The notes under the pieces: model-generated
Databases searched by the model: none
What the model was told of the DNA's origin: nothing
What the model saw: only the letters and a program-made list of their open reading frames with translations
Assembly: GCA_946482465.1 (NCBI GenBank)
Contig: CAMLRL010000002.1
Span: 1 to 64,000, forward strand
Reading direction: 5' to 3'
Source: an uncultured Lactobacillus sp.
GTDB taxonomy: Bacteria; Bacillota; Bacilli; Lactobacillales; Lactobacillaceae
DNA: 64,000 bases
Shown: positions 1 through 64,000 of the stretch, piece after piece
Position numbering within the stretch: the stretch's first letter is position 1
Layout of the letters: each line of letters opens with the position of its first letter
Translations under genes and position numbers: made by a program

Positions 1-52
1 AACCAACGCTTTAGCACTTCTTTGGACAAAAATTAAAAAGTTTAGTAAATAA
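1..52 (+). CDS. C-terminal end of a BspA-like LPXTG surface protein (partial)
   Basis: Only the last 16 codons and a TAA stop are in the window. They encode a hydrophobic stretch followed by WTKIKKFSK, the same membrane anchor and positive tail that ends the next two surface proteins. The gene therefore belongs to the same paralogous array and is truncated by the window edge, not by mutation as far as can be seen. Confidence 0.8.
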   Translation, partial: TNALALLWTKIKKFSK

Positions 53-66
53 CTAATTACCGAATC

Positions 67-105
67 AAAAAGCACCAATGATAATTATCATTGGTGCTTT
101 TTAAT
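67..105 (+). terminator. Rho-independent terminator of the partial surface-protein gene
   Basis: A perfect 14-bp inverted repeat (71-84 with 85-98, AGCACCAATGATAA on the left arm) is followed by a T-rich run. Similar AGCACCAA hairpins follow the next two surface-protein genes. Confidence 0.85.
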
Positions 106-326
106 TTCTCAATTCGTTACTCAATAAAAATATTTTTTAAAATTAAAGCCTGTTTCTCAGATTCTGAACACCATTTTATTTACGTTAAGTACAGTTATTT
201 TTCATAATTAGTCCTCTTATCATTACTAAAGATATATTTCCAATTTTATGAAATAGTTGTTATTTAACTTCCGCTTGTGCAGTAGTTCTTTTCGTCTTTT
301 TCTTCTTAAGTACGTCAATTATCGCC

Positions 327-354
327 TTGATTTAAACATACACACATATATAAT
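327..354 (+). promoter_or_regulatory. Promoter in conserved leader of surface-protein gene 1
   Basis: TTGATT (327-332), 16 bases, then TATAAT (349-354). Equivalent TTGATT/TTGCTT-16-TATAAT elements sit at matching places before the next two genes. The whole gene-free stretch 106-420 resembles 2687-3001 and 5021-5338, including a block around ACGTTAAGTA about 150 bases above the -35. The leader also carries two GTATACAA copies (359 and 389), and the SD-like GATGAGG lies near 403. Confidence 0.65.
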
Positions 355-420
355 ATAAGTATACAATTAAATATATAATAATTAGTAATGTATACAAATA
401 ACTGATGAGGTATTTCAATA

Positions 421-2622
421 ATGAAAAGCACAAGAAACGTAAAAGGAAAAGTTCTACTTAGTAGCTCAGCCGCTGTTTTACTCGGCCTGATTTCCGCTAA
501 TCCCCAATTAGTTAAAGCAGATAGTGTCCCTACTACCAATGAGATTCCAGCCCCGTCAGAAGAGGTCATTAGTGAACCTACAAATACTGATGATCCAGCT
601 GTGAATCAAGCTACAGTATCTGCTCAAGATTCTGATGCTAACGCAAGTAAAAAAAGAATTGAGGGAACTGTCGCTGGACTGCAAGTTTCCTATGATCTTG
701 ACACTGATGAGCTCACTATTTTAGGTGGAACATATGCAAATATCATTAGTTACGACGATCGGATTTCTAACCAATCTCTTTCTGACAGTGAAGGAAATTC
801 CATACAACTTGGAAATGCTAAGCAGATTGTTATTACTGGTAAAATAAATCTTAACTTTTCAAATAATGCCGACTATTTATTCGCTGGTTTTTCTGACGTA
901 TCTAAAATTGTGGGATTAGAATACCTAGATCTTTCTCAAGCAACTAGTACAGCTTGCATGTTTAGTGGCTGTAAAGATTTGACTTCACTCGATCTTTCTA
1001 GCTTTAACACTGCTAATGTAACAGACATGAGATATATGTTTGACGGCTGCAGCAGTTTAATCCACCTAAATGTTTCAACCCTAAATACTGCTAATGTAAC
1101 AAACATGAAAGGCATGTTTGCGGAGTGTACAGCTTTAACTTCTCTTGGCCTTTCAAGTTTTAACACTGCTAATGTAACAGACATGAGACTTATGTTTAGT
1201 GAATGTACAGCTTTGACTTCACTCAATCTTTCTAACTTTAATACTACTAACGTGACTACCATGGCGTATATGTTTAACGAGTGTATAGCTTTACCAACAC
1301 TCGATCTTTCTAGTTTTAATACTGCTAATGTAACAGACATGGAAGGCATGTTTAAAGATGGTGAAAGCCTCGTTGACCTAGATATATCGAGTTTCGATAC
1401 TTCCTCACTTTACATCCTAGATGAGATGTTTATGAACTGTACCAGCTTAACTGAACTTAATTTAGAGCACTTCCATATACCTAATATCGATAAGTCTGAT
1501 TTCGCATATACATTCTATGGCTGTACAAACTTGCGCAAGCTTAACATTAAAAATATTACTACAGGTGCTCCAGAGTACGATTATATGCTAGCCGAATTAC
1601 CTAGCTTAAATACACTTGTTCTCGGTGAGTACACCGACCTCACAATAGTATATGACGACGATATAGCTAATATGGATGATACTAATGTGGAAGATGTGGG
1701 ATTAAATACTGAAGGAATTTGGCTCAATGTTGGTAACGGTACAACAATTAGACCCGAAGGTACAGAACAATATACTTCTGAGCAATTAATGCGAGCATAT
1801 GCCATAACCATGGATGGTACACAGCGTAACTTCACAAAGGGCGATACATATGTCCGCATGGGCTTGCCTATTACTATCCACCATGTAGATGAATCAGGAA
1901 AACAAATTGCAGAAGATACTATTTTTCCCGGTAATTTTGGCGACCCTTATTCAATTACTGGTGACTCTGTTGCAGGTTATACTTTAAAAGACGGACAATC
2001 CCCTGTTACTGGTATTTATGATAATGATAATACCAAAGAGCGTGATTTTACTTTCACCTACGTTAAAAATCCTGAATCGTCCGCTCCTATCAAAGGAGAA
2101 AATGTCATTGTTCATTATCAAGATGAACAAAGCAGAACTATTGCGCCTAACGAGATTTTAAGCGGAAATACAGGCGATGGCTATGTTTCAGCCGCTAAGG
2201 AAATTGCTGGTTACACTTTAAAGACTCGGCCAAAAAACGCTACAGGATTCTTTAGTGATACTATCCAGAATGTTATTTACGTCTATAGTAAGACTGAGGG
2301 CCAAACTACTGGCAAAGGCAATGAAAGCAAGAATAACGAAAATAAGAGTAATGGAAACAAAGGTAACAAAGCAAATAGTGCCACTCTTCCCAGCTCAAGT
2401 CGTTATGGTACTCATACAAATGCACTAGGTAACAAGACTCACACAACCGCACTAGGTAGTAACACTAACAAACTACATTCAGCTAACTACTCTAACAACA
2501 ATCAATTGCCAAAGACAGGCTCTGAAAAAAGGGCCCAACTAGTAGCTATTGCACTTGGCTCACTCACTTTAGCCAGCGCTGCAGCACTTCTTTGGACAAA
2601 AATCAAAAAATTTAGTAAATAA
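421..2622 (+). CDS. BspA-like (DUF285) LPXTG-anchored surface protein, copy 1
   Basis: This is a 733-residue cell-wall protein. Residues 1-33 form a signal peptide (basic N-terminus, hydrophobic core, VKA|D cleavage). An acidic linker follows, then a block with VSYDLDTDELTILGG. About eight 23-residue BspA-type repeats (MFxxC..L..LDLSSFNTANVTDM) span roughly residues 160-370. Two MucBP-like domains follow near 480-548 and 560-625 (starting ITIHHVDESGK and VIVHYQDEQ), then an Asn/Lys/Gly-rich wall-spanning linker. LPKTG is at about 696, with a hydrophobic anchor and basic tail. These families suggest binding to mucus or host surfaces after sortase anchoring; the ligand is unknown. The ATG has an SD at the usual distance. 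It is flanked by close paralogues and has its own terminator. Confidence 0.9.
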   Translation: MKSTRNVKGKVLLSSSAAVLLGLISANPQLVKADSVPTTNEIPAPSEEVISEPTNTDDPAVNQATVSAQDSDANASKKRIEGTVAGLQVSYDLDTDELTILGGTYANIISYDDRISNQSLSDSEGNSIQLGNAKQIVITGKINLNFSNNADYLFAGFSDVSKIVGLEYLDLSQATSTACMFSGCKDLTSLDLSSFNTANVTDMRYMFDGCSSLIHLNVSTLNTANVTNMKGMFAECTALTSLGLSSFNTANVTDMRLMFSECTALTSLNLSNFNTTNVTTMAYMFNECIALPTLDLSSFNTANVTDMEGMFKDGESLVDLDISSFDTSSLYILDEMFMNCTSLTELNLEHFHIPNIDKSDFAYTFYGCTNLRKLNIKNITTGAPEYDYMLAELPSLNTLVLGEYTDLTIVYDDDIANMDDTNVEDVGLNTEGIWLNVGNGTTIRPEGTEQYTSEQLMRAYAITMDGTQRNFTKGDTYVRMGLPITIHHVDESGKQIAEDTIFPGNFGDPYSITGDSVAGYTLKDGQSPVTGIYDNDNTKERDFTFTYVKNPESSAPIKGENVIVHYQDEQSRTIAPNEILSGNTGDGYVSAAKEIAGYTLKTRPKNATGFFSDTIQNVIYVYSKTEGQTTGKGNESKNNENKSNGNKGNKANSATLPSSSRYGTHTNALGNKTHTTALGSNTNKLHSANYSNNNQLPKTGSEKRAQLVAIALGSLTLASAAALLWTKIKKFSK

Positions 2623-2636
2623 CTAAACATTGACTC

Positions 2637-2686
2637 TGAAAAGCACCAACTATAATTTGACAGTTATGTTGGTGCTTTTAATTTTC
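2637..2686 (+). terminator. Terminator of surface-protein gene 1
   Basis: AAAAGCACCAAC (2639-2650) pairs with GTTGGTGCTTTT (2669-2680), followed by a T-rich tract. Confidence 0.8.
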
Positions 2687-2906
2687 TCAATTCACTACTT
2701 AATAAAAATATTTTTTAAAATAAAAGCTTGTTTTTCAGATTCTGAGCACCATTTCATCGACGTTAAGTACTAGTTATTTTTCATAGTACAATACTCTTAT
2801 CATCACTAAGAATATAGTGGCTTATTTTAAAGCGCTTCGTTATTTTATTTTTGCTTATACAATAATAATTTTATTCTTTATCGTTTTAAGTGCACAAATT
2901 CTTGAC

Positions 2907-2934
2907 TTGCTTTTGGCACATACACAAATATAAT
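2907..2934 (+). promoter_or_regulatory. Promoter in conserved leader of surface-protein gene 2
   Basis: TTGCTT (2907-2912), 16 bases, TATAAT (2929-2934), aligned with the promoters before genes 1 and 3. The gap 2687-3001 is otherwise the repeated leader block and holds no gene. Confidence 0.6.
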
Positions 2935-3001
2935 TATAAATATACTAATACATATATATTTACTTAATTGTATACAAATACACAGTGGAGTGCCTTTATT
3001 A

Positions 3002-4960
3002 ATGAAAAAGACAAGTAACGTAAAAGGAAAAGTTCTATTTAGTAGCTCAGCTGCTATTTTACTTGGATTGATTTCCATTAATCCTCATCTAGTCAAAGCG
3101 GACAGTTTTTCTACTAGCCAAATGGCTTCTAAGAAAGAAACTACTGCCACTGAGATTCCAAATCCATCAGAAGATATAATTAGTGAACCTGCAAATACTG
3201 ATGAGTCAGCAGCGAATCAAGCTTCACCAACCGCTCAAGATTCTGATGCTACCGTAAATAAAAAACGAATTGATGGAACTGCTGCTGGACTGCAAGTTTC
3301 CTATGACCTTGACACTGATGAACTCACCATTTTAGGTGGAACATATGAACAAATCGGTTTTTTGGACGATTGTCTTTCTGACTATTCCCTTTCTGACGAC
3401 GAAGGAAATTCCATAAAACTTGCACGTGCTAAGCAGATTGCTATTACTGGTAAGATAAGTCTTAACTCTTCAAATAGTGCAGACTTTTTATTCGCCGGCT
3501 TTTCTAATACATGTAAAATTGTAGGGTTAGAGCACCTGGACCTTTCTCAGGCAACTAGTACAGTTTACATGTTTAATGACTGTGAAAGTTTGACCTCACT
3601 CAATCTTTCTAGCTTTAATACTGCTAATGTAACAGAAATGAGGGCTATGTTTAGGAGGTGTAAAGCTTTAACAGCACTCGACCTTTCTAGTTTCAATATC
3701 TCAAAAGTAATAGACATGGAAGCTATGTTTGAAGGTGATGATAACCTTGTCGACTTAAATATATCAAGTTTCAAGACTACTTTACCTGTAAATCTAGGTG
3801 CAACTTTTAAAAACTGTGCCAGTTTAGTTGAGCTAAATTTAGAAAACTTCTATATAACAGATACAAATTTGGGAGAGGTAGAATTAGAAGATACATTCTA
3901 TGGCTGTACAAGCTTGCGGAAGCTCAACATTAAAAATATTGCTATAGCTGATAATGAGTACGGCAATATGCTAGCCAAATTACCCAGCTTAAATACACTT
4001 GTTCTTGGTAAGTACACTGGTCTCTCAACTGTTTTTCCAAGCGGCGCTCCAGCAGAAGATGTAGGACTAGATACGGAGGGAATTTGGCTCAATGTTGGCA
4101 ACGGTACAACAATTAGACCCGAAGGTACAGAGCAATATACCTCTGAGCAATTGATGGCGGCGCGTGCCACAATCCATGGTAGTAAACAACGTAATTTTAC
4201 AAAGGCTGAAACATATGTCCGCATGGGCTTGCCTATTACTATCCACCATGTCGATGAGTCAGGAAAACAAATTGCAGAAGATACTATTTTCCCTGGTAAT
4301 CTTGGCGACCCTTATTCAATTATCGGTGATCCCGTTGCAGGCTATACTTTAAAAGCTGGTCAATCCCCTGTTACTGGTTTTTATGATAATGATGAAGATA
4401 AAGAAAGAGAATTTACCTTTATTTACATTAAAAGTCCCGAATCGTCCGCTCCTATCAAAGGAGAAGGTGTCCTTGTTCATTATCAAGATGAGCAAGGCAG
4501 GACTATTGCACCTGATGAAGTTTTAAACGGAAATATAGGCGATGGTTATGTTTCAGCCGCTAAAGAAATTGCTGGTTACACTTTAAAGACTCGGCCAAAA
4601 AACGCTACAGGATTCTTTAGCGATACTATCCAGAATGTTATTTACGTCTATAGTAAGATTCCCTCTAAGGCTGAAGGAGACCAAACTGATAACAAGGGTA
4701 ACGGAAGCAGAAATAACGTAAACAAAAGCAACGGAACAAATAGTGCTACTCCTTCCCGCTCCAGTCGTTATGATGCCCACAAAAATGCACTAGGTAACAA
4801 TGCTGATAGCATGCATTCAGTTAACTCCTCTACCAACAATCAACTGCCAAAGGCAGGCTCTGAAAGAAAGTCCCAACTAGCAGCTATTGCACTTGGCTTA
4901 ATCACTTTAGCCAGCGCTGCAGCACTTCTTTGGACAAAAATCAAAAAATTTAGTAAATAA
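3002..4960 (+). CDS. BspA-like surface protein, copy 2, with LPKAG sorting motif
   Basis: This is a 652-residue paralogue of copy 1 with the same plan: signal peptide ending VKA|D, linker, VSYDLDTDELTILGG block, BspA repeats, two MucBP-like domains, polar linker and C-terminal anchor. It carries only about five BspA repeats against eight in copy 1, which explains its shorter length. The sorting motif reads LPKAG (codon GCA at 4853-4855), so the Thr normally cut by sortase A is Ala. I chose the ATG at 3002 over an in-frame GTG at 2990 because the GTG overlaps the SD (GGAG, 2987-2990) and MKKT is the conserved start in the paralogues. Anchoring may be weaker or use another sortase; that is inference. 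Confidence 0.88.
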   Translation: MKKTSNVKGKVLFSSSAAILLGLISINPHLVKADSFSTSQMASKKETTATEIPNPSEDIISEPANTDESAANQASPTAQDSDATVNKKRIDGTAAGLQVSYDLDTDELTILGGTYEQIGFLDDCLSDYSLSDDEGNSIKLARAKQIAITGKISLNSSNSADFLFAGFSNTCKIVGLEHLDLSQATSTVYMFNDCESLTSLNLSSFNTANVTEMRAMFRRCKALTALDLSSFNISKVIDMEAMFEGDDNLVDLNISSFKTTLPVNLGATFKNCASLVELNLENFYITDTNLGEVELEDTFYGCTSLRKLNIKNIAIADNEYGNMLAKLPSLNTLVLGKYTGLSTVFPSGAPAEDVGLDTEGIWLNVGNGTTIRPEGTEQYTSEQLMAARATIHGSKQRNFTKAETYVRMGLPITIHHVDESGKQIAEDTIFPGNLGDPYSIIGDPVAGYTLKAGQSPVTGFYDNDEDKEREFTFIYIKSPESSAPIKGEGVLVHYQDEQGRTIAPDEVLNGNIGDGYVSAAKEIAGYTLKTRPKNATGFFSDTIQNVIYVYSKIPSKAEGDQTDNKGNGSRNNVNKSNGTNSATPSRSSRYDAHKNALGNNADSMHSVNSSTNNQLPKAGSERKSQLAAIALGLITLASAAALLWTKIKKFSK

Positions 4961-4975
4961 CTAAACATTGACTCT

Positions 4976-5020
4976 GAAAAGCACCAACTATAATTGGACA
5001 GTTATGTTGGTGTTTTTAAT
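4976..5020 (+). terminator. Terminator of surface-protein gene 2
   Basis: The AAAAGCACCAAC arm (4979-4990) pairs with GTTGGTGTTTTT at about 5006-5017. It is nearly identical to the terminator after copy 1. Confidence 0.75.
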
Positions 5021-5243
5021 TTTCTCAATTCATTACTTAATAAAAAATATTTTTTAAAATTAAAGCTCGTTTTTCAGATTCTAAGCACCATTTCATCGAC
5101 GTTAAGTAACAGTTATTTTTCATAGTACACTCTCCTATCATCACCGAGAATATATCAGCCGCCTTATAAACGCAACGTTATTTAATCCTGCTTGTACAGT
5201 AATGATTTTCTTCTTTATCGTTTTAAGTGCACTAATCCTTGAC

Positions 5244-5271
5244 TTGATTTTGGCATATACACAAATATAAT
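5244..5271 (+). promoter_or_regulatory. Promoter in conserved leader of surface-protein gene 3
   Basis: TTGATT (5244-5249), 16 bases, TATAAT (5266-5271), at the same place as in genes 1 and 2. The gap 5021-5338 is the third copy of the leader block; no gene is seen in it. Confidence 0.6.
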
Positions 5272-5338
5272 ATAGATATACTAGTACATATATTATAACT
5301 AGCGATGTATATAAATAACTGATGAGGTGCCTTTACTA

Positions 5339-7636
5339 ATGAAAAAGACAAATAACTTAAAAGGAAAAACTCTATTTAGTAGCTCAGCCGCTATTTTACT
5401 AGGTTTGATTTCCATTAATCCCCGGTTAGTCAAAGCAGATAGTGGTCCTACAAGTCAAGCAGCACCGCAGGAAGGAGACACTACAGATGAAATTCCGGCC
5501 CCATCAGAGGATGCTATTAATGATGATACAAATGTTAGTGAACCAGCTGTTGTTCAAGATTCAGTAGCCAATCAAGCTACTGAGTCTGATATAGGCAAAA
5601 AGCGAATTGATGGAACTGTCGCTGGACTACAAGTTTCATACGATCTTTACACTGACGAGCTCACCATTCTAGGTGGAACATATACAAATATCGATAATTA
5701 TGCCGATCGTATTTCTAACTATACTCTTTCTAATAGCGAAGGAAATTCCATAAAACTTAAACGCGCTAAACAGATTATCATTACTGGCAAAATAAACCTT
5801 GATGATTCAAATAACGCCAACTTTTTGTTCGACGGCTTTTCATATGCATCAAAAATTGTAGGTCTAGAATATCTCGACCTTTCTCAAGCAACCAGTACAG
5901 CTTTCATGTTTCGTAACTGTCAAAATTTGCTCTCACTTGATATTTCCAGTTTCAATACTGCCAATGTCACAAACATGGGGGCTATGTTTGCCAACTGTAG
6001 TAATTTAGACTACCTAGATGTTTCAGCTCTTAATACTGCAAAAGTAACAAATATGGACCGAATGTTTGCTAGTTGTAGTAGCTTAATTTCACTTGATCTC
6101 TCTAACTTTGATACTACTAACGTTAAGAGCATGTATGAGATTTTTTTAGACTGCAGTTCCCTGACCTCACTCAACCTTTCCAGCTTCAACACTGCTAACG
6201 TAACTACCATGGAGTTTATGTTTAGTGGTTGCTCTGCTTTGCCCACTCTCAATCTGTCTAGTTTTAATACTGCTAACGTGACCACCATGGAGTATATGTT
6301 TAATGGCTGTACAGCTTTAACTGCACTTGATCTCTCTAATTTCAATACTGCAAAAGTTACAAGTATGGGCGGAATGTTTTCAGAAAATGAAAGCCTCGTT
6401 GACTTGAATATATCAAGTTTCGACACCTCCTCACTTTACGCCCTATATGAAATGTTTATGAATTGTAAAAGCTTAACCGAGCTAAATTTAGAGCACTTCC
6501 ACATACCTGATATCGAAGAGTCTGATTTCTCACTTACGTTCTATGGCTGTACAAATTTACGCAAGCTTAATATTAAAAATATTACTACGGGTGCACCGGA
6601 GTATATTCTTATGCTAGCCGGATTGCCCAACTTAAATACTCTTGTTCTAGGCCAAGACACCGACCTTACAACAGTATATGGAGATGACATCGATGATATA
6701 GATAGTATACTTCCAGGATTCTTGGATGATGTGGGGCTAGATACTGAGGGACTTTGGCTTAATGTCGGTAAGGGAACAACAATTCATCCCGAAGGAACAG
6801 AACAATTCACTTCTGAACAATTAATGAGGTCGCGTGCCATAACCATAGATGGTTCAAAGCGTAATTTCGAAAAGGGTGAGACATATGTCCGCATGGGCTT
6901 ACCTATTACTATTCATCATGTCGATGAGTCAGGTGAAAAAATTGGAGAAAATACTATTTTCCCTGGTAATCTTGGCGATCCCTATTCAATTATTGGCGAT
7001 TACGTCGCAGGTTATACTTTAAAGGCTGGTCAGTCCCCTATTACCGGTATTTATGATAACGATGAAGATAAAGAAAGAGAATTTACCTTTATTTACATTA
7101 AAAATCCTGAATCCTCCGCCCCTATCAAAGGAGAGGATGTCACTGTTCATTATCAAGATGAAAATGGCAAAGCGATTGCGCCTAGTGAAGTTTTAAACGG
7201 CAATCTAAATGATGGCTATGTTTCAGCCGCTAAAATAATTGCTGGTTATACTTTAAAGAGTCGGCCTAAAAATGCTACAGGGTTCTTTAGTAACACTAAA
7301 CAAAACATTATTTATATTTATAGTAAAACCGTTTCTCTAACTGAAGGCGAAACTACTGCTAACCCAGCAAAGCCTACCAGCACAGACAAAGAAATAGGCA
7401 ATATCCATCAAGGCAATAGTCAAATAGCTAACGGAGCAAATAATAATCAAGCAGCTGCTTTTACTTCCGATCCAAGTAACAATGCTGATAACCTAAATTC
7501 AGCTAACTCCTCTATCGACGACCAACTGCCAAAAACAGGCTCTGAGAAAAAGTCACAATTAACAACCATTGCACTTGGATCAATCACTTTGACTAGTGCT
7601 TTAGTACTTGCTTGGACTAAGCGCAAGAAAAGCTAA
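5339..7636 (+). CDS. BspA-like LPXTG surface protein, copy 3
   Basis: This is a 765-residue paralogue with signal peptide, acidic linker, VSYDLYTDELTILGG block, about nine BspA repeats (the most in the array), two MucBP-like domains, a polar Asn/Ser/Ala linker and LPKTG about 36 residues from the end, with a WTKRKKS tail. The start at 5339 (MKKTNNLK) follows SD GATGAGG; the in-frame GTG at 5327 lies inside that SD. The C-terminal tail matches copy 5 rather than copies 1 and 2, a hint of recombination between copies. It probably has an adhesive role on the cell surface; the ligand is unknown. Confidence 0.9.
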   Translation: MKKTNNLKGKTLFSSSAAILLGLISINPRLVKADSGPTSQAAPQEGDTTDEIPAPSEDAINDDTNVSEPAVVQDSVANQATESDIGKKRIDGTVAGLQVSYDLYTDELTILGGTYTNIDNYADRISNYTLSNSEGNSIKLKRAKQIIITGKINLDDSNNANFLFDGFSYASKIVGLEYLDLSQATSTAFMFRNCQNLLSLDISSFNTANVTNMGAMFANCSNLDYLDVSALNTAKVTNMDRMFASCSSLISLDLSNFDTTNVKSMYEIFLDCSSLTSLNLSSFNTANVTTMEFMFSGCSALPTLNLSSFNTANVTTMEYMFNGCTALTALDLSNFNTAKVTSMGGMFSENESLVDLNISSFDTSSLYALYEMFMNCKSLTELNLEHFHIPDIEESDFSLTFYGCTNLRKLNIKNITTGAPEYILMLAGLPNLNTLVLGQDTDLTTVYGDDIDDIDSILPGFLDDVGLDTEGLWLNVGKGTTIHPEGTEQFTSEQLMRSRAITIDGSKRNFEKGETYVRMGLPITIHHVDESGEKIGENTIFPGNLGDPYSIIGDYVAGYTLKAGQSPITGIYDNDEDKEREFTFIYIKNPESSAPIKGEDVTVHYQDENGKAIAPSEVLNGNLNDGYVSAAKIIAGYTLKSRPKNATGFFSNTKQNIIYIYSKTVSLTEGETTANPAKPTSTDKEIGNIHQGNSQIANGANNNQAAAFTSDPSNNADNLNSANSSIDDQLPKTGSEKKSQLTTIALGSITLTSALVLAWTKRKKS

Positions 7637-7663
7637 TATAGTTTAATAGCCATTGATGAATTA

Positions 7664-7705
7664 GAAAAACCCCTTACCTTTCATACGGTTAAGTAGTTTT
7701 TAATT
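7664..7705 (+). terminator. Weak terminator-like hairpin after surface-protein gene 3
   Basis: AAAAACCCCTTACC and GGTTAAGTAGTTTTT form an imperfect stem with a T-run. The AGCACCAA hairpin of copies 1 and 2 is absent here, so the array changes character at this point. Confidence 0.4.
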
Positions 7706-7731
7706 TTCACAGAAATAGCTGAAGCGCGTTA

Positions 7732-7923
7732 ATGAAAGAAGCAAAGATTGCTTTTATTGCAGTTAAAACTAACTATGGTCAAATATCTCTTATGGGTATT
7801 AGAGCCTTAATATGTGCATTTAATAAAAAGTACTTGGGCTATATCAATTACAGTAGAAACTTAAGCATAAATAAAATAACGGATAATATTAAATTGCTTC
7901 AAAAATATTTTTATAACACATGA
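7732..7923 (+). pseudogene. Remnant of the C-terminal end of a macro-domain gene
   Basis: A 63-codon frame without a convincing SD. Its first part resembles the end of the intact macro-domain protein encoded at 14597-15100: KIAFIAVK against KIAFATVK, and ALICAFNKKYLGYIN against [16 protein letters not shown]. At the DNA level 7735-7755 matches the complement of 14705-14725 at 20 of 21 bases. Upstream ADP-ribose-binding motifs are missing, so this is a decayed fragment, in the opposite orientation to the intact gene. The rest of the gap to 8189 is AT-rich with nothing clear except the leader of the next gene. Confidence 0.6.
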
Positions 7924-8097
7924 AATTTTAAAATTACTAGTTAATACCGCACTCAAATGTTATACTTCAAAAACATGCATAGATCATAGTGAATTATAAT
8001 TAAACATCGGCATTATATCTTTTGCTTTATATTTATTATTTTAATAACATAAGCGATAAAATTTAGTATATTCCAAAAAATCATTTAACTTTAGTGA

Positions 8098-8189
8098 AGC
8101 ATAATTGTGTTTGGTTACATGTTCAACATAGTTATTTGAATTGCGCGTACAAAAATTATTGAAAATCAGTAGTACAGAAAGGGATAATT
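8098..8189 (+). repeat. Leader block shared with surface-protein gene 5
   Basis: This stretch resembles 10790-10887, with shared pieces ATTGTGTTT, ATAGTT, GCGTACAAAA and TTATTGA followed by the SD AAAGG. It is unrelated to the leaders of genes 1-3, so copies 4 and 5 form a second regulatory subfamily. A partial inverted repeat (TATTGA...TCAGTA) lies just above the SD. Confidence 0.5.
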
Positions 8190-10175
8190 ATGAAAAAAAC
8201 TAGTATTTTCAAAAGTAAAACTTTGCTGAACTGCTCAGCATCTATCATACTCGGATTAATTGTTGCTAATCCAAAGTTAGTTAAAGCAGATAGTCTACCC
8301 ACTGATCAAGTGGCCACTTCTGGAACAGACACTAATCAAAGTGACCAGCTGGCTTCTTCAACCAATTCTAATACTAGCGAGGAAACCAGCCCCGTTGATA
8401 ATACAGAGGTACAAGCTGATTCAACTGAGTCTAATACTACACGCGCAACAGCTTCTGATAAAACTAATGCAATTACAGGTATCCTTGGCGGTCTTCAAGT
8501 TTCATACGATTTAGACACTGAAGAACTAAGCATTTTAGGTGGTACATATGATGGAGCGAATAGTAGAACACAACCATTAAGCACATGCAAACTTTATGCT
8601 GACGATGGACAAATTTATAATTCCCCAAAACCCAAAAAAATCAAGATAATAGGTAAAGTCTTTATTGCAGAAAATATGGATTACATGTTCAGTGGATTTA
8701 GTAATCTAACAGAAATTGAAGGCCTTGGTAATCTTGATACAGCAAATGTAACAGACATGTCCAAACTATTTTATAGTTGTTCCAGTTTAACTAAAGTTCG
8801 AGATCTTGGTGATCTTGATACAGCAAATGTAATAAACATGTGTGGACTGTTTTATGGCTGCTCCAGTTTAACTAGTGTTGAGGGCCTTATAAATCTGGAT
8901 ACATCAAATGTAGATGATATATCCGAAATGTTTTATGGTTGCCGTAGTTTAACTAATATTGACTTAGGTTCACCTATTAATTTTAAAACTCCAAAATTTA
9001 ATACTTCTAAGGTTTTAACTATGAGTAGCATGTTTGCGAAATGTGAGAACCTAATACAGGCGGACTTGTCGTGCTTCGACGTAACCCAAGTAGAAGACAT
9101 GTCCTGTATGTTTGAGGGTGCGCGGAGCCTAGTGGACCTGAATCTATCAAGTTTTAAAACTAACCACAAGATCTTCATGTCTTTCGAGCAAATGTTTGCG
9201 GAATGTAGTAGCTTAGTAGAGCTGGATTTGAGTGGCTTTACTACCCATAAATCAGCTGAAGTTTCTGAAATGTTTAAAAACTGCACAAGCTTAAGATCTC
9301 TGAATATTAAGAACCTTGACCTAGGTTGTCTCACTTTTGAGGAGATGCTGGAAGGTGTCACCAACTTAGATCTCATTGTTCTTGGACCCAGAACAGCTCT
9401 AGCTAGTATAGAAGAGTTAGCATGGGATCCTGAAGACCCTCATAGTTACATATATGGAACAGTCGGATTAAACACTCCTGGTATTTGGGTTAATGTAGGT
9501 AATGGTACAATTGACAATCCTGAAGCATCTACTCGATGGACTTCCTATGAACTTATGAAAAACCGTGCATGGTACGAAGAAGACGACATAGATGGGATAG
9601 ATGAATGGGATGACGATTGGAATAATGACTTGGGCGATGACTTGTTTAAAAATCCAGACTTAATCGCCGAAACATATGTCCGGATGGGACAGCCTGTAAC
9701 TATTAAGTATCAAGACGAAAGTGGCAATTCACTTAAAGCCAATGAAATTCACATTGGTCGTATTGGCACCAACTACTCTTTCTCAGCTGCTAAAATTTCT
9801 GGCTATGAGCTAAAAGCTAACTGTCTAGAAACCGTTACTGGACAGTATGATGCTAATAATGAACGAACAATAACGTTTGTCTATACTCCACTAAAAAGTC
9901 CTAACACTTCTGATGACTCTAACACTTCTGATAGCTCGAATGGCTCAACAGGTTCGATCCCAGATGTTCCGGAACTTGTGGGACCTGATAAGGGCAATTA
10001 CCAGCATCATAAGACTAATAGGATTGAACATGATATACCAAAAAGTAAGGCAGCTGACCCAGAACTACCAAAAACCGGAAAAAATAGTGTTTCGCAGCTT
10101 CTTACTACTGCTTTAGGTTTAATTAGTATCGCTAGTGCAAGCGCTCTGATTTGGGCTAAGCTGAAAAAAGACTAA
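8190..10175 (+). CDS. BspA-like LPXTG surface protein, copy 4
   Basis: This is a 661-residue surface protein with signal peptide (core SASIILGLIVANPKL, cleavage after VKA), a Ser/Thr-rich linker, a VSYDLDTEELSILGG block, about seven BspA-type repeats including three of a divergent form (GNLDTANVTDMSKLFYSC), and an Asp-rich loop (GIDEWDDDWNND) before the MucBP part. There is only one MucBP-like domain (VTIKYQDESGNSL). LPKTG lies about 36 residues from the end with tail WAKLKKD. The missing second MucBP domain distinguishes it from the others. SD AAAGGG precedes the ATG. A surface-adhesion role is inferred from the families. Confidence 0.88.
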   Translation: MKKTSIFKSKTLLNCSASIILGLIVANPKLVKADSLPTDQVATSGTDTNQSDQLASSTNSNTSEETSPVDNTEVQADSTESNTTRATASDKTNAITGILGGLQVSYDLDTEELSILGGTYDGANSRTQPLSTCKLYADDGQIYNSPKPKKIKIIGKVFIAENMDYMFSGFSNLTEIEGLGNLDTANVTDMSKLFYSCSSLTKVRDLGDLDTANVINMCGLFYGCSSLTSVEGLINLDTSNVDDISEMFYGCRSLTNIDLGSPINFKTPKFNTSKVLTMSSMFAKCENLIQADLSCFDVTQVEDMSCMFEGARSLVDLNLSSFKTNHKIFMSFEQMFAECSSLVELDLSGFTTHKSAEVSEMFKNCTSLRSLNIKNLDLGCLTFEEMLEGVTNLDLIVLGPRTALASIEELAWDPEDPHSYIYGTVGLNTPGIWVNVGNGTIDNPEASTRWTSYELMKNRAWYEEDDIDGIDEWDDDWNNDLGDDLFKNPDLIAETYVRMGQPVTIKYQDESGNSLKANEIHIGRIGTNYSFSAAKISGYELKANCLETVTGQYDANNERTITFVYTPLKSPNTSDDSNTSDSSNGSTGSIPDVPELVGPDKGNYQHHKTNRIEHDIPKSKAADPELPKTGKNSVSQLLTTALGLISIASASALIWAKLKKD

Positions 10176-10194
10176 CATATAACTAACAAATTTT

Positions 10195-10230
10195 AAAACC
10201 ACTTAGTGTTCTAAAACTAAGTGGTTTTAA
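10195..10230 (+). terminator. Terminator of surface-protein gene 4
   Basis: AAAACCACTTAGT (10195-10207) pairs with ACTAAGTGGTTTT (10216-10228). A degenerate version of the same hairpin follows copy 5. Confidence 0.8.
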
Positions 10231-10275
10231 CTTACATGAAAATATCTGAGTCACTTTAATATTTAATAAAAGTAA

Positions 10276-10315
10276 CAAAAATTGGACTTAACTCTTCACT
10301 TTTACTTGCGCTTAA
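10276..10315 (+). pseudogene. 5' remnant of a P1-peptidase gene
   Basis: Bases 10276-10314 match 13311-13349 (SD-proximal region and first codons of the P1-family peptidase) at 33 of 39 positions by eye. The start ATG has become ATT. It sits after copy 4 exactly where the intact gene sits after copy 5. It is a leftover from duplication of the segment 'surface gene + terminator + peptidase start'. The rest of the 712-base gap to 10887 is AT-rich, with no gene visible. Confidence 0.6.
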
Positions 10316-10789
10316 CAACACAATGTATAAACAAGATAATTTGTAAAAAATTAGACATTACTACGCTTATCCTCAGTGGCTAGAGAAATTTCACGACATT
10401 CTTTAAAAATCTCACTTTACAAATACTAATCGCAAGATAGCCAAGGAATAAATTATTCAGTAAAAAAGCTCTTTCTGCAGTCTAAACTAAATACAGTTAA
10501 ATAACTCTTGTGATCCTAGATTTGCAGTATGTACATTTAATAAAACATACGTGAATACCACAATCTCAGCAAAAATAAAAACATATATAATAACACATAT
10601 AATAGTAAATAAATAAGCAGTATTTTTAGTAACATATGTAACTTAAAGATTTACAAATTAGTATTTACATTTTGGTGTTATACTTTAACTGTATGCACAG
10701 CCTTTATTTTACAATAATTAAACACAGTATCCCTAATATATATGTCACATTTGATATTTTATTAATGAGCAATTAAAAATCATTTTTTG

Positions 10790-10887
10790 TGCAGAATAGA
10801 TTGTGTTTAGTTAATTGTTCACATAGTTGTTTAAACTGAGCGTACAAAAGTTATTGACAAATCAATAGCATAGGGAAAGGTATAATT
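10790..10887 (+). repeat. Leader block shared with surface-protein gene 4
   Basis: Second copy of the leader at 8098-8189. A small hairpin, TATTGA-CAAA-TCAATA, lies just before the SD GGGAAAGG and could affect translation. No clear -35/-10 pair was identified nearby. A conserved GTTATACTT-like -10 sits about 200 bases above both genes. Confidence 0.45.
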
Positions 10888-13185
10888 ATGAAAAAAACTA
10901 GTGATTTCAAAAGTAAAATTTTGCTGAGTAGTTCAGCATCCATTCTACTCGGAATAGTTCTCTCTAACACTCAGTTAGTTAAAGCAGATAATCTCTCTTC
11001 TGATCAAGTGTCTACTTCCAAAAAAGATACTGATCAAAATAACCAGTCCAATTCCTCTGAGGCTCCTGTTACAAACACAGTAAATCCTGATGAAGCTGAA
11101 GAAAGCAACTCAGTTAACACCACTGACTCGCCAAATGGTACCAATACTACACGTGCAGCGTCCACTCAATCTGATGTGATTACAGGTACGATGACAGGTA
11201 CTGATCTTCGGGTTTCATACGATTTAAACACTGATGAGCTAACTATTTTGGGTGGTACGTATCGTAAAAGCAGTAGAGGAGGGCTTTTTAACAGGTACTT
11301 ATACTCTACTGCTGACCGCAGAAATCATACCGAATTTCGAGATGCTGTAAAAATAAAGATAGTAGGCAAAGTCGATACTGATGGCGATCTTTCTAAGATG
11401 TTCGCTGAATTTTCGGAAGTAACGGAAATAGAGGGCCTTAATAATATCGACACATCAAATGTAACTAACATGTCTTTAATGTTTTCGGCGTGTATGGAAT
11501 TGACTAACCTCGATGTGAGTTCATGGAATACTTCTCAAGTTACAAATATGAACAATATGTTTGCTGAGTGTTATCAACTAACTGAAATTAAAGGTTTTAA
11601 TGATTTTGACACATCAAATGTAACTGACATGTCTGAGATGTTTGCTCTTTGTAGTGAACTGATTAGTCTCGACCTGAGTTCATGGAATACTTCTCAAGTT
11701 ACAAATATGTATGGAATGTTTGAAGGTTGCGGTGCTCTGACAAGCGTCAACCTTAGCGACTTAGATACTTCAAAAGTTACAAACATGGAGAGCATGTTTG
11801 AAGACTGCTACAGCCTGACTAGTTTAGACTTATCGAGCTTTGATACGCGAAAGGTTAAAAGTCTAGAGTCCATGTTCAGGGGCGCAACGAGTTTAGTTGA
11901 TGTGAACCTGTCAAGCTTTACTTTTGATATACCAGAAGATTATGTAAATATAGTTTCTATGGATAATATGTTCAGAGACTGTAGTAGCTTGGTTAACTTA
12001 GACTTAAGCAGCTTTAAAACTCATAGGTCAGTTGAAATTCCTGGTATGTTTAGAGGCTGCTCAAATTTAAAGTATCTGAATATTGAGAATTTTGACCTAG
12101 GATGCCTTCAGTTTGATGATAATGTGTTTGAAGGTGTTAATAACCTGGAAGTACTCGTTCTCGGTAAAAGAACGCCTCTAGCTAATGTAGACCAATTAGA
12201 CTACGATCCTGACTACCCAGAAAGTTACAAATATGGCACTGTAGGATTGAATGCTCCAGGTCTTTGGGCTAATGTTGGTACCGGTACAATTGATAATCCT
12301 GAAGCAACTACTCGATGGACTTCTTACGAGCTTATGAAAAACCGCGCTTGGTTTTACGAAGACATTGAAACTGGGCTTAATGGGCCCGACGACGAAGATG
12401 ATATAATCAATCCTGACTTAATTGCTGAGACCTATGTCCGGAAAGCGTGTCCTGTAACTATTCATTATCAGGACGAAAACGGCAACACGATTAAAAAAGA
12501 TGATGTTCATTTTGGTCGTATCGGTGAAAACTATTCCTTCTCCGCTGCCAAAATTTCTGACTATGAACTAAAAGCAGGTAGTCAGAGCACCTATACCGGA
12601 CAGTACGATGCTGTTAATGAACAGTCAATAACTTTTGTCTATTCAAAAATAGATAACTCTGACAGCTCTAATGGCTCGGACTCAACTGGTATAAAGCTTG
12701 ATGTTGACAATAAAATTGATATCGTTGTACATTATCAAGACGAGAACGGTAATACACTTGCAGCTGATGATATTTTAAGTGGCAGAATTGGTGATGGTTA
12801 TGTTTCTACCGCTAAGAAAATTAATGGCTATGAACTAAAATTTAGACCAAATAATGCCATTGGCTTTTTTGATAGAAATTCAAAGAGCATCATATATGTC
12901 TACAGTAAGATGAATGCTGATTCCCAGAAAGATGTTCCCGAAATTGCAACAAACGATAAGAGTAATCATCAACACCAAAAGACTAGACACCCTAAGATTA
13001 CGGAAACTAGTTATCATAAGGTCAATAAATTTGAAAATAATACGCCAAAAAGTAATGCGGCTACTGCACAGCAATTACCAAAAACTGGTAAAAGCAAGAT
13101 TGCACAGCTTCTTACAACTGCTTTAGGTTTAATTAGTGTCGCTAGTGCAAGCGCTCTGATTTGGACTAAACGAAAGAAAAGCTAA
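10888..13185 (+). CDS. BspA-like LPXTG surface protein, copy 5
   Basis: This is a 765-residue protein with signal peptide (SASILLGIVLSNTQL, cut after VKA), an Asn/Ser-rich linker, a VSYDLNTDELTILGG block, about eight BspA repeats (many as NLDVSSWNTSQVTNM), an acidic loop and two MucBP-like domains (VTIHYQDENGN near 525 and IVVHYQDENGN near 610). LPKTG is at about 730 with tail WTKRKKS. The N-terminal half and leader resemble copy 4, while the second MucBP domain resembles copies 1-3, so it looks mosaic. It is probably sortase-anchored with an adhesive role; the ligand is unknown. Confidence 0.9.
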   Translation: MKKTSDFKSKILLSSSASILLGIVLSNTQLVKADNLSSDQVSTSKKDTDQNNQSNSSEAPVTNTVNPDEAEESNSVNTTDSPNGTNTTRAASTQSDVITGTMTGTDLRVSYDLNTDELTILGGTYRKSSRGGLFNRYLYSTADRRNHTEFRDAVKIKIVGKVDTDGDLSKMFAEFSEVTEIEGLNNIDTSNVTNMSLMFSACMELTNLDVSSWNTSQVTNMNNMFAECYQLTEIKGFNDFDTSNVTDMSEMFALCSELISLDLSSWNTSQVTNMYGMFEGCGALTSVNLSDLDTSKVTNMESMFEDCYSLTSLDLSSFDTRKVKSLESMFRGATSLVDVNLSSFTFDIPEDYVNIVSMDNMFRDCSSLVNLDLSSFKTHRSVEIPGMFRGCSNLKYLNIENFDLGCLQFDDNVFEGVNNLEVLVLGKRTPLANVDQLDYDPDYPESYKYGTVGLNAPGLWANVGTGTIDNPEATTRWTSYELMKNRAWFYEDIETGLNGPDDEDDIINPDLIAETYVRKACPVTIHYQDENGNTIKKDDVHFGRIGENYSFSAAKISDYELKAGSQSTYTGQYDAVNEQSITFVYSKIDNSDSSNGSDSTGIKLDVDNKIDIVVHYQDENGNTLAADDILSGRIGDGYVSTAKKINGYELKFRPNNAIGFFDRNSKSIIYVYSKMNADSQKDVPEIATNDKSNHQHQKTRHPKITETSYHKVNKFENNTPKSNAATAQQLPKTGKSKIAQLLTTALGLISVASASALIWTKRKKS

Positions 13186-13212
13186 TATATCTTAATAACA
13201 ATTAGCAAATTT

Positions 13213-13251
13213 TGAAAACTACTCAGTGTTTTAGAACTACGTGGTTTTTAT
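13213..13251 (+). terminator. Degenerate terminator of surface-protein gene 5
   Basis: AAAACTACTCAGT and ACTACGTGGTTTTT form an imperfect stem aligned with the better hairpin after copy 4. Confidence 0.5.
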
Positions 13252-13315
13252 CTTGCACAAAAGCGCTTGACCAGTTTTAATAAAAGAAGACAATTTTTAA
13301 TTAAAAGGAGCAAAA

Positions 13316-14389
13316 ATGGGACTTAACAAACCACTTTTATTTGCGCTTAGTGATACTAAGCCCGGACCCAAAAATCTAATTACAGATGTTGCTGGCATTA
13401 CAGTCGGCCATAAAACCATTGTTACTGACCGTCTTAGAACAGGCGTAACAGTAGTTAAACCTTGTCAGGACAATATCTTCCGAGAAAAAATGCCAGCAGC
13501 CGCTCATGTCATTAACGGCTTCGGTAAAAGCAATGGCCTCGTACAAGTAGAAGAATTAGGAACATTTGAAACACCACTCGTTTTAACTAACACCTTAAGC
13601 GTTGGGACTGCTTCAATGGCTCTTGTCAAAAGGATGCTTGCCGAGAATCCTGAAATTGGTCTTTCGACTGGTAGCGTTAATCCAATTATTATGGAATGCA
13701 ATGACAGCTCAATTAACCATATCCGCGACTTAGGCGTTACCGAAGACGATGTCAACGCTGCATTTGATGCTGCAACCACTGATTTTGCAGAAGGTGGCGT
13801 TGGTGGTGGTACAGGCATGCGCTGCTATGAACTCAAGGGCGGTATCGGTTCTGCTTCAAGACAGGTAGAAATTGACGGTAAAACGTTTACTATGGGCGCA
13901 CTTGTCATGTCTAACTTCGGTCTCAGCACTGACTTAAACATTTATGGTCATGCAATTGGTAAAAAGTTTGTTGAAAATAAGGATAGCAAAGAGAAAGGCA
14001 GCATAATTACTATAATTGCTACTGACATTCCGTTTAATTCACGTCAATTAAAGCGAATTGCAAAACGCTCTAGTATTGGTATCACACGTAGTGGCTCATT
14101 CAGCGGTAATGGCAGTGGTGAAATTACTCTTGCCTTTTCGACTGCCAATCGTGTCAGCCATTTCCCTGAGCATGAATTAAGTACCATTCAGGCAATCACT
14201 GATGATAAGATTGACCGTTACTTCAGAGTTACTGTTGATATCGTCAACGAAGCAATCCTTAGCTCCCTGGCCCATGGTCAAACCACTCCAGATCGTGATG
14301 GCAACCCAATTCTAGGTTTAAAGGATGCTTTAATTCAACTGGGCAATGACAAAGATGCGTTACAATTACGAAAAGATTTAGGAATCTAA
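13316..14389 (+). CDS. P1-family (DmpA/S58-type) aminopeptidase
   Basis: A 357-residue member of the S58 family of self-cleaving N-terminal nucleophile aminopeptidases, which release N-terminal D-, L- or beta-amino acids from short peptides. Family features: DVAGITVGH near residue 25, a Gly-rich GGVGGGTGMRCYELKGG near 160-180, and GSII followed by TDIPF. In DmpA-like enzymes the cleavage and nucleophile Ser lie at such a Gly-Ser (here about 228-229). A TRSGSFSGNGSGEI segment comes near 265. It has no signal peptide, so it is cytoplasmic. SD AAAGGAG precedes the ATG and a terminator follows, so it is monocistronic. A decayed duplicate of its 5' end lies at 10276. Confidence 0.85.
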   Translation: MGLNKPLLFALSDTKPGPKNLITDVAGITVGHKTIVTDRLRTGVTVVKPCQDNIFREKMPAAAHVINGFGKSNGLVQVEELGTFETPLVLTNTLSVGTASMALVKRMLAENPEIGLSTGSVNPIIMECNDSSINHIRDLGVTEDDVNAAFDAATTDFAEGGVGGGTGMRCYELKGGIGSASRQVEIDGKTFTMGALVMSNFGLSTDLNIYGHAIGKKFVENKDSKEKGSIITIIATDIPFNSRQLKRIAKRSSIGITRSGSFSGNGSGEITLAFSTANRVSHFPEHELSTIQAITDDKIDRYFRVTVDIVNEAILSSLAHGQTTPDRDGNPILGLKDALIQLGNDKDALQLRKDLGI

Positions 14390-14405
14390 TTTTAACTGTA
14401 TAAAA

Positions 14406-14441
14406 GCAAAAAATGAGCTCTAATTTTAGAGCTCATTTTTG
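14406..14441 (+). terminator. Terminator of the P1 peptidase gene
   Basis: AAAAATGAGCTCTAA pairs with TTTAGAGCTCATTTTT around 14408-14440. The hairpin is symmetrical and may work in both directions. Confidence 0.85.
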
Positions 14442-14461
14442 ATTATATTTTTTATTAAGAA

Positions 14462-14514
14462 AAAGACCCCTCGTGTCAGATAAAATCTGTCCTAAACGGT
14501 AACGAGGGGTTTGT
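14462..14514 (-). terminator. Terminator of the macro-domain gene, with nested stem
   Basis: ACCCCTCGT (14466-14474) pairs with ACGAGGGGT (14502-14510). On the - strand the hairpin is followed by CTTTTTCTT. An inner stem CAGAT-AAA-ATCTG sits in the loop, so the structure is larger than an ordinary terminator. Confidence 0.7.
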
Positions 14515-14596
14515 CCTTTGTGTAGCTAGTATACTCAAGCATTAGCTAAAATGTTAATGCAGGAAATATATGTTATTTGCTTTCGAATTAGCCTAC

Positions 14597-15100
14597 TTAA
14601 ATCAATTCATTATGATATAGCTCAAGCGTTTTCTCATCAAATGCACACATTAGAACTTCAATATCATAGGAGCTATTTGACTCTAACCAATTTTTAACCG
14701 TAGCAAAAGCAATCTTTGCTGCTTTCTCCATTGGAAAACCATATGCTCCCGTTGATATTGCAGGAAAGGCGATACTACGCAACCCATTCTTTTTAGCTAA
14801 CTCAAGTGAGTTAATGTAACAATCACTTAATAGATTATTATCGCTGGTTGCTCCCGAGTATACTGGTCCTACAGTGTGAATAACAAATTTAGCAGGCAAA
14901 TTATATCCTTTAGTAAGTTTGGCTTGTCCCGTTTCACAGCCATGAAGCTGACGACATTCTTCTAATAGCTGAGGACCTGCTGCTTGGTGAATTGCCCCAT
15001 CAACTCCTAGCCCGCCTAACAATGTCTTGTTAGCAGCATTTACGACGGCATCTACTTTTAAGGTTGTAATATCTGCTTGGATAACTTTTAAATTGGACAT
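14597..15100 (-). CDS. Macro-domain protein (ADP-ribose/O-acetyl-ADP-ribose hydrolase type)
   Basis: A 167-residue single macro domain. The ligand-binding signature is clear: [20 protein letters not shown] (about residues 17-36), then [10 protein letters not shown] (about 72-81) and [10 protein letters not shown] (about 115-124). Relatives bind ADP-ribose or deacetylate O-acetyl-ADP-ribose; I infer this activity and do not know the substrate in vivo. It has its own terminators on both sides, so it is probably transcribed alone. A broken fragment of a close relative lies on the opposite strand at 7732. Confidence 0.88.
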
Positions 15101-15133
15101 TATAGATTCTTCTTTCGTATCAATATTTTAAAC

Positions 15134-15183
15134 TAAAAAAGCTGTTAGCCTTCTTCATAGTAAATTGGCTAGCAGCTTTTTGA
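15134..15183 (-). terminator. Hairpin terminator between phosphatase and macro-domain genes
   Basis: AAAAAGCTGTTAGCC (about 15136-15150) pairs with GGCTAGCAGCTTTTT (15167-15181), giving a T-run in both directions. It follows the phosphatase gene on the - strand. Confidence 0.8.
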
Positions 15184-15193
15184 TTAATATTTT

Positions 15194-15976
15194 TTATTCT
15201 AAATACATTCCCTTTAATCGGCTTAAATCAGCATCTGTAAAGCCAAGCTCTTTTTTAAAGAATGTTGCAAAATCGCCCCAGCCACCACGGATGGTTTCCG
15301 TGATGCCCCTAATGGCTGTTCCTTCTCCTTTGGTGACATTCATTTTTGCAACCATTTGCGCTATCTCATCGTTACTTGGCAACTGACGTGAAACTGCAAA
15401 GTCATATAACTTATTGGTCAGTAAATAGTCCCGTGCAATTGTATCATCATCAACATCAAGTGCCATCAAGATCAAAGCTGATACCATTCCCGTACGGTCT
15501 TTCCCAGCACTGCAATGGTAGACAAGCGCATCTCCTTCTGGCAATTCCAATAATTCGGTAAAAATGCGCGCAAACATTTTTCGACTGTGCTCGCTTAATA
15601 AAGTTTGCTGATAAATCCGACCAATGAAATTATTGCTCAAATCTGGGATATGGTGAAGTAAACGAAACATTTTGTGTCCGTTGGGCCGATCTTCTGGATT
15701 TTCAGAATAGACCGGCAAGTCAACATAGTGAACATGTTGCCAAGCTTTATCAGGAGAAGACTGCTTTTCGTATTGCGAACGCAAATCACAGTCGATTGTC
15801 ACATGCAAATCTGCAAGGCGCTCTTTATCCTCATTTGATAGAGAACTAAGGGAATCTGAACGATAGATTTTGTTCCACTTAACAGCTTGTCCTGTCTTAT
15901 TTTGATAGCCACCAACGTCCCTAAAGTTTAATGGTCCGTCTAATTTTACAATTCGATCATGTGCCAATTTGCTCAA
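15194..15976 (-). CDS. Tyrosine/dual-specificity-type protein phosphatase
   Basis: A 260-residue phosphatase of the bacterial DSP/tyrosine-phosphatase family. The P-loop HCSAGKDRTGM (CX5R; Cys and Arg about residues 155-161) is intact. The N-terminal GPLNFRDVGGY is the usual start of this family, and Asp residues before the P-loop could serve as general acid. Members act on phosphotyrosine, phosphoinositides or other phosphoesters; the substrate here is unknown. The gene starts 24 bases after the end of glpK on the same strand, with no terminator between, so co-transcription is likely. It has no signal peptide, so it is probably cytoplasmic. Confidence 0.85.
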   Translation of the reverse strand: MSKLAHDRIVKLDGPLNFRDVGGYQNKTGQAVKWNKIYRSDSLSSLSNEDKERLADLHVTIDCDLRSQYEKQSSPDKAWQHVHYVDLPVYSENPEDRPNGHKMFRLLHHIPDLSNNFIGRIYQQTLLSEHSRKMFARIFTELLELPEGDALVYHCSAGKDRTGMVSALILMALDVDDDTIARDYLLTNKLYDFAVSRQLPSNDEIAQMVAKMNVTKGEGTAIRGITETIRGGWGDFATFFKKELGFTDADLSRLKGMYLE

Positions 15977-16000
15977 CTCCTTTTTACTTAATTATCGCAC

Positions 16001-17575
<1,575 letters not shown>

Positions 17576-17645
17576 TTATAACATTACACCTGTTTTACGT
17601 TATACTTGGGACATAAAGTTTTGATTAAAAAGAGGATACATAATA

Positions 17646-18458
17646 ATGAAAAAAGAAATTATTGCTCTAACCATTGCGGGAAACGATAGCGATGGTAGTG
17701 CAGGCATGACTGCCGATCTCCACTCGTTTTACGCACGTGGAGTATACGGAATGGGATTACTAACTGCAGCAGTTGCTGGAAACACTACTGGTATTTTTGC
17801 ACAAGAAGTTATGCCCATCCCATTTATCCAAAAGCAATTTGAAGTCTTAAATGACGACCTCAAAATTGACGCATTAAAGACTGGTATGCTGGCCAACAAA
17901 GAAGTTATTGGCTGTGTTGCCGAAAATTTGCGCAAATATGACATGGGTAAAATTGTTCTTGATCCCGTTATTATGACCAAACATGGTGATACCCTCTTAG
18001 ATGATGATGCTTATCAGGCCTTTTTAGACGACTTGATGCCACTGGCTGACATCATTACACCTAACTTTTATGAACAGAAAAAGTTAACTGGACTTGAATT
18101 AGCTACACCAGATGAAGTACGTCAAGGTGCTAAGAAACTGCAATCAATGGGTGCTAAAAATGTTTTAATGAAGGGCCGCCATGACGATACTAGCCAGTCT
18201 AAGGTAATTGACGTGTTACTAGCTGAAGATGGTAAGTTCTACGAATTCACCAAGCCTTTCATCAATACTGAAAGAATTAACGGCACAGGTGATACCTTAT
18301 CCGCCGTTATTGCCGCTGAATTGGCTAAAGGCAATTCTATTCTTGATAGCGTCAAGATTGCCAAGGAATTTACTTATGCAGCAATTGCTCATCCAATTGA
18401 AGTTGGCTCAAAATATGGTCCAATTAATCATTTCGCAGCGCAAGAAGATACGAAGTAA
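17646..18458 (+). CDS. PfkB-family pyridoxine/hydroxymethylpyrimidine-type kinase
   Basis: A 270-residue ribokinase-fold kinase of the PdxK/ThiD branch, which phosphorylates vitamin B6 vitamers or HMP(-P). Visible motifs: TIAGNDSDGSAGMTADL at the N-terminus, DALKTGML near residue 78, VLDPVIMTKHG near 105, and the anion-hole/catalytic NGTGDTLSA near 217. Sequence alone does not separate pyridoxal kinase from HMP kinase; no thiamine genes are nearby, which mildly favours vitamin B6 salvage. It lies 68 bases upstream of a GatD-like gene on the same strand. Confidence 0.82.
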   Translation: MKKEIIALTIAGNDSDGSAGMTADLHSFYARGVYGMGLLTAAVAGNTTGIFAQEVMPIPFIQKQFEVLNDDLKIDALKTGMLANKEVIGCVAENLRKYDMGKIVLDPVIMTKHGDTLLDDDAYQAFLDDLMPLADIITPNFYEQKKLTGLELATPDEVRQGAKKLQSMGAKNVLMKGRHDDTSQSKVIDVLLAEDGKFYEFTKPFINTERINGTGDTLSAVIAAELAKGNSILDSVKIAKEFTYAAIAHPIEVGSKYGPINHFAAQEDTK

Positions 18459-18526
18459 TTATCTTTTGCCCCTACTGCTCCTTTAAGATATACTTTAACG
18501 AGATAGTAATAGTTGGAGTGGTTTTT

Positions 18527-19195
18527 ATGGCAAACAAAACAATTAAAATTGCATATTTATACGAAGATTTGATGAATACTTACGGTGATTCCGGAGATGT
18601 CAAAATCATTCGCTACTTGTTAAAAAAGCAAGGCTATTCAACCCAAATTGATAACGTCTCTTTAGGTGATGAATTTAATGCCTTTGACTACGACTTCGTC
18701 TTTTTTGGCGGTGGTCAGGACTTTGAGCAAACTGTCATTGCTAAGGACTTGCCAAGACACAAGGAAACTTTAACTAAATACATCAATGACGGTAAGCCGA
18801 TGCTAGGAGTTTGTGGTGGCTATCAGCTTGTTGGCACTTATTACAAAACTAATTCCGGTGTCACAATTAAAGGCCTAGACATTCTACCGTTTCATACCGT
18901 TTTTAAAGCAGATAAGCGAATGATTGGCGATACCCGCTATATGAGTGAATGGGGCGAAGTTAGAGCCTTTGAAAACCACTCCGGTCAGACTTACTTTGAC
19001 GATTCAGATAAGTTGCATCCCCTGGGTGAAATGATTGAAGGTTACGGCAATAATCCCCAAGATCATGTTGAAGGGCTCCGCTACCGCAATTTTATCGGAA
19101 CATATTCACATGGTCCTCTCTTAAAAAATCTCAATGTTGCTAATGCCATTGTCAAAATGATTTTATCTTGGCACGATGAACGAGTTAGCGCATAA
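18527..19195 (+). CDS. GatD-like class-I glutamine amidotransferase
   Basis: A 222-residue CobB/CobQ-type glutaminase domain. The nucleophile is in PMLGVCGGYQLVG (Cys about residue 92) and the catalytic His in GTYSHGPLL. It resembles GatD, which with the Mur-ligase-like MurT amidates the lipid II stem glutamate. MurT is normally encoded next door, but the neighbour here is a PfkB kinase, so the partner must be elsewhere or the role differs. I chose the ATG at 18527, preceded by SD TTGGAG (18513-18518); the alternative GTG at 18518 overlaps that SD. Confidence 0.78.
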   Translation: MANKTIKIAYLYEDLMNTYGDSGDVKIIRYLLKKQGYSTQIDNVSLGDEFNAFDYDFVFFGGGQDFEQTVIAKDLPRHKETLTKYINDGKPMLGVCGGYQLVGTYYKTNSGVTIKGLDILPFHTVFKADKRMIGDTRYMSEWGEVRAFENHSGQTYFDDSDKLHPLGEMIEGYGNNPQDHVEGLRYRNFIGTYSHGPLLKNLNVANAIVKMILSWHDERVSA

Positions 19196-19203
19196 ATATA
19201 ATG

Positions 19204-19256
19204 AAAAAGTAATCGTTAATTTTTTCTGTTTTCAAGCGGGAATATTTAACGATTTC
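19204..19256 (+). terminator. Terminator of the amidotransferase gene
   Basis: AAAAAGTAATCGTTAA pairs with TTAACGATTTCTTTTT across a 26-base loop, ending in a T-run before the LacI-type gene. Confidence 0.65.
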
Positions 19257-19308
19257 TTTTTTAATCAAAACAATAATTAGATTAATTTTTAGCAAAAAGG
19301 TGATAGTT

Positions 19309-20283
19309 GTGGCAACAGCACAAGACGTTGCAACACTTGCCGGTGTCTCTATCGGCTCTGTTTCAAATTACCTAAACGGTAAACAGCAAAGAAAAAGCAC
19401 AGCAGAAAAAATCAAAAAAGCAATGGAACAACTGGATTACCATCAAAATATTATTGCCAGTGGTTTAAAGAAAAACAAGACTATGTCAATTGGGATTGTA
19501 ATTAATCAACTAACTGACTTTTTTTCTATGTCCATCGTTTCAGCAATTGAAGCTTACGTTGAACAATTTGGCTACAGCATCATTGTTTGCGATTACCATG
19601 ATGATAAAAAACGTTTTGAACAAAAGTTGGACTTTTTATTGGATCACTCAGTTGATGCCATTATTGTCTTCCACCAAGATTTTGCTACCAAAATGCTGAA
19701 AAAAGTGGCTGCAGAACATATTCCAATTGTTGCAATCGATGCGCCAATCAGGGGCCTCAAATCAGATGTTGTTGTAGTTAATAACTATGAATCATCAAAA
19801 ATTGGTGTTAACTACCTAATTAATAAGGGTCATCACAAAATCGGCATCATCACCGGAACGGCTAAAAACTACATTTCGCGGGAAAGACAACGTGGCTATG
19901 AAGATGCTCTAAAGGAACATCAACTTCGAAACGATCAAACAACAATTTGGACCGGTGACTATTCCATTCAATCAGGTTGTGATGGTTTTAACGAACTAAT
20001 TACTAAAAATCCAGATCTCGATGCTCTGTTTATTATCAATTATTATATGTCTCTAGGGGCAATCAAAGCCTATCGTGAAAGTAACTTACACCCTAAAATT
20101 GAATTTCTTGTATACGATCACTTTTTTGTTAATGATCTCTTCTTCCCTGAAATAAGTTCAATTGAACAGCCTGTCGATCAAATAGGCACAACCGCAGGAA
20201 AACTATTAATTAATCGCCTATCCAAACCAAATAGCAGTGATTTTCAGACCGTTTACTGTAATAATATTCTTCGCTTAAAATAG
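19309..20283 (+). CDS. LacI-family transcriptional regulator of the PTS/fucosidase locus
   Basis: 324 residues. The N-terminal helix-turn-helix is typical (TAQDVATLAGVSIGSVSNYLNG), followed by a hinge and a periplasmic-binding-type effector domain (MSIGIVINQLTDFF; KIGIITGT). The start is probably GTG at 19309, with SD AAAAAGG 8 bases before it; the GTG at 19300 is part of that SD. The gene ends at the cre/promoter of the PTS operon downstream. A perfect LacI-type palindrome sits before the first PTS gene, so it most likely represses that operon; the inducer is probably a sugar or sugar phosphate. Confidence 0.88.
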   Translation: MATAQDVATLAGVSIGSVSNYLNGKQQRKSTAEKIKKAMEQLDYHQNIIASGLKKNKTMSIGIVINQLTDFFSMSIVSAIEAYVEQFGYSIIVCDYHDDKKRFEQKLDFLLDHSVDAIIVFHQDFATKMLKKVAAEHIPIVAIDAPIRGLKSDVVVVNNYESSKIGVNYLINKGHHKIGIITGTAKNYISRERQRGYEDALKEHQLRNDQTTIWTGDYSIQSGCDGFNELITKNPDLDALFIINYYMSLGAIKAYRESNLHPKIEFLVYDHFFVNDLFFPEISSIEQPVDQIGTTAGKLLINRLSKPNSSDFQTVYCNNILRLK

Positions 20284-20319
20284 AAAGCGCTTGCTTTTAC
20301 CCACTATTGAGCTTATAAT
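20282..20319 (+). promoter_or_regulatory. cre site overlapping the PTS operon promoter
   Basis: TTGCTT (20291-20296), exactly 17 bases, TATAAT (20314-20319). A cre-like AGAAAGCGCTTGCT (20282-20295; 11 of 14 consensus positions) overlaps the -35, which would let CcpA block RNA polymerase when better sugars are present. Confidence 0.75.
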
Positions 20320-20402
20320 TAACCTGTAATTTGAAATGATTCATTTTTAAAGTATCTGTATTATTTTAGAAATGATGAGATTTAAATTTTTTATTTTGTT
20401 AA

Positions 20403-20422
20403 AACTTGAATCGATTCAAGTT
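20403..20422 (+). promoter_or_regulatory. LacI-type operator palindrome
   Basis: AACTTGAATCGATTCAAGTT is a perfect 20-bp palindrome with the central CG typical of LacI-family operators. It is placed between the promoter and the SD of the IIB gene. A weaker look-alike, TTGAAATGATTCA, lies at 20331-20343, which could allow looping. Confidence 0.75.
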
Positions 20423-20434
20423 AAGGAGGAAAAA

Positions 20435-20743
20435 ATGAATATCTTATTAGCATGTGGCGGTGGCATGAGTTCATCAATTTTGGCAACAGCTTTAGCAAAA
20501 GAAGCTGCTGGCCATCAGCAAGACTGGAATGTCCACGAAACTAGTATTGACAAAGTTGAAGATGACTTGAATGAAAACGACTATCAAGTAATCTTATTGG
20601 CACCTCAAGTGTCTTTTAAAAAGAAAGATTTCGAAGAAGTAGCAGCAGAAAAGAATGCCAAATTCGTTTTGATTCCAATGACAATGTATACTCCCGCTAA
20701 AGTGGACAAATTGTATGAGTTAATCGTAAAGGAGACCGAATAA
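20435..20743 (+). CDS. PTS lactose/cellobiose-family IIB component
   Basis: 102 residues. Cys in LLACGGGMSSS (residue 7) is the phosphocysteine that passes phosphate to the incoming sugar. The ATG at 20435 is set by a strong SD (AAGGAGG, 20423-20429); a longer in-frame reading from 20372 would run through the operator and is rejected. The stop overlaps the IIC start by one base (TAATG), showing translational coupling. First gene of the operon IIB-IIC-MupG-like-IIA-fucosidase. Confidence 0.92.
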   Translation: MNILLACGGGMSSSILATALAKEAAGHQQDWNVHETSIDKVEDDLNENDYQVILLAPQVSFKKKDFEEVAAEKNAKFVLIPMTMYTPAKVDKLYELIVKETE

Positions 20744-22005
20744 TGAATTTCGATACGATTTCTGCAAAAATGGGACAAGTTGCTAACAATCGATACTTGA
20801 CTGCTATCAGAGACGGTATGTCAGTAATTATCCCTGTATCAATTATTGGCTCGTTTTTTACTATTTTATTGAACTTGCCAATTGATGCTTGGAAAAACTT
20901 TATTCAACCATATGCATCAATGCTATCAGTGCCAATGTACTATTCCATCAACTTGATGGCGATTTACTGTGTTTTTTCAATTACATCACATTTATCCAAG
21001 TACTATAAAATTGACCCAATCTCAACCAGTGTTTTGGCCGAAATGTCTTTCTTTATCCTAGCAATTAATCCAATTGTCCTTGATAAAGCCAAGGCAGGTA
21101 TTGCACCCGGAACTTACATGTCAATTGGTAATATGGGGGCTCAAGGGCTCTTTACTGCCATTCTTTGTGCAATCTTTTCGACTGAAGTTGTTCGACTTTT
21201 TACTCAACACAATTGGGTAATCAAAATGCCTGATGGTGTACCAGCTGCTGTTGGTAAATCATTCAGTGCCCTACTTCCTGGTATTTTAATTATTGTTGTT
21301 TCTTTTGTTTTGAAAGAAATTTTCAAACTTGATATTAATGCCATTTTAACCTGGGTATTCTCACCAATTGGCTACTTTGGCCGTGATAACTTCTTATCAG
21401 CAATCATTCCTGTGTTCTTAATCACTATCATCTGGTTGTTTGGCGTACACGGAATGGTTATTGCTACACCAATTCTTTACCCATACTGGTATGCTAACCT
21501 TAACGCCAACGTTGCTGCAGTTGCTCATGGTCAAGCTCCAGTTCACTTCATGACAGAGCAGTTTTTCCAATGGTTTGTTTGGATTGGTGGTGCTGGTGCT
21601 ACCCTTTCACTCGCAATCCTCCTAGCTTTTGCTGGAAAATCTAAGTTTAGTAAAACAATGGGTGCTGTAACTTTGGTACCAGCAATTTTCAACATTAACG
21701 AGCCTCTGATTTTCGGTATTCCAATCATTATGAACCCATACTTTGCTATTCCGTTTGTTTTAGCACCTACTGCAATGGCAGCTATGACTTATGTAGCAAT
21801 GAAATTACATCTTGTAGCTTATACAACCGCAGTTGCACCTTGGACTTTGCCCGGACCAATTGGCGCTTGGATGGCAACAGGATTTGATTGGCGCGCTATC
21901 GTTTTATGTATTGTTAACATTTTGATTTCTCTAGTTATTTACTACCCGTTCTTCAAGATGTTCGATAATAATCAACTGAAATTAGAGCAAGGAGCAAAAG
22001 AATAA
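20743..22005 (+). CDS. PTS lactose/cellobiose-family IIC permease
   Basis: 420-residue polytopic membrane protein forming the sugar channel of the PTS transporter. Many hydrophobic helices are visible, with the family-typical IIPVSIIGSFFTIL near residue 30, a central FGVHGMVIATPILYPYW, and a conserved INEPLIFGIPI near 305 that belongs to the substrate-binding region of EIIC(Lac/Cel) proteins. It has no fused IIA or IIB. Its stop overlaps the next start by one base. The sugar cannot be read from sequence; context suggests an amino-sugar or fucosylated glycan piece. Confidence 0.92.
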   Translation: MNFDTISAKMGQVANNRYLTAIRDGMSVIIPVSIIGSFFTILLNLPIDAWKNFIQPYASMLSVPMYYSINLMAIYCVFSITSHLSKYYKIDPISTSVLAEMSFFILAINPIVLDKAKAGIAPGTYMSIGNMGAQGLFTAILCAIFSTEVVRLFTQHNWVIKMPDGVPAAVGKSFSALLPGILIIVVSFVLKEIFKLDINAILTWVFSPIGYFGRDNFLSAIIPVFLITIIWLFGVHGMVIATPILYPYWYANLNANVAAVAHGQAPVHFMTEQFFQWFVWIGGAGATLSLAILLAFAGKSKFSKTMGAVTLVPAIFNINEPLIFGIPIIMNPYFAIPFVLAPTAMAAMTYVAMKLHLVAYTTAVAPWTLPGPIGAWMATGFDWRAIVLCIVNILISLVIYYPFFKMFDNNQLKLEQGAKE

Positions 22006-23099
22006 TGTACGGAATTTCGGTTTATCCAAATAAAAGTAGCGTGAACGAATGTATCAACTATATTGATCGTGCTGCGGAACTAGGATATAGTCGACTTTTC
22101 ACCAGTTTACTAGAGCTTAATGACGATCAAGAAGCTATTCTAAACAAGTTTAAAGAAGTCCTGCTTCATGCTCACGAGAAAGGCATGTGGATTAGCTTAG
22201 ACGTTAATCCAGGCTTATTTGACAGCTTAAATGTTGGTTACAACGACTTATCCTTTTTTAAAGAGCTTGGAGCCGATATTGTACGTCTAGATTCAAATTT
22301 TGATGGTATGCCTGAGTCAATCATGACTTATAACCCTGAAGATTTATCAATTGAAGTTAACATTAGTAATGACACAGGAAATTTGGCTAATATCTTTAGC
22401 TATAGTCCAAACAAAGAAAAAATTATCGGCTGCCACAATTTTTATCCCCAACGTTATACTGGTTTAGACACTATCTACTTTTTGGAAACCACTCGCAAAT
22501 ACCATGATATGGGTATAAGAACTGCTGCCTTTGTGTCTTCTAACGCTGGAAAAATCGGACCACATCCATATAATGCAGGTTTGCCTACGCTAGAAATTCA
22601 CCGCAATTTACCTATTGAAAAGCAAGCACAGTACTTAATCAACACACAGCTAATTGATGATGTGATTATTGGTAACGCCTTCGCTAGTGATGATGAACTA
22701 GCAAAAATTGCTAAACTTGATTCACAAGTTCCACAATTTTTCGTCGAATTTACTCCAACTGCAACTGCTCTTGAAAAAGAAATTGTTTTAGAAAACTTAC
22801 ACTTTAACCGTGGAGATATTAACAGCTATGCCGTTCGTTCTACATTTGTAAAACTTAAATATAATAAGCAGGATTTACCTGTTAATAATCCAGTAGATCA
22901 GTTAAAGCCCGGAATGATCACAATTGGTAACAATGATTTCGATCAGTATAAAGGCGAACTAAATATCGTTAAGCAAGAAATGGATAACAGCGACCATCTA
23001 AAAAACGTTGTTGCACAAATTGTTCCTAGCGATTTGCAATTCATTGATTTTATTAAACCATGGGATAAATTTAAATTTATTGATCTCAGCAATTACTAA
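22005..23099 (+). CDS. MupG/DUF871-family TIM-barrel phosphoglycosidase-like protein
   Basis: 364 residues of the DUF871 family, whose characterised member MupG is a cytoplasmic 6-phospho-N-acetylmuramidase that splits MurNAc-6P-GlcNAc. Visible features: MYGISVYPNKSS start, LGYSRLFTSLLE, MWISLDVNPG, LGADIVRLDSNFDG, a central GCHNFYPQRYTGLD, a TAAFVSSNAG strand, and a C-terminal beta domain (VDQLKPGMITIGN). It is translationally coupled to IIC. I infer it cleaves the phosphorylated disaccharide that the PTS delivers; the substrate may differ from that of MupG because a fucosidase, and not murQ, is in the operon. Confidence 0.82.
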   Translation: MYGISVYPNKSSVNECINYIDRAAELGYSRLFTSLLELNDDQEAILNKFKEVLLHAHEKGMWISLDVNPGLFDSLNVGYNDLSFFKELGADIVRLDSNFDGMPESIMTYNPEDLSIEVNISNDTGNLANIFSYSPNKEKIIGCHNFYPQRYTGLDTIYFLETTRKYHDMGIRTAAFVSSNAGKIGPHPYNAGLPTLEIHRNLPIEKQAQYLINTQLIDDVIIGNAFASDDELAKIAKLDSQVPQFFVEFTPTATALEKEIVLENLHFNRGDINSYAVRSTFVKLKYNKQDLPVNNPVDQLKPGMITIGNNDFDQYKGELNIVKQEMDNSDHLKNVVAQIVPSDLQFIDFIKPWDKFKFIDLSNY

Positions 23100-23109
23100 A
23101 GGAGTAACT

Positions 23110-23448
23110 ATGGAAGGTTTAGAAGAAATTAGTTTTGAAATTATCAGTCATTCTGGTCAAGCAAAAGCTGAAATTATGGAAGCAGTGTCGCGCTCTCGCT
23201 CAGGTAATGAAGACCCACAACCATTACTTGATTCAGCAAAAGAAGAGCTTAAGCAGGCTCAAAACAGCCACTTAAAAGCACTATCAGATTTTGCCAAAAC
23301 AGGTGATAGCAAAATTGATCCCCTGTATATGCATGCTGAGGATCAGATGATTACCGCTGAAAGTTTTTTAGACTTTGCAACAGAATTGATCAAAACTAAC
23401 TTAGAATTAGCAAAGTTAAAGCAAGAACTACAGAATCAGAGCAACTAA
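23110..23448 (+). CDS. PTS lactose/cellobiose-family IIA component
   Basis: 112-residue all-helical IIA(Lac) protein. N-terminal EISFEIISHSGQAKAEIMEA is typical, and MHAEDQ (His about residue 77) is the phosphohistidine motif. The ATG at 23110 follows SD AAAGGAG; a longer reading from inside the upstream gene is rejected. It completes the PTS with the IIB and IIC above. Interruption of IIC-IIA by the MupG-like gene is a useful signature of this locus type. Confidence 0.9.
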   Translation: MEGLEEISFEIISHSGQAKAEIMEAVSRSRSGNEDPQPLLDSAKEELKQAQNSHLKALSDFAKTGDSKIDPLYMHAEDQMITAESFLDFATELIKTNLELAKLKQELQNQSN

Positions 23449-23510
23449 TATTTTATCCCACAAAACTATTAGTTGATTCAACAATTCACAAATAGTTGAA
23501 AGTAGAAATA

Positions 23511-24740
23511 ATGAAAATAGAAAATAAAATCGCAAACTTTGAAAAAATGGGTATTGGCTTATTTGTTCATTGGGGACTTTATTCCAAGTTCTCTAAGGGT
23601 GAATGGTCACAAAACATTTTAAATATCCCAGAATATCAAGCAGCATTTAATGAATTTAATCCTGCAGAAGAAAATATTCGTAATTTAGTTAGACTAGCAA
23701 AAAAGAGTGGCTTTAAGTACATTGTCCTAACAGCTAAACATCATGATGGCTTTTATCTCTTTGATACTAAAGGAATCAACTCTTTTGATAGCATTCATAC
23801 TCCCTTTAGTAAAGATGTAATTAAAATCTTTACTGATGAATGTCATCGACAAAACATTTCTCCTTTTATTTATTACGCTACCTATGACTGGAATAACGAT
23901 AAATATAATAATGATTTTACTGGTTATTTATCAGAGCTACGCGAGTTAATTAAACTTTTATGTACCAACTATGGTGAAATTGGTGGTTTTTGGTTTGACG
24001 GAAATTGGGACAAACCCAATGCTGATTGGCAAGAACAGCAACTTTATGATAAAATAAGGCAACTACAGCCTAATGCAATAATTACTAACAATACGGGCTT
24101 AGAGAAGCAAGGAACAAGTGAAGGAAGAGATGTTGATGTTTTAACCTTTGAACGTGGTGATCCTAAGTCCATTACACATATTCAAAACGACCGCTATTTA
24201 GCCGCTGAAACATCGCTAACTCTCAACAAACACTGGGGTAACGCTCAAAACGACCTTAACTACCTTTCCGCTCACGATTTAATCGAACAAATTTGCCGTA
24301 CTAGAAAAGTTGGGGCAAATTTATTGATTAATGTTGGACCTGAATTCGATGGCTCTCTGAACATTCACTGTCAGTCAATGATTGAAATAGTCGGAGCCTG
24401 GATGTCCGTCAACCACGAAGCAATCTATCATACCAATAATTTTGAACATCCAACCTATAAAACATGTTCAAATGATTATGACTTTATCAAAGGTGATTAC
24501 TTGTTTGTTGATAATTTAGGCAATATCGGTAACAGTAATGTTGTACTTGGCGGTGAGGAAAATCGCCAACTTATTTTTAATGATTACCCTTCGCGCCCAA
24601 TAACCCGTATAAGTTGGCTCGATAACCAGCAAGAAGTCCAATTTAAGCAAAATTCTAAAACTAACACATTAGAAATTGAAGCAAATGGATTTGAGTACGG
24701 AACCAACTTGGTTGAGCGTGTAGCTAAAATTTATTATTGA
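23511..24740 (+). CDS. GH29 alpha-L-fucosidase, intracellular
   Basis: 409 residues, GH29 fold: GIGLFVHWGLYSKFSKGEW near the N-terminus, TAKHHDGFYLFDTK, and GGFWFDGNW holding the expected Asp nucleophile (about residue 160). There is no signal peptide, so it acts in the cytoplasm, on sugars imported by the adjacent PTS. The start is ambiguous: ATG 23511 is preferred over TTG 23496; the SD is weak. It lies 62 bases after IIA without a terminator, so it is probably last in the operon. It would release fucose before or after the MupG-like cut. No fucose catabolic genes are seen nearby. Confidence 0.88.
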   Translation: MKIENKIANFEKMGIGLFVHWGLYSKFSKGEWSQNILNIPEYQAAFNEFNPAEENIRNLVRLAKKSGFKYIVLTAKHHDGFYLFDTKGINSFDSIHTPFSKDVIKIFTDECHRQNISPFIYYATYDWNNDKYNNDFTGYLSELRELIKLLCTNYGEIGGFWFDGNWDKPNADWQEQQLYDKIRQLQPNAIITNNTGLEKQGTSEGRDVDVLTFERGDPKSITHIQNDRYLAAETSLTLNKHWGNAQNDLNYLSAHDLIEQICRTRKVGANLLINVGPEFDGSLNIHCQSMIEIVGAWMSVNHEAIYHTNNFEHPTYKTCSNDYDFIKGDYLFVDNLGNIGNSNVVLGGEENRQLIFNDYPSRPITRISWLDNQQEVQFKQNSKTNTLEIEANGFEYGTNLVERVAKIYY

Positions 24741-24775
24741 TTTTAATTTCAAACTTATTAACTAAAGCATTCATA

Positions 24776-24814
24776 AACAAATAGCTCCGAAAATAATTCG
24801 GAGCTATTTTTGCT
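24776..24814 (+). terminator. Terminator of the PTS/fucosidase operon
   Basis: AAATAGCTCCGAA (24778-24790) pairs with TTCGGAGCTATTT, then TTTTG. Confidence 0.85.
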
Positions 24815-24829
24815 TATTAGGAAAATCAA

Positions 24830-24868
24830 TAAAAACTCCTAAACTGTTGGTCTCAGCTTAGGAGTCTG
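24830..24868 (-). terminator. Terminator of the gap gene
   Basis: ACTCCTAA (24835-24842) pairs with TTAGGAGT (24858-24865), with TTTTTATTG following on the - strand. Confidence 0.7.
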
Positions 24869-24899
24869 CTTTTATTTAGAATATGATTTTAAAATTAGT

Positions 24900-25919
24900 T
24901 TAGTTTGTTTTTGCGACTTTTTCCAAGGTACGAATCATTTGTGCTACAAAGCCTGATTCGTTATCATACCAAGCGTAACCTTTAACTATTTGATCACCGT
25001 CTTTACCTGAAACAACTTGGGTCAAGGTTGGGTCAAAGACAGAACCAAACTCTGTTCCAATAATGTCAGAGGAGACAATCTGGTCTTCATTGCAGCCAAA
25101 AGTTACACTGTTCTCAGTATGCTTTTTTACTCTTCTGTTGAATTCTTCAGCAGTTACTTTTTCTTGCACAACTGCTACTAGCTCAGTTAATGAACCAGTA
25201 ATTACCGGAACACGTTCAGCAATACCTGTTAGTCTGCCCTCTAGTTCAGGAATAACTAAGCCAATTGCTTTAGCAGCTCCAGTTGAATGTGGAATAATAT
25301 TAGCAGCCGCAGCACGAGCATTACGTACATTGCCTCCGCGATCTGGACCATCTTGTAGCATTTGTGTGGCGGTATAAGCATGAAGCGTGGTCATGATTCC
25401 TTCTTTGATGCCAAATTCATCATTCATAGCTTTAGCAAGTGGTGCTAAACAGTTAGTTGTACATGAACCTGCTGAAAGAATTTGATCTTCTGGCTTTATC
25501 TGGTCATCATTAACATTATAGACAATTGTCTTCATGTTACCAGCTGGAGCAGAAATCAAAACTTTTTTCACTCCTGCAGCTAAATGAGCTTGCGCCTTTT
25601 CAGTAGAAGTATAGAAACCTGTACATTCAAGTACAATTTCGATTCCGTTATTTTTAACCCAAGGTATTTTAGCTGCATCTTTTTCAGCGTAGACTGGAAT
25701 ACTCTTGCCATCAATTACGATACTATTATCTGTTGCAGAAACATCGTGCTTAAAATTACCATGTGCTGTATCATATTTTAGCAAGTGTGCTAACATAGCT
25801 GGTGAGGTTAAATCGTTAATTGCAACGATTTCCAAATCTTTACTATCGATGTCATATATACGACGTAAAGCTAATCGGCCAATGCGGCCAAAACCATTAA
25901 TACCAATTTTTGTAGTCAT
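24900..25919 (-). CDS. gap: Glyceraldehyde-3-phosphate dehydrogenase (stand-alone copy)
   Basis: 339 residues. Rossmann motif INGFGRIGR, catalytic Cys in [12 protein letters not shown] (residue 153), His in [10 protein letters not shown], and YAWYDNE near the C-terminus are all present. It oxidises glyceraldehyde-3-phosphate to 1,3-bisphosphoglycerate. In most lactobacilli gap sits in a cggR-gap-pgk-tpi operon; this one stands alone opposite a LysR-type gene. The conserved phosphate-site segment reads [11 protein letters not shown], where AERVPV-P-TGS or AQRVPVPTGS is more usual. It may be an additional, differently regulated GAPDH. SD AAAGGGGGAAC precedes the ATG. Confidence 0.93.
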
Positions 25920-25973
25920 ATTAAGTTCCCCCTTTGATTACAAAATTAGTATATTAGACAAAAATCGCTCTGC

Positions 25974-25988
25974 ATAATCCGAGATTAT
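25974..25988. promoter_or_regulatory. LysR-box-like palindrome between gap and the LysR gene
   Basis: ATAATC-CGA-GATTAT, containing the T-N11-A pattern of LysR-type sites. It overlaps a TATAAT (25986-25991) for the LysR gene and lies just upstream of a likely gap -10 (AGTATA on +, 25948-25953). Confidence 0.55.
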
Positions 25989-26022
25989 AATAGGGCTATC
26001 ACTTTTAATGATATGGTGTAAC

Positions 26023-26754
26023 ATGAACTTTAACGATTTATCTATTTTTAAAACAATTTATGAGCTAAAATCAATCAACAAAGCTGCATTAAAGCTTGGC
26101 TATACCCAATCAAATATTACCGCACGACTTAAAGCCCTTGAAAAAGAAGTTAATGCTCCGCTTTTTGTTCGTTCTAATTTAGGTGTCAGACCGACTAGCA
26201 GCGGAGAAAAAATGTACAAATTTGCAACTGTAACCTTGCAAAATTATCAGGACTTAAAGGCAAGCTTAACAACCAGCAAACCACAAATTTTGATTGCTGA
26301 ACTCCTTTTTGGCTATCTGATTACTAAAAAGTCCAAGTTCTTAATTAATCGCTACGAAGTGATTATTAAAAATACTGATGCTATTCAGGAACTACTGACT
26401 AAAAAGACCTATGATATTGTAATGACTTTCGTCCCAATCAGTTCCTCCAATTACCTATTAACAGAAAAAAGCAGTTTACAGTCCTGCTTTTTAACTGGAA
26501 AAGGCACTGAAAACAAAAAAATACCTGTCGCAATCAATGCTGATTTCAATTGCCCGTTTCGAGATTTAACTTTACAGCTGGCATCAAATAAAAGCGAAAT
26601 TATCGAAATTGATTCACTCGAGATGATCTTGCAACTAGTGAAGCAAGGCAAAGCAACAGCACTTCTGCCAAAATACTTAATCAGTGATGATTTGGTCCCA
26701 GCAAATAAGCAAACTTGGGAAATTCCTTATTATTCATATCGCTATCAGTTTTAA
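26023..26754 (+). CDS. LysR-family transcriptional regulator, short form
   Basis: About 243 residues. The N-terminal winged helix-turn-helix is standard (DLSIFKTIYELKSINKAALKLGYTQSNITARLKALE). The effector-binding domain is shorter than in the usual roughly 300-residue proteins and ends at PYYSYRYQF, so the second subdomain is reduced. I chose the ATG at 26023 (MNFNDLS) over 26008 because the family starts about two residues before this motif. It is divergent from gap with a LysR-box palindrome between, so gap is the likely target, along with its own gene. Confidence 0.8.
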   Translation: MNFNDLSIFKTIYELKSINKAALKLGYTQSNITARLKALEKEVNAPLFVRSNLGVRPTSSGEKMYKFATVTLQNYQDLKASLTTSKPQILIAELLFGYLITKKSKFLINRYEVIIKNTDAIQELLTKKTYDIVMTFVPISSSNYLLTEKSSLQSCFLTGKGTENKKIPVAINADFNCPFRDLTLQLASNKSEIIEIDSLEMILQLVKQGKATALLPKYLISDDLVPANKQTWEIPYYSYRYQF

Positions 26755-26755
26755 T

Positions 26756-26798
26756 AGAAAAAAGGCGCTCACTTCAAAGTAATAGCGTCTTTTTCTAT
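26756..26798. terminator. Bidirectional terminator
   Basis: AGAAAAAAGGCGCT pairs with AGCGTCTTTTTCT. It serves the LysR gene on + and the GNAT-like gene on -. Confidence 0.7.
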
Positions 26799-27637
26799 AG
26801 CCGTTTTAAATATGTCTCATAAACTGGACAAAGTTCAAATGCATATTGCTGATATGTTTTCATTGAAAGCTGATCGGTCGAATCAAACTCTCCAGATAAA
26901 ACTTGAAAGTTCTTGTTTGCCCACAGTAACAATATTTGTTGCAACTCCATTAATCTACTCAAGTCACCTGCTCCCATCCAACCTAATGTTAGTTCTTTTG
27001 GATTATCTTCAAAAGAAAAGCAATATGCCTCAATTTGATTCATAGAAACCAATACTAGTGGTGCATCTTCTAACTGCTCTGCAAAAACCATGTTATCCCA
27101 TTCAGCTAGAGGTATTTTAGCTACTGGATTGGCTAAGTGATTTCTCTGATAATCCCTAAAAGAAATTTGTGCTATTTTTTTACGCATCTCAGAATCATGT
27201 TGTAATTGGCGCAAAGTAATAACTTTTAAGTTACTCTTCTTTAATGGAGCCAAGCCCTCTATAGCACTTTGCAATGACATTTTGGGTTCAACCGTTTTCC
27301 GAATCAAGTTGAAGCCATCATCTTGCGCTAAAGAATTGAAAAGTAGCTGTGGCGCGTAGTCATAAGTAATCAAAGCCTGGCAGTTTTCCTGCTGCGCCTT
27401 CTTAGTTAAGCCTGCAACAATTTGAAGATAAACTCGTTCCAACTCTGCTGCGGAAAAGTTAGGGCTGAGATAAGCCGCAAAACTTAAAGAATAAGGATGA
27501 AATCCATTTTTCCAGTAAGTACTTATACCCACTATTTTATTTCCCAGGCAATAAGTTCTCACGTTTTGAGGATATTGCTTTGTTGCAGTTTTGATTTCCC
27601 TATCTTCAATAACGTCAGCTAATAATTCATCATACAT
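26795..27637 (-). CDS. GNAT-like protein of unknown function
   Basis: 280 residues. I do not recognise a named family with certainty. The layout (a beta-rich N-terminal half with KIVGISTYWKNGFHPYSLSFAAYLSP and a second half with PLVLVSMNQIEAYCFSFEDNPKELTLGWMGAGDLS) resembles tandem GNAT-fold acetyltransferase-like proteins, but no clear acetyl-CoA Q/RxxGxG/A motif is visible. It overlaps the end of the LiaF-like gene by 8 bases, so it is the third gene of the LytTR operon and probably works in the same response. Confidence 0.55.
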   Translation of the reverse strand: MYDELLADVIEDREIKTATKQYPQNVRTYCLGNKIVGISTYWKNGFHPYSLSFAAYLSPNFSAAELERVYLQIVAGLTKKAQQENCQALITYDYAPQLLFNSLAQDDGFNLIRKTVEPKMSLQSAIEGLAPLKKSNLKVITLRQLQHDSEMRKKIAQISFRDYQRNHLANPVAKIPLAEWDNMVFAEQLEDAPLVLVSMNQIEAYCFSFEDNPKELTLGWMGAGDLSRLMELQQILLLWANKNFQVLSGEFDSTDQLSMKTYQQYAFELCPVYETYLKRL

Positions 27638-28358
27638 AGTAAATTTCTAACTCTCCTAACCTGCTCTGACCAGTTAGAACTAAAGTGGGTCCTCCACCAG
27701 TTGACTCCCCGTTAATCTCTAATTCGCCCAAAGTCACATCTAGTCTCCTGCTATCAATTTTCCATGATTTAGGAATGTAAATCTCTACTTCTCCTAACGA
27801 AGCATTAATATCCATAGTGATAAATGCGCCTGCAGGTTTAGCTTGATCAAGGTATATCTCGGCTTCGCCTAAAGATGAGTTAACCGTAACTCTACGTAAG
27901 CTTTGTGAATGAACATAACGCGAAACGGATGATAAATGCTGATTAATTACTATGTCCTCGCCCTCAATCGTACTGGTGCTAGATTCAGTAAAATCGCCTT
28001 GATCAGAATCATCTTTTTTATAGCCAAAATAAAATTTAGGCCAGAAGCTTTTTTTGAAGATCATTGTGAAACCGATGTAAAGTAATAGTGCTGCGATTAA
28101 AATTGTCCATGGAACGAGCTTCACGATATGTAGTGGCTTTGCATAAACAATTAATAGAAAAGCAATTGAGAAAATTGCCCCAAACAAGCTCTTATTTACG
28201 GCACTTTCAATTAAGCAAACACCAAAGACTATTGTCCAGATAATTGTGCCTATTCCCAAATGAAATGTTAATAAATGTAATTGGTTAAGAACTAAGAAAA
28301 CAGCTGCAGCAACGAATGCCAACCCCCAAAATAGTTCTCTAATTTTATGCTTTCTCAT
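27630..28358 (-). CDS. LiaF-like membrane protein (cell-envelope stress family)
   Basis: 242 residues. The first about 105 residues form three or four hydrophobic segments with short turns (LFWGLAFVAAAVFLVL; WTILIAALLLYIGFTMIF). A charged linker leads to a soluble beta-rich C-terminal domain with repeated SLGEAEIY/SLGEVEIYIP/TLGELEI motifs, as in LiaF/YvqF (DUF2154) proteins. LiaF inhibits a histidine kinase in Bacillus; here no kinase is adjacent, and the LytTR-type gene two bases upstream may be the partner. The role in sensing envelope damage is inference from family and operon. Confidence 0.78.
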   Translation of the reverse strand: MRKHKIRELFWGLAFVAAAVFLVLNQLHLLTFHLGIGTIIWTIVFGVCLIESAVNKSLFGAIFSIAFLLIVYAKPLHIVKLVPWTILIAALLLYIGFTMIFKKSFWPKFYFGYKKDDSDQGDFTESSTSTIEGEDIVINQHLSSVSRYVHSQSLRRVTVNSSLGEAEIYLDQAKPAGAFITMDINASLGEVEIYIPKSWKIDSRRLDVTLGELEINGESTGGGPTLVLTGQSRLGELEIYYV

Positions 28359-28360
28359 TA

Positions 28361-28828
28361 TTAAGACCTTCTTTCATTGAGTCGATCATTTAGATTACGA
28401 TAGTAGTGCCGCGAAACATAGACAGTTTTATAAGAATCGCGAAAATTAATTTTGCAGTTCGAAATTGAACGTGTTAATGAATAAATTTGATTTAAATTTA
28501 AGATGGTTGATTTTGAAACACGCATAAACTGATTACTTAATAACTTCTCCAGTTCATACAGTTTATAATCAACAATAAATGCATCCCTGCACGTGTGTGC
28601 AATTACCTGCTTATCTTCAGTTTCAAAAAATAAAATCTCGTTCAAGCTCAGATAATAAGAAACATTCTCTTTTTTGCCTTCAATTTGATCAGGATGACTA
28701 TTAATCCCCTGTAATTGCTGATATATCTGTTCAACTTCTGAAGTAACAGCTTTAGCATTAATAGTTACACATGTATCTTCATCATCTAAATCAGGATTTA
28801 GTTCTATTTTTATTTTCACAATTCTCAC
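28361..28828 (-). CDS. LytTR-domain DNA-binding regulator without receiver domain
   Basis: 155 residues. The C-terminal about 100 residues form a LytTR domain (YYLSLNEILFFETEDKQVIAHT; LSNQFMRVSKSTILNLNQIYSL). There is no phospho-receiver; the N-terminal 50 residues (KIKIELNPDLDDEDTCVTI) form a small alpha/beta extension. Such short LytTR proteins are usually paired with a membrane inhibitor, which fits the LiaF-like gene two bases downstream. Direct repeats spaced 21 bp lie 65-100 bases upstream, so autoregulation is likely. Confidence 0.82.
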   Translation of the reverse strand: MRIVKIKIELNPDLDDEDTCVTINAKAVTSEVEQIYQQLQGINSHPDQIEGKKENVSYYLSLNEILFFETEDKQVIAHTCRDAFIVDYKLYELEKLLSNQFMRVSKSTILNLNQIYSLTRSISNCKINFRDSYKTVYVSRHYYRNLNDRLNERRS

Positions 28829-28894
28829 CTGCCCTTCATTACTTAATGATTTAATTAAACTATTATTTTTATTTTAAATCTAGCCTTTTTATCC

Positions 28895-28930
28895 AAGTGG
28901 CAATTATCTCGAACTAAGTGGACAATTATA
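28895..28930 (-). promoter_or_regulatory. Pair of direct repeats, probable LytTR binding site
   Basis: AAGTGG at 28895-28900 and again at 28916-28921, each followed by (A)CAATTAT. The 21-base spacing is two helical turns, the arrangement used by LytTR proteins, which bind two direct repeats on one face. They lie upstream of the LytTR gene. Confidence 0.6.
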
Positions 28931-28936
28931 GACAAA

Positions 28937-28973
28937 CAAAAAGCAGTTCATATCATAATGAACTGCTTTTTTA
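28937..28973. terminator. Terminator of the purA-purB operon
   Basis: AAAAGCAGTTCAT pairs with ATGAACTGCTTTT around 28939-28970. T-runs lie on both sides. Confidence 0.85.
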
Positions 28974-28974
28974 A

Positions 28975-30270
28975 TTATTCTAATCCAACTTTTTTGAAAA
29001 TCTCATCAACATGACGTAAATGATAATGATAATCAAATGCATCCGCTACATCAGCTTCTGACAAATAATCCATTATTTTACTTTCTTCAACTAGTTTTCT
29101 AAATGAAATTCCTTCATTCCATGATTTAGTTGTTAGCTTTTGAACCATATCATAAGCATCTTCACGAGAAAGACCTGCTTCATCAATTAGTTTCAGCAGT
29201 AAGCGTTGCGAATAGATTAGGCCATATGTCTTGTCCATGTTTTTGAGCATTGTTTCTGGGAAGACATCAAGGTTAGTCAAAATTCGGTTAAAACGATCTA
29301 ACATATAATCAATTGCAATAGTGCTGTCAGGTAAAATAATACGTTCAGCACTTGAATGAGAAATATCCCGCTCATGCCATAGCGTTACATCTTCGTATGC
29401 CGTTACGATTTGTCCACGCAGTACTCGTGCCATTCCACAAAGGTTCTCTGAACCAATTGGATTACGCTTATGCGGCATCGCAGATGAACCTTTTTGTCCA
29501 GCGCGGAAATGCTCCTCAACTTCATGAATCTCTGAACGTTGCAAGCCGCGAATTTCAGTTGCCCAATTTTCAATACTAGTAGCAATCAATGCTAACGTAG
29601 CAATATACTCAGCATGCAAATCACGTGGCAGAACTTGACTCGAGATTGGTTGTTGCGTTAATCCTAACTGCTTTAAAACACTCGTTTCAATCTCTGGCGG
29701 AACATTAGCAAAAGTGCCAACTGCACCCGAAATTTTACCAGATTCAACACCTTTGGCTGCATGCTCGAAACGTTCGATATCACGATTAATTTCGGCATAC
29801 CAACGTGCAAGTTTCAAGCCAAAAGTTGTTGGCTCGGCTTGGACACCATGTGTCCGGCCCATTTCTACAGTATTCTTATATTTACGCGCCTTTTCAGCAA
29901 TCGTCTTTTTTAATTCATGCAGATCTTGACGAATGATCTCATCTGCTTGTTTTAATATATATCCTTGTGCAGTGTCAACAACATCAGTTGAGGTTAAACC
30001 GAAATGAACCCACTTTTTCTCAGGTCCAAGGCTTTCAGACACCGTTCTCGTAAAAGCAACAACGTCATGATGCGTAACTTGTTCCAACTCTGCTACTCTT
30101 TCAGCAGTAAAGCTAGCATTCTTAGCTATCTTTTCTGCATCTTCTTTTGGAACTTCTCCTGCTTCACACCAAGCATTAGTAGCCGCAATTTCGACTTTTA
30201 ACCAAGCTGCATACTTGTTTTCATCTGACCAAATTTTGCCCATCTCTGGGCGTGTGTAACGTTCTAGCAT
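28975..30270 (-). CDS. purB: Adenylosuccinate lyase
   Basis: 431 residues, usual length. It splits adenylosuccinate to AMP and fumarate (and SAICAR in the de novo route). The fumarase/lyase signature GSSAMPHKRNP is intact (about residues 261-271), with TSTDVVDTA and MGRTHGVQAEPTTFG upstream. The start at 30270 is three bases after the purA stop, so the two are co-transcribed, giving the IMP-to-AMP branch as one unit. Confidence 0.96.
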   Translation of the reverse strand: MLERYTRPEMGKIWSDENKYAAWLKVEIAATNAWCEAGEVPKEDAEKIAKNASFTAERVAELEQVTHHDVVAFTRTVSESLGPEKKWVHFGLTSTDVVDTAQGYILKQADEIIRQDLHELKKTIAEKARKYKNTVEMGRTHGVQAEPTTFGLKLARWYAEINRDIERFEHAAKGVESGKISGAVGTFANVPPEIETSVLKQLGLTQQPISSQVLPRDLHAEYIATLALIATSIENWATEIRGLQRSEIHEVEEHFRAGQKGSSAMPHKRNPIGSENLCGMARVLRGQIVTAYEDVTLWHERDISHSSAERIILPDSTIAIDYMLDRFNRILTNLDVFPETMLKNMDKTYGLIYSQRLLLKLIDEAGLSREDAYDMVQKLTTKSWNEGISFRKLVEESKIMDYLSEADVADAFDYHYHLRHVDEIFKKVGLE

Positions 30271-30273
30271 AGA

Positions 30274-31569
<1,296 letters not shown>

Positions 31570-31603
31570 TCACCTCATCAAAATCTACAAATATCACGTA
31601 AAT

Positions 31604-31632
31604 AGTCTAGCAATTTATGGCTATGTAGTCAA
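31604..31632 (-). promoter_or_regulatory. purA-purB promoter
   Basis: On the - strand TTGACT (31632-31627), 17 bases, TAGACT (31609-31604). No purine riboswitch was recognised. Confidence 0.5.
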
Positions 31633-31685
31633 ATTTAAATGCGAATTATAACTACAAGGTTATTTTAAATAGTTCGATTTTTATA

Positions 31686-31714
31686 TTGACAAAAAAAGGC
31701 TTTTTGATTATAGT
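31686..31714 (+). promoter_or_regulatory. guaC promoter
   Basis: TTGACA (31686-31691), 17 bases, TATAGT (31709-31714): a near-consensus promoter. It lies inside a longer in-frame reading, which supports the later guaC start. Confidence 0.8.
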
Positions 31715-31757
31715 AATTTGGTTCAAAACCAAGATTTATATAGGAGCTAATTTACTC

Positions 31758-32750
31758 ATGAGTAATTATTTTAGTGTGGAAGCTTTTGACTATGATGACA
31801 TTCAGCTTGTTCCCAATAAGGGAATCATCAAAAGTAGACACGATGCAGACACAAGTGTTAAGTTTGGAAACCGAACATTTAAAATTCCAGTTGTGCCGGC
31901 TAACATGGAAAGTGTTATTAATGATGAACTTGCTGTCTGGTTAGCCAAAAATGGTTATTACTATGTAATGCATCGCTTTCAGCCTGAAAAGCGCCTTGAC
32001 TTCATTAAAATGATGCACGAAAAAGGGCTATTTGCATCAATTTCAGTAGGAATTAAACAAGGTGAATACGACTTTATCGATCAACTAGCCAAAGAGAACA
32101 TTGTTCCAGAATACATCACGATTGACGTTGCACATGGTCATTCGGTTTATGTTATCGACATGATTAAGTACATCAAAGAAAAATTGCCTGACACTTTTTT
32201 AACTGCTGGAAACATTGCTACCCCAGAAGCAGTTCGCGAATTGGAGAATGCAGGAGCAGATGCAACTAAAGTCGGTGTTGGTCCTGGCCGTGCCTGCATT
32301 ACCAAGCTAAAGACTGGCTTTGGTACAGGTGGCTGGCAATTAGCCGCTTTAAGAATGTGTAGTAAAGTTGCAAGTAAACCTGTGATTGCTGACGGTGGTA
32401 TTCGTTATAACGGCGATATTGCTAAATCTGTTCGCTTTGGTGCGACAATGGTAATGATTGGCTCAATGCTTGCTGGTCATGAAGAATCCCCTGGTAATGT
32501 CATCAAAATCAATGGCAAAACATATAAGCAATACTGGGGTTCTGCTTCAGAAGTCCAAAAGGGCGCTTATCGTAACGTTGAAGGTAAGCAAATGCTAGTG
32601 CCATACCGTGGCTCAATTGCTGATACTTTGACAGAAATGGAAGAAGATTTACAGTCTTCCATCTCCTACGCAGGTGGAAAAGACCTCAGTTCTATTAAAT
32701 TAGTTGATTACGTTATTGTTAAAAACACTATTATGAGTGGTGACAAATAA
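31758..32750 (+). CDS. guaC: GMP reductase
   Basis: 330 residues of the IMPDH/GMPR TIM-barrel family, of the GuaC type that converts GMP to IMP with NADPH. Visible: [10 protein letters not shown] at the start, [19 protein letters not shown], the catalytic loop [13 protein letters not shown] (Cys about residue 180) and the GTGGWQLAA segment that separates GMP reductases from IMP dehydrogenases; no CBS domains are present. The ATG at 31758 follows SD TAGGAG. Divergent from purA-purB, it supplies the IMP that purA uses. Confidence 0.93.
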
Positions 32751-32822
32751 TTATAATAATTTTTTATTGATATTATTAATTTGCTGTGGCATTAAATAAG
32801 TATTTCCGTTAAAATGGTATTT

Positions 32823-32862
32823 ATCTCAGTATTGTTAGGTAGTCAGTACTGGGATTTTTTTG
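32823..32862 (+). terminator. guaC terminator
   Basis: ATCTCAGTA (32823-32831) pairs with TACTGGGAT (32847-32855, one G-U), followed by seven T. Confidence 0.75.
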
Positions 32863-32916
32863 TGCACATTTTTATTAAACTGATTTTTGTCTTCGAAAAA
32901 TACTAATATAGAATAA

Positions 32917-32976
32917 AAAAGTGCTCTATAATAATTAGCTTGTGTGTCTAACTATCATGGAGCACTTTATCTTTTG
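32917..32976 (-). terminator. Adenine deaminase terminator
   Basis: AAAGTGCTC and GAGCACTTT form the outer stem, with a T-run on the - strand. Internal pairing around TAATTAG/CTAACTA extends it. Confidence 0.65.
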
Positions 32977-33017
32977 AAAATTATAATCACTCAAATCAAA
33001 GTTTTAAGTAATTACGC

Positions 33018-34721
33018 TTATTTAGCTTCTTCAAATAAAGAGCACTTTTGCTGACTTTTGACATCAAATAAACCCTTATCTGAAATTTTGAAGCTTGGTG
33101 AAACAAGCAGAGACAGCGTTGAGAAGGACATAATTTCGTTAGTATTTTTATATCCCAATTCTTGCATTGTCTTGCGGATTTTCCCTATTTCACTACCGAG
33201 TACTTGCATTGGTTGGTCACTAGCAACTCCACCAATTGGTAACTCAGCATTAGCAACTATTTTTTCACCTTTAGCGGCAATATAACCACCCTGCTGCTCA
33301 ATCAATTGATGTTGGATTTTTAGCATTGCCTTTGTGTTAGTTCCCATTACCATCAGGTTATGATGATCATGTGCCCAGGTGGCGCCTACTGCTCCGTCCT
33401 TGAGGATGCCGCGATCAACTAGGCCAACACTATAGCGACCTTTTTCACCGTTATAACGGTCTTGTACAAGAATCATAGCTAGGCCTGCGTTTTGCCATTG
33501 AATAATATTGTTGTCTACTTCTAGTTCAACTTGAATATGATTTGTGAAAGTACCGACTGGATTAATTTGAATGACATTAGCCAATACACTGCCATTACTT
33601 ACCAAGTTTGTCTTGAGCATGAAGTCTTCACTCGTTAATTTAGGGGCATTGACTGAATGGCGTAACGCTGGTAAAAACTGGTAATCAGTTTTTGCTTCAA
33701 TATCTTCAGCATTTATCCCGTTTTTGTAAACTGCTTCAATTGACAAAGTCTTCGGATTATCCAAAATAACAAAGTCGGCTACTCTACCAGGGGCAATTGC
33801 ACCGCGATCCCATAATCCCATATGACGAGCTGGTGTGTATGTTGAAATATAAATTGCTTCTTCTGGTGTCATCCCCATTTCGATTGCTTTTTTAACCAAA
33901 TGGTTCAAATGACTGTGCAGTAAAGTGTCTGGCATTGAGTCGTCTGTCACAAGGGCCACGTGCTCAAAATACGTATGCTCAATAATTGTGTCAATTACTT
34001 CTTGGTGCATTGATTTCAGCTGTACTTCAACAAACATTCCGTTACGAATTTTTTCATTAACTAAATCTGCAGTTTGTTGAGTGTGATCAGTAGTGATACC
34101 TGCATACAAAACTTTAGCCAAATCTTCACCAGCATATGCTGGAACATGTCCTTCTAATGGTAATGTAGGCTTTTCTTGACGGCAAGTTTTGATAATATCT
34201 TTGATTAATGTTTCACGTGGTGATGTCATTCCTTTAAAGTTCATCACCTCACCCAAGCAAATAAACCGGGGATCTTTAAGTAGCTCCTGAACCTCTTTGA
34301 CACCTATCTGGCCACCAGTTGTTTCCATATCTGGATTAGTCGAAGGAACAGACGAAGGAATACCAAAGAAAATATCAATTGGTGCTGGTTCATCAATAAA
34401 GTTCTTTAGCCCCTCAATACCAGCAACATTAGTTATTTCATGGTCATCCGCCACAATTGTCGTTGTACCGTATTTTAAAATCGTTTGACCCATAATTGCT
34501 GGCGTAGTCATTGAAGAGTCAATGTGCATGTGGGCATCAACAAATCCCGGAATTAAGTACTTACCTTTTAAATCAAGTGTTTTCTTTGCTTCAATTCCTG
34601 GCAAATCTGTATTAATCCAATAGAACTTACCATCTTTGACTGTTACCTGTGTGTCAACAAATTTACGCAGAAATACATTAAAAACATGGCCATTTTTAAT
34701 CAACAGATCAACTTGTGTCAT
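33018..34721 (-). CDS. ade: Adenine deaminase
   Basis: 567 residues of the amidohydrolase superfamily; converts adenine to hypoxanthine and ammonia. Metal-binding GFVDAHMHIDSSM near residue 55, a Glu/His site in LEGHVPAYAGEDL, GITTDHTQ, and the C-terminal ATWAHDHHNLMVMGTN are all family marks. I chose ATG 34721 (MTQVDLL) because SD GGGAGG lies just before it; the longer in-frame reading to 34757 runs through the terminator hairpin of the ABC operon. With purA, purB and guaC it forms a salvage and interconversion set. Confidence 0.92.
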   Translation of the reverse strand: MTQVDLLIKNGHVFNVFLRKFVDTQVTVKDGKFYWINTDLPGIEAKKTLDLKGKYLIPGFVDAHMHIDSSMTTPAIMGQTILKYGTTTIVADDHEITNVAGIEGLKNFIDEPAPIDIFFGIPSSVPSTNPDMETTGGQIGVKEVQELLKDPRFICLGEVMNFKGMTSPRETLIKDIIKTCRQEKPTLPLEGHVPAYAGEDLAKVLYAGITTDHTQQTADLVNEKIRNGMFVEVQLKSMHQEVIDTIIEHTYFEHVALVTDDSMPDTLLHSHLNHLVKKAIEMGMTPEEAIYISTYTPARHMGLWDRGAIAPGRVADFVILDNPKTLSIEAVYKNGINAEDIEAKTDYQFLPALRHSVNAPKLTSEDFMLKTNLVSNGSVLANVIQINPVGTFTNHIQVELEVDNNIIQWQNAGLAMILVQDRYNGEKGRYSVGLVDRGILKDGAVGATWAHDHHNLMVMGTNTKAMLKIQHQLIEQQGGYIAAKGEKIVANAELPIGGVASDQPMQVLGSEIGKIRKTMQELGYKNTNEIMSFSTLSLLVSPSFKISDKGLFDVKSQQKCSLFEEAK

Positions 34722-34733
34722 TTTGCCTCCCAT

Positions 34734-34767
34734 AAATAAAGAGCTGGTTTTAGCCAACTCTTTTATT
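34734..34767 (-). terminator. Terminator of the polyamine-type ABC operon
   Basis: AAAGAGTTGGC / GCCA..CTCTTT type stem around 34737-34762 with T-runs. It separates the ABC operon from ade. Confidence 0.65.
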
Positions 34768-34775
34768 TTTCCTTA

Positions 34776-35828
34776 TTACTGATTCATTATTTTGTTCCAC
34801 TGACTTATCCACGAAGACATGTGACTATTCACATAGAAGAAATCAATTGTCTTTGCTCTTTTAGCAATGTCACCGTAAGTCTTGTTTGCTGCCTCTGCAG
34901 GTGACAATTCAACTTGTGAGTTAACCGGTGCATTATTAAGTGACTTAGCACCAGCAACTTTTTTCTGGTTTTCTTTGCTTAGCCTAAAATCAATGTACTT
35001 GTAAGCAGCGTCCGCATTTTTGCTATTCTTTAAAATCGCAATATTGTTATAGTTTGCATAAGTACCTGAAGCTGGCACCATGTACTTCAAACTTGGATTT
35101 GTTGCTTTCAACATTCCAACAGCATAGTCACCAACAACTGCAACAGTAATTTCCCCAGTCTTAAACATATTACTCAAATCTGAACTTTGTGCATAAGTTT
35201 TTACAACATTTGGCTTCAACTGTTTCATTGCCTGAAACGCTGCCTTACCATCATCCTTAGTCACATCAACATTAGCATGGTCACCTGCAACATAGAGCAT
35301 TGCAGGACCAAAAGTTGTTGCAAAATCTGGTACGGCAATCTTACCCTTTAATTTCTTTGACCATAAGTCATTCCAATCTTTGATTTGAACTTTCTTTGGA
35401 TTGTAAATGATCCCTAAACTATTAACAGTGTATGGCACAGTATTAGTTTGTTTAGCTAGCTTTTGTTGATCGCTCGATAAATACTTAAAGTTCTTAATTT
35501 TTGAAAAATCTAACTTTTTAAACAGTTTCTTTTTAGAACCTGTAATCGCATTATTTTGTGCTAACTCAATCACATCAACTGTTGAATTAGGGTTGTGTTC
35601 TATCTGCGTTAAACGAGTTGAACTATCACCAAATTGCGTAGAAACTTTCACATTATTTTTCTTAGCGTAAGGATCAAGGACATCTGAACGCATTTGCTTT
35701 GTTGATAAACCAAAGGTTGATACAACCAATTTACCACTATTTGTACTAGATGAACAAGCCGTGGTTGCAATAGCAGTTCCGGCAACGATAAAGCTGGCAG
35801 CTGCCAAGCAAGCTTTTTTGAATTTCAT
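34776..35828 (-). CDS. potD: Spermidine/putrescine-type ABC substrate-binding lipoprotein
   Basis: 350 residues. The signal sequence KFKKACLAAASFIVAGTAIATTAC ends in a lipobox-like TTAC|SSS, so the protein is anchored outside the membrane. The mature part fits PotD-type extracellular binding proteins (KLVVSTFGLS, DVIELAQNN, VPYTVNSLGIIYNP, DWNDLWSKKLKGKIAVPD). The ATG at 35828 is the only start giving a lipoprotein; upstream in-frame codons overlap potA and are rejected. Last gene of an operon potB-potC-potA-potD. Polyamine specificity is inferred from family only. Confidence 0.82.
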   Translation of the reverse strand: MKFKKACLAAASFIVAGTAIATTACSSSTNSGKLVVSTFGLSTKQMRSDVLDPYAKKNNVKVSTQFGDSSTRLTQIEHNPNSTVDVIELAQNNAITGSKKKLFKKLDFSKIKNFKYLSSDQQKLAKQTNTVPYTVNSLGIIYNPKKVQIKDWNDLWSKKLKGKIAVPDFATTFGPAMLYVAGDHANVDVTKDDGKAAFQAMKQLKPNVVKTYAQSSDLSNMFKTGEITVAVVGDYAVGMLKATNPSLKYMVPASGTYANYNNIAILKNSKNADAAYKYIDFRLSKENQKKVAGAKSLNNAPVNSQVELSPAEAANKTYGDIAKRAKTIDFFYVNSHMSSWISQWNKIMNQ

Positions 35829-35853
35829 AATAATAAAAAACCTTCCTGAATAT

Positions 35854-36894
35854 TCACTCTGACAATGGATGAAGATGTTTAGCTCGGAGTGTAAGTTTGA
35901 CCTCATCCCCTGAACTTCGCATCTTCTGTCTTGCTTCCTCAACTTGGAAGTCACCCAATTCTGAATGAATAGTGTATTTAAAACTTTGTCCCAAATATTC
36001 ACGACCAGTAATCGTACCAGTCAAAGTGTTTTCAGTACTATCTGCGTTCAATTGAATGTTTTCGGGGCGAATGGTAAGAACTTTTGCATTCTCATTATTT
36101 TCTTCAGTTGTTAATCTCGTGCCCTTGACTGCAATATGATAACTATCCTGACGGTTGTCTGCATTAACTGGAATAAAGTTGTCGTAGCCAATAAACCGAG
36201 CCACATACTCAGTACGTGGATGATGAAAAATATTTTCGGGACGGTCAAATTGTTCGATTCGTCCTTGATTCATAATTAAAACTTTGTCAGAAATTGCAAA
36301 ACATTCTTGTTGATCATGCGTGACAAAAAGAACTGTCATCTTCATTTCTTGCTGTAATTTACGAATCTCTTCACGCATTTTTAAACGCAATTTAGCGTCA
36401 AGGTTACTTAATGGCTCATCCATCAATAGCATCTCTGGATTAGTAACTAGCGCCCTTGCCAAGGAAACTCGTTGTTGCTGTCCTCCAGAAAGTTGTGCTG
36501 GAAATTGACTTGCTAGGTCGCTTAAACCCGTCATTTCAAGTATTCCACTCACTTTTTCGTTGATTTCCTGCTTTGATAATTTATGCATTTTTAAGCCAAA
36601 CGCCACATTATCGAAAACACTCAAATGTGGAAATAAGGCATAACTTTGGAACACCATCCCAAAATTGCGTTTATACACAGGTGTTTTGGTAATATCTTTA
36701 CCATTAACTAAAATTTGCCCTGCAGTTTCTTGAATTAGGCCTGCAATTATTCTTAAAGTGGTAGTTTTCCCACAACCCGAAGGCCCTAGAATTGAAACCA
36801 ATTCACCATTTTCTATTGTAAAAGATATATCCTGCAAAACTTTAGTTTTACCATCATATGATTTTGCTAAATTTTTTACTTCTAAATTTGCCAC
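35854..36894 (-). CDS. potA: Spermidine/putrescine-type ABC ATPase
   Basis: 346 residues. Walker A GPSGCGKTTT near residue 37, signature LSGGQQQRVSLARAL near 134, Walker B LLMDEPLSNLD, and H-loop FVTHDQQE. A C-terminal TOBE-like domain (about 280-346) is typical of PotA. It energises import through the PotB/PotC-type permeases. Eleven bases separate it from the permease gene before it, so they are co-transcribed. Confidence 0.88.
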   Translation of the reverse strand: MANLEVKNLAKSYDGKTKVLQDISFTIENGELVSILGPSGCGKTTTLRIIAGLIQETAGQILVNGKDITKTPVYKRNFGMVFQSYALFPHLSVFDNVAFGLKMHKLSKQEINEKVSGILEMTGLSDLASQFPAQLSGGQQQRVSLARALVTNPEMLLMDEPLSNLDAKLRLKMREEIRKLQQEMKMTVLFVTHDQQECFAISDKVLIMNQGRIEQFDRPENIFHHPRTEYVARFIGYDNFIPVNADNRQDSYHIAVKGTRLTTEENNENAKVLTIRPENIQLNADSTENTLTGTITGREYLGQSFKYTIHSELGDFQVEEARQKMRSSGDEVKLTLRAKHLHPLSE

Positions 36895-36905
36895 ACTCGA
36901 AACCC

Positions 36906-37694
36906 CTATTTAGTAATATTGCTAATGCCAATTACTTTTTCAACTAAAAACATCATTAGCGCTGTAAATACCATTAAAACAACTGAAATTGCAGAAACAG
37001 TTGGATCATAATTGTTTTGCAAATAGTTTAGAATTGCTGGTGGCAGCATCGTAAGCGATGGCCCATTCATGAATAATGAAATTGGAATATTATTGAACGA
37101 ATTGATGAAGCACATCATAAAGGCCGCAATGATACTAGACTTAATATTAGGTAAAACAATCAAAAAGAATGCTTTTTTAGGTGAACAGCCGCAGACCCAA
37201 CTTGCTTCCTCAATATGACTGTCCATCATCAACATACTGGCTGTGATTAACCGAATGACATACGGTAAGCACAGGAGAAAGTGACCAATAATTAAGCTGA
37301 TAAAAACTGGCATTTTAAAGGTAATAACAGCCGTTTGATACAGTGCAAAGCCAATTACAATTTCAGGAATTAAAGTCGAACTTAGAAAAAATGATTGGAA
37401 CCAAGCCGCATGTTGCAGATTATAACGTGTTAAAGCATATACAGCAGGAATGCCAATAATTAAGGCTAAAAAGCTGGCGATTAATGCCACCAATAAGCTT
37501 GACTCAAAGCCAGTAATAAAATCAGGTTGCTGAAAAATATTGCTATACCACGAAAGGGTAAAACCTGTGATTGGTAAGGAAATCGAGCTTTGATTATTAA
37601 ATGAAGTTATAACCACTAGGACTAGTGGCAACATAATCAGCGCCAGAATAATAAGTGAAATAATGGTTAATGTTTTATTTTTACGATTAAGCAT
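36906..37694 (-). CDS. potC: ABC permease, PotC type
   Basis: 262-residue membrane protein with about six hydrophobic segments and the EAA-like loop IEEASWVCGCSPKKAFFLIVLP (about 157-178) that docks on the ATPase. Its start overlaps the end of the PotB-type gene by 8 bases. It pairs with that permease to form the channel. Confidence 0.85.
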   Translation of the reverse strand: MLNRKNKTLTIISLIILALIMLPLVLVVITSFNNQSSISLPITGFTLSWYSNIFQQPDFITGFESSLLVALIASFLALIIGIPAVYALTRYNLQHAAWFQSFFLSSTLIPEIVIGFALYQTAVITFKMPVFISLIIGHFLLCLPYVIRLITASMLMMDSHIEEASWVCGCSPKKAFFLIVLPNIKSSIIAAFMMCFINSFNNIPISLFMNGPSLTMLPPAILNYLQNNYDPTVSAISVVLMVFTALMMFLVEKVIGISNITK

Positions 37695-38517
37695 TAGTCA
37701 TCCTCCGGTCTAGGCGATAGCTTAACCGCTTCATGAGCCACATCGAAAGAGCTGAGATAACGATTAAGATCAAGGCAATTACACTGGCATTTTGCCAATT
37801 TCCTAGTGTCATGGCCTGCTGATAAATTAATGTGGCCATCACCAAATGACGATTACCACCAAGAATTTGTGGAGTAGTATATGCCGTCATTGTTCCAGCA
37901 AAAACCAGAATACATCCTGTTAAAATGCTTGTAGCAAGTTGAGGAATAATAACCTTGAATAAAGTGTGCCATGGGCTAGAGCCCAAAACAGCAGCAGCCT
38001 CTTCAATTTCGACGTTTAATTCTGCAACACTACCAATCAAAGTATTAATCATGATTGGCAAAAATAGGTAAACCGAGCCAATAATAATCGACGTATTGGT
38101 ATATAGAATGTTTAGCGGTGCTTTTATTAAGTGCAGTGAGAGCAATAATTTGTTAATTATGCCATCCCGACCCAAGATAATAATCCAAGCAAAGTTTCTA
38201 ACAACAGCGTTAGTTAACATTGGAAAAAGAATTAGTAAGTTCAGCACCTGTCTAACCGTCTTTTTTTGTCTTCCAATCCATAACGAGATAGGTAATCCTA
38301 AAATCAAAACAATAATCACTGTTAAAACTGCTATCAAAAATGTTCTTCCAATTACTGTCCAGTTATAAGAGCTTTTAAGAAACTGTGTATAAAGCGAAAA
38401 AAAACCTGCTTGACTCTGGAACGTTGGAATTGCGATTTCAATTAATGGAAAAAAGGTAAAAACCAAGACGCCAAAGAATGCAGGTATTAGTAACCAAACT
38501 GCGGTTTTCCGATTCAT
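37687..38517 (-). CDS. potB: ABC permease, PotB type
   Basis: 276-residue membrane protein, first gene of the ABC operon. It has about six hydrophobic segments and the EAA loop EIEEAAAVLGSSPWHTLFKVIIP (about 170-192). SD GGAGGT lies just before the ATG. The order permease-permease-ATPase-binding protein differs from the common potABCD order, so specificity for spermidine/putrescine is less certain than the family name suggests. Confidence 0.85.
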   Translation of the reverse strand: MNRKTAVWLLIPAFFGVLVFTFFPLIEIAIPTFQSQAGFFSLYTQFLKSSYNWTVIGRTFLIAVLTVIIVLILGLPISLWIGRQKKTVRQVLNLLILFPMLTNAVVRNFAWIIILGRDGIINKLLLSLHLIKAPLNILYTNTSIIIGSVYLFLPIMINTLIGSVAELNVEIEEAAAVLGSSPWHTLFKVIIPQLATSILTGCILVFAGTMTAYTTPQILGGNRHLVMATLIYQQAMTLGNWQNASVIALILIVISALSMWLMKRLSYRLDRRMTNA

Positions 38518-38538
38518 ATATTACCTCCGATTGATTCT

Positions 38539-38567
38539 AGATTATCTATTTTTTACCAATCTGTCAA
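38539..38567 (-). promoter_or_regulatory. Promoter of the ABC operon
   Basis: On the - strand TTGACA (38567-38562), 17 bases, TAATCT (38544-38539). Confidence 0.65.
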
Positions 38568-38673
38568 GGTAAAATCCGAATATATCAATTTATATTCCCT
38601 TAAAAAGTTTGCCTTTTATTTCTGTACACTTTTATATAAGCTAAAAATATATATGTATAACCATTAAAGGCGA

Positions 38674-38712
38674 ACAATAAAAAGCCACAGGTTTTTCTGT
38701 AGCTTTTTGATA
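38674..38712 (-). terminator. Terminator of the lysine operon
   Basis: AAAAAGCCACAG pairs with CTGTAGCTTTTT (about 38679-38708), just after asd on the - strand. Confidence 0.8.
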
Positions 38713-38717
38713 AATGT

Positions 38718-39779
38718 TTAATTTGCTTGATGTACTAGATCATCGCGCACAAGACACTCTGCAATTTCGACTGTGTTGCTAGCTGCACCACGCAATAGGT
38801 TGTCCGCAACAACCCACATCTGAAAGGCACCATCATTTTCTTGATCTTGGCGAATACGTCCAACAAAAGTTTCCCGTTTACCAGCTGCTAAAAGCGGCTG
38901 CGGGTAAGCTTGTTTGCTAGGATCATCTTGCAAAACTAAACCGGATGTTTTAGCAATCTCTTCTTGTATTTCAGCAGTAGTTGCCGACGAATCGTTTACA
39001 ACAAAATAAACTGTTTCACCGTGACCAATTTCAATTGGAACTCTCACACAAGTTGCTGTTACTTTGATTTCACCAGCATTTTGATCATTAAGCAAAATCT
39101 TTTTAGTTTCATGAATCATTTTCCATTCTTCATGCGTGTAACCATCGTCTTCAAACACATCAATCTGTGGCAGCAAATTAAATGCCATTGGATAATGGCG
39201 CTTATCCGCTGCAGTCGGCAAAATTTCAGCTTTCAAGTCTTGATGATTCAGCCTTGCCTGAGCTTGGTTCAACATTTCATCCCACGCCGCTTTTCCAGCA
39301 CCTGAAACTGCTTGATAGGTTGAAACAATAATCTGCTTAATTCCCCACCGCTGATAAATTGGATAAAGAGCTGCAACCATCTGAATGGTTGAACAGTTCG
39401 GATTAGCAATAATGCCATGATGATTAACTAGTTCCTTGTCATTAACTCTAGGAACAACTAGTGGCACGTCATCTTCCATTCTATAAGCACTCGTGTTATC
39501 AACGCAAACTGCACCACGTTTAACTGCCTCTGGTAGCAGCTTTTTTGAAACTGCGCCACCAGCAGACGATAAAACAAGATCTACACCATTAAATGAATCC
39601 GGTTGGGCTTCTTCAACTGTAATTTCTTGATTTTTGAATTTTAACTTTTTACCTGCTGAACGTTTTGACGCTAATAGTTTTAGTTTTTTAACCGGTATAC
39701 TGGATTGTTCAAGCTCACTAATCAGCCGCTGACCAACTGCACCGGTTGCACCCAGTATTGCAACAACATATTCTCTCAT
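38718..39779 (-). CDS. asd: Aspartate-semialdehyde dehydrogenase
   Basis: 353 residues. It reduces aspartyl phosphate to aspartate semialdehyde. N-terminal AILGATGAVGQRL (NADP site), catalytic Cys in IANPNCSTIQ (about residue 127), YQAVSGAGKAAWDE, and RVPIEIGHGE with the active-site His are present. It is the last gene of the riboswitch-controlled lysine operon; its start overlaps the stop of the aminotransferase gene by 4 bases (ATGA). Confidence 0.95.
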   Translation of the reverse strand: MREYVVAILGATGAVGQRLISELEQSSIPVKKLKLLASKRSAGKKLKFKNQEITVEEAQPDSFNGVDLVLSSAGGAVSKKLLPEAVKRGAVCVDNTSAYRMEDDVPLVVPRVNDKELVNHHGIIANPNCSTIQMVAALYPIYQRWGIKQIIVSTYQAVSGAGKAAWDEMLNQAQARLNHQDLKAEILPTAADKRHYPMAFNLLPQIDVFEDDGYTHEEWKMIHETKKILLNDQNAGEIKVTATCVRVPIEIGHGETVYFVVNDSSATTAEIQEEIAKTSGLVLQDDPSKQAYPQPLLAAGKRETFVGRIRQDQENDGAFQMWVVADNLLRGAASNTVEIAECLVRDDLVHQAN

Positions 39780-40966
39780 TGATGATCATCCTTTTCTGCC
39801 AAAAATCGTTTTATTCGTGCCATTGCCTCATGCAAGTCCTCATCACTAGCAGCATATGAAAAACGAATATAGCCCTGACCACCATCACCAAAGGCACTTC
39901 CTGGTGTACCACCAACTCTCGCCTTATGCGCTAAATCTAATGCAAATGCTTCATCATCTGTTCCATATTCCGCAGGAATTTTGGCAAAAACGTAAAATGC
40001 CCCCTCACTGACCATCGTCTTTAATCCCATCTCGTTAAGTGCATTAACGATATAGTCACGCCTTTTATGATAAATTTGACGTGATTCAATTGGATCTTTA
40101 TCACCGTTTTCTAATGCTTCACAGGCAGCTGCCTGAGCCGGATTAGATGGCGCAGTAACCAAAAAGGCATGCATTTTGGCAATCAAACTAATATATTCTG
40201 TTGGCCCTACAATGTATCCAATTCGGTAGCCAGTCATTGCGTGTGACTTTGACAAACCATTGATTACTAGGGTCCGTTCAGGAATATAGCGCGCAATTGA
40301 GATGTGTTCAAAGTCATAAGTCAATTCGCCGTATATTTCATCAGAAATTACGTATAAGTGATGTTTTTCAATGATTTGTGCTAACTGCTTTAGCACTTCT
40401 TCTGAACATTCACGACCAGTTGGATTAGTCGGATAATTGAGAATAATTGCCTTCGCCTGCGGATGACTTTGTAAAGTCTGTTCTAAGGCCTCAGGCGTCA
40501 GGACAAAGTCCGTATCCGCTGTATTAATTGCAACTAAATCTGCTTTTACATATTGAAGCAGTGGGAAGTACAAGGCATATGAAGGCGTAGGAACAATAAT
40601 TTGGTCTCCTGGCTGAATTAACGACAACATTGCTGCAGCAATTGCTTCAGTCGCCCCTACCGTTACAACGATCTCATTTTCCGAATCATATGAAATATTT
40701 TGCTTCCGCTTTAGAAAGTCACTAATCGCTTGGCGAAGTCTCAAAGTTCCTTTTTGTGCTGAATAATGGGAGTCATTGTCTAAAATGCTCTGAGCTGTCG
40801 CTTTTTTGACGTGCTCTGGCGTATTTAAATCTGGCTCTCCTAATGTCAGCTTAATTAAATCTGGTATATAATCAACCTTTTGCGCAAATGCACGGATACC
40901 TGAAGCTGGAATTTGAGTCAGCGGAACACTTGTAGTTGGGGTTAAATCTGAAGCTAAATGTGGCAT
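39776..40966 (-). CDS. Class I/II aminotransferase, probably N-acetyl-LL-diaminopimelate aminotransferase
   Basis: 396 residues, fold type I PLP enzyme: LGEPDLNTPEHV, NYPTNPTGRECSEE, ISDEIYGELTY, and the PLP Lys in INGLSKSHAMTGYRIGY (about residue 236). The position between dapB and asd points to the N-acetyl-diaminopimelate aminotransferase step, the one acetyl-pathway enzyme without another candidate here. I chose the ATG at 40966 because SD AAGGAGG lies 6-7 bases above; an upstream in-frame reading overlaps dapB. Confidence 0.88.
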   Translation of the reverse strand: MPHLASDLTPTTSVPLTQIPASGIRAFAQKVDYIPDLIKLTLGEPDLNTPEHVKKATAQSILDNDSHYSAQKGTLRLRQAISDFLKRKQNISYDSENEIVVTVGATEAIAAAMLSLIQPGDQIIVPTPSYALYFPLLQYVKADLVAINTADTDFVLTPEALEQTLQSHPQAKAIILNYPTNPTGRECSEEVLKQLAQIIEKHHLYVISDEIYGELTYDFEHISIARYIPERTLVINGLSKSHAMTGYRIGYIVGPTEYISLIAKMHAFLVTAPSNPAQAAACEALENGDKDPIESRQIYHKRRDYIVNALNEMGLKTMVSEGAFYVFAKIPAEYGTDDEAFALDLAHKARVGGTPGSAFGDGGQGYIRFSYAASDEDLHEAMARIKRFLAEKDDHQ

Positions 40967-40976
40967 TTTTTCCTCC

Positions 40977-41741
40977 TTATATTGATAGAATTTTATCCAA
41001 ACCAACAACCAGTTTGGATAAGCTCATCACTTGATCGAGTGCAACTTTTACACCTTGCATAAAAGATGATCGATCAAATGAATCTTGTCTAATGGTCAAG
41101 GCCTCACCAGGTCCGCCAAAAAGAACCTGTTCGTGGGCAACATAACCTGGCAAGCGGACAGCATGGATGGGAACACCATCATAAAGATCTCCGCGAGCTC
41201 TTGCATCATTGTTAGTATCTGTTGAACCTGATCCGCTTCGACCCTCGGCAATCATCTTTGCGGTGTTAATCGCCGTTCCTGAAGGTGTATCAAGCTTATC
41301 GGCATGGTGCATTTCGATAATTTCTGCATCTGGAAAGTAACGTGCAGCCTCTTGGGCAAATTTCATTAGTAAGACAGCAGACAGCCCGAAGTTCGGCGCA
41401 ATAACCCCGCCTAGTTGTTGGTCTTCTGCAGTTTTTTGCAGGTCTTCTGTTTGCTCAGTTGTCAGTCCACTAGTACCGACAATTGGTCTCATTTGGTGGT
41501 TTAAAGCAAACTTGACGTTTTCAAAAACAGCCTGAGGAGTTGTAAAGTCAATCCAAATATCTGCACTAATGTCAATCTCATCAAGTTGGTCAAAGCACTG
41601 GACAGTATTAGCAAAATCCCCCTCGCTTTTGGCATGCGGCGCTAATACGCCAACCAGTTCACAATCTGCCTGTTTTTCAACTAACTGCACGACCTGCTTT
41701 CCCATTGATCCAGTCGCGCCAGCAATAAAAACTCGTTTCAT
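40977..41741 (-). CDS. dapB: 4-Hydroxy-tetrahydrodipicolinate reductase
   Basis: 254 residues, usual length. FIAGATGSMGKQV at the N-terminus binds the nicotinamide cofactor; WIDFTTPQAVFEN, GTSGLTTEQ, APNFGLSAVLLMKFAQ, and the catalytic EMHHADKLDTPSGTA motif are all present. The start overlaps the dapA stop by one base, so translation is coupled. Confidence 0.95.
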   Translation of the reverse strand: MKRVFIAGATGSMGKQVVQLVEKQADCELVGVLAPHAKSEGDFANTVQCFDQLDEIDISADIWIDFTTPQAVFENVKFALNHQMRPIVGTSGLTTEQTEDLQKTAEDQQLGGVIAPNFGLSAVLLMKFAQEAARYFPDAEIIEMHHADKLDTPSGTAINTAKMIAEGRSGSGSTDTNNDARARGDLYDGVPIHAVRLPGYVAHEQVLFGGPGEALTIRQDSFDRSSFMQGVKVALDQVMSLSKLVVGLDKILSI

Positions 41742-42664
41742 TAATCTACTCCTAGTTCTACTGGTAATTCATGCAGTAATGCCGTTTCATTTAAGCCCAA
41801 GTGTAGTGCCAATTGCTTTTTCTCTTCTTCATTTAAAGTAATCATTGGCAAGCGACATCCCCCTGCTGGTAAGTTTTGTGCATTTAAAACCGCCTTAACT
41901 GGAGATGGTGACGGGTACATAAATAATGCAGCCATTTTTGGTGTCAGTTTTCGCTGAAGTGCTCCAGCTGCTTTAACATTGCCAGCTTCCAGTTCATCAT
42001 ACATTTGGCGCATTGCTTTGCCATAAATATGTGAAGCAACAGAAATTACGCCTCTTGCTCCTAAAGTTTTAGCGCTGAGTGCCTGCGCATCCTCACCGGT
42101 ATAAACTAAAAAGTCACTTGGTGCATGCTCAACGATATATTCCAAGTCTTCTATTTCTGCACATTGCTTCACGCCGGCAATATTAGGATTAGCAGCCAAT
42201 TCAACAACAGTTTCCTTAGTGATTTTTACACCTGTACGACCAGGAATGTTATAAATCATTAGTGGAACCTTTGATTTTTTGGCAACAGCTTCAAAATGCG
42301 CTTTAATTCCACGTTGATTGGGCTTGTTGTAGTATGGCGTAACAACCAAAGCCATATCAATGCCTGAAATTTGACTAACTTCAGCTGTGAAATCCACCGT
42401 TTGAGCAGTGTTATTGCTACCTGTACCTGCAATCACTGGTACTCGACCTGCAACTATTTCTGCAAAGCGGGTATAAAGCTCGATTTTTTCATCATGGTTC
42501 ATCGTAGCCGTTTCACCAGTCGTACCACCAATTACAAAACCACGACTTCCTGTGGCAAGCAAAAGTTCTGTTAATTCTTTTAAACCGGGATAATCAACTT
42601 CGCCTTGCTCATTAAATGGTGTGATCAACGCAGTTAATAAATCAGCGTTAGTAAAATCTGTCAT
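41741..42664 (-). CDS. dapA: 4-Hydroxy-tetrahydrodipicolinate synthase
   Basis: 307 residues of the NAL/DHDPS barrel. Condenses pyruvate with aspartate semialdehyde. [15 protein letters not shown] (near 48), the Tyr motif [22 protein letters not shown], and Schiff-base Lys in IAGVKQCAE (about residue 164) are visible. The start at 42664 is set by SD AAAGGAAA; ATG 42679 lies above that SD. Confidence 0.95.
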
Positions 42665-42689
42665 AGTTTTTCCTTTCATTATTAGTCAT

Positions 42690-43829
42690 TTACATGTGCT
42701 CTTCGAAAAAGCCGACTATTGCTTTAATCCCTGCCTCAATTGCACTTTCTTGTGGACTGAAAGTAGCGGAATGAAGTTGAGAGTCATCTTCCACGCCAAG
42801 CCAGCACATTGTTCCAGGAATTTTGGCAAGTAAATAACCAAAGTCTTCACCTGTCATTGCCGGCTCAGTTTCTTGATACTTAACTGCTGGGTTATTTTTC
42901 ATGTAGTCAATAAATTCAGCGGTAATCTTAGAATCATTTTCGACAGGCCAATAGCCTCCTTGGTTAATTTCAATTTCTGCTCTAGCCGCAAAACTTTGAC
43001 CAATACCAGCTGTTACTTCACGCAAACGCTTCTCAATTTGTTCAATCATCGTTTGAGTCAAGCCGCGAAGCGTACCTTCTAAGTGCGCATGACCAGCAAT
43101 TGCATTTCTAATCGTGCCCGCACGAACCTTGCCAATTGTTATCACGCCGCTTTCAATTGGATCGATGCTGCGCGCCACAATTGTCTGAATCTGGCTAATT
43201 AGTGCAGCTGCTGCTACAACCATATCATTTGCACGCTGTGGATATGCAGCGTGACCATCTTGACCATACAGATCAATATTAATTTCTGCAGCGCCAGCAA
43301 ATAGTGTTCCGTTGCGGCACCCAATTGTTCCTGCTGGTAAGTCAGGCGTAACATGTAATGCAAAAAATTCATCAGGTCGCCACTCACCAGCAAAAACGCC
43401 CTGTTCATATGCTAGTTTGCCACCGTTTTTGCTTTCTTCAGCAGGTTGGAAGAAGAAAAGCAAATTATCTTGTGGTTGATGCTCACTAAAGTAATTCAAA
43501 ATTCCTAATGCCACTGTCATATGAATATCATGACCACACGCATGCATTTTTCCCTCATTTTTTGAAGAAAATGCTAACCCAGTTTTTTCTTTTACTGGTA
43601 GTCCATCAATATCAGCTCGGTAACCAATCGTTTTTTTAGGTTGTTTTCCCTGTACTCTTACCAGTAAGGCAGTTGGCAATTCAGGAACAGTTTTAATCTG
43701 TAAAAACTGCTGATCAAATTGTTGAATGACCTTTAATAAATACTGCTTGGTGTCATGCTCTTGCAATGCCACTTCGGGAATTTGATGTAAGTCACGACGA
43801 ATTTGAATCAGTTGACTAGTAGTTAACAT
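42690..43829 (-). CDS. N-acetyldiaminopimelate deacetylase (M20 family)
   Basis: 379-residue M20 metallopeptidase. Metal-binding marks: GYRADIDGLPVKEKTG, MHACGHDIHMTVALG, FFQPAEESKNGGKLAYE, LHVTPDLPAG. In this operon it removes the acetyl group to release LL-diaminopimelate. Amidohydrolases of this family also act on hippurate and IAA-amino acids, but location after dapD makes the assignment strong. It starts 4 bases after the dapD stop. Confidence 0.9.
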   Translation of the reverse strand: MLTTSQLIQIRRDLHQIPEVALQEHDTKQYLLKVIQQFDQQFLQIKTVPELPTALLVRVQGKQPKKTIGYRADIDGLPVKEKTGLAFSSKNEGKMHACGHDIHMTVALGILNYFSEHQPQDNLLFFFQPAEESKNGGKLAYEQGVFAGEWRPDEFFALHVTPDLPAGTIGCRNGTLFAGAAEINIDLYGQDGHAAYPQRANDMVVAAAALISQIQTIVARSIDPIESGVITIGKVRAGTIRNAIAGHAHLEGTLRGLTQTMIEQIEKRLREVTAGIGQSFAARAEIEINQGGYWPVENDSKITAEFIDYMKNNPAVKYQETEPAMTGEDFGYLLAKIPGTMCWLGVEDDSQLHSATFSPQESAIEAGIKAIVGFFEEHM

Positions 43830-43833
43830 TAAC

Positions 43834-44544
43834 TCACAGCTTTCTTAAATCTTGCTCAATCTTAGTTTTGTCAGTAGTTTGTTCGTCTCTTTTTTTAACA
43901 ACTTTGGCTGGGACGCCTGCAACAACAGTATTAGCCGGAACATCTTTTGTCACGACCGCACCTGCGGCAACCACGGCATTATCACCAACTTGAACCCCTT
44001 CTAAAAGCACTGCGTTAGCACCAACTAAAACATTTTGTCCAATTCTGACCGGTTCGGCAGAAGCAGGCTCGACTACACCCGCTACAACAGCACCAGCACC
44101 AATATGGCTGTTAGCCCCAACAATTGCTCGCCCGCCCAAAACGGCGTTCATATCAATCATTGCCCCATCACCAATTTCAGCACCGATATTAATCACTGCT
44201 CCCATCATGATGACCGCATTTTTACCGATACTTACCTGTTCACGAATCAAGGCACCAGGCTCAATTCTTGCTTGAATATTTTTTAAATCTAAAAGGGGTA
44301 CTGCGGAGTTGCGGCTGCAGTTTTCAACCTGATAGTCATTAATCTTTGCCGCATTTGTTCGTAAAAAAGGTACCAGATCATCCCAGTCACCAAAAACAAC
44401 ACCGCAATTACCCTCGATAAATGTTCTTACTTCTACAGGCCATTTCAAGTCCTCCAAGTCTCCCTTAACATAAATCTTAACTGGGGTTTTCTTAGGCGCA
44501 TTGGCAATAAAATCAATAATTTCTGTCGCTGACATATTTTTCAT
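43834..44544 (-). CDS. dapD: Tetrahydrodipicolinate N-acetyltransferase
   Basis: 236 residues (dapD/dapH acetyl type). An N-terminal about 85-residue domain is followed by a left-handed beta-helix of hexapeptide repeats ([35 protein letters not shown]). It acetylates tetrahydrodipicolinate, committing the cell to the acetyl branch. The start follows SD GAGG. It lies 9 bases after lysA. Confidence 0.93.
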
Positions 44545-44553
44545 TTGATATCC

Positions 44554-45864
44554 TCACTTTTCTTGATAAAAACGGTCATTCTTAATTAAATCGTCATAGG
44601 TTTCACGTGTAACAACTTCTTGTGCTTGTCCATTTTCTGCAAAAACAACTGCTGGTCTTGGAACACGGTTATAGTTAGAAGCCATGCTGTAACCATATGC
44701 TCCAGTTGCAAGAACAGCAATTACATCCCCTGGCTTAGTTTTTGGTAAACATGCCTGATCAATCAAAATGTCACCAGATTCACAATAGCGTCCTGCTAAA
44801 TGGACCTTTTCAACTGGTTCAGCCGCTGGTCGCTTGGCAACCAATGCTTCATATTCTGCTTTATAAAGCGCAGGTCGAATGTTATCACCCATGCCGCCAT
44901 CAACAGTCACATAAGGAGTTAAACCTGGCACATCCTTTCTGGAGCCAACGGTATAAAGACTATATCCTGCTTCACCTACAATTGAGCGCCCGGGTTCTAC
45001 CCAGATTGCTGGTACGTTTAACTGATACTGTTCAGCTAATGTACGGACACTGGCAATGATTTGTTCAACAAATGTACCTAGCCCAATCACACGATCTTTA
45101 GCGGTATATCTTATGCCAAAACCGCCGCCTAAATTTAGAACCTGTGGCTGATAATCATACTTTTGCTTCCATTCGTGAACTAGCTGCATCAATTTTTCCA
45201 CTTCAAGATTAAAACCTTCAGTTTCAAGGATCTGTGAACCAATGTGAGCGTGAAGGCCAATCAGCTCCATTTGCTCTTCCGCTTTAACTTGTAAAAAGGC
45301 TTTTTCTGCTTGACCCGAACGAACATCAAACCCAAATTTACTGTCTTCTTGACCGGTTTGATCATATTCGTGCGTATGTGCACTCACACCAGGAGTGATG
45401 CGAAGCATTACTTGCACTTTCTTGTTTGTTTCATGCAGTACTTGCTTCAGGAGTTCAATTTCATGAAAGTTATCTAAAATGATTACCCCAACATTATTTT
45501 CAACAGCCATTAAGAGTTCATCTTTTGTTTTATTATTACCGTGAAAACTGATTTTTTCCGTTGGGAAGCCGGCTTTCAACGCTGTATACAGTTCTCCACC
45601 TGAAACAACATCAATGTGGCCACCCAATTCGTTGATTACTTGATAGATTGCAAGCGAGGTAAAAGCTTTACTAGCATAGCTGATGGCATAATCAACCTGT
45701 CCAGCAACAAAAGCTTGCTTAAGTGCATTGAACTGTTTTCTAATTTGGGCAGCATCATAAACCACCAATGGCGTACCAAAGTTTTCGGCTAGCTTAAGTG
45801 CATCTACACCTCCAATCATTAAGTGACCTTGATCATTCGTCTGGTAATAATCATTCGTTGACAT
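44554..45864 (-). CDS. lysA: Diaminopimelate decarboxylase
   Basis: 436 residues, fold type III PLP enzyme. It makes lysine from meso-diaminopimelate. PLP Lys in YASKAF (about residue 66), SFHGNNKTKDEL, GLHAHIGSQI, LNLGGGFGIRY, EPGRSIVGEAG and GRYCESGDILI are present. First gene of the operon, directly behind a lysine riboswitch and its terminator; SD GGGGGT precedes the ATG. End-product control thus acts on the whole operon. Confidence 0.96.
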   Translation of the reverse strand: MSTNDYYQTNDQGHLMIGGVDALKLAENFGTPLVVYDAAQIRKQFNALKQAFVAGQVDYAISYASKAFTSLAIYQVINELGGHIDVVSGGELYTALKAGFPTEKISFHGNNKTKDELLMAVENNVGVIILDNFHEIELLKQVLHETNKKVQVMLRITPGVSAHTHEYDQTGQEDSKFGFDVRSGQAEKAFLQVKAEEQMELIGLHAHIGSQILETEGFNLEVEKLMQLVHEWKQKYDYQPQVLNLGGGFGIRYTAKDRVIGLGTFVEQIIASVRTLAEQYQLNVPAIWVEPGRSIVGEAGYSLYTVGSRKDVPGLTPYVTVDGGMGDNIRPALYKAEYEALVAKRPAAEPVEKVHLAGRYCESGDILIDQACLPKTKPGDVIAVLATGAYGYSMASNYNRVPRPAVVFAENGQAQEVVTRETYDDLIKNDRFYQEK

Positions 45865-45887
45865 CTGATAACCCCCGTTTTTGGTAA

Positions 45888-45935
45888 AGAAAAAGACCCT
45901 TTAATACGCGCATAGCGTACAAAAGAGTCTTTCAG
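45888..45935 (-). terminator. Riboswitch-controlled terminator before lysA
   Basis: AAAGACTCTTT pairs with AAAGGGTCTTT across a GC-containing loop, then TTTTTC on the - strand. It lies between the lysine aptamer and lysA and is the likely expression platform. Confidence 0.8.
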
Positions 45936-45984
45936 ATTAAACCTTGATCTGATTCAGTTTTGGCGATAGCGCTCCGCAAATTTA

Positions 45985-46130
45985 AATTTGCGACAGTCCG
46001 TAATTTATTAGATTACGTCCCAGCCGATTAACTACCGCAATAATTAACGCTTCGGCAACCGCCCCTTTCGCTAGCTTCACCGTTTTTGCAGAAACTCCAC
46101 TAGGTACTTTTGTTAGTTGCGACCTCTTCG
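45985..46130 (-). promoter_or_regulatory. Lysine riboswitch (L-box)
   Basis: The - strand leader has the ordered L-box landmarks: GAGGTCGCAAC at the 5' side, AGTACCTAGTGGAG, CGAAAGGGGCGGTTGCCGAAG-like core (ending GCCGAAG), GGCTGGGA, and closing GGACTGTCGC. With lysine bound, the downstream terminator should form and stop the lysA-to-asd transcript. A 67-codon reading frame over the same bases is a by-product of the RNA and not a gene. Confidence 0.93.
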
Positions 46131-46144
46131 TTTGATTTATAAAA

Positions 46145-46173
46145 ATATTATTATTATTAATATTACTTGTCAA
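46145..46173 (-). promoter_or_regulatory. Promoter of the lysine operon
   Basis: On the - strand TTGACA (46173-46168), 17 bases, TAATAT (46150-46145), just above the riboswitch. Confidence 0.8.
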
Positions 46174-46233
46174 CGGCTTTTTCATAATTAATTAACTTTA
46201 TTTTTTAAAAAGACGACTACAGTCATGTTTTAG

Positions 46234-46261
46234 TTGCAGATAAAAATTAAAATGTTAAAAT
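46234..46261 (+). promoter_or_regulatory. Probable promoter of lysC-dapF
   Basis: TTGCAG (46234-46239), 16 bases, TAAAAT (46256-46261). No aptamer was recognised on this side. Confidence 0.45.
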
Positions 46262-46309
46262 GCGTTACTATCGAATTTAAATTATTTTAATTAAGTAGGT
46301 GTTGCAAAA

Positions 46310-47677
46310 ATGAAAGTTGTTAAATTTGGTGGTAGTTCACTTGCAAGCGGTGAACAATTTCAAAAAGTGCTAAATATTATTAATGCTGACCCAACCAGAA
46401 AAGTAATTGTCACTTCCGCACCAGGAAAAAGATTTGCGGAAGATGTAAAAGTTACAGATCTGTTAATTGAATATGCTCAAAAGACACTGAAACAACAAGA
46501 CACCGCTGAAATTATTCAGCAAATTTGGACGAGATATCAAGAAATTGCCGCTTTTTTTGCACTTGAGCCCCAAAAATTTGCGTTCTTGCACCAAGAGTTG
46601 GTTGACTTACCAATAGCTTTTAATGACGCGCCAGAATACCTAATGGCAGCTTTCAAAGCACACGGTGAAAAACTCTGTGCACAGTTACTAGCATTAATTT
46701 TACAAGAGCAAGGTTTGCCAACGCGCTTTCTAGACCCACAGGACGCTGGTTTTTTGGTAAGCAGTGTTGCCAGCGACGCTCAAGTCTTACCTGAAACTTA
46801 TCAAAATTTACTTAGATGGCGTGAAGTGCCAGAAATACTAGTAGTTCCCGGTTTTTATGGTGTTACAGCTCAGGGCAAAATTGCCACTTTCTCACGTGGT
46901 GGATCGGATATCACCGGTTCAATCTGGGCAAGAGGAATTAAAGCTGACTTGTACGAAAACTTTACTGACGTAAATGCAATTTACGCCGCGGATCCTAGAA
47001 TTGTTGCTAACCCTCATCCAATTAAAATTATGACTTACCGGGAATTACGGGAACTATCTTATGCTGGTTTTTCAGTTTTCCATGACGAGGCGTTGATTCC
47101 GGCAATTCAAGGCCAGGTCTTCATCAATGTTAAAAATACTAATCACCCTGAATTACCAGGAACGATGATTGTACCTGAAAAAGATTTTCATCCTAAAAGT
47201 ACGATTACAGGAGTTGCCAGCTCAAATCACTTTTCCGCTTTATATTTACATAAATATCTGCTTAATAAAGAAACTGGTTTTACCCTTAAATTACTAGAAA
47301 TATTTTACAAGTTTAATATTTCATACGAACACATGCCCTCAGGTATAGACGATTTGACGGTTATCTTTGATAAACGGCAGTTTACTGAAGAACTGCGCGC
47401 GCAAATGTGTAGTGAAATTCAAAAAGTAATTCATCCCGACCAATTAGAATGGATTGATGATTATGCTATCATTATGGTAGTTGGCGAAGGGATGCGGAAT
47501 AAAATTGGCGCAATGAAGAATATCACTACCCCTTTAGCCAAAGAGCATATTGCCATTCACATGATCAATCAGGGTGCATCACGTATTTCTATTATGTTAG
47601 GCACCAAAAAAGAAGACGCAGCAAATGCTGTTAGCCAAATTTATCAACAATTTTTCAAAGGAGTAGCAAAATCATGA
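46310..47677 (+). CDS. lysC: Aspartokinase
   Basis: 455 residues. It phosphorylates aspartate, the first step to lysine. KFGGSSLASGEQF at the N-terminus, SRGGSDITGSIWARG (about 198-212) and a C-terminal pair of ACT-type regulatory regions (about 300-455, with IHMINQGASRISIMLG) are typical of the longer, monofunctional lysine-type aspartokinases. It is coupled to dapF by a 4-base overlap and divergent from the lysA operon. Allosteric control by lysine is likely from the ACT domains but not provable here. Confidence 0.93.
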   Translation: MKVVKFGGSSLASGEQFQKVLNIINADPTRKVIVTSAPGKRFAEDVKVTDLLIEYAQKTLKQQDTAEIIQQIWTRYQEIAAFFALEPQKFAFLHQELVDLPIAFNDAPEYLMAAFKAHGEKLCAQLLALILQEQGLPTRFLDPQDAGFLVSSVASDAQVLPETYQNLLRWREVPEILVVPGFYGVTAQGKIATFSRGGSDITGSIWARGIKADLYENFTDVNAIYAADPRIVANPHPIKIMTYRELRELSYAGFSVFHDEALIPAIQGQVFINVKNTNHPELPGTMIVPEKDFHPKSTITGVASSNHFSALYLHKYLLNKETGFTLKLLEIFYKFNISYEHMPSGIDDLTVIFDKRQFTEELRAQMCSEIQKVIHPDQLEWIDDYAIIMVVGEGMRNKIGAMKNITTPLAKEHIAIHMINQGASRISIMLGTKKEDAANAVSQIYQQFFKGVAKS

Positions 47678-48660
47678 TTCAAATGCAAAAAGTGCATGGT
47701 TCGCAAAATCAATTTTTCTTATTAGACCAGACTCAATTAGAAAAGCCACTTACCGACCCCGAATTAGTTAACTTAGCACGTCAATTAACGGATAGACGAA
47801 CTAGCTTTTTGAACGGAGCAGATGGTTTACTTGTCATTAGCGAAGCCAGCCATCCCGATGCTCTAGGGAGAATGCAGGTAATTAATGCAGACGGTTCGTT
47901 TGCATCAATGTGTGGCAATGGTTTGCGCACTGTTGGTCGTTATTTAGCGGAAAAATACCACAAAACATCTTTTAAAGTGGAAACAGATCAAGCCGACCTT
48001 GCTGTAACATGTCAACCAGATTGGGCAGAAAATGTTAAGGCAGTCGGGGTAGAAATTAGTCCTATCAGTTTTAAAGCAAAAGACTTACCATTTAACAATT
48101 TAGGTACTGATGAATTAATCGACCAAAATGTTCCTGCCTTTGATGATGATTTGACTTTTACAGCAGTCGCTGTGCCTAATCCTCACCTTATCAGCTTAGT
48201 TTCAGCTGATGTGTTACACAGTGATTTTCTAAAAACTTTGGGTGCAGCGTTAAACCGACCTAACCCCTACTTTCCTGACGGTGTTAATGTTAGTCTGGCA
48301 CAAGTAATAGATTCTGATCATCTTTTTGTCCGTACTTATGAGCGCGGCGTCGGTTTTACTAATGCCTGTGGCACTGGGATGTCCGCCGCAAGTCTCGTAT
48401 TTGCCCTAACTCAACCGCAAGAACACGCTTTTGAGCGCTTACTTACTGTTACTAATCCTGGTGGATTTGTTCAAACTAAGGTTCATCAAACAGATGACAG
48501 CTATTGGGTTGAATTAATTGGTAATGCGACTGTAATGGCAGAAATTGAAGTTGATGAAGGTGAATTACATCAGCCTTTCCTTCGTTTTTCTGATTTCTCG
48601 GTTACTCCAACCAAAGAAGATGAAGCTTATCAAGCTTTTATTGCGGAAAAAAATAACTAA
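47674..48660 (+). CDS. dapF: Diaminopimelate epimerase
   Basis: 328 residues. It epimerises LL- to meso-diaminopimelate. The two catalytic Cys are in SMCGNGLRTVGRY (about residue 89) and NACGTGMSAASLV (about 231), each with the expected G-N/T-G-x surroundings. It is longer than the common 275-residue form because of small insertions and a C-terminal extension of about 30 residues. ATGA overlap with lysC. Confidence 0.93.
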   Translation: MIQMQKVHGSQNQFFLLDQTQLEKPLTDPELVNLARQLTDRRTSFLNGADGLLVISEASHPDALGRMQVINADGSFASMCGNGLRTVGRYLAEKYHKTSFKVETDQADLAVTCQPDWAENVKAVGVEISPISFKAKDLPFNNLGTDELIDQNVPAFDDDLTFTAVAVPNPHLISLVSADVLHSDFLKTLGAALNRPNPYFPDGVNVSLAQVIDSDHLFVRTYERGVGFTNACGTGMSAASLVFALTQPQEHAFERLLTVTNPGGFVQTKVHQTDDSYWVELIGNATVMAEIEVDEGELHQPFLRFSDFSVTPTKEDEAYQAFIAEKNN

Positions 48661-48738
48661 ACTTCTAGGTTATTTTGTATTCACTGTTTATATATAAACT
48701 TTTTGATAAAAAATTACATCTTAGCCAAATTTATGTTT

Positions 48739-48788
48739 GAAAGCACTTCAGCAAAAGCCTTGTTTGCCAGTTTGAGGTGCTTTTTTGG
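48739..48788 (+). terminator. Terminator of lysC-dapF
   Basis: AAAGCACTTCA (48740-48750) pairs with TGAGGTGCTTT (48773-48783) and is followed by T's. An inner GCAAAAGGC-like pairing is possible. Confidence 0.7.
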
Positions 48789-48857
48789 TCTTTCTTTTTC
48801 CTTTCAATGAAGTACAATGTTTTTAATAAAGCGATTTCAAAAAAAGGAGTCATTAAA

Positions 48858-49754
48858 ATGGCAGAAGTAAATTATCAAAAATTAGTCGATGAGATGCGCA
48901 AAGCTTTTAAAGATGGTGATGATAAGCGTGATGAGGGCTTACCTACCAGCATCCCTGAAGTAGAGCGCTTTGATGACATTGCTTATGGTAAAGATCCTAA
49001 ATATCAATTACTTGATGTCTATTTACCAAGCAAGCGCACAGACGCTAAACTACCAGTAATTGTTAACATTCACGGTGGTGGCTGGGTATACGGTACAAAA
49101 GAAACCTATCAATTTTACTGCATGGCACTTGCTAAAGAGGGTTTTGCAGTAGTAAATGCAAATTATCGTCTAGCACCAGATGTTGTTTACCCAGGTGAAT
49201 TGGATGACGTCAACCGCGTCTTCCATTGGGTAGCAGATTCAACTAACGCTGCCAAATATCAATTAGACTTAGACAATGTCTTTATCGTTGGTGATAGTGC
49301 CGGTGGTCAAATGGGTGAACAAATTTTAGCTGCTTATACTAACGCTGACTATCGTAAATACTTTGGTTACTCTGTTCCTGACCTAACAATTAAGGCTGCG
49401 GCATTAAATTGCGGTGCATATTTCTTAACTGAAATTAATTCAATTGCGGGTGCACCAGAAGCATATTTCCGTCCAGAAATTCGTTTAACAGAACATGATC
49501 AATTAAACGCTGAACAATTTTTAACTACAGATTTGCCACCACTCTTCTTAATGACTTGTACAGATGATTTCTTACGTGACAATGCATACATGCTTTCCGG
49601 CTACTTACGTGCCAAAGGCATTTACCACGAAATTCATTTTTATGGTGATCCAGATAATCGTCGTGGACACGTCTTTAATGTTAATCAAAAAGATGATTTA
49701 GCTAAGCAATGTAATTTGGACGAACTTAACTTTTTCCGTAAGTACATCAATTAG
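48858..49754 (+). CDS. Alpha/beta-hydrolase, HSL/esterase type
   Basis: 298 residues. Oxyanion motif NIHGGGWVYG (about 76-85), nucleophile Ser in IVGDSAGGQ (about 155), acid in MTCTDDFLRDN (about 237) and His in RRGHVF near 275 complete the triad. It belongs to the carboxylesterase/lipase-like HSL group; the ester is unknown. ATG 48858 follows SD AAAGGAG; a longer in-frame reading runs into the dapF terminator. It is followed by an AraC regulator and an MFS transporter, which may form a functional set. Confidence 0.85.
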   Translation: MAEVNYQKLVDEMRKAFKDGDDKRDEGLPTSIPEVERFDDIAYGKDPKYQLLDVYLPSKRTDAKLPVIVNIHGGGWVYGTKETYQFYCMALAKEGFAVVNANYRLAPDVVYPGELDDVNRVFHWVADSTNAAKYQLDLDNVFIVGDSAGGQMGEQILAAYTNADYRKYFGYSVPDLTIKAAALNCGAYFLTEINSIAGAPEAYFRPEIRLTEHDQLNAEQFLTTDLPPLFLMTCTDDFLRDNAYMLSGYLRAKGIYHEIHFYGDPDNRRGHVFNVNQKDDLAKQCNLDELNFFRKYIN

Positions 49755-49774
49755 TGCTTAGTTCATTGTAAAAT

Positions 49775-49808
49775 AAAGGTTGAACTAAATAGTTCAACCT
49801 TTTTTTCT
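49775..49808 (+). terminator. Strong terminator hairpin directly before the AraC-type gene
   Basis: AAAGGTTGAACT (49775-49786) pairs perfectly with AGTTCAACCTTT (49791-49802), loop AAAT, then T's to 49806. The SD of the next gene (AGGAGG, 49809-49814) begins three bases after the T-run. Confidence 0.85.
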
Positions 49809-49819
49809 AGGAGGAACTT

Positions 49820-50689
49820 ATGGCAGGCGACAAACACGAGCTAATTCAACTAGATGAATTACCGTTACACATTAAAATCCACCACCATCGCAATGATTCC
49901 GAAGTGCCGGCTCACTGGCATCAAAGCATTGAATTGAGTTTTACCATTCGGGGACAAATTGACCATTTTATAATTGGCGGTGTCGATCATCAAACACATC
50001 CTGGAGAGATTTTAATTGTTAATACTCAGATTGTGCATAGTGTGCGTAATCGTATCCACACTAAGGACGACTTAATGTTGACGCTTCTCTTCCCCTATCC
50101 ACTGGTCTTACAAGTGTTTCCTAAAATTGATCAATATTTTTTTGAACTTGGTTCACTAAGCAAGTTATCACTTCAGCAAGTAGCTCAATATCACCATTTA
50201 CAAGATCTTCTTACGCAAATTACTGATATTAAGCTGGGTAAAGAGAGTAATTTTAAAAATATCGAGTTAACTATCCTTAGCTATCAGGTTCTTGAAACAC
50301 TACTTAAGTACTTTTTAAAACCTCGTAAAAATAACAGCCAACTGTCACACAATTTAGTCATCACTGGGCATTTGCGTAACGCGCTTGACTATATCCAAGG
50401 GCACTATCAAGAACCCTTTTCTCTTCAAGAAATCGCGGATTCTTGTCATTTGGCACGTCAATATCTCCAACGAATTTTTCGCGAAAATATGGGGTGTACT
50501 TTAGGAGAATACATCAAAAATTATCGTGCACAAAAAGCCTACCAAGAACTTACTACGACTACAAATACCTTTACTGCAGTTGCCATGAATAATGGTTTCA
50601 GTGGTGTTAGATCACTTAACCGTGCAATGGTTAACAATTACGGACAAACCAGCAGACAAATACGCGAAGGTTCCTCAGCGCCAGATTAA
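49820..50689 (+). CDS. AraC-family transcriptional regulator with cupin domain
   Basis: 289 residues. The N-terminal cupin-like sensor (HHHRNDSEVPAHWHQSIELSFTIRG, about 13-37) probably binds a small ligand. The C-terminal double helix-turn-helix spans about 190-285 (FSLQEIADSCHLARQYLQRIFRENMG; AVAMNNGFSGVRSLNRAM). It sits immediately behind a strong terminator, so its own expression may rely on read-through. Likely targets are the flanking hydrolase and MFS genes. Confidence 0.85.
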   Translation: MAGDKHELIQLDELPLHIKIHHHRNDSEVPAHWHQSIELSFTIRGQIDHFIIGGVDHQTHPGEILIVNTQIVHSVRNRIHTKDDLMLTLLFPYPLVLQVFPKIDQYFFELGSLSKLSLQQVAQYHHLQDLLTQITDIKLGKESNFKNIELTILSYQVLETLLKYFLKPRKNNSQLSHNLVITGHLRNALDYIQGHYQEPFSLQEIADSCHLARQYLQRIFRENMGCTLGEYIKNYRAQKAYQELTTTTNTFTAVAMNNGFSGVRSLNRAMVNNYGQTSRQIREGSSAPD

Positions 50690-50774
50690 GGTGACTGAAA
50701 GCGCTATTTGTTAATCAAAAAGCAAGTATAATATTAGCGAATACAATAAAAGTTAGAGAATAGAGGAACTTAAC

Positions 50775-51959
50775 ATGAAAAAAGTTAATCCAAAATCTGG
50801 GTTGTTCAAAGTCGCCTTATTATCAATATCCTTATTATTGATGATTGCGCCGCAAATTTCCTCAGTATTGCCCCTAATGTACTCGTCATTTCCTGGCGTT
50901 TCACGGGCTGCTGTTGAAACATTAAGTACAATTCCAAACATCGGAATAGTCATCGGACTAATCATAAGTCCATTTTTAATTAAACTAATCGGTACTAAAA
51001 ACACTGTTATCACTGGGTTAGTAATTGCTCTATTAGCTGGAACATACCCAATGTACGCAACGGGATACACAACAATTTTAATCTCTCGTTTCTTATTGGG
51101 AGCTGGTATTGGTTTATTCAACTCATTAGCCGTTAGTTTATTATCGAAGTTTTACCAAGGCGATGAACTATCATCAATGCTTGGTTTCCAAAACTCAATG
51201 GGTAGTGTCGGTGCAGCAATCTTTTCATTCTGTGTTGGCTTATTAGCTGTTAATGGTTGGCACGCTACTTTTGCAATTTACTTGGCTGCCTTGCCAATTC
51301 TATTGCTATTTGGCTGCGTGGTTAAATTACCTAGACAATCACAAAGCGTCGATACAGAAGCACAACCTGCTACTAAAGAAGAAAACAAGATTAATGGTGC
51401 TGTAATTGAAATAGCAATCATTATGTTCTTTATGTATGTCTTCTTTATGCCAATGTCATTCAAGTTGCCACAACTTGCTACAAGCCAAAAACTTGCTAGT
51501 GTTAGACAAATTGCCTTTGTTTCAAGTGTAGTTACTTTAATTGGTATTCCTGTTGGAATGTGCTACGGTCTTTTAAAGAAGAAATTAAAGGATTTAATTT
51601 TACCAATTGGTTTATTCTTACAAGTTGCTGGTTTATTGGCAATTGCTTACGCAGTTAACTTGCCAATGTTAGTTGTAGCCGTTATTGTTTTAGGTGCTGG
51701 CTTCGGTTTGTCCGTACCTTATATCTTTAACTGGCTTGATGAAGCAGCTCCAAAGAACTCCGTCAACTTCGCAACAACCATTACCTTAATCCTAGTTAAT
51801 ATTGGTTGTGCCGCTTCACCAACAATTGTTAACTGGTTAGGTACAACTTTTGGCGGTGGAACTCCTCGTTCTGACATGACAATGGCTGGAATCGGTATGG
51901 CAGTCCTGTTCTGCTACAGCATTGTTCATTACTTCCAATTAAAGAAAAAGCATAATTAA
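50775..51959 (+). CDS. Major facilitator superfamily transporter
   Basis: 394 residues with about twelve hydrophobic segments split by a polar loop near 190-205 (RQSQSVDTEAQPATKEENK). MFS features include the ISPFLIKLIGTKNTVITG loop between helices 2 and 3 and GAGIGLFNSLAVSLLSKFY in helix 4-5. Substrate unknown; an export or uptake role alongside the upstream esterase is possible. SD GAGGAA lies 9-10 bases upstream. Confidence 0.85.
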   Translation: MKKVNPKSGLFKVALLSISLLLMIAPQISSVLPLMYSSFPGVSRAAVETLSTIPNIGIVIGLIISPFLIKLIGTKNTVITGLVIALLAGTYPMYATGYTTILISRFLLGAGIGLFNSLAVSLLSKFYQGDELSSMLGFQNSMGSVGAAIFSFCVGLLAVNGWHATFAIYLAALPILLLFGCVVKLPRQSQSVDTEAQPATKEENKINGAVIEIAIIMFFMYVFFMPMSFKLPQLATSQKLASVRQIAFVSSVVTLIGIPVGMCYGLLKKKLKDLILPIGLFLQVAGLLAIAYAVNLPMLVVAVIVLGAGFGLSVPYIFNWLDEAAPKNSVNFATTITLILVNIGCAASPTIVNWLGTTFGGGTPRSDMTMAGIGMAVLFCYSIVHYFQLKKKHN

Positions 51960-51979
51960 TTAAATAAGCAAAAATGTAC

Positions 51980-52018
51980 TGAGCCTCAAAAGTTGAATAA
52001 CTTTTGGGGCTTTTTTAT
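51980..52018 (+). terminator. Terminator of the MFS gene
   Basis: AGCCTCAAAAGTT pairs with AACTTTTGGGGCT (one G-U), followed by TTTTTT. Confidence 0.85.
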
Positions 52019-52171
52019 GACTAAATTATCTAAACAAAAAGAATTAAATTTTAAGTTGAACCTCCTACTTGATTTGATAGCTGCAAACTAATCTTCTTTC
52101 ATATCAAAAATAGCAATCATCCCTAACTGAGTTAGAAAAGACTGCTATAGAATTAGTAATTATAATTTAAT

Positions 52172-52426
52172 CTAGCTTATTTTGCGATCTTTAAAAATAT
52201 AGAACGCACCAACCAGCATGAACACTAATAATATTGTGGTAAATGGCGGGAACAAGTTGCTAAATCCCTGCACCATTCCAAATCCGAAAAGGATTAGTAA
52301 CGAGCAGGAAAGCAGGAGTGTACCCCGATTTTGTTTCATAAATTTAAAGAAGGGCTTATCTTTATAAATTTGCGAAAGGCAAAACATTGCGATTATAAAA
52401 GCTATGTATCCTATTGATTCAAACAT
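52172..52426 (-). CDS. Small hydrophobic protein, unknown
   Basis: 84 residues with three predicted membrane segments (IGYIAFIIAMFCLSQIY; LLLSCSLLILFGFGMVQG; FTTILLVFMLVGAFYIF) and charged loops. I do not recognise the family. No strong SD is seen (GAAAG near the right place). Below it (52109-52150) lies a forked inverted repeat, ATAGCA/TGCTAT with an inner CTAAC/GTTAG, that may end its transcript. It stands next to decayed sequence, so it may itself be a remnant. Confidence 0.45.
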   Translation of the reverse strand: MFESIGYIAFIIAMFCLSQIYKDKPFFKFMKQNRGTLLLSCSLLILFGFGMVQGFSNLFPPFTTILLVFMLVGAFYIFKDRKIS

Positions 52427-52455
52427 AAGCTCAACACACTTTCTGTTAATTATGA

Positions 52456-52560
52456 TTAAAGAGCTGCTATGATATAAATTCCTGTAAGGCTGACATCCAT
52501 ATAAAGATAATTGTGTGGATATGTATTATTCATATAGTCCAAATCATTTCTGACTTTCAT
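52456..52560 (-). CDS. Short reading frame, possibly a decayed gene
   Basis: 34 codons from ATG 52560 to TAA 52456, on the same strand and just upstream of the 84-residue protein. The frame stays open further upstream without a start (a Gly/Thr/Ala-rich segment ending SACF), which is typical of a truncated gene. No SD and no recognised family. Confidence 0.2.
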   Translation of the reverse strand: MKVRNDLDYMNNTYPHNYLYMDVSLTGIYIIAAL

Positions 52561-52693
52561 AAAACAGGCTGAGCCAATGGCACCAGTTGTTCCTGTCTAT
52601 TCGGTTATGCCTTAGTATATATTAAAATATTAAAAAAGTATAATATTTAAAATAAAAATAGTGCTTTAATTTTAAACTATAACAAAACTTACA

Positions 52694-52760
52694 GCCATAA
52701 GGTCAAAACCTTACAGCAAAAAGGAAGACTGATTTAACAGTTTTCCCTTTTCTCATTACC
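52694..52760. terminator. Two hairpins in a gene-free zone
   Basis: TAAGG-TCAAAA-CCTTA (about 52698-52713) and an imperfect AAAAAGGAAGACTG/CAGTTTTCCCTTTT stem (52718-52751) with T-run. These look like orphaned terminators of lost genes. Confidence 0.4.
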
Positions 52761-52883
52761 AGGTAATTTCACAATTAGCCCAATTACTTCATTTCAGCTT
52801 ATTTAAAAATTTCAATCTTCAATTTAAGCTGTTCCATGTATTTTGCAAATTAATAAGAGAGTCACTTTGATAGCAGCATTAAA

Positions 52884-53108
52884 TTAAAAAGTACCGATTA
52901 AAAGAGTAGGAATATTAGCATAAACTTTGTTATCAATCGATCGCTTCAATTGGAAAATTGATTCTTGAGCTAGTTTATTAGCCAGTTTTTCAGCAGTAAC
53001 TAGCTTCTCTGCTATTTTCTCTTTAGAAGTATTAGTGACTATTTCTGCTTCGATTTTTATTAATGGTTTAAGCGATTTTCTAAGACCATTTACATTGTAT
53101 GGTCCCAG
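52884..53108 (-). pseudogene. Orphan 3' fragment of an unknown gene
   Basis: 75 codons stay open to a TAA at 52884 but have no ATG, GTG or TTG start in a plausible place; the frame is closed upstream by a stop. The peptide is helical and Lys/Glu/Ala-rich (KIEAEIVTNTSKEKIAEKLV, then AEKLANKLAQES). It is consistent with the C-terminal end of a lost gene. Family unknown. Confidence 0.3.
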
Positions 53109-53160
53109 TTAAAAAGTTAGTCCAACAGTCCTAACCCCAAATTTAAAATTGTTGATAAAA

Positions 53161-54564
53161 CTACTTCCTCTTTTTCTTTGTGAATAAAAACATCAAAAGT
53201 GGCAAGATGATAAAGCCAAAGACCATCATCAAAATCGCATACCAGTTAACACCAACCACTTGACCATTTTTAATAATGCCAAATTGTGCTTGCCAGTTAT
53301 ATTTAACTAATAAAAAGATAACGACAATAATTGATAATATTGGGATTACGATATCAGTCCAAACATTTTTTGGTGCTGGTAAAACCTGCTCTTTATTTTT
53401 GCCAAAATAGAAGCAAATGACTGCTAGTGGCACAATAATAAAGCCTAAGAACCTAACCATTGCACTTAATGTAATTAGGTTAACCATATTATATTGGAAT
53501 GCCAGTGGTACCAAAATCGCTAACGCTTCAGAAATAAAGAATGTCCTAATTGGAAAATTGTTTTTCGTTCTCTTAGTTAATGATGACGGCAGCTGCTTTT
53601 CACGTGCCATTGCCTCTAAAATTCGCGGTGCATTGAAGCTGGAAGCAACATTGATGCCGAGCATCGATACCAAGGCGCCAACTAAAATCACGTCTCGTAA
53701 GATCTCATTGTCAAAAATTGCACTAATTGCCACAACCTGCTTAGTTGTCATCAAAGCTTTCGGATTGAGAACAAGTCCAACTGCAACAACCCCTATATAA
53801 ATTGCAGCAATAACAAAAATTGCTAATGGTATTGCTCTTGGTAGATTTTTTTCAGGCTCTTGCATATCATCTGAACCTGAAGGTACCGATTCAAAGCCTG
53901 TAAAAGCGTAAAAAGCTGACACGATGGCCATTACAAAACCTGTAGTTGTCAATGTAGGAACAATCTTATGGCCATTCTGCGTAATTTGATCAACCATCGC
54001 CAAATTATGTGAAACTCCTGTTGTAAGTAATAGAACAACTCCAGCAACAATGATTAAAACCAAAGCGAATAACTTACCTGCAGTAGCAATATTCATTACA
54101 AACTTAACAAATTTTTGTCCAAACAAGTTAATAATTGTTATTAACAACATCAAAACTAGAAACCCGATTGTAACGTTCATAACGCTATCAGGATTTCCGC
54201 CAAAAATCGAAATGGTTGACTTAATTACACCGACAGCCATTACGCCCCACGCCACGCTGGCAGAAAAGTAACGCAAGATGCCAACATAAAAGCCAACGTT
54301 ATCACCAAAAGCCGCCTTGGAATAGGCATACGAAGCGCCTGATTTTGTCACATATTTAGCCGCTGCTGAAAAAGAAATCGCCAGAATTGCGGCAAAAATT
54401 GCAGCAATTAAATAAACAACTAGAGATTTACTACCAGCTTGGCTGACTACGCTTCCCGGTGTTAAGAAAATACCTGAGCCAATAATAGAGTTGATTGCTA
54501 AAAGAACAATTGACCAGAAGCCTAGTTTGTCATTTGCTCGTTCTGTATCCTTACTTGTGTTCAC
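53161..54564 (-). CDS. APC-superfamily amino acid permease
   Basis: 467 residues with about twelve membrane helices. N-terminal FWSIVLLAINSIIGSGIFLTPG is the APC substrate-binding region; GFESVPSGSDDMQEPEKNLPRA near 220-245 matches the conserved loop after helix 6. The substrate is probably an amino acid or gamma-glutamyl compound. The gene lies 15 bases after a gamma-glutamyl-hydrolase-like gene on the same strand, so uptake and cleavage may be coupled. Confidence 0.88.
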   Translation of the reverse strand: MNTSKDTERANDKLGFWSIVLLAINSIIGSGIFLTPGSVVSQAGSKSLVVYLIAAIFAAILAISFSAAAKYVTKSGASYAYSKAAFGDNVGFYVGILRYFSASVAWGVMAVGVIKSTISIFGGNPDSVMNVTIGFLVLMLLITIINLFGQKFVKFVMNIATAGKLFALVLIIVAGVVLLLTTGVSHNLAMVDQITQNGHKIVPTLTTTGFVMAIVSAFYAFTGFESVPSGSDDMQEPEKNLPRAIPLAIFVIAAIYIGVVAVGLVLNPKALMTTKQVVAISAIFDNEILRDVILVGALVSMLGINVASSFNAPRILEAMAREKQLPSSLTKRTKNNFPIRTFFISEALAILVPLAFQYNMVNLITLSAMVRFLGFIIVPLAVICFYFGKNKEQVLPAPKNVWTDIVIPILSIIVVIFLLVKYNWQAQFGIIKNGQVVGVNWYAILMMVFGFIILPLLMFLFTKKKRK

Positions 54565-54579
54565 GATAGTTAGCCTTTC

Positions 54580-55308
54580 TTACTTAGCATTTTCAACAAC
54601 AAATTTAAATAGATTATTCATATAAGGCGTGTTAGGATTTTTATGCAGCATCTCAGGGTGCCACTGAACTGCCAAAATATTGCCCTGATCGTTTTCTAAG
54701 CCCTCTGGGACACCATCAGTTGCAGTCGCAACTTCGCGCAAATCCGGTGCAACATCTTTAATCAACTGATGATGGAACGAATTAACTAAGAACTCAGTTT
54801 TACCTATTGTCCGAGCAAGTAAACTACCTTCTTTAAGCTTAACGCCATGCGTTGGTAAATCAGGTGTATGACCTTGATTATGCTTTAAAGTTTTTTCTTT
54901 GCGATAACCAGCATCTTGATATAAGTTACCACCGTGAGCAACGTTAATTAGTTGAGCCCCACGGCAAATCCCAAGAATTGGGAGACCTTTTTCTTCCGCA
55001 ATTTTTAACAATAGCATGTCAAAATGGTCACGTGCTGGCCAAATTTCACCTATATTTGGTTGCAGTTCTTCACCATATAAATGTGGATCAATATCATGTC
55101 CACCAGATAAAATAAGTCCTTGAACATGTTCTATTTGGCCTATAACAACCTCATCATTTGCAGTAAAGGGGATAATGTAAGGAATCCCACCATTTTGAAC
55201 GACAGAATCAACATAGTCCTCATTAACGTAACTACGTCTATATCCATAAAATGGCCCTTCTGCATCTCTTATTTCTGAACCAGCAATGCCGATAATTGGT
55301 TTACTCAT
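54580..55308 (-). CDS. Gamma-glutamyl-gamma-aminobutyrate hydrolase family (PuuD-like, C26)
   Basis: 242 residues, class-I amidotransferase fold. LILSGGHDIDPHLYGEE, nucleophile Cys in LGICRGAQLINVAHGG (about residue 114), the NSFHHQ motif, and AVQWHPEM with the catalytic His and Glu are intact. Relatives hydrolyse gamma-glutamyl amides such as gamma-glutamyl-GABA. It is first in an operon with an APC permease. A 20-bp near-palindrome lies about 120 bases upstream. Confidence 0.85.
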   Translation of the reverse strand: MSKPIIGIAGSEIRDAEGPFYGYRRSYVNEDYVDSVVQNGGIPYIIPFTANDEVVIGQIEHVQGLILSGGHDIDPHLYGEELQPNIGEIWPARDHFDMLLLKIAEEKGLPILGICRGAQLINVAHGGNLYQDAGYRKEKTLKHNQGHTPDLPTHGVKLKEGSLLARTIGKTEFLVNSFHHQLIKDVAPDLREVATATDGVPEGLENDQGNILAVQWHPEMLHKNPNTPYMNNLFKFVVENAK

Positions 55309-55427
55309 CTTTTTCCCCCAATCAAAAATTAACCTACTTTTAATATATTATACATGCACGAGCCTGAACTATGTTGTGATTTGATTGATATATTACTTTA
55401 ATAGTTTGTAACGATTTCTTTGGGGAT

Positions 55428-55447
55428 ATTATTCCCTAGGAAATAAT
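55428..55447. promoter_or_regulatory. Near-palindrome upstream of the PuuD-like/permease operon
   Basis: ATTATTCCCTAGGAAATAAT equals its own complement at 18 of 20 positions. A related element (ATTTCC-CA-GGAAAT with AAT following) lies at 61603 upstream of another - strand gene, at a similar distance from the start. Confidence 0.4.
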
Positions 55448-55463
55448 GTAGTTTTATTTAAAA

Positions 55464-55500
55464 CAAAAACCACTGGTCTAATCGACTAGTGGTTTGTAAA
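55464..55500 (-). terminator. Terminator of the ASCH-domain gene
   Basis: AAACCACT.GTC and GAC.AGTGGTTT (55468-55496) form a stem with one mismatch, then TTTTTGTTTT on the - strand. Confidence 0.75.
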
Positions 55501-55541
55501 AATAGCTGAATTGCAATATGCTACGTAAAGCTTGCTATAAT

Positions 55542-55982
55542 TTAATCAACTTTTTCAAAGACTTCACAGATCATTGGTGCCTGAGGATAAAACTTCTGTC
55601 CACTTTCTGCAAATTCCGCTTCAAAAAATTGGTCATGAACTTCACGCCAATACTGATAGCTACGATCTCCTTCACCTTCATGATATGCATGCTCTGCAGA
55701 TATCTGATTGTATGGAATAACTTCAACTACCTTGTCCTGAATCACGCAAACGGGATTACCATTCCAATCAAGGATAATATTCCAGTCGCCAACACTTGGC
55801 ATCTCATTTTCTGGGAAAAATGCTGCAGTTGTTGCAGTCTTAATACCTCTTTTTACTAAGTCTGCTAATTCATTCGCCTCTTCCTTGCTTGCTCCAAATG
55901 CCCACGCATCTACTTTAGTATCCTCTCCCAAGTTATGCTTCTTGCAAAAGGTACGCCAAAATTGTTCTACTTTTTTCTCCAT
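55542..55982 (-). CDS. ASCH-domain protein
   Basis: 146 residues, an ASCH (PUA-like) domain protein thought to bind RNA; related members have N4-acetylcytidine amidohydrolase activity. Features: EQFWRTFCKKHNLG, AWAFGASKEEANELADLVKRGIKTATT, a central beta strand set (GDWNIILDWNGNPVCVIQ) and EGEGDRSYQYWREVHDQFF. I chose ATG 55982 over 55988 because the SD GAGAG is 7 bases above it and only one base above the other. Single gene between an acetyltransferase and the PuuD-like operon. Confidence 0.83.
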   Translation of the reverse strand: MEKKVEQFWRTFCKKHNLGEDTKVDAWAFGASKEEANELADLVKRGIKTATTAAFFPENEMPSVGDWNIILDWNGNPVCVIQDKVVEVIPYNQISAEHAYHEGEGDRSYQYWREVHDQFFEAEFAESGQKFYPQAPMICEVFEKVD

Positions 55983-56020
55983 TATCATACTCTCTTTTTA
56001 GCTAAATAAATTGAGAAAAG

Positions 56021-56506
56021 CTAAACGCTTTTAGTCATAATAATAAATTTGTAAATACCACCGTTGGTATGAACGTTTTCCGAACCAGTTTCTTGATAAC
56101 CAGCTTTTTGATAAACCTTAATTGCACGCTTATTAAATTCCGCAACAGACAAAATATAAGTTTTAAAAGCAAAGTTTTGCTTCACATAGTCCTCAATAAC
56201 CTTTATAAACTCTTTTCCTAAACCATGACCTGTTAAAGATGGAGCCAAGCCAAGTCCTATCTCAGCTTTCATTGAATCTTGATCATCTGGCTCCAAACAA
56301 AAGAATGCAACTAATTTATTGTCACCGTCTAAAACCTGATAATAGTGATCACTTCTTAATTCTTGAGACATTATTTCGTCATAATCTTCTTGATCATTTT
56401 CCATATCATAAAAAGAATATTCACCCTCGTAATGCCAATCATTAGCAATTATTTCTGCATTAGCCTGCGATAATTGGTCAATTTTTTTAAAAATACTGTT
56501 AGTCAT
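56021..56506 (-). CDS. GNAT-family N-acetyltransferase
   Basis: 161 residues. Acetyl-CoA-binding region LAPSLTGHGLGKEFIKVIEDYV (the Q/RxxGxG/A site is here L-T-G-H-G-L-G), followed by AEFNKRAIKVYQKAGYQETG, the conserved helix of RimI/YjaB-like acetyltransferases. The N-terminal DWHYEGEYSFYDMENDQEDY suggests substrate recognition; substrate unknown. It lies 38 bases upstream of the ASCH gene on the same strand, possibly co-transcribed. Confidence 0.85.
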   Translation of the reverse strand: MTNSIFKKIDQLSQANAEIIANDWHYEGEYSFYDMENDQEDYDEIMSQELRSDHYYQVLDGDNKLVAFFCLEPDDQDSMKAEIGLGLAPSLTGHGLGKEFIKVIEDYVKQNFAFKTYILSVAEFNKRAIKVYQKAGYQETGSENVHTNGGIYKFIIMTKSV

Positions 56507-56581
56507 TTGAATTTTCCTTATTAACTTATTACATTATATTATTACCCAATATACCCAAAGGTAATTCAAAAAGCAAACCAC

Positions 56582-56628
56582 ACAAAAACGTTTCTACATA
56601 AGCACTAAGCTATGTAGAAACGTTTTTT
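56582..56628. terminator. Strong bidirectional terminator
   Basis: AAAACGTTTCTACATA pairs with TATGTAGAAACGTTTT (about 56584-56626) across a 10-base loop. Ends the SDR gene on the - strand. Confidence 0.88.
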
Positions 56629-56638
56629 AGCTATATTT

Positions 56639-57526
56639 TTAATTAATTGGTTGTCCACCGGTTACGCCGTAAACTTGACCTGTAACATAACTAGCCAAAT
56701 TAGAAGCTAGGAAAATGTAAACATGGGCTACTTCATCGGGTTGACCTGCACGCTTTAAAGGCTCTTCCTGACCAAAAGTTGAAAGCGCATCTGTTGGTTG
56801 ACCGCCACATGTTTGTAACGGTGTCCAAATTGGACCAGGAGCTACACTATTAACGCGAATTCCTTTTGGCGCTAACTCTTGCGCCAAGTTAATTGAAAAG
56901 TTAGCAATCGCAGCCTTTGTAGAGGCATAGTCAAGCAAAATAGGTGTTGGACTAAAGCCCTGTACAGAGGTAGAAGTTAAGATTACACTGCCCGGTTTCA
57001 TATGAGGCACTGCAGCTTTAGCCATTTCAAACATTGAAATAATATTAACTTCAAAAGTGTCATGGACTTGATCCATCGTCAATTCATCCAAGCTTGAGAC
57101 ATGCTGTTGAATTGCTGAATTCATCACCAATAGCTCTAAGCTACCGAATTCATCGACAGCTTTTTGAACTACTTGCTCTGCTTCACCTCGCTTACGGAAG
57201 TCAGCTGGTAAAAGAACTGCCTTTTGGCCCGCTTTTTCAATTAGTTCTGCCACTTCCTTGGCATCAGCTTCTTCTTCAGGCAAATACTGGATTGCGACAT
57301 CGGCTCCTTCTTTAGCAAAGCCAATTGCAACAGCACGACCAATTCCCGAGTCACCACCAGTGACAATGGCGTGGCGTCCTTCAAGTAGGCCATGTCCTTC
57401 GTAATCAGCCATGTCACCAGCAGGTACTGGATCCATTTTGCTTTGTACACCTGGATATTCCTGTGATTGTTTAGAAAAATCACCAGTGTGATAACGTTTT
57501 AGCGGATCAGATAAACTATTGTCCAT
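56639..57526 (-). CDS. Short-chain dehydrogenase/reductase (general-stress type)
   Basis: 295 residues with an N-terminal extension of about 45 residues before the Rossmann fold, as in YhdF/YghA-type SDRs. Motifs: AIVTGGDSGIGRAVAIGF (cofactor), VMNSAIQ in place of the usual NNAG, catalytic Ser in ILTSTSVQGF, Tyr-Lys as DYASTKAAI (about 197-205), and RVNSVAPGPIWTP. Uses NAD(P); the substrate is unknown. Monocistronic by its flanking terminator. Confidence 0.88.
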   Translation of the reverse strand: MDNSLSDPLKRYHTGDFSKQSQEYPGVQSKMDPVPAGDMADYEGHGLLEGRHAIVTGGDSGIGRAVAIGFAKEGADVAIQYLPEEEADAKEVAELIEKAGQKAVLLPADFRKRGEAEQVVQKAVDEFGSLELLVMNSAIQQHVSSLDELTMDQVHDTFEVNIISMFEMAKAAVPHMKPGSVILTSTSVQGFSPTPILLDYASTKAAIANFSINLAQELAPKGIRVNSVAPGPIWTPLQTCGGQPTDALSTFGQEEPLKRAGQPDEVAHVYIFLASNLASYVTGQVYGVTGGQPIN

Positions 57527-57646
57527 TGTAAAGATCTCCCTTCTTTAGAATCCACCTTCAATTTACAGCGATTCATTTTTTAAAACAAAACATATGCTTA
57601 TAAAGTATAAACAAATCATATTCTTTGCTACAGAGATTGGTTTGGT

Positions 57647-57665
57647 TTTACAATGATGGTGTAAA
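57647..57665. promoter_or_regulatory. Inverted repeat upstream of the DUF805 gene
   Basis: TTTACA-ATGATGG-TGTAAA, a 6-bp inverted repeat with 7-base spacer lying 28 bases before the start codon. It may be an operator; no matching regulator is evident. Confidence 0.3.
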
Positions 57666-57692
57666 GTACTGTAATCAAGGAGGCTGAGCTTA

Positions 57693-58058
57693 ATGATTAA
57701 AGCTTACAAAAAATTCTGGAGTAACATTTTTAACTTTTCTGGCGTTGCTAGTCGAGGCGAATATTGGATTCCAGTTATTATTAACTATATTTTAGGGTTT
57801 ATTTTGATGGCACTGGTACAACAGATTTTGGGCCACTCCATTGAAGACATCTATACTTGGGGTGACTGGAGTGCCAAAACTGGTTCTCTAATCATTTCAT
57901 TTATTGTCTGGCTAGCCACACTTTCACTACGTTTCAGACGCTTACACGACTCTAACCACTCCGGTTGGTGGATTTTGATTAATATCCTTCCTTTCATCGG
58001 CCAACTATGGTTTGTCATCTTAATGCTTCTACCTTCAAAAGCTAATAACTATGAATAA
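57693..58058 (+). CDS. DUF805 membrane protein
   Basis: 121 residues with about three membrane segments. The family signature LRFRRLHDSNHSGWWILINILPFIG (about 86-110) and the N-terminal YKKFWSNIFNFSGVASRGEYW are both intact. Members are small inner-membrane proteins of unknown function. SD AAGGAGG lies about 10 bases upstream. Divergent from the SDR gene. Confidence 0.85.
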   Translation: MIKAYKKFWSNIFNFSGVASRGEYWIPVIINYILGFILMALVQQILGHSIEDIYTWGDWSAKTGSLIISFIVWLATLSLRFRRLHDSNHSGWWILINILPFIGQLWFVILMLLPSKANNYE

Positions 58059-58085
58059 TCAGCATTTCATTTTGCAATAATGAGA

Positions 58086-58130
58086 TAAAAAGTGCAGAAC
58101 TGCTTTTAACGCATTACTGCACTTTTTCTT
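58086..58130 (+). terminator. Terminator of the DUF805 gene
   Basis: AAAAAGTGCAG pairs with CTGCACTTTTT across about 19 bases. Confidence 0.8.
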
Positions 58131-58224
58131 TGCTTACTAGTTATTCTTCAAGTACTTTTACCAAAGCATCTAAATCCATTCCACCTTCTTCCCTTGCTAT
58201 AATTAGAAAAAGGAAGCGATTTTT

Positions 58225-58782
58225 ATGCATCTAAAAACTCAACTAGTAAACTGGTCACAAAACTTATTGCATACAAGCCCGACACAGCAATTGTTTAAAC
58301 TATTTGATCAATCGACTGATCAAATTTCACAGTTTTGGCATACTTTGCGTTTTACTAAGTATTCATGGAACCTTTCTGGCCTTGAGCAGGTTCAAAGCTT
58401 TCTACAATTCTGTGCTAAACATAATGAAAAAATTGCAATCCAGCTAAAGAAGCTTGGTCAAGTATCCAGTAAAAGATTAATTCCAATATTTAAAGATCCA
58501 GCTTTTTTAAAGCTACTTACTAGTAAAATGCAGCTTTCACCTCAAGCAACTCAAAAAATTCATACTTTATTAAATCGATTTGCTGGCAATAACAGTAAGA
58601 TTGAACCAACCAAATTATTGATAATTGTTTTGTTTATTGCGTTAGGTGTTAAGGTACCACTAGTTTTGGAAGATTCCGTTAACTTTAAGAGCATAGCGTT
58701 AGCAGTAACTACTGTGTTAGATTACGTTACAACTGCCATTCAGCTTGCTCAAGCATTTTCACACAAAAAGTCTAAAAACTAA
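58225..58782 (+). CDS. Hypothetical protein with one membrane segment
   Basis: 185 residues. I do not recognise the family. The first about 120 residues are polar and helical (FDQSTDQISQFWHTLRFTKYSWNLSG; repeated Gln/Lys-rich helices); a hydrophobic stretch LLIIVLFIALGVKVPLVL sits near 132-149, with another weaker helix before the Lys-rich tail (HKKSKN). SD AAAGGAAG and a TATAAT at 58198-58203 support expression. No signal peptide, so it is perhaps anchored with the N-terminus in the cytoplasm. Confidence 0.7.
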   Translation: MHLKTQLVNWSQNLLHTSPTQQLFKLFDQSTDQISQFWHTLRFTKYSWNLSGLEQVQSFLQFCAKHNEKIAIQLKKLGQVSSKRLIPIFKDPAFLKLLTSKMQLSPQATQKIHTLLNRFAGNNSKIEPTKLLIIVLFIALGVKVPLVLEDSVNFKSIALAVTTVLDYVTTAIQLAQAFSHKKSKN

Positions 58783-58832
58783 TGCTAGATTATTCAGTCT
58801 TATTAGCAATTCGACATTTAACAGTGATTCTG

Positions 58833-58848
58833 TGTTTCACATGAAACA
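58833..58848. other. parS-like ParB-binding site
   Basis: TGTTTCACATGAAACA differs from the Bacillus-type parS consensus TGTTTCACGTGAAACA at one position and is intergenic. In Firmicutes most parS sites cluster around oriC, so this window probably lies in the origin-proximal part of the chromosome (inference). Confidence 0.7.
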
Positions 58849-58916
58849 GTATCTTTTCAAAAGCTTCTAATCACACTAAAAGACTTGTTATACTCCCAAG
58901 AATATATTAAGACCTA

Positions 58917-58958
58917 CCCAAAAGACGACTACAGCCAACGCTATAGTCGTCTTTTCAT
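58917..58958. terminator. Bidirectional terminator
   Basis: AAAAGACGACTA pairs with TAGTCGTCTTTT (about 58920-58956); it ends the PatB-like gene on the - strand and possibly the hypothetical gene on +. Confidence 0.8.
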
Positions 58959-60130
58959 GCTTCGTTAGAATAATTTACTATTCCCTCTTTTAGTCGCCCT
59001 AAGCCATCTTTAACCATGGCCAAAGGATAAGCGAGATTCATGCGTAGAAAATCATTACCATTGCCACGATAAATGCTTCCTGGCGATAGAATTAGTCCTG
59101 TTTCCTTATCTAAGTATTCTGCTAGCTTTTGCGAATTCGAAGTAATTTGACGCACATCAAGCCAAATTAAATATGTTGCATTACCTGATACCACCTTAAT
59201 TTCTGGAATATTTTCACTAATAAATTTCTCAGTATAAGCAAAATTAGTGTTTAATTGCTTCAGTAATGCTTGTAACCAATCATGACCATACTCATATGCA
59301 GCAATTGTCCCTGGAATAGCCAGTAAATTAGGCTCTGCAAGCTCTTCACTGTTCAGACCACGGTTGACAATCTCACGTAAGTTATCATTTGGCACCACTG
59401 CAGTTGCCGCATGTAAAGCCGCAACATTAAAGGTCTTACTTGGTGAGACTAGCGAAATAACACCCTCACGTGAAACGCCCTCAACCGAAAAAGCAGGCGT
59501 ATACCCTGGTCCCCTGCGTACCAAGTCACCATGAATTTCATCAGATAAGAGCACTACGTGATGTTTAAAACATAAGTCTGCAACCTTCTGAACTTCTTTT
59601 TGGCTCCATACTTTACCAACTGGATTATGAGGATTACAAAAAATCATTAAAGTGGTAAGTGGTAAAGCTAATTTTTGTTCAAGGTCTTCCCAGTTAATTT
59701 CATAGTTTTCATCATCAAATTCCAAGTCACTGGACAAAACGTGTCGCCCATTATTTTCAATTGAATTGTAAAAAATGTTATAAACGGGTGCTTGAACTAA
59801 AACGTTATCACCGATATGTGAAACTCGCCGAACAATCGATGAAATTGCTGGCACTACACCAGTAGTGAAAATCATCCATTCTTGTTGTGGACGGTGTCCA
59901 TGCTCTTCTGCATACCAATTGGCCACTGCATTAAAATAATCATCTTTAGGCCATTCATAACCGAATACACCTAGTTCAATTTTCTTCTTCATTGCATCAA
60001 TGATTTCTGGTGCTGTTTTAAAATCCATGTCAGCAATTGACATTGGTAGTTCATTTGATGCAACGTCCCACTTAACAGAGTCTGTTTTTCTTCTATCTGG
60101 CACATTAACAAAATCGTAATTAGCTTTCAT
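58955..60130 (-). CDS. MalY/PatB-type aminotransferase (putative cystathionine beta-lyase)
   Basis: 391 residues, fold type I PLP enzyme of the MalY/PatB branch. DMDFKTAPEIIDAM, FGYEWPKDDYFNAVANWY, FCNPHNPVGKVW, LLSDEIHGDLV and the PLP Lys in SLVSPSKTFNVAALHAA (about residue 233) are all family features. Members act as cystathionine beta-lyases or C-S lyases. It follows the DUF3737 gene by 2 bases, so the two are co-transcribed. Confidence 0.88.
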   Translation of the reverse strand: MKANYDFVNVPDRRKTDSVKWDVASNELPMSIADMDFKTAPEIIDAMKKKIELGVFGYEWPKDDYFNAVANWYAEEHGHRPQQEWMIFTTGVVPAISSIVRRVSHIGDNVLVQAPVYNIFYNSIENNGRHVLSSDLEFDDENYEINWEDLEQKLALPLTTLMIFCNPHNPVGKVWSQKEVQKVADLCFKHHVVLLSDEIHGDLVRRGPGYTPAFSVEGVSREGVISLVSPSKTFNVAALHAATAVVPNDNLREIVNRGLNSEELAEPNLLAIPGTIAAYEYGHDWLQALLKQLNTNFAYTEKFISENIPEIKVVSGNATYLIWLDVRQITSNSQKLAEYLDKETGLILSPGSIYRGNGNDFLRMNLAYPLAMVKDGLGRLKEGIVNYSNEA

Positions 60131-60132
60131 TA

Positions 60133-61023
60133 TTAATCCTTTGGTTCCTGATTCCGATCTGACTGATTTGTGTTCAATTCAATCTTATCACAATCTATCT
60201 TTGTATCAGCGGGATCTATTTTTGACTTATCCATAATTAATTCGCCGATTACAGGAGCAGAAATTTTTCCAGAAATTGGGTTTTTAACACTATCAATTTT
60301 CGAAGTCACTTCAGCATCTATATTTGAAACATATTCAAAAGCTAAATCTGTATGCAATAGCTGAGTATCTCTTAACTTTAAATTGTTAATATAATTAAGG
60401 CCCTGACTGCTAATGATTTTGCAATTAATAAACTCAATATTCTCACTGTTCCATGCTAAGTACTCTCCATCAATAGTTGAATCATAAACTTTTACGTTTT
60501 TACAGTTCCAAAAAGCGTCTTTAGCAACAAAAGTTGAATTATGTACTTCAATGTTTTCTGCACCATCAAAAGCGTAATTGCCAATTATACTGACATGATC
60601 TAAGTAAATGTTTTTGCTGTCTTTGCCAAAATAATCGCCACTAATTTGACTATTAGTAATTTTAAGGTCATCACAGGACCACATAGTCTCTTCCGCATTA
60701 GCAAAATGAACATTGTCCAACGTAATTTTTTGTGCACGTCTAAATAATTTAGGAGCTTGTAAAGAAGAGTTTTTAATAGAAATGTTTTTTGTGTACCAAA
60801 TGCCACTGCGAGCCATCGTTTCAAAGACAGAATCTTCCACCTCAACATTTTGATCGTACCAGAGTGGATACTTCCATTTAAAAACTGAATCTTTCACTTT
60901 AATATTGTTTGCTTCTTTGAGTGGAGACTCCCCTTGACCAAAAGTGACTCCGTCTAATTCTGCATCATTAAGTCCAAAAAGGATCCTTTCGCCTTCAAAA
61001 AAATGATTTTTAATACTTTTCAT
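60133..61023 (-). CDS. DUF3737 beta-helix-like protein
   Basis: 296 residues. A series of about 20-residue repeats such as NIKVKDSVFKWKYPLW, NVEVEDSVFETMAR, NISIKNSSLQAPKLF, NIEVHNSTFVAKDAFWNCK gives a right-handed beta-helix pattern, as in DUF3737 proteins of lactic acid bacteria. No signal peptide and no catalytic motif are obvious; the last 30 residues are polar. Co-transcribed with the PatB-like enzyme. Function unknown. Confidence 0.83.
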   Translation of the reverse strand: MKSIKNHFFEGERILFGLNDAELDGVTFGQGESPLKEANNIKVKDSVFKWKYPLWYDQNVEVEDSVFETMARSGIWYTKNISIKNSSLQAPKLFRRAQKITLDNVHFANAEETMWSCDDLKITNSQISGDYFGKDSKNIYLDHVSIIGNYAFDGAENIEVHNSTFVAKDAFWNCKNVKVYDSTIDGEYLAWNSENIEFINCKIISSQGLNYINNLKLRDTQLLHTDLAFEYVSNIDAEVTSKIDSVKNPISGKISAPVIGELIMDKSKIDPADTKIDCDKIELNTNQSDRNQEPKD

Positions 61024-61156
61024 TTATTTTCTTTCTCTAAATCACAATATCTATATCTTTTATACACTCAATTATTTAACAAAAAGTATGAAATTAAAAA
61101 TACCTATTATTAAGCCTACTTAATTACTATTAGTTATTTTGCTACTACGCGTATGT

Positions 61157-61204
61157 AAAAAGTGGGCCTCAGAGATTATGTCATCTCTAAAGTCCACTTT
61201 TTCA
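61157..61204. terminator. Terminator of the MazG-like gene
   Basis: AAAAAGTGG and CCACTTTTT outer stem with inner AGAGAT/ATCTCT pairing; lies just after the stop on the - strand. Confidence 0.78.
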
Positions 61205-61208
61205 ATAA

Positions 61209-61508
61209 TTAATCCTCAGTTGTCATTTCTAAGAACTTAGTAAAGCCACCTTTATAATCACGCTTTGTTGCAACTAGTTTTAAAAACTCTTCCTGACTGA
61301 CGCCTTTAAATTTCAAATATGCTGTTAAGACTTCATAGACATCACCTAATTCTTCAATCAGATTGTCTTCTGTCTTAGCTTCAACAACTTCCTGCGTCTC
61401 TTCAATCAACTTATTTTTTAGGGCTGGCTCAATTTCTTCTTTAGGCAGCTCTCGATATGTAGCCTCTGTGGCAAATTCCGGTATCTTATCTCTAACTAAT
61501 TTTTTCAT
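61209..61508 (-). CDS. Small MazG/PRA-PH-like phosphohydrolase
   Basis: 99 residues of the phosphoribosyl-ATP pyrophosphohydrolase/MazG-like all-alpha NTP hydrolase group. KLVRDKIPEF at the start, KNKLIEETQEVVEA and NLIEELGDVYEVLTAYL hold the acidic EExxE/ExxD metal-binding pattern. No histidine genes are near, so a role in cleaning non-canonical nucleotides is more likely than histidine synthesis. A near-palindrome lies about 95-113 bases upstream. Confidence 0.82.
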   Translation of the reverse strand: MKKLVRDKIPEFATEATYRELPKEEIEPALKNKLIEETQEVVEAKTEDNLIEELGDVYEVLTAYLKFKGVSQEEFLKLVATKRDYKGGFTKFLEMTTED

Positions 61509-61602
61509 TTTGCACTCTTTTCAAAATAAATCATTCTTAGTTTCATTAACCTAACCCTATTATATTACTTTTTAAAAAAGTGCTATAAAAATTAGTTATA
61601 AA

Positions 61603-61621
61603 ATATTTCCCAGGAAATAAT
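61603..61621. promoter_or_regulatory. Palindrome upstream of the MazG-like gene
   Basis: ATTTCC-CA-GGAAAT (61605-61618) followed by AAT; it resembles the 55428 element and has a similar distance (about 100 bases) to the downstream - strand start. The surrounding 180-base gap (61509-61688) also has a weak GTACT/AGTAC hairpin after the reverse transcriptase gene and no other gene. Confidence 0.4.
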
Positions 61622-61688
61622 CTATAGGAGTTCCCAAAGTACTGAGACAAATAGTACCATTCGAGCTTTTTTTGCATTTTTAATTCTC

Positions 61689-63338
61689 TCAATAATATTC
61701 TTGATCAAATGCATCAACCAATTCTCTAGGTATTTTCAACTCAACACTATCTAGTATTTCTTCGTTCACCACTGATTTTTCTTCAAATTTTCCTCCTATC
61801 CAAGTTGAATCCCAAATCTGTACATTTTCCTCTTTATTCTTTACATTTTTCTTTTTATCTTGATTAATAATTCCACTGACTTTTTTACACAATGAAGAAC
61901 TATATTTATTAGAGTCTTTTTTTGTAGCGACACATATTCTTTGCAACCATATTTGTAGATATTCAGTATTTGGTATCGAGTATAACCTGTTTAGGATTTT
62001 GGTAGCAAATTCCGATATGTCATTATCACTTGTTTTTTTGCTATCATTAGCTGTCTCTGATTCCTTATTTTCATTGTCTTCCATAAGTTCAAAAATACGA
62101 CTTATGACGGCCACACCTTGCATAATAGCATTGGGATTTAAAATAATTATATTTGTAGTAATACTTATTAATTGACGATAATCTTCTGGCAGTTCTTTTA
62201 ATTGATCTAATCTTCCAATATATTGAGAAAGTGCCTTTTTAATACTTCCAGAATTTGGAAATTTCTTTGACAGAATATATATTTCTAATAAGTGCTTTTG
62301 TAAGCTCATGTGATATACGGTTTTATCACCACATATCTTTTTACCATCTGCGTCTTTGTTATTTGAAAATATGCTTACACTGTGGCTGTTCCAGTATAGC
62401 TTATCGGGCTTTATTGCAGAAGTGATTAAGTCAGTCGTATAATGTGTTTTTTTAATATTAAAGTGCATATTCAATTCAGATAGTGTATCTGACAATTGTT
62501 TAACTATTAAATCCAGTTCTTCTTTTGAATTAGAAAATATACGGTAATCGTCTCTATAACGTATAATTTGATACTCACCTATTTTCTCTTCAATAATTTT
62601 TTGTTCCAGCTGATAGTCTGCATAACCTAAGACAATTTCAGCAATAAAGTCAAACAATGCTCCCCCCTGAGGAATACCATTAGTCTGCCCAAACTGCATA
62701 TTTCGTATTTTTTGGTCTATCTTTTCTCCTAGAGTTTTTTCCTTCCCCCGACTTTTTTTAGCATTAGTTTTTCCATCTATTGCCCATGAAATTGAATGCG
62801 TATATATTGACCCATAGCAGTTAGTTATATCCGTTTGCACACAATATGTATACTCTAATGCAGCACTTATCGAATACTGTTCAAATTCTTCCCACCAATT
62901 TAAAATTATTTCTTTTGTGTCGCTGTCACCGATGTTTTCTGCATTAAGCGGCATGCTAATGCACTTTATTGACCTATTCTTTCTAAAAGTAGCAAATCTA
63001 TCATTTATACTTTTCCAATTATTTTCAGATGTTATAGTGTTTACCAAATCAACATATGCAATTGGATGAACTATTTTCATAGGTCTCCAATCATATTTCC
63101 CATCTTTGTTTATTACAATATCACAATTTATATTTGGAACGCTTTGCTCTTTTACATCAGCTTTTTGTATTGAATTTATCTCACTTTTATTTAACAGTTT
63201 ATCTGCATCTTCAAGGACATGCTTAAAAGAAAAGTATTCTGGTAACTTTAGAGGGCAATAACTTTCTTGTTTCATAAAAAATTGTTTTGCTTCTTTACAG
63301 TCCATTTCAAGAACAGATTTTTTGTGAGTTGCAGCCAT
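61689..63338 (-). CDS. Solitary reverse transcriptase of unknown-group/DRT type
   Basis: 549 residues. The RT palm motifs are visible: VQTDITNCYGSIYTHS (motif A with Asp), NGIPQGGALFDFIAEIVLGYAD (motif B), RYRDDYRIFSNS (motif C, catalytic YxDD) and LNMHFNIKKTHY (motif D region), in about residues 165-310. A 220-residue helical C-terminal part follows, with no HNH, maturase or integrase motifs. That argues against a group II intron or retron-only RT and for an abortive-infection/DRT-like anti-phage enzyme; the subtype is not assigned. ATG 63338 has SD AAGAAG; a TTG at 63377 would start inside the ilvE hairpin. It is rich in ATA codons and flanked by housekeeping genes, suggesting acquisition. 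Confidence 0.82.
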   Translation of the reverse strand: MAATHKKSVLEMDCKEAKQFFMKQESYCPLKLPEYFSFKHVLEDADKLLNKSEINSIQKADVKEQSVPNINCDIVINKDGKYDWRPMKIVHPIAYVDLVNTITSENNWKSINDRFATFRKNRSIKCISMPLNAENIGDSDTKEIILNWWEEFEQYSISAALEYTYCVQTDITNCYGSIYTHSISWAIDGKTNAKKSRGKEKTLGEKIDQKIRNMQFGQTNGIPQGGALFDFIAEIVLGYADYQLEQKIIEEKIGEYQIIRYRDDYRIFSNSKEELDLIVKQLSDTLSELNMHFNIKKTHYTTDLITSAIKPDKLYWNSHSVSIFSNNKDADGKKICGDKTVYHMSLQKHLLEIYILSKKFPNSGSIKKALSQYIGRLDQLKELPEDYRQLISITTNIIILNPNAIMQGVAVISRIFELMEDNENKESETANDSKKTSDNDISEFATKILNRLYSIPNTEYLQIWLQRICVATKKDSNKYSSSLCKKVSGIINQDKKKNVKNKEENVQIWDSTWIGGKFEEKSVVNEEILDSVELKIPRELVDAFDQEYY

Positions 63339-63376
63339 ATAATCACTTCTTTCAAATGCCAAATTCTCTATATACA

Positions 63377-63402
63377 AATAGCGAGAGTATACTCTCGCTA
63401 TT
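63377..63402. terminator. Perfect 26-bp palindrome between ilvE and the reverse transcriptase
   Basis: AATAGCGAGAGTA followed at once by its exact complement, loop-free at the centre. It ends 38 bases before the reverse transcriptase ATG and 14 bases after the ilvE stop. The following bases (TTTGTATAT) make a poor T-run, so as a terminator it should leak; it may also be an RNA element for the RT. Confidence 0.6.
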
Positions 63403-63416
63403 CGATTACATTAGTT

Positions 63417-64000
63417 TTAATCAATTGTTTGGACCCAGCCCTCTGGTCCCTCTTGCTTTCCATATTGAATATCAACTAGCTCATTATAGAGTTTAGTTGT
63501 TACTGGACCTGTTTCTGTTTCACTGTAAATGACATGTTTTTTACCTTCATAAGTGATCGAACCCACTGGTGAAATAACTGCCGCAGTGCCCATAGCTCCA
63601 GCTTCTTTCATGTTAAAGGCTTCTTCTAAAGTGATTTGTCTTTCCACTGGATTTAAGCCCTGCTTTTTAGCTAGTTCCAGCAGTGACCTCTTGGTAATTG
63701 AGATCAAGATTGATTTAGATTTTGGTGTAACAAATTGACCTTCTTGGGTAATACCGTAAAAATTAGCGCCACCAAATTCATCAACATATTTGTGCTCTCG
63801 TGGATCAAGGTATAAACAATCCGCAAAGCCATTTTTATGAGCTTCAACCGATGGCAGTAAACTGCTGGCATAGTTACCAGAGGTCTTTGCTTGACCCGTA
63901 CCAGCATAAGCAGCACGGTCATATTCACTAACAATATAATCTGCTGGGTTAAGCCCCTTAATATAAGCGCCAACCGGAACAGCAAAAATGCGGAAGGTAT
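63417..64000 (-). CDS. ilvE: Branched-chain amino acid aminotransferase (partial, 5' end outside)
   Basis: The last 193 codons are present, reading without interruption from the window edge to TAA at 63417. Visible marks: VPVGAYIKGLNPADYIV, KTSGNYASSLLPSVEAHKNG, LDPREHKYVDEFGGANFYG, and TAAVISPVGSITYEG, the usual signature of fold type IV branched-chain aminotransferases. It interconverts Leu/Ile/Val with their 2-keto acids. The PLP-binding Lys lies outside the window. No frameshift is present, although part of the gene also has an open frame in another phase. Confidence 0.9.
   Translation of the reverse strand, partial: TFRIFAVPVGAYIKGLNPADYIVSEYDRAAYAGTGQAKTSGNYASSLLPSVEAHKNGFADCLYLDPREHKYVDEFGGANFYGITQEGQFVTPKSKSILISITKRSLLELAKKQGLNPVERQITLEEAFNMKEAGAMGTAAVISPVGSITYEGKKHVIYSETETGPVTTKLYNELVDIQYGKQEGPEGWVQTID

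Follow-up and report, generated by a model that had tools for sequence, protein, structure and literature searches.

Which sugar would need a PTS, a putative 6-phospho-glycosidase of family GH170 (MupG/DUF871) and a fucosidase of family GH29 together? The question is raised by six neighboring genes in a 64,000-nucleotide stretch of DNA (hereafter the window) whose host is Lactobacillus apis or a near relative.

Gene content and putative regulation of the operon

The six genes lie on the + strand between positions 19300 and 24740 in the order LacI, IIB, IIC, GH170, IIA and GH29 (open reading frames and Pfam). Their content, order, strand and coordinates, as given in an earlier sequence-only reading, were borne out on re-analysis of the window, and the profile matches (Pfam and TIGR) support its description of the set as a PTS uptake and cleavage module. 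The genes and the end of the operon are:

19300..20283, + strand, LacI-family regulator, likely a local repressor of the operon, with a GTG start at 19300 or 19309 (Pfam LacI 42 bits; Peripla_BP_1/3/4)
20435..20743, + strand, PTS EIIB of the lactose/cellobiose class, Cys7 in MNILLACGGGMS (Pfam PTS_IIB 48 bits; PDB 2l2q, a cellobiose IIB)
20743..22005, + strand, PTS EIIC of the lactose/cellobiose class (PTS_EIIC 180 bits; TIGR00410 356 bits, above cut-off)
22005..23099, + strand, GH170 (MupG/DUF871), putative 6-phospho-glycosidase (Pfam MupG_N 290 bits, MupG_C 119 bits)
23110..23448, + strand, PTS EIIA of the lactose/cellobiose class, phospho-His in YMHAEDQ (PTS_IIA 72 bits; PDB 3l8r)
23511..24740, + strand, GH29 alpha-L-fucosidase, AlfB-type, predicted intracellular, with an alternative TTG start at 23496 (Alpha_L_fucos, PF01120, 192 bits)
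24779..24809, + strand, intrinsic terminator, likely the operon end (13-pair stem followed by a T run)

From IIB to IIA the joints are 1-base overlaps or spacings of at most 10 bp, and a gap of 62 bp separates IIA from GH29. A scan of positions 20435-24740 placed all + strand terminator-like sites inside GH170 and GH29 and none between genes. Profile searches of the operon found no MurQ, no phospho-beta-galactosidase, tagatose-6P or GalNAc-6P genes, and no ChbD-type domain (DUF3284) in any of the six proteins; a GlcNAc kinase gene is likewise missing from the operon.

In alignments to 3l8r, 2l2q and 3qnq, the IIA His, the IIB Cys and the sugar-site His and Glu of IIC are all present, in roles which we take to be phosphotransfer and sugar binding. 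The only solved match to EIIC was 3qnq, with retention of the His of GxHG and the Glu of FNINE, and EIIA also matches the chitobiose IIA 1wcr weakly (E 1e-4). The GH170 protein aligned with PDB 1x7f over residues 2-359 (360 bits, 49% identical) and the GH29 protein with PDB 8ozu over residues 6-409 (377 bits, about 45% identical), and these solved relatives already give both enzyme folds. Membership in GH170 is indicated by the MupG_N and MupG_C domains and by the conserved columns, as the protein carries the consensus residue at all 35 columns in which no more than one of 55 aligned members deviates. In GH29 the likely nucleophile Asp163 and the likely acid/base Glu214 are retained in the 8ozu alignment; chain 8ozt differs from 8ozu by Glu to Gln at the position aligned to Glu214. 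Inspected by eye, its N-terminus, MKIENKIANFEKMGIG, has nothing resembling a signal peptide, in agreement with the earlier proposal.

Four putative regulatory sites lie between the LacI and IIB genes:

20284..20294, + strand, cre-like site AAAGCGCTTGC, overlapping the -35 region (sequence)
20291..20319, + strand, putative promoter TTGCTT-17-TATAAT before IIB (read by eye; the scan made no call)
20332..20346, + strand, putative LacI operator 1, TTGAAATGATTCATT (sequence, conserved in relatives)
20403..20422, + strand, putative LacI operator 2, the perfect palindrome AACTTGAATCGATTCAAGTT, directly before the IIB ribosome-binding site (sequence)

A LacI regulator and a cre site had been reported earlier; Pfam confirmed the former, and the cre-like AAAGCGCTTGC does precede IIB. 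Similar LacI genes stand immediately upstream at L002, L124, L125, L126, L004, L007 and L132. The cre-like site recurs as AAAGCGCTTGC in L124 and L132, as GAAGCGCTTGC in L125 and L126 and as TGAAAGCGCTTGC in L004, and none was seen within the 93 bp examined from L007. TATAAT is equally spaced in L124, L125 and L126. Operator 1 is identical in L124 and reads TTGAAATGTTTCATT in L125 and L126 and TGAAACGATTCA in L004, while operator 2 has one base changed in L124 and is looser in L125, L126 and L004. Operator 2 is the only copy within the window at up to 3 mismatches and the only exact copy in genomes G000 and G447; further sites with 2 mismatches (one in G447, three in G417, none in G000) were at about the level of a reversed-pattern control, and the search of these three genomes gave no second convincing operator elsewhere.

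The single promoter proposed for the module is likely, and no firmer than that because the motif before IIB was read by eye and left uncalled by a promoter scan whose 19 calls in the window do not exceed those in shuffled sequence (mean 21.8, sd 5.1). One of these calls, a promoter-like match of 10/12 at 23485-23512, falls in the IIA-GH29 gap, and GH29 may have its own promoter.

Recurrence of the operon and separate loci in L. apis

The same order, LacI-IIB-IIC-GH170-IIA-GH29, was found in L. apis L002, L124, L125, L126, Pediococcus acidilactici L004 and the Lactobacillus MAG L007, and L003 has the module from IIB onward because its contig begins there; the tally is five more genomes of Lactobacillus (one truncated by a contig end), P. 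acidilactici and one Lactobacillus MAG. A genome search for DUF871 beside GH29 and a Lac-type PTS, as the sequence-only reading had suggested, thus recovered the arrangement in further species, and because the layout recurs there we do not regard it as chance. AlfB-type GH29 and GH170/Lac-PTS genes occur together in five gene orders in all, the window's and four others. Across the genus, 12 of 75 genomes hold 14 AlfB-type GH29 loci, which are orthologues and so not independent counts; ten adjoin GH170/Lac-PTS genes and four a mannose-class PTS. At L006 and L075 the GH29 and GH170 genes are convergent on opposite strands, near each other and not co-transcribed; at L132 the neighborhood includes a mannose-class PTS as well, and GH170 of L127 is truncated by the contig end. 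An order-level search at E 1e-60 gave 4 of 395 genomes, all Lactobacillaceae.

The GH29 of the window shares 44-46% identity with its counterparts in alf-type loci, and window-type GH29 joins GH29 of the alf-type (alfEFG-like) loci against six Paenibacillus-type and other rows with support of 100/99, the AlfB-type label being judged by alf synteny as AlfB's own sequence is not among the tree rows. A long branch (1.2 changes per site) leads to the window-type clade, whose specificity may therefore differ from that of AlfB. A single clade of GH170-linked GH29 (13 of 36 rows) was rejected (AU p 1.4e-5), and again (AU p 3.8e-5) with the inclusion of four distant GH29 left out of the 36-row tree (L009_6175, L078_6448, L079_4010 and L190_12334), two of them counted as GH170-linked; fragments of up to 330 aa, as in G062/L077, were in neither tree.

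L. apis LMG 26964 has a classic alf-type operon with a mannose-class PTS at a separate place (L129), and a separate locus where MurQ (G447:C56) lies with a Glc-family (MurP-like) PTS and two further GH170 genes. As this strain keeps both elsewhere, the window operon is neither the alf nor the murQ system. GntR regulators are present in alf-type loci.

Candidate substrates

ChbE, a GH170 enzyme, and a cellobiose-class PTS are required for growth of Lacticaseibacillus paracasei on diacetylchitobiose (genetic evidence; PMC12791066), which corrects the earlier assumption that a MupG-type enzyme is a muramidase only and favors chitobiose over MurNAc as the core in this case. AlfB favors Fuc-alpha1,3-GlcNAc, works on disaccharides and is rendered inactive by the Gal of Lewis X (PMC6109692, PMC11189522). 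Our best reading, with a probability of roughly one half (0.48), is that the operon feeds the cell on the N-glycan core GlcNAc-beta1,4-(Fuc-alpha1,3)GlcNAc, imported and phosphorylated by the Lac-class PTS and then cut by GH170 and GH29. It coincides with the prediction of the sequence-only reading that a fucosylated amino-sugar oligosaccharide enters by a PTS and is trimmed by two glycosidases.

Core fucose is alpha1,3-linked in plants and both alpha1,3- and alpha1,6-linked in insects, and the trisaccharide builds up in Arabidopsis lacking the fucosidase AtFUC1 (PMC9522356). It would be freed from pollen or insect glycoproteins by other gut enzymes or by plant vacuolar degradation. Judging by the PTS class, IIA, IIB and IIC would then take it up and place the phosphate on O6 of its outer GlcNAc, not on fucose, since L-fucose has no hydroxyl at O6. 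By analogy with ChbE and MupG, GH170 would cut the beta1,4 bond to give GlcNAc-6P and Fuc-alpha1,3-GlcNAc, and the AlfB-type GH29 would next split the latter; that GH29 should act second follows from the loss of AlfB activity with the non-terminal Gal of Lewis X, if this extends to GlcNAc. GlcNAc-6P would pass to glycolysis via NagA, present in 11 of 11 genomes searched, and fucose would mostly be excreted, as L-fucose isomerase was found in only 1 of the 11. The LacI protein would repress from the two palindromic operators and CcpA would act at the cre-like site.

The PTS could instead carry a peptidoglycan disaccharide of the MurNAc-GlcNAc type, with GH170 as a 6-phospho-muramidase and GH29 acting on either an uncommon fucosylated version of it or another substrate. 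The GH170 clade nearest the window's adjoins MurQ and a BadF-family kinase at seven loci (L080-L086), where this GH170/IIC clade stands in operons without GH29. In an alignment examined for GH170 residues that might distinguish MurNAc from GlcNAc, 20 columns separate 7 window-type rows from 8 MurQ-operon rows. MurQ was above cut-off in 10 of 12 genomes and was not found in the 54% complete G000. In the genome of one relative, G069, the operon extends past the module into genes for a BadF-family kinase, which matches NagK weakly and below cut-off, and for MurQ. Downstream of it lie genes for FucI, an FGGY kinase and a FucU-family protein, and in this 91% complete genome no MurQ or GH170 was found beyond those of the GH29 operon. 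MurQ inside the G069 operon and beside the nearest GH170 clade points to MurNAc, at any rate in G069, as the sugar that is phosphorylated. Nevertheless, we consider this reading unlikely for the window: its operon has no MurQ, a second MurNAc system would be redundant beside the separate murQ locus of L. apis LMG 26964, and plain MurNAc-GlcNAc would leave a fucosidase nothing to do. Because of the separate locus, simple MurNAc recycling was rejected as the operon's only function.

Because the G069 operon joins a fucosidase, GH170, a GlcNAc-type kinase and a MurNAc-6P etherase, with L-fucose isomerase just downstream, it is conceivable, if very improbable, that these operons reveal a new fucosylated peptidoglycan-type disaccharide, one imported molecule yielding fucose, GlcNAc and MurNAc-6P. 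We know of no fucosylated MurNAc.

In the 54-row GH170 tree, the 11 rows with GH29 and without nearby MurQ need 4 label changes, at least 3 of them forced by starred branches. The tree left out duplicates (L001, L062, L064, L128, L185) and fragments of up to 300 aa (in L127, L184, L191, L192); L067, the sole row with both GH29 and MurQ, was treated as a separate group, and distant GH29 below 300 bits (as in L079, L190) were not counted as neighbors. ChbE was sought by way of DUF3284 matches in the genus of G333 (36 genomes), picked as it holds alf-type loci. Matches came from six genomes (five above cut-off), and the published chb gene order was not found in the four of six neighborhoods examined, so ChbE is not in the tree; at L179 and L180, GH170 and MurQ lie upstream of an IIC-DUF3284 pair.

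One transporter might also serve two unlinked sugars, with GH170 acting on a beta1,4 amino-sugar disaccharide and GH29 on Fuc-alpha1,3-GlcNAc taken up unphosphorylated, as the enzymes could act independently and the mannose-class alf PTS moves Fuc-alpha1,3-GlcNAc without phosphorylation (PMC6109692). We find this distinctly unlikely, since an alf-type PTS (L129) is available to L. apis anyway and the repeated pairing of GH170 and GH29 suggests a single substrate needing both.

Fucosylated LacdiNAc, GalNAc-beta1,4-(Fuc-alpha1,3)GlcNAc, with GH170 acting on GalNAc-6P, would offer both enzymes identical geometry, and it is an antenna on bee glycoproteins, including those of bee venom. It is nonetheless improbable: the operon has no GalNAc-6P genes, we know of no GH170 acting on GalNAc-6P, and the operon occurs also in P. 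acidilactici, which is not known as a bee specialist.

A milk- or mucin-type substrate (fucosyllactose, Lewis X) would suit a Lac-class PTS with a fucosidase, yet it is hardly credible, and we know of no GH170 acting on Gal-6P. AlfB-type enzymes are known in gut lactobacilli (PMC6109692); L. apis, however, is a bee bacterium by the title of the species description cited in PMC9143654, and for this reason mucin or milk sugars fit poorly. Fucosyllactose and Lewis X were rejected on the absence of phospho-beta-galactosidase and tagatose-6P genes from the operon and the inhibition by Gal noted above. Among the mucin, milk or peptidoglycan-related sugars first suggested, the former two thus lose ground (bee host, no phospho-beta-galactosidase), whereas MurNAc may still be the sugar, as MurQ adjoins related GH170 in other species.

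Relation to described clusters and significance

The chb cluster of L. paracasei BL23 shares cellobiose-class IIA, IIB and IIC and GH170 with the window operon and is likewise predicted to cleave a phospho-disaccharide, to GlcNAc-6P and GlcNAc (PMC12791066). The window operon, in contrast, lacks DUF3284 (ChbD), has an extra AlfB-type GH29, and its genes all point the same way, unlike the divergent chbRCDE and chbBA. The alf operon of Lacticaseibacillus casei (alfB-alfR with divergent alfEFG) shares an intracellular AlfB-type GH29 and a PTS; it has a mannose-class PTS, a GntR-type AlfR and no GH170, and its sugar stays unphosphorylated (PMC6109692), whereas the window has a Lac/cellobiose-class PTS and LacI. 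The distinction from this system that had been drawn earlier therefore holds, the more so as L. apis has a separate alf operon. The alf-2 cluster of L. casei for Fuc-alpha1,6-GlcNAc-Asn shares an intracellular GH29 scavenging core-fucosylated N-glycan fragments (predicted here) but has an MFS permease, AlfC (alpha1,6) and a glycosylasparaginase, and its abstract names neither a PTS nor GH170 (PMC6960285). With mupG-murQ-murP-murR of Staphylococcus aureus (PMC6262408) the operon shares GH170/DUF871 acting on a PTS-phosphorylated amino-sugar disaccharide (predicted here); it differs in having neither murQ nor a Glc-family murP, and the L. apis murQ locus has GH170 paralogues of its own. The open-access literature searched yielded no earlier description of the route.

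If the preferred reading is true, the operon would let a PTS supply the cell with core alpha1,3-fucosylated chitobiose, a hallmark of N-glycans from plants and insects. Such N-glycans are linked to venom allergy. They are also known pollen and food allergens (PMC9522356). GH170 would gain a further physiological substrate, and the co-occurrence of AlfB-type fucosidases with GH170 in several arrangements would be explained. The operon would also reveal a way in which lactobacilli of bees may feed on glycoproteins of pollen or of the host.

Operon, control region and predicted proteins

The + strand of the window carries, at 19300-24740, genes for a LacI regulator, PTS IIB and IIC, a GH170 enzyme (MupG/DUF871), PTS IIA and GH29, in that order. 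Upstream of IIB lie a cre-like site (AAAGCGCTTGC), the putative promoter TTGCTT-17-TATAAT, which was read by eye, and two palindromes; a consensus promoter scan of the window gave a count not above chance and left TTGCTT-17-TATAAT uncalled. The operon is followed by:

24779-24809, + strand, terminator with a 13-pair stem, 3' of the operon

The gene set and order with LacI and cre, as claimed in the sequence-only reading, were confirmed; the module is genuine and conserved in other genomes. The same order, from LacI to GH29, was found in Lactobacillus apis LMG 26964 (L002), P. acidilactici (L004), a Lactobacillus MAG (L007) and loci L124, L125 and L126, and in L003 from IIB, where the contig begins. 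The cre-like site, putative promoter and both palindromes are recognisable, with changes, in L124, L125, L126 and L004. An exact match to the second palindrome, a putative operator, is present once in the window and once each in its own assembly (G000; 907 kb, 54% complete) and the L. apis genome (G447); with two mismatches, one extra site was found in G447 and three in G417, the genome of L124. Because operator sites are so few in the window and these three genomes, the LacI protein looks like a local regulator.

Judged by conserved residues, the operon proteins look active. GH29, 99% identical to that of L. apis LMG 26964, matches PDB 8ozu across residues 6-409, with Asp163 and Glu214 retained; in chain 8ozt, Gln stands in place of the Glu214 equivalent, which would be the change expected of a catalytic mutant. 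GH170 aligns with PDB 1x7f over residues 2-359 (49% identity). Of the 35 alignment columns that show no more than one exception across 55 sequences, it carries the consensus residue in all 35. IIC aligns with PDB 3qnq and retains the sugar-contacting His and Glu.

Just before the operon, at 17646-19195, are genes for a thiD-type kinase and an amidotransferase resembling GatD (226 bits to the NCBIfam GatD model, under the cut-off of 400). Similar-sized genes precede it in G417, with thiM and thiE after it (L124:1852-3583, 10063-12443), and occupy the corresponding place, by size alone, in L126 (G407); L. apis L002 differs.

Distribution and relation to known systems

In the family sample, GH170 was widespread (175 of 397 genomes) and GH29 matches occurred in 18 of 397. 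GH170 adjoins 4 of the 16 full AlfB-type loci (G000, G129, G069, G098) and a mannose-class PTS 12; outside these 16, the match in G062 is fragmentary and that in G326 belongs to a distant GH29. The genus sample held 14 AlfB-type loci in 12 of 75 genomes, 10 adjoined by GH170 and 4 by a mannose-class PTS, these loci being mostly orthologues, with the window and G400 of the same or nearly the same species, and not independent events. GH29 occurs together with GH170 and PTS genes in five arrangements.

Arrangements of GH29 with GH170 and PTS genes
1. GH29 last gene
2. GH29 first, 22 bp overlap with IIB; mannose-class PTS also nearby (L132)
3. GH29 first, kinase and MurQ last (L067)
4. IIB-IIC-IIA-GH29-GH170, the contig end cutting GH170 (L127)
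5. GH29 convergent with a GH170-IIB-IIC-IIA operon, proximity without co-transcription (L006, L075)

A single clade was rejected for the 13 GH170-linked rows of a 36-row GH29 tree (AU p 1.4e-5). In a 54-row GH170 tree, 11 rows have GH29 but lack MurQ; their distribution takes 4 changes, of which well-supported branches force at least 3. L067, which has both genes, was treated there as a group of its own. Repeated pairing, an exchange of partners or repeated loss would each fit the pattern, gain and loss being indistinguishable by tree counts.

The window operon is neither the alf nor the murQ system, because L. apis (G447 and G400, treated as one genome for their identical operon coordinates) carries both elsewhere; all three are kept by the species. 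Its alf-type operon (L129, G400) combines GH29 with EII genes of the mannose class and a GntR regulator resembling AlfR, families assigned via tests on the corresponding L065 genes, and the suspected distinctness from the L. casei fucosyl-GlcNAc system is borne out by this separate copy. G447 has three GH170 genes, the operon's own and two on contig C56 beside a Glc-family MurP-like PTS and MurQ. At this murQ locus (L134:7596-14806) the two GH170 genes form a tandem pair, 27% and 42% identical to the window GH170, and an isochorismatase-family gene is also present.

Further loci were seen. A distant second GH29 class adjoins PTS IIC-like and LacI genes in G415 (L190:10862-14632; Pfam Alpha_L_fucos 273 bits) and a PTS IIC-like gene in G330 (L079:2660-5290; 287 bits), the latter close to a GH1 gene and to a GH170 that shares 66% identity with the window GH170. 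In G405 (L127:532-4990), genes for an amidohydrolase, an ammonia lyase of the DgaE family and an aldolase of the KDPG type are found some 900 bp ahead of PTS-GH29-GH170, a hint of an amino-sugar acid in this species. L087 and L088 hold another GH170 PTS module, IIB-IIC-GH170-IIA with a BadF-type kinase and esterase; neither MurQ nor GH29 was found within these stretches.

Proposed substrate and the MurNAc alternative

PTS uptake of a fucosylated amino-sugar and its cleavage by two glycosidases, as initially proposed, are well supported by comparison. Growth of L. paracasei on diacetylchitobiose requires a cellobiose-class PTS and the GH170 ChbE (PMC12791066), whose action on the phospho-disaccharide is deduced there, as here. 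S. aureus MupG, the only biochemically characterised GH170 according to PMC12791066, cuts MurNAc-6P-GlcNAc (PMC6262408). AlfB is described as preferring Fuc-alpha1,3-GlcNAc and accepting disaccharides, activity being lost with the Gal of Lewis X (PMC6109692, PMC11189522). Joining the ChbE and AlfB findings, GH170 would first cut phosphorylated GlcNAc-beta1,4-(Fuc-alpha1,3)GlcNAc, and the AlfB-type GH29 would then receive its preferred substrate. We give this exact sugar about even odds. It is reported to accumulate in Arabidopsis without AtFUC1 (PMC9522356; AtFUC1 is also treated in PMC7933510), and core alpha1,3-fucose is present in plants and insects (PMC9522356). The description of L. apis came from the honeybee stomach (title cited in PMC9143654), and a pollen-eating bee would suit as host for use of the trisaccharide. 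NagA was over cut-off in 11 of 11 genomes searched. Since L-fucose isomerase was found in only 1 of these 11, which include the 54% complete G000, most would excrete fucose, as L. casei does per a title cited in PMC12791066.

In G069 the order is GH29-IIB-IIC-GH170-IIA-kinase-MurQ, with intergenic gaps of at most 23 bp; MurQ is over cut-off, and the kinase is of the BadF family (NagK match 85 bits, under the cut-off of 370). Nearby follow, in order, an esterase (opposite strand), a MurR/RpiR-type regulator, a class II aldolase (opposite strand; no clear FucA), a DeoR regulator, FucI (over cut-off), a kinase of the FGGY family whose best NCBIfam match, under cut-off, is to rhamnulokinase, a sugar porter and an RbsD/FucU-family gene. 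These fucose-type genes make fucose a very likely product in G069. The presence of MurQ in this operon, and in seven sister operons that lack GH29 (L080-L086), favours MurNAc as their phosphorylated sugar, and is the main evidence against the GlcNAc-beta1,4-(Fuc-alpha1,3)GlcNAc reading. In this clade, both transporter and GH170 may accept GlcNAc and MurNAc alike at the phosphorylated position.
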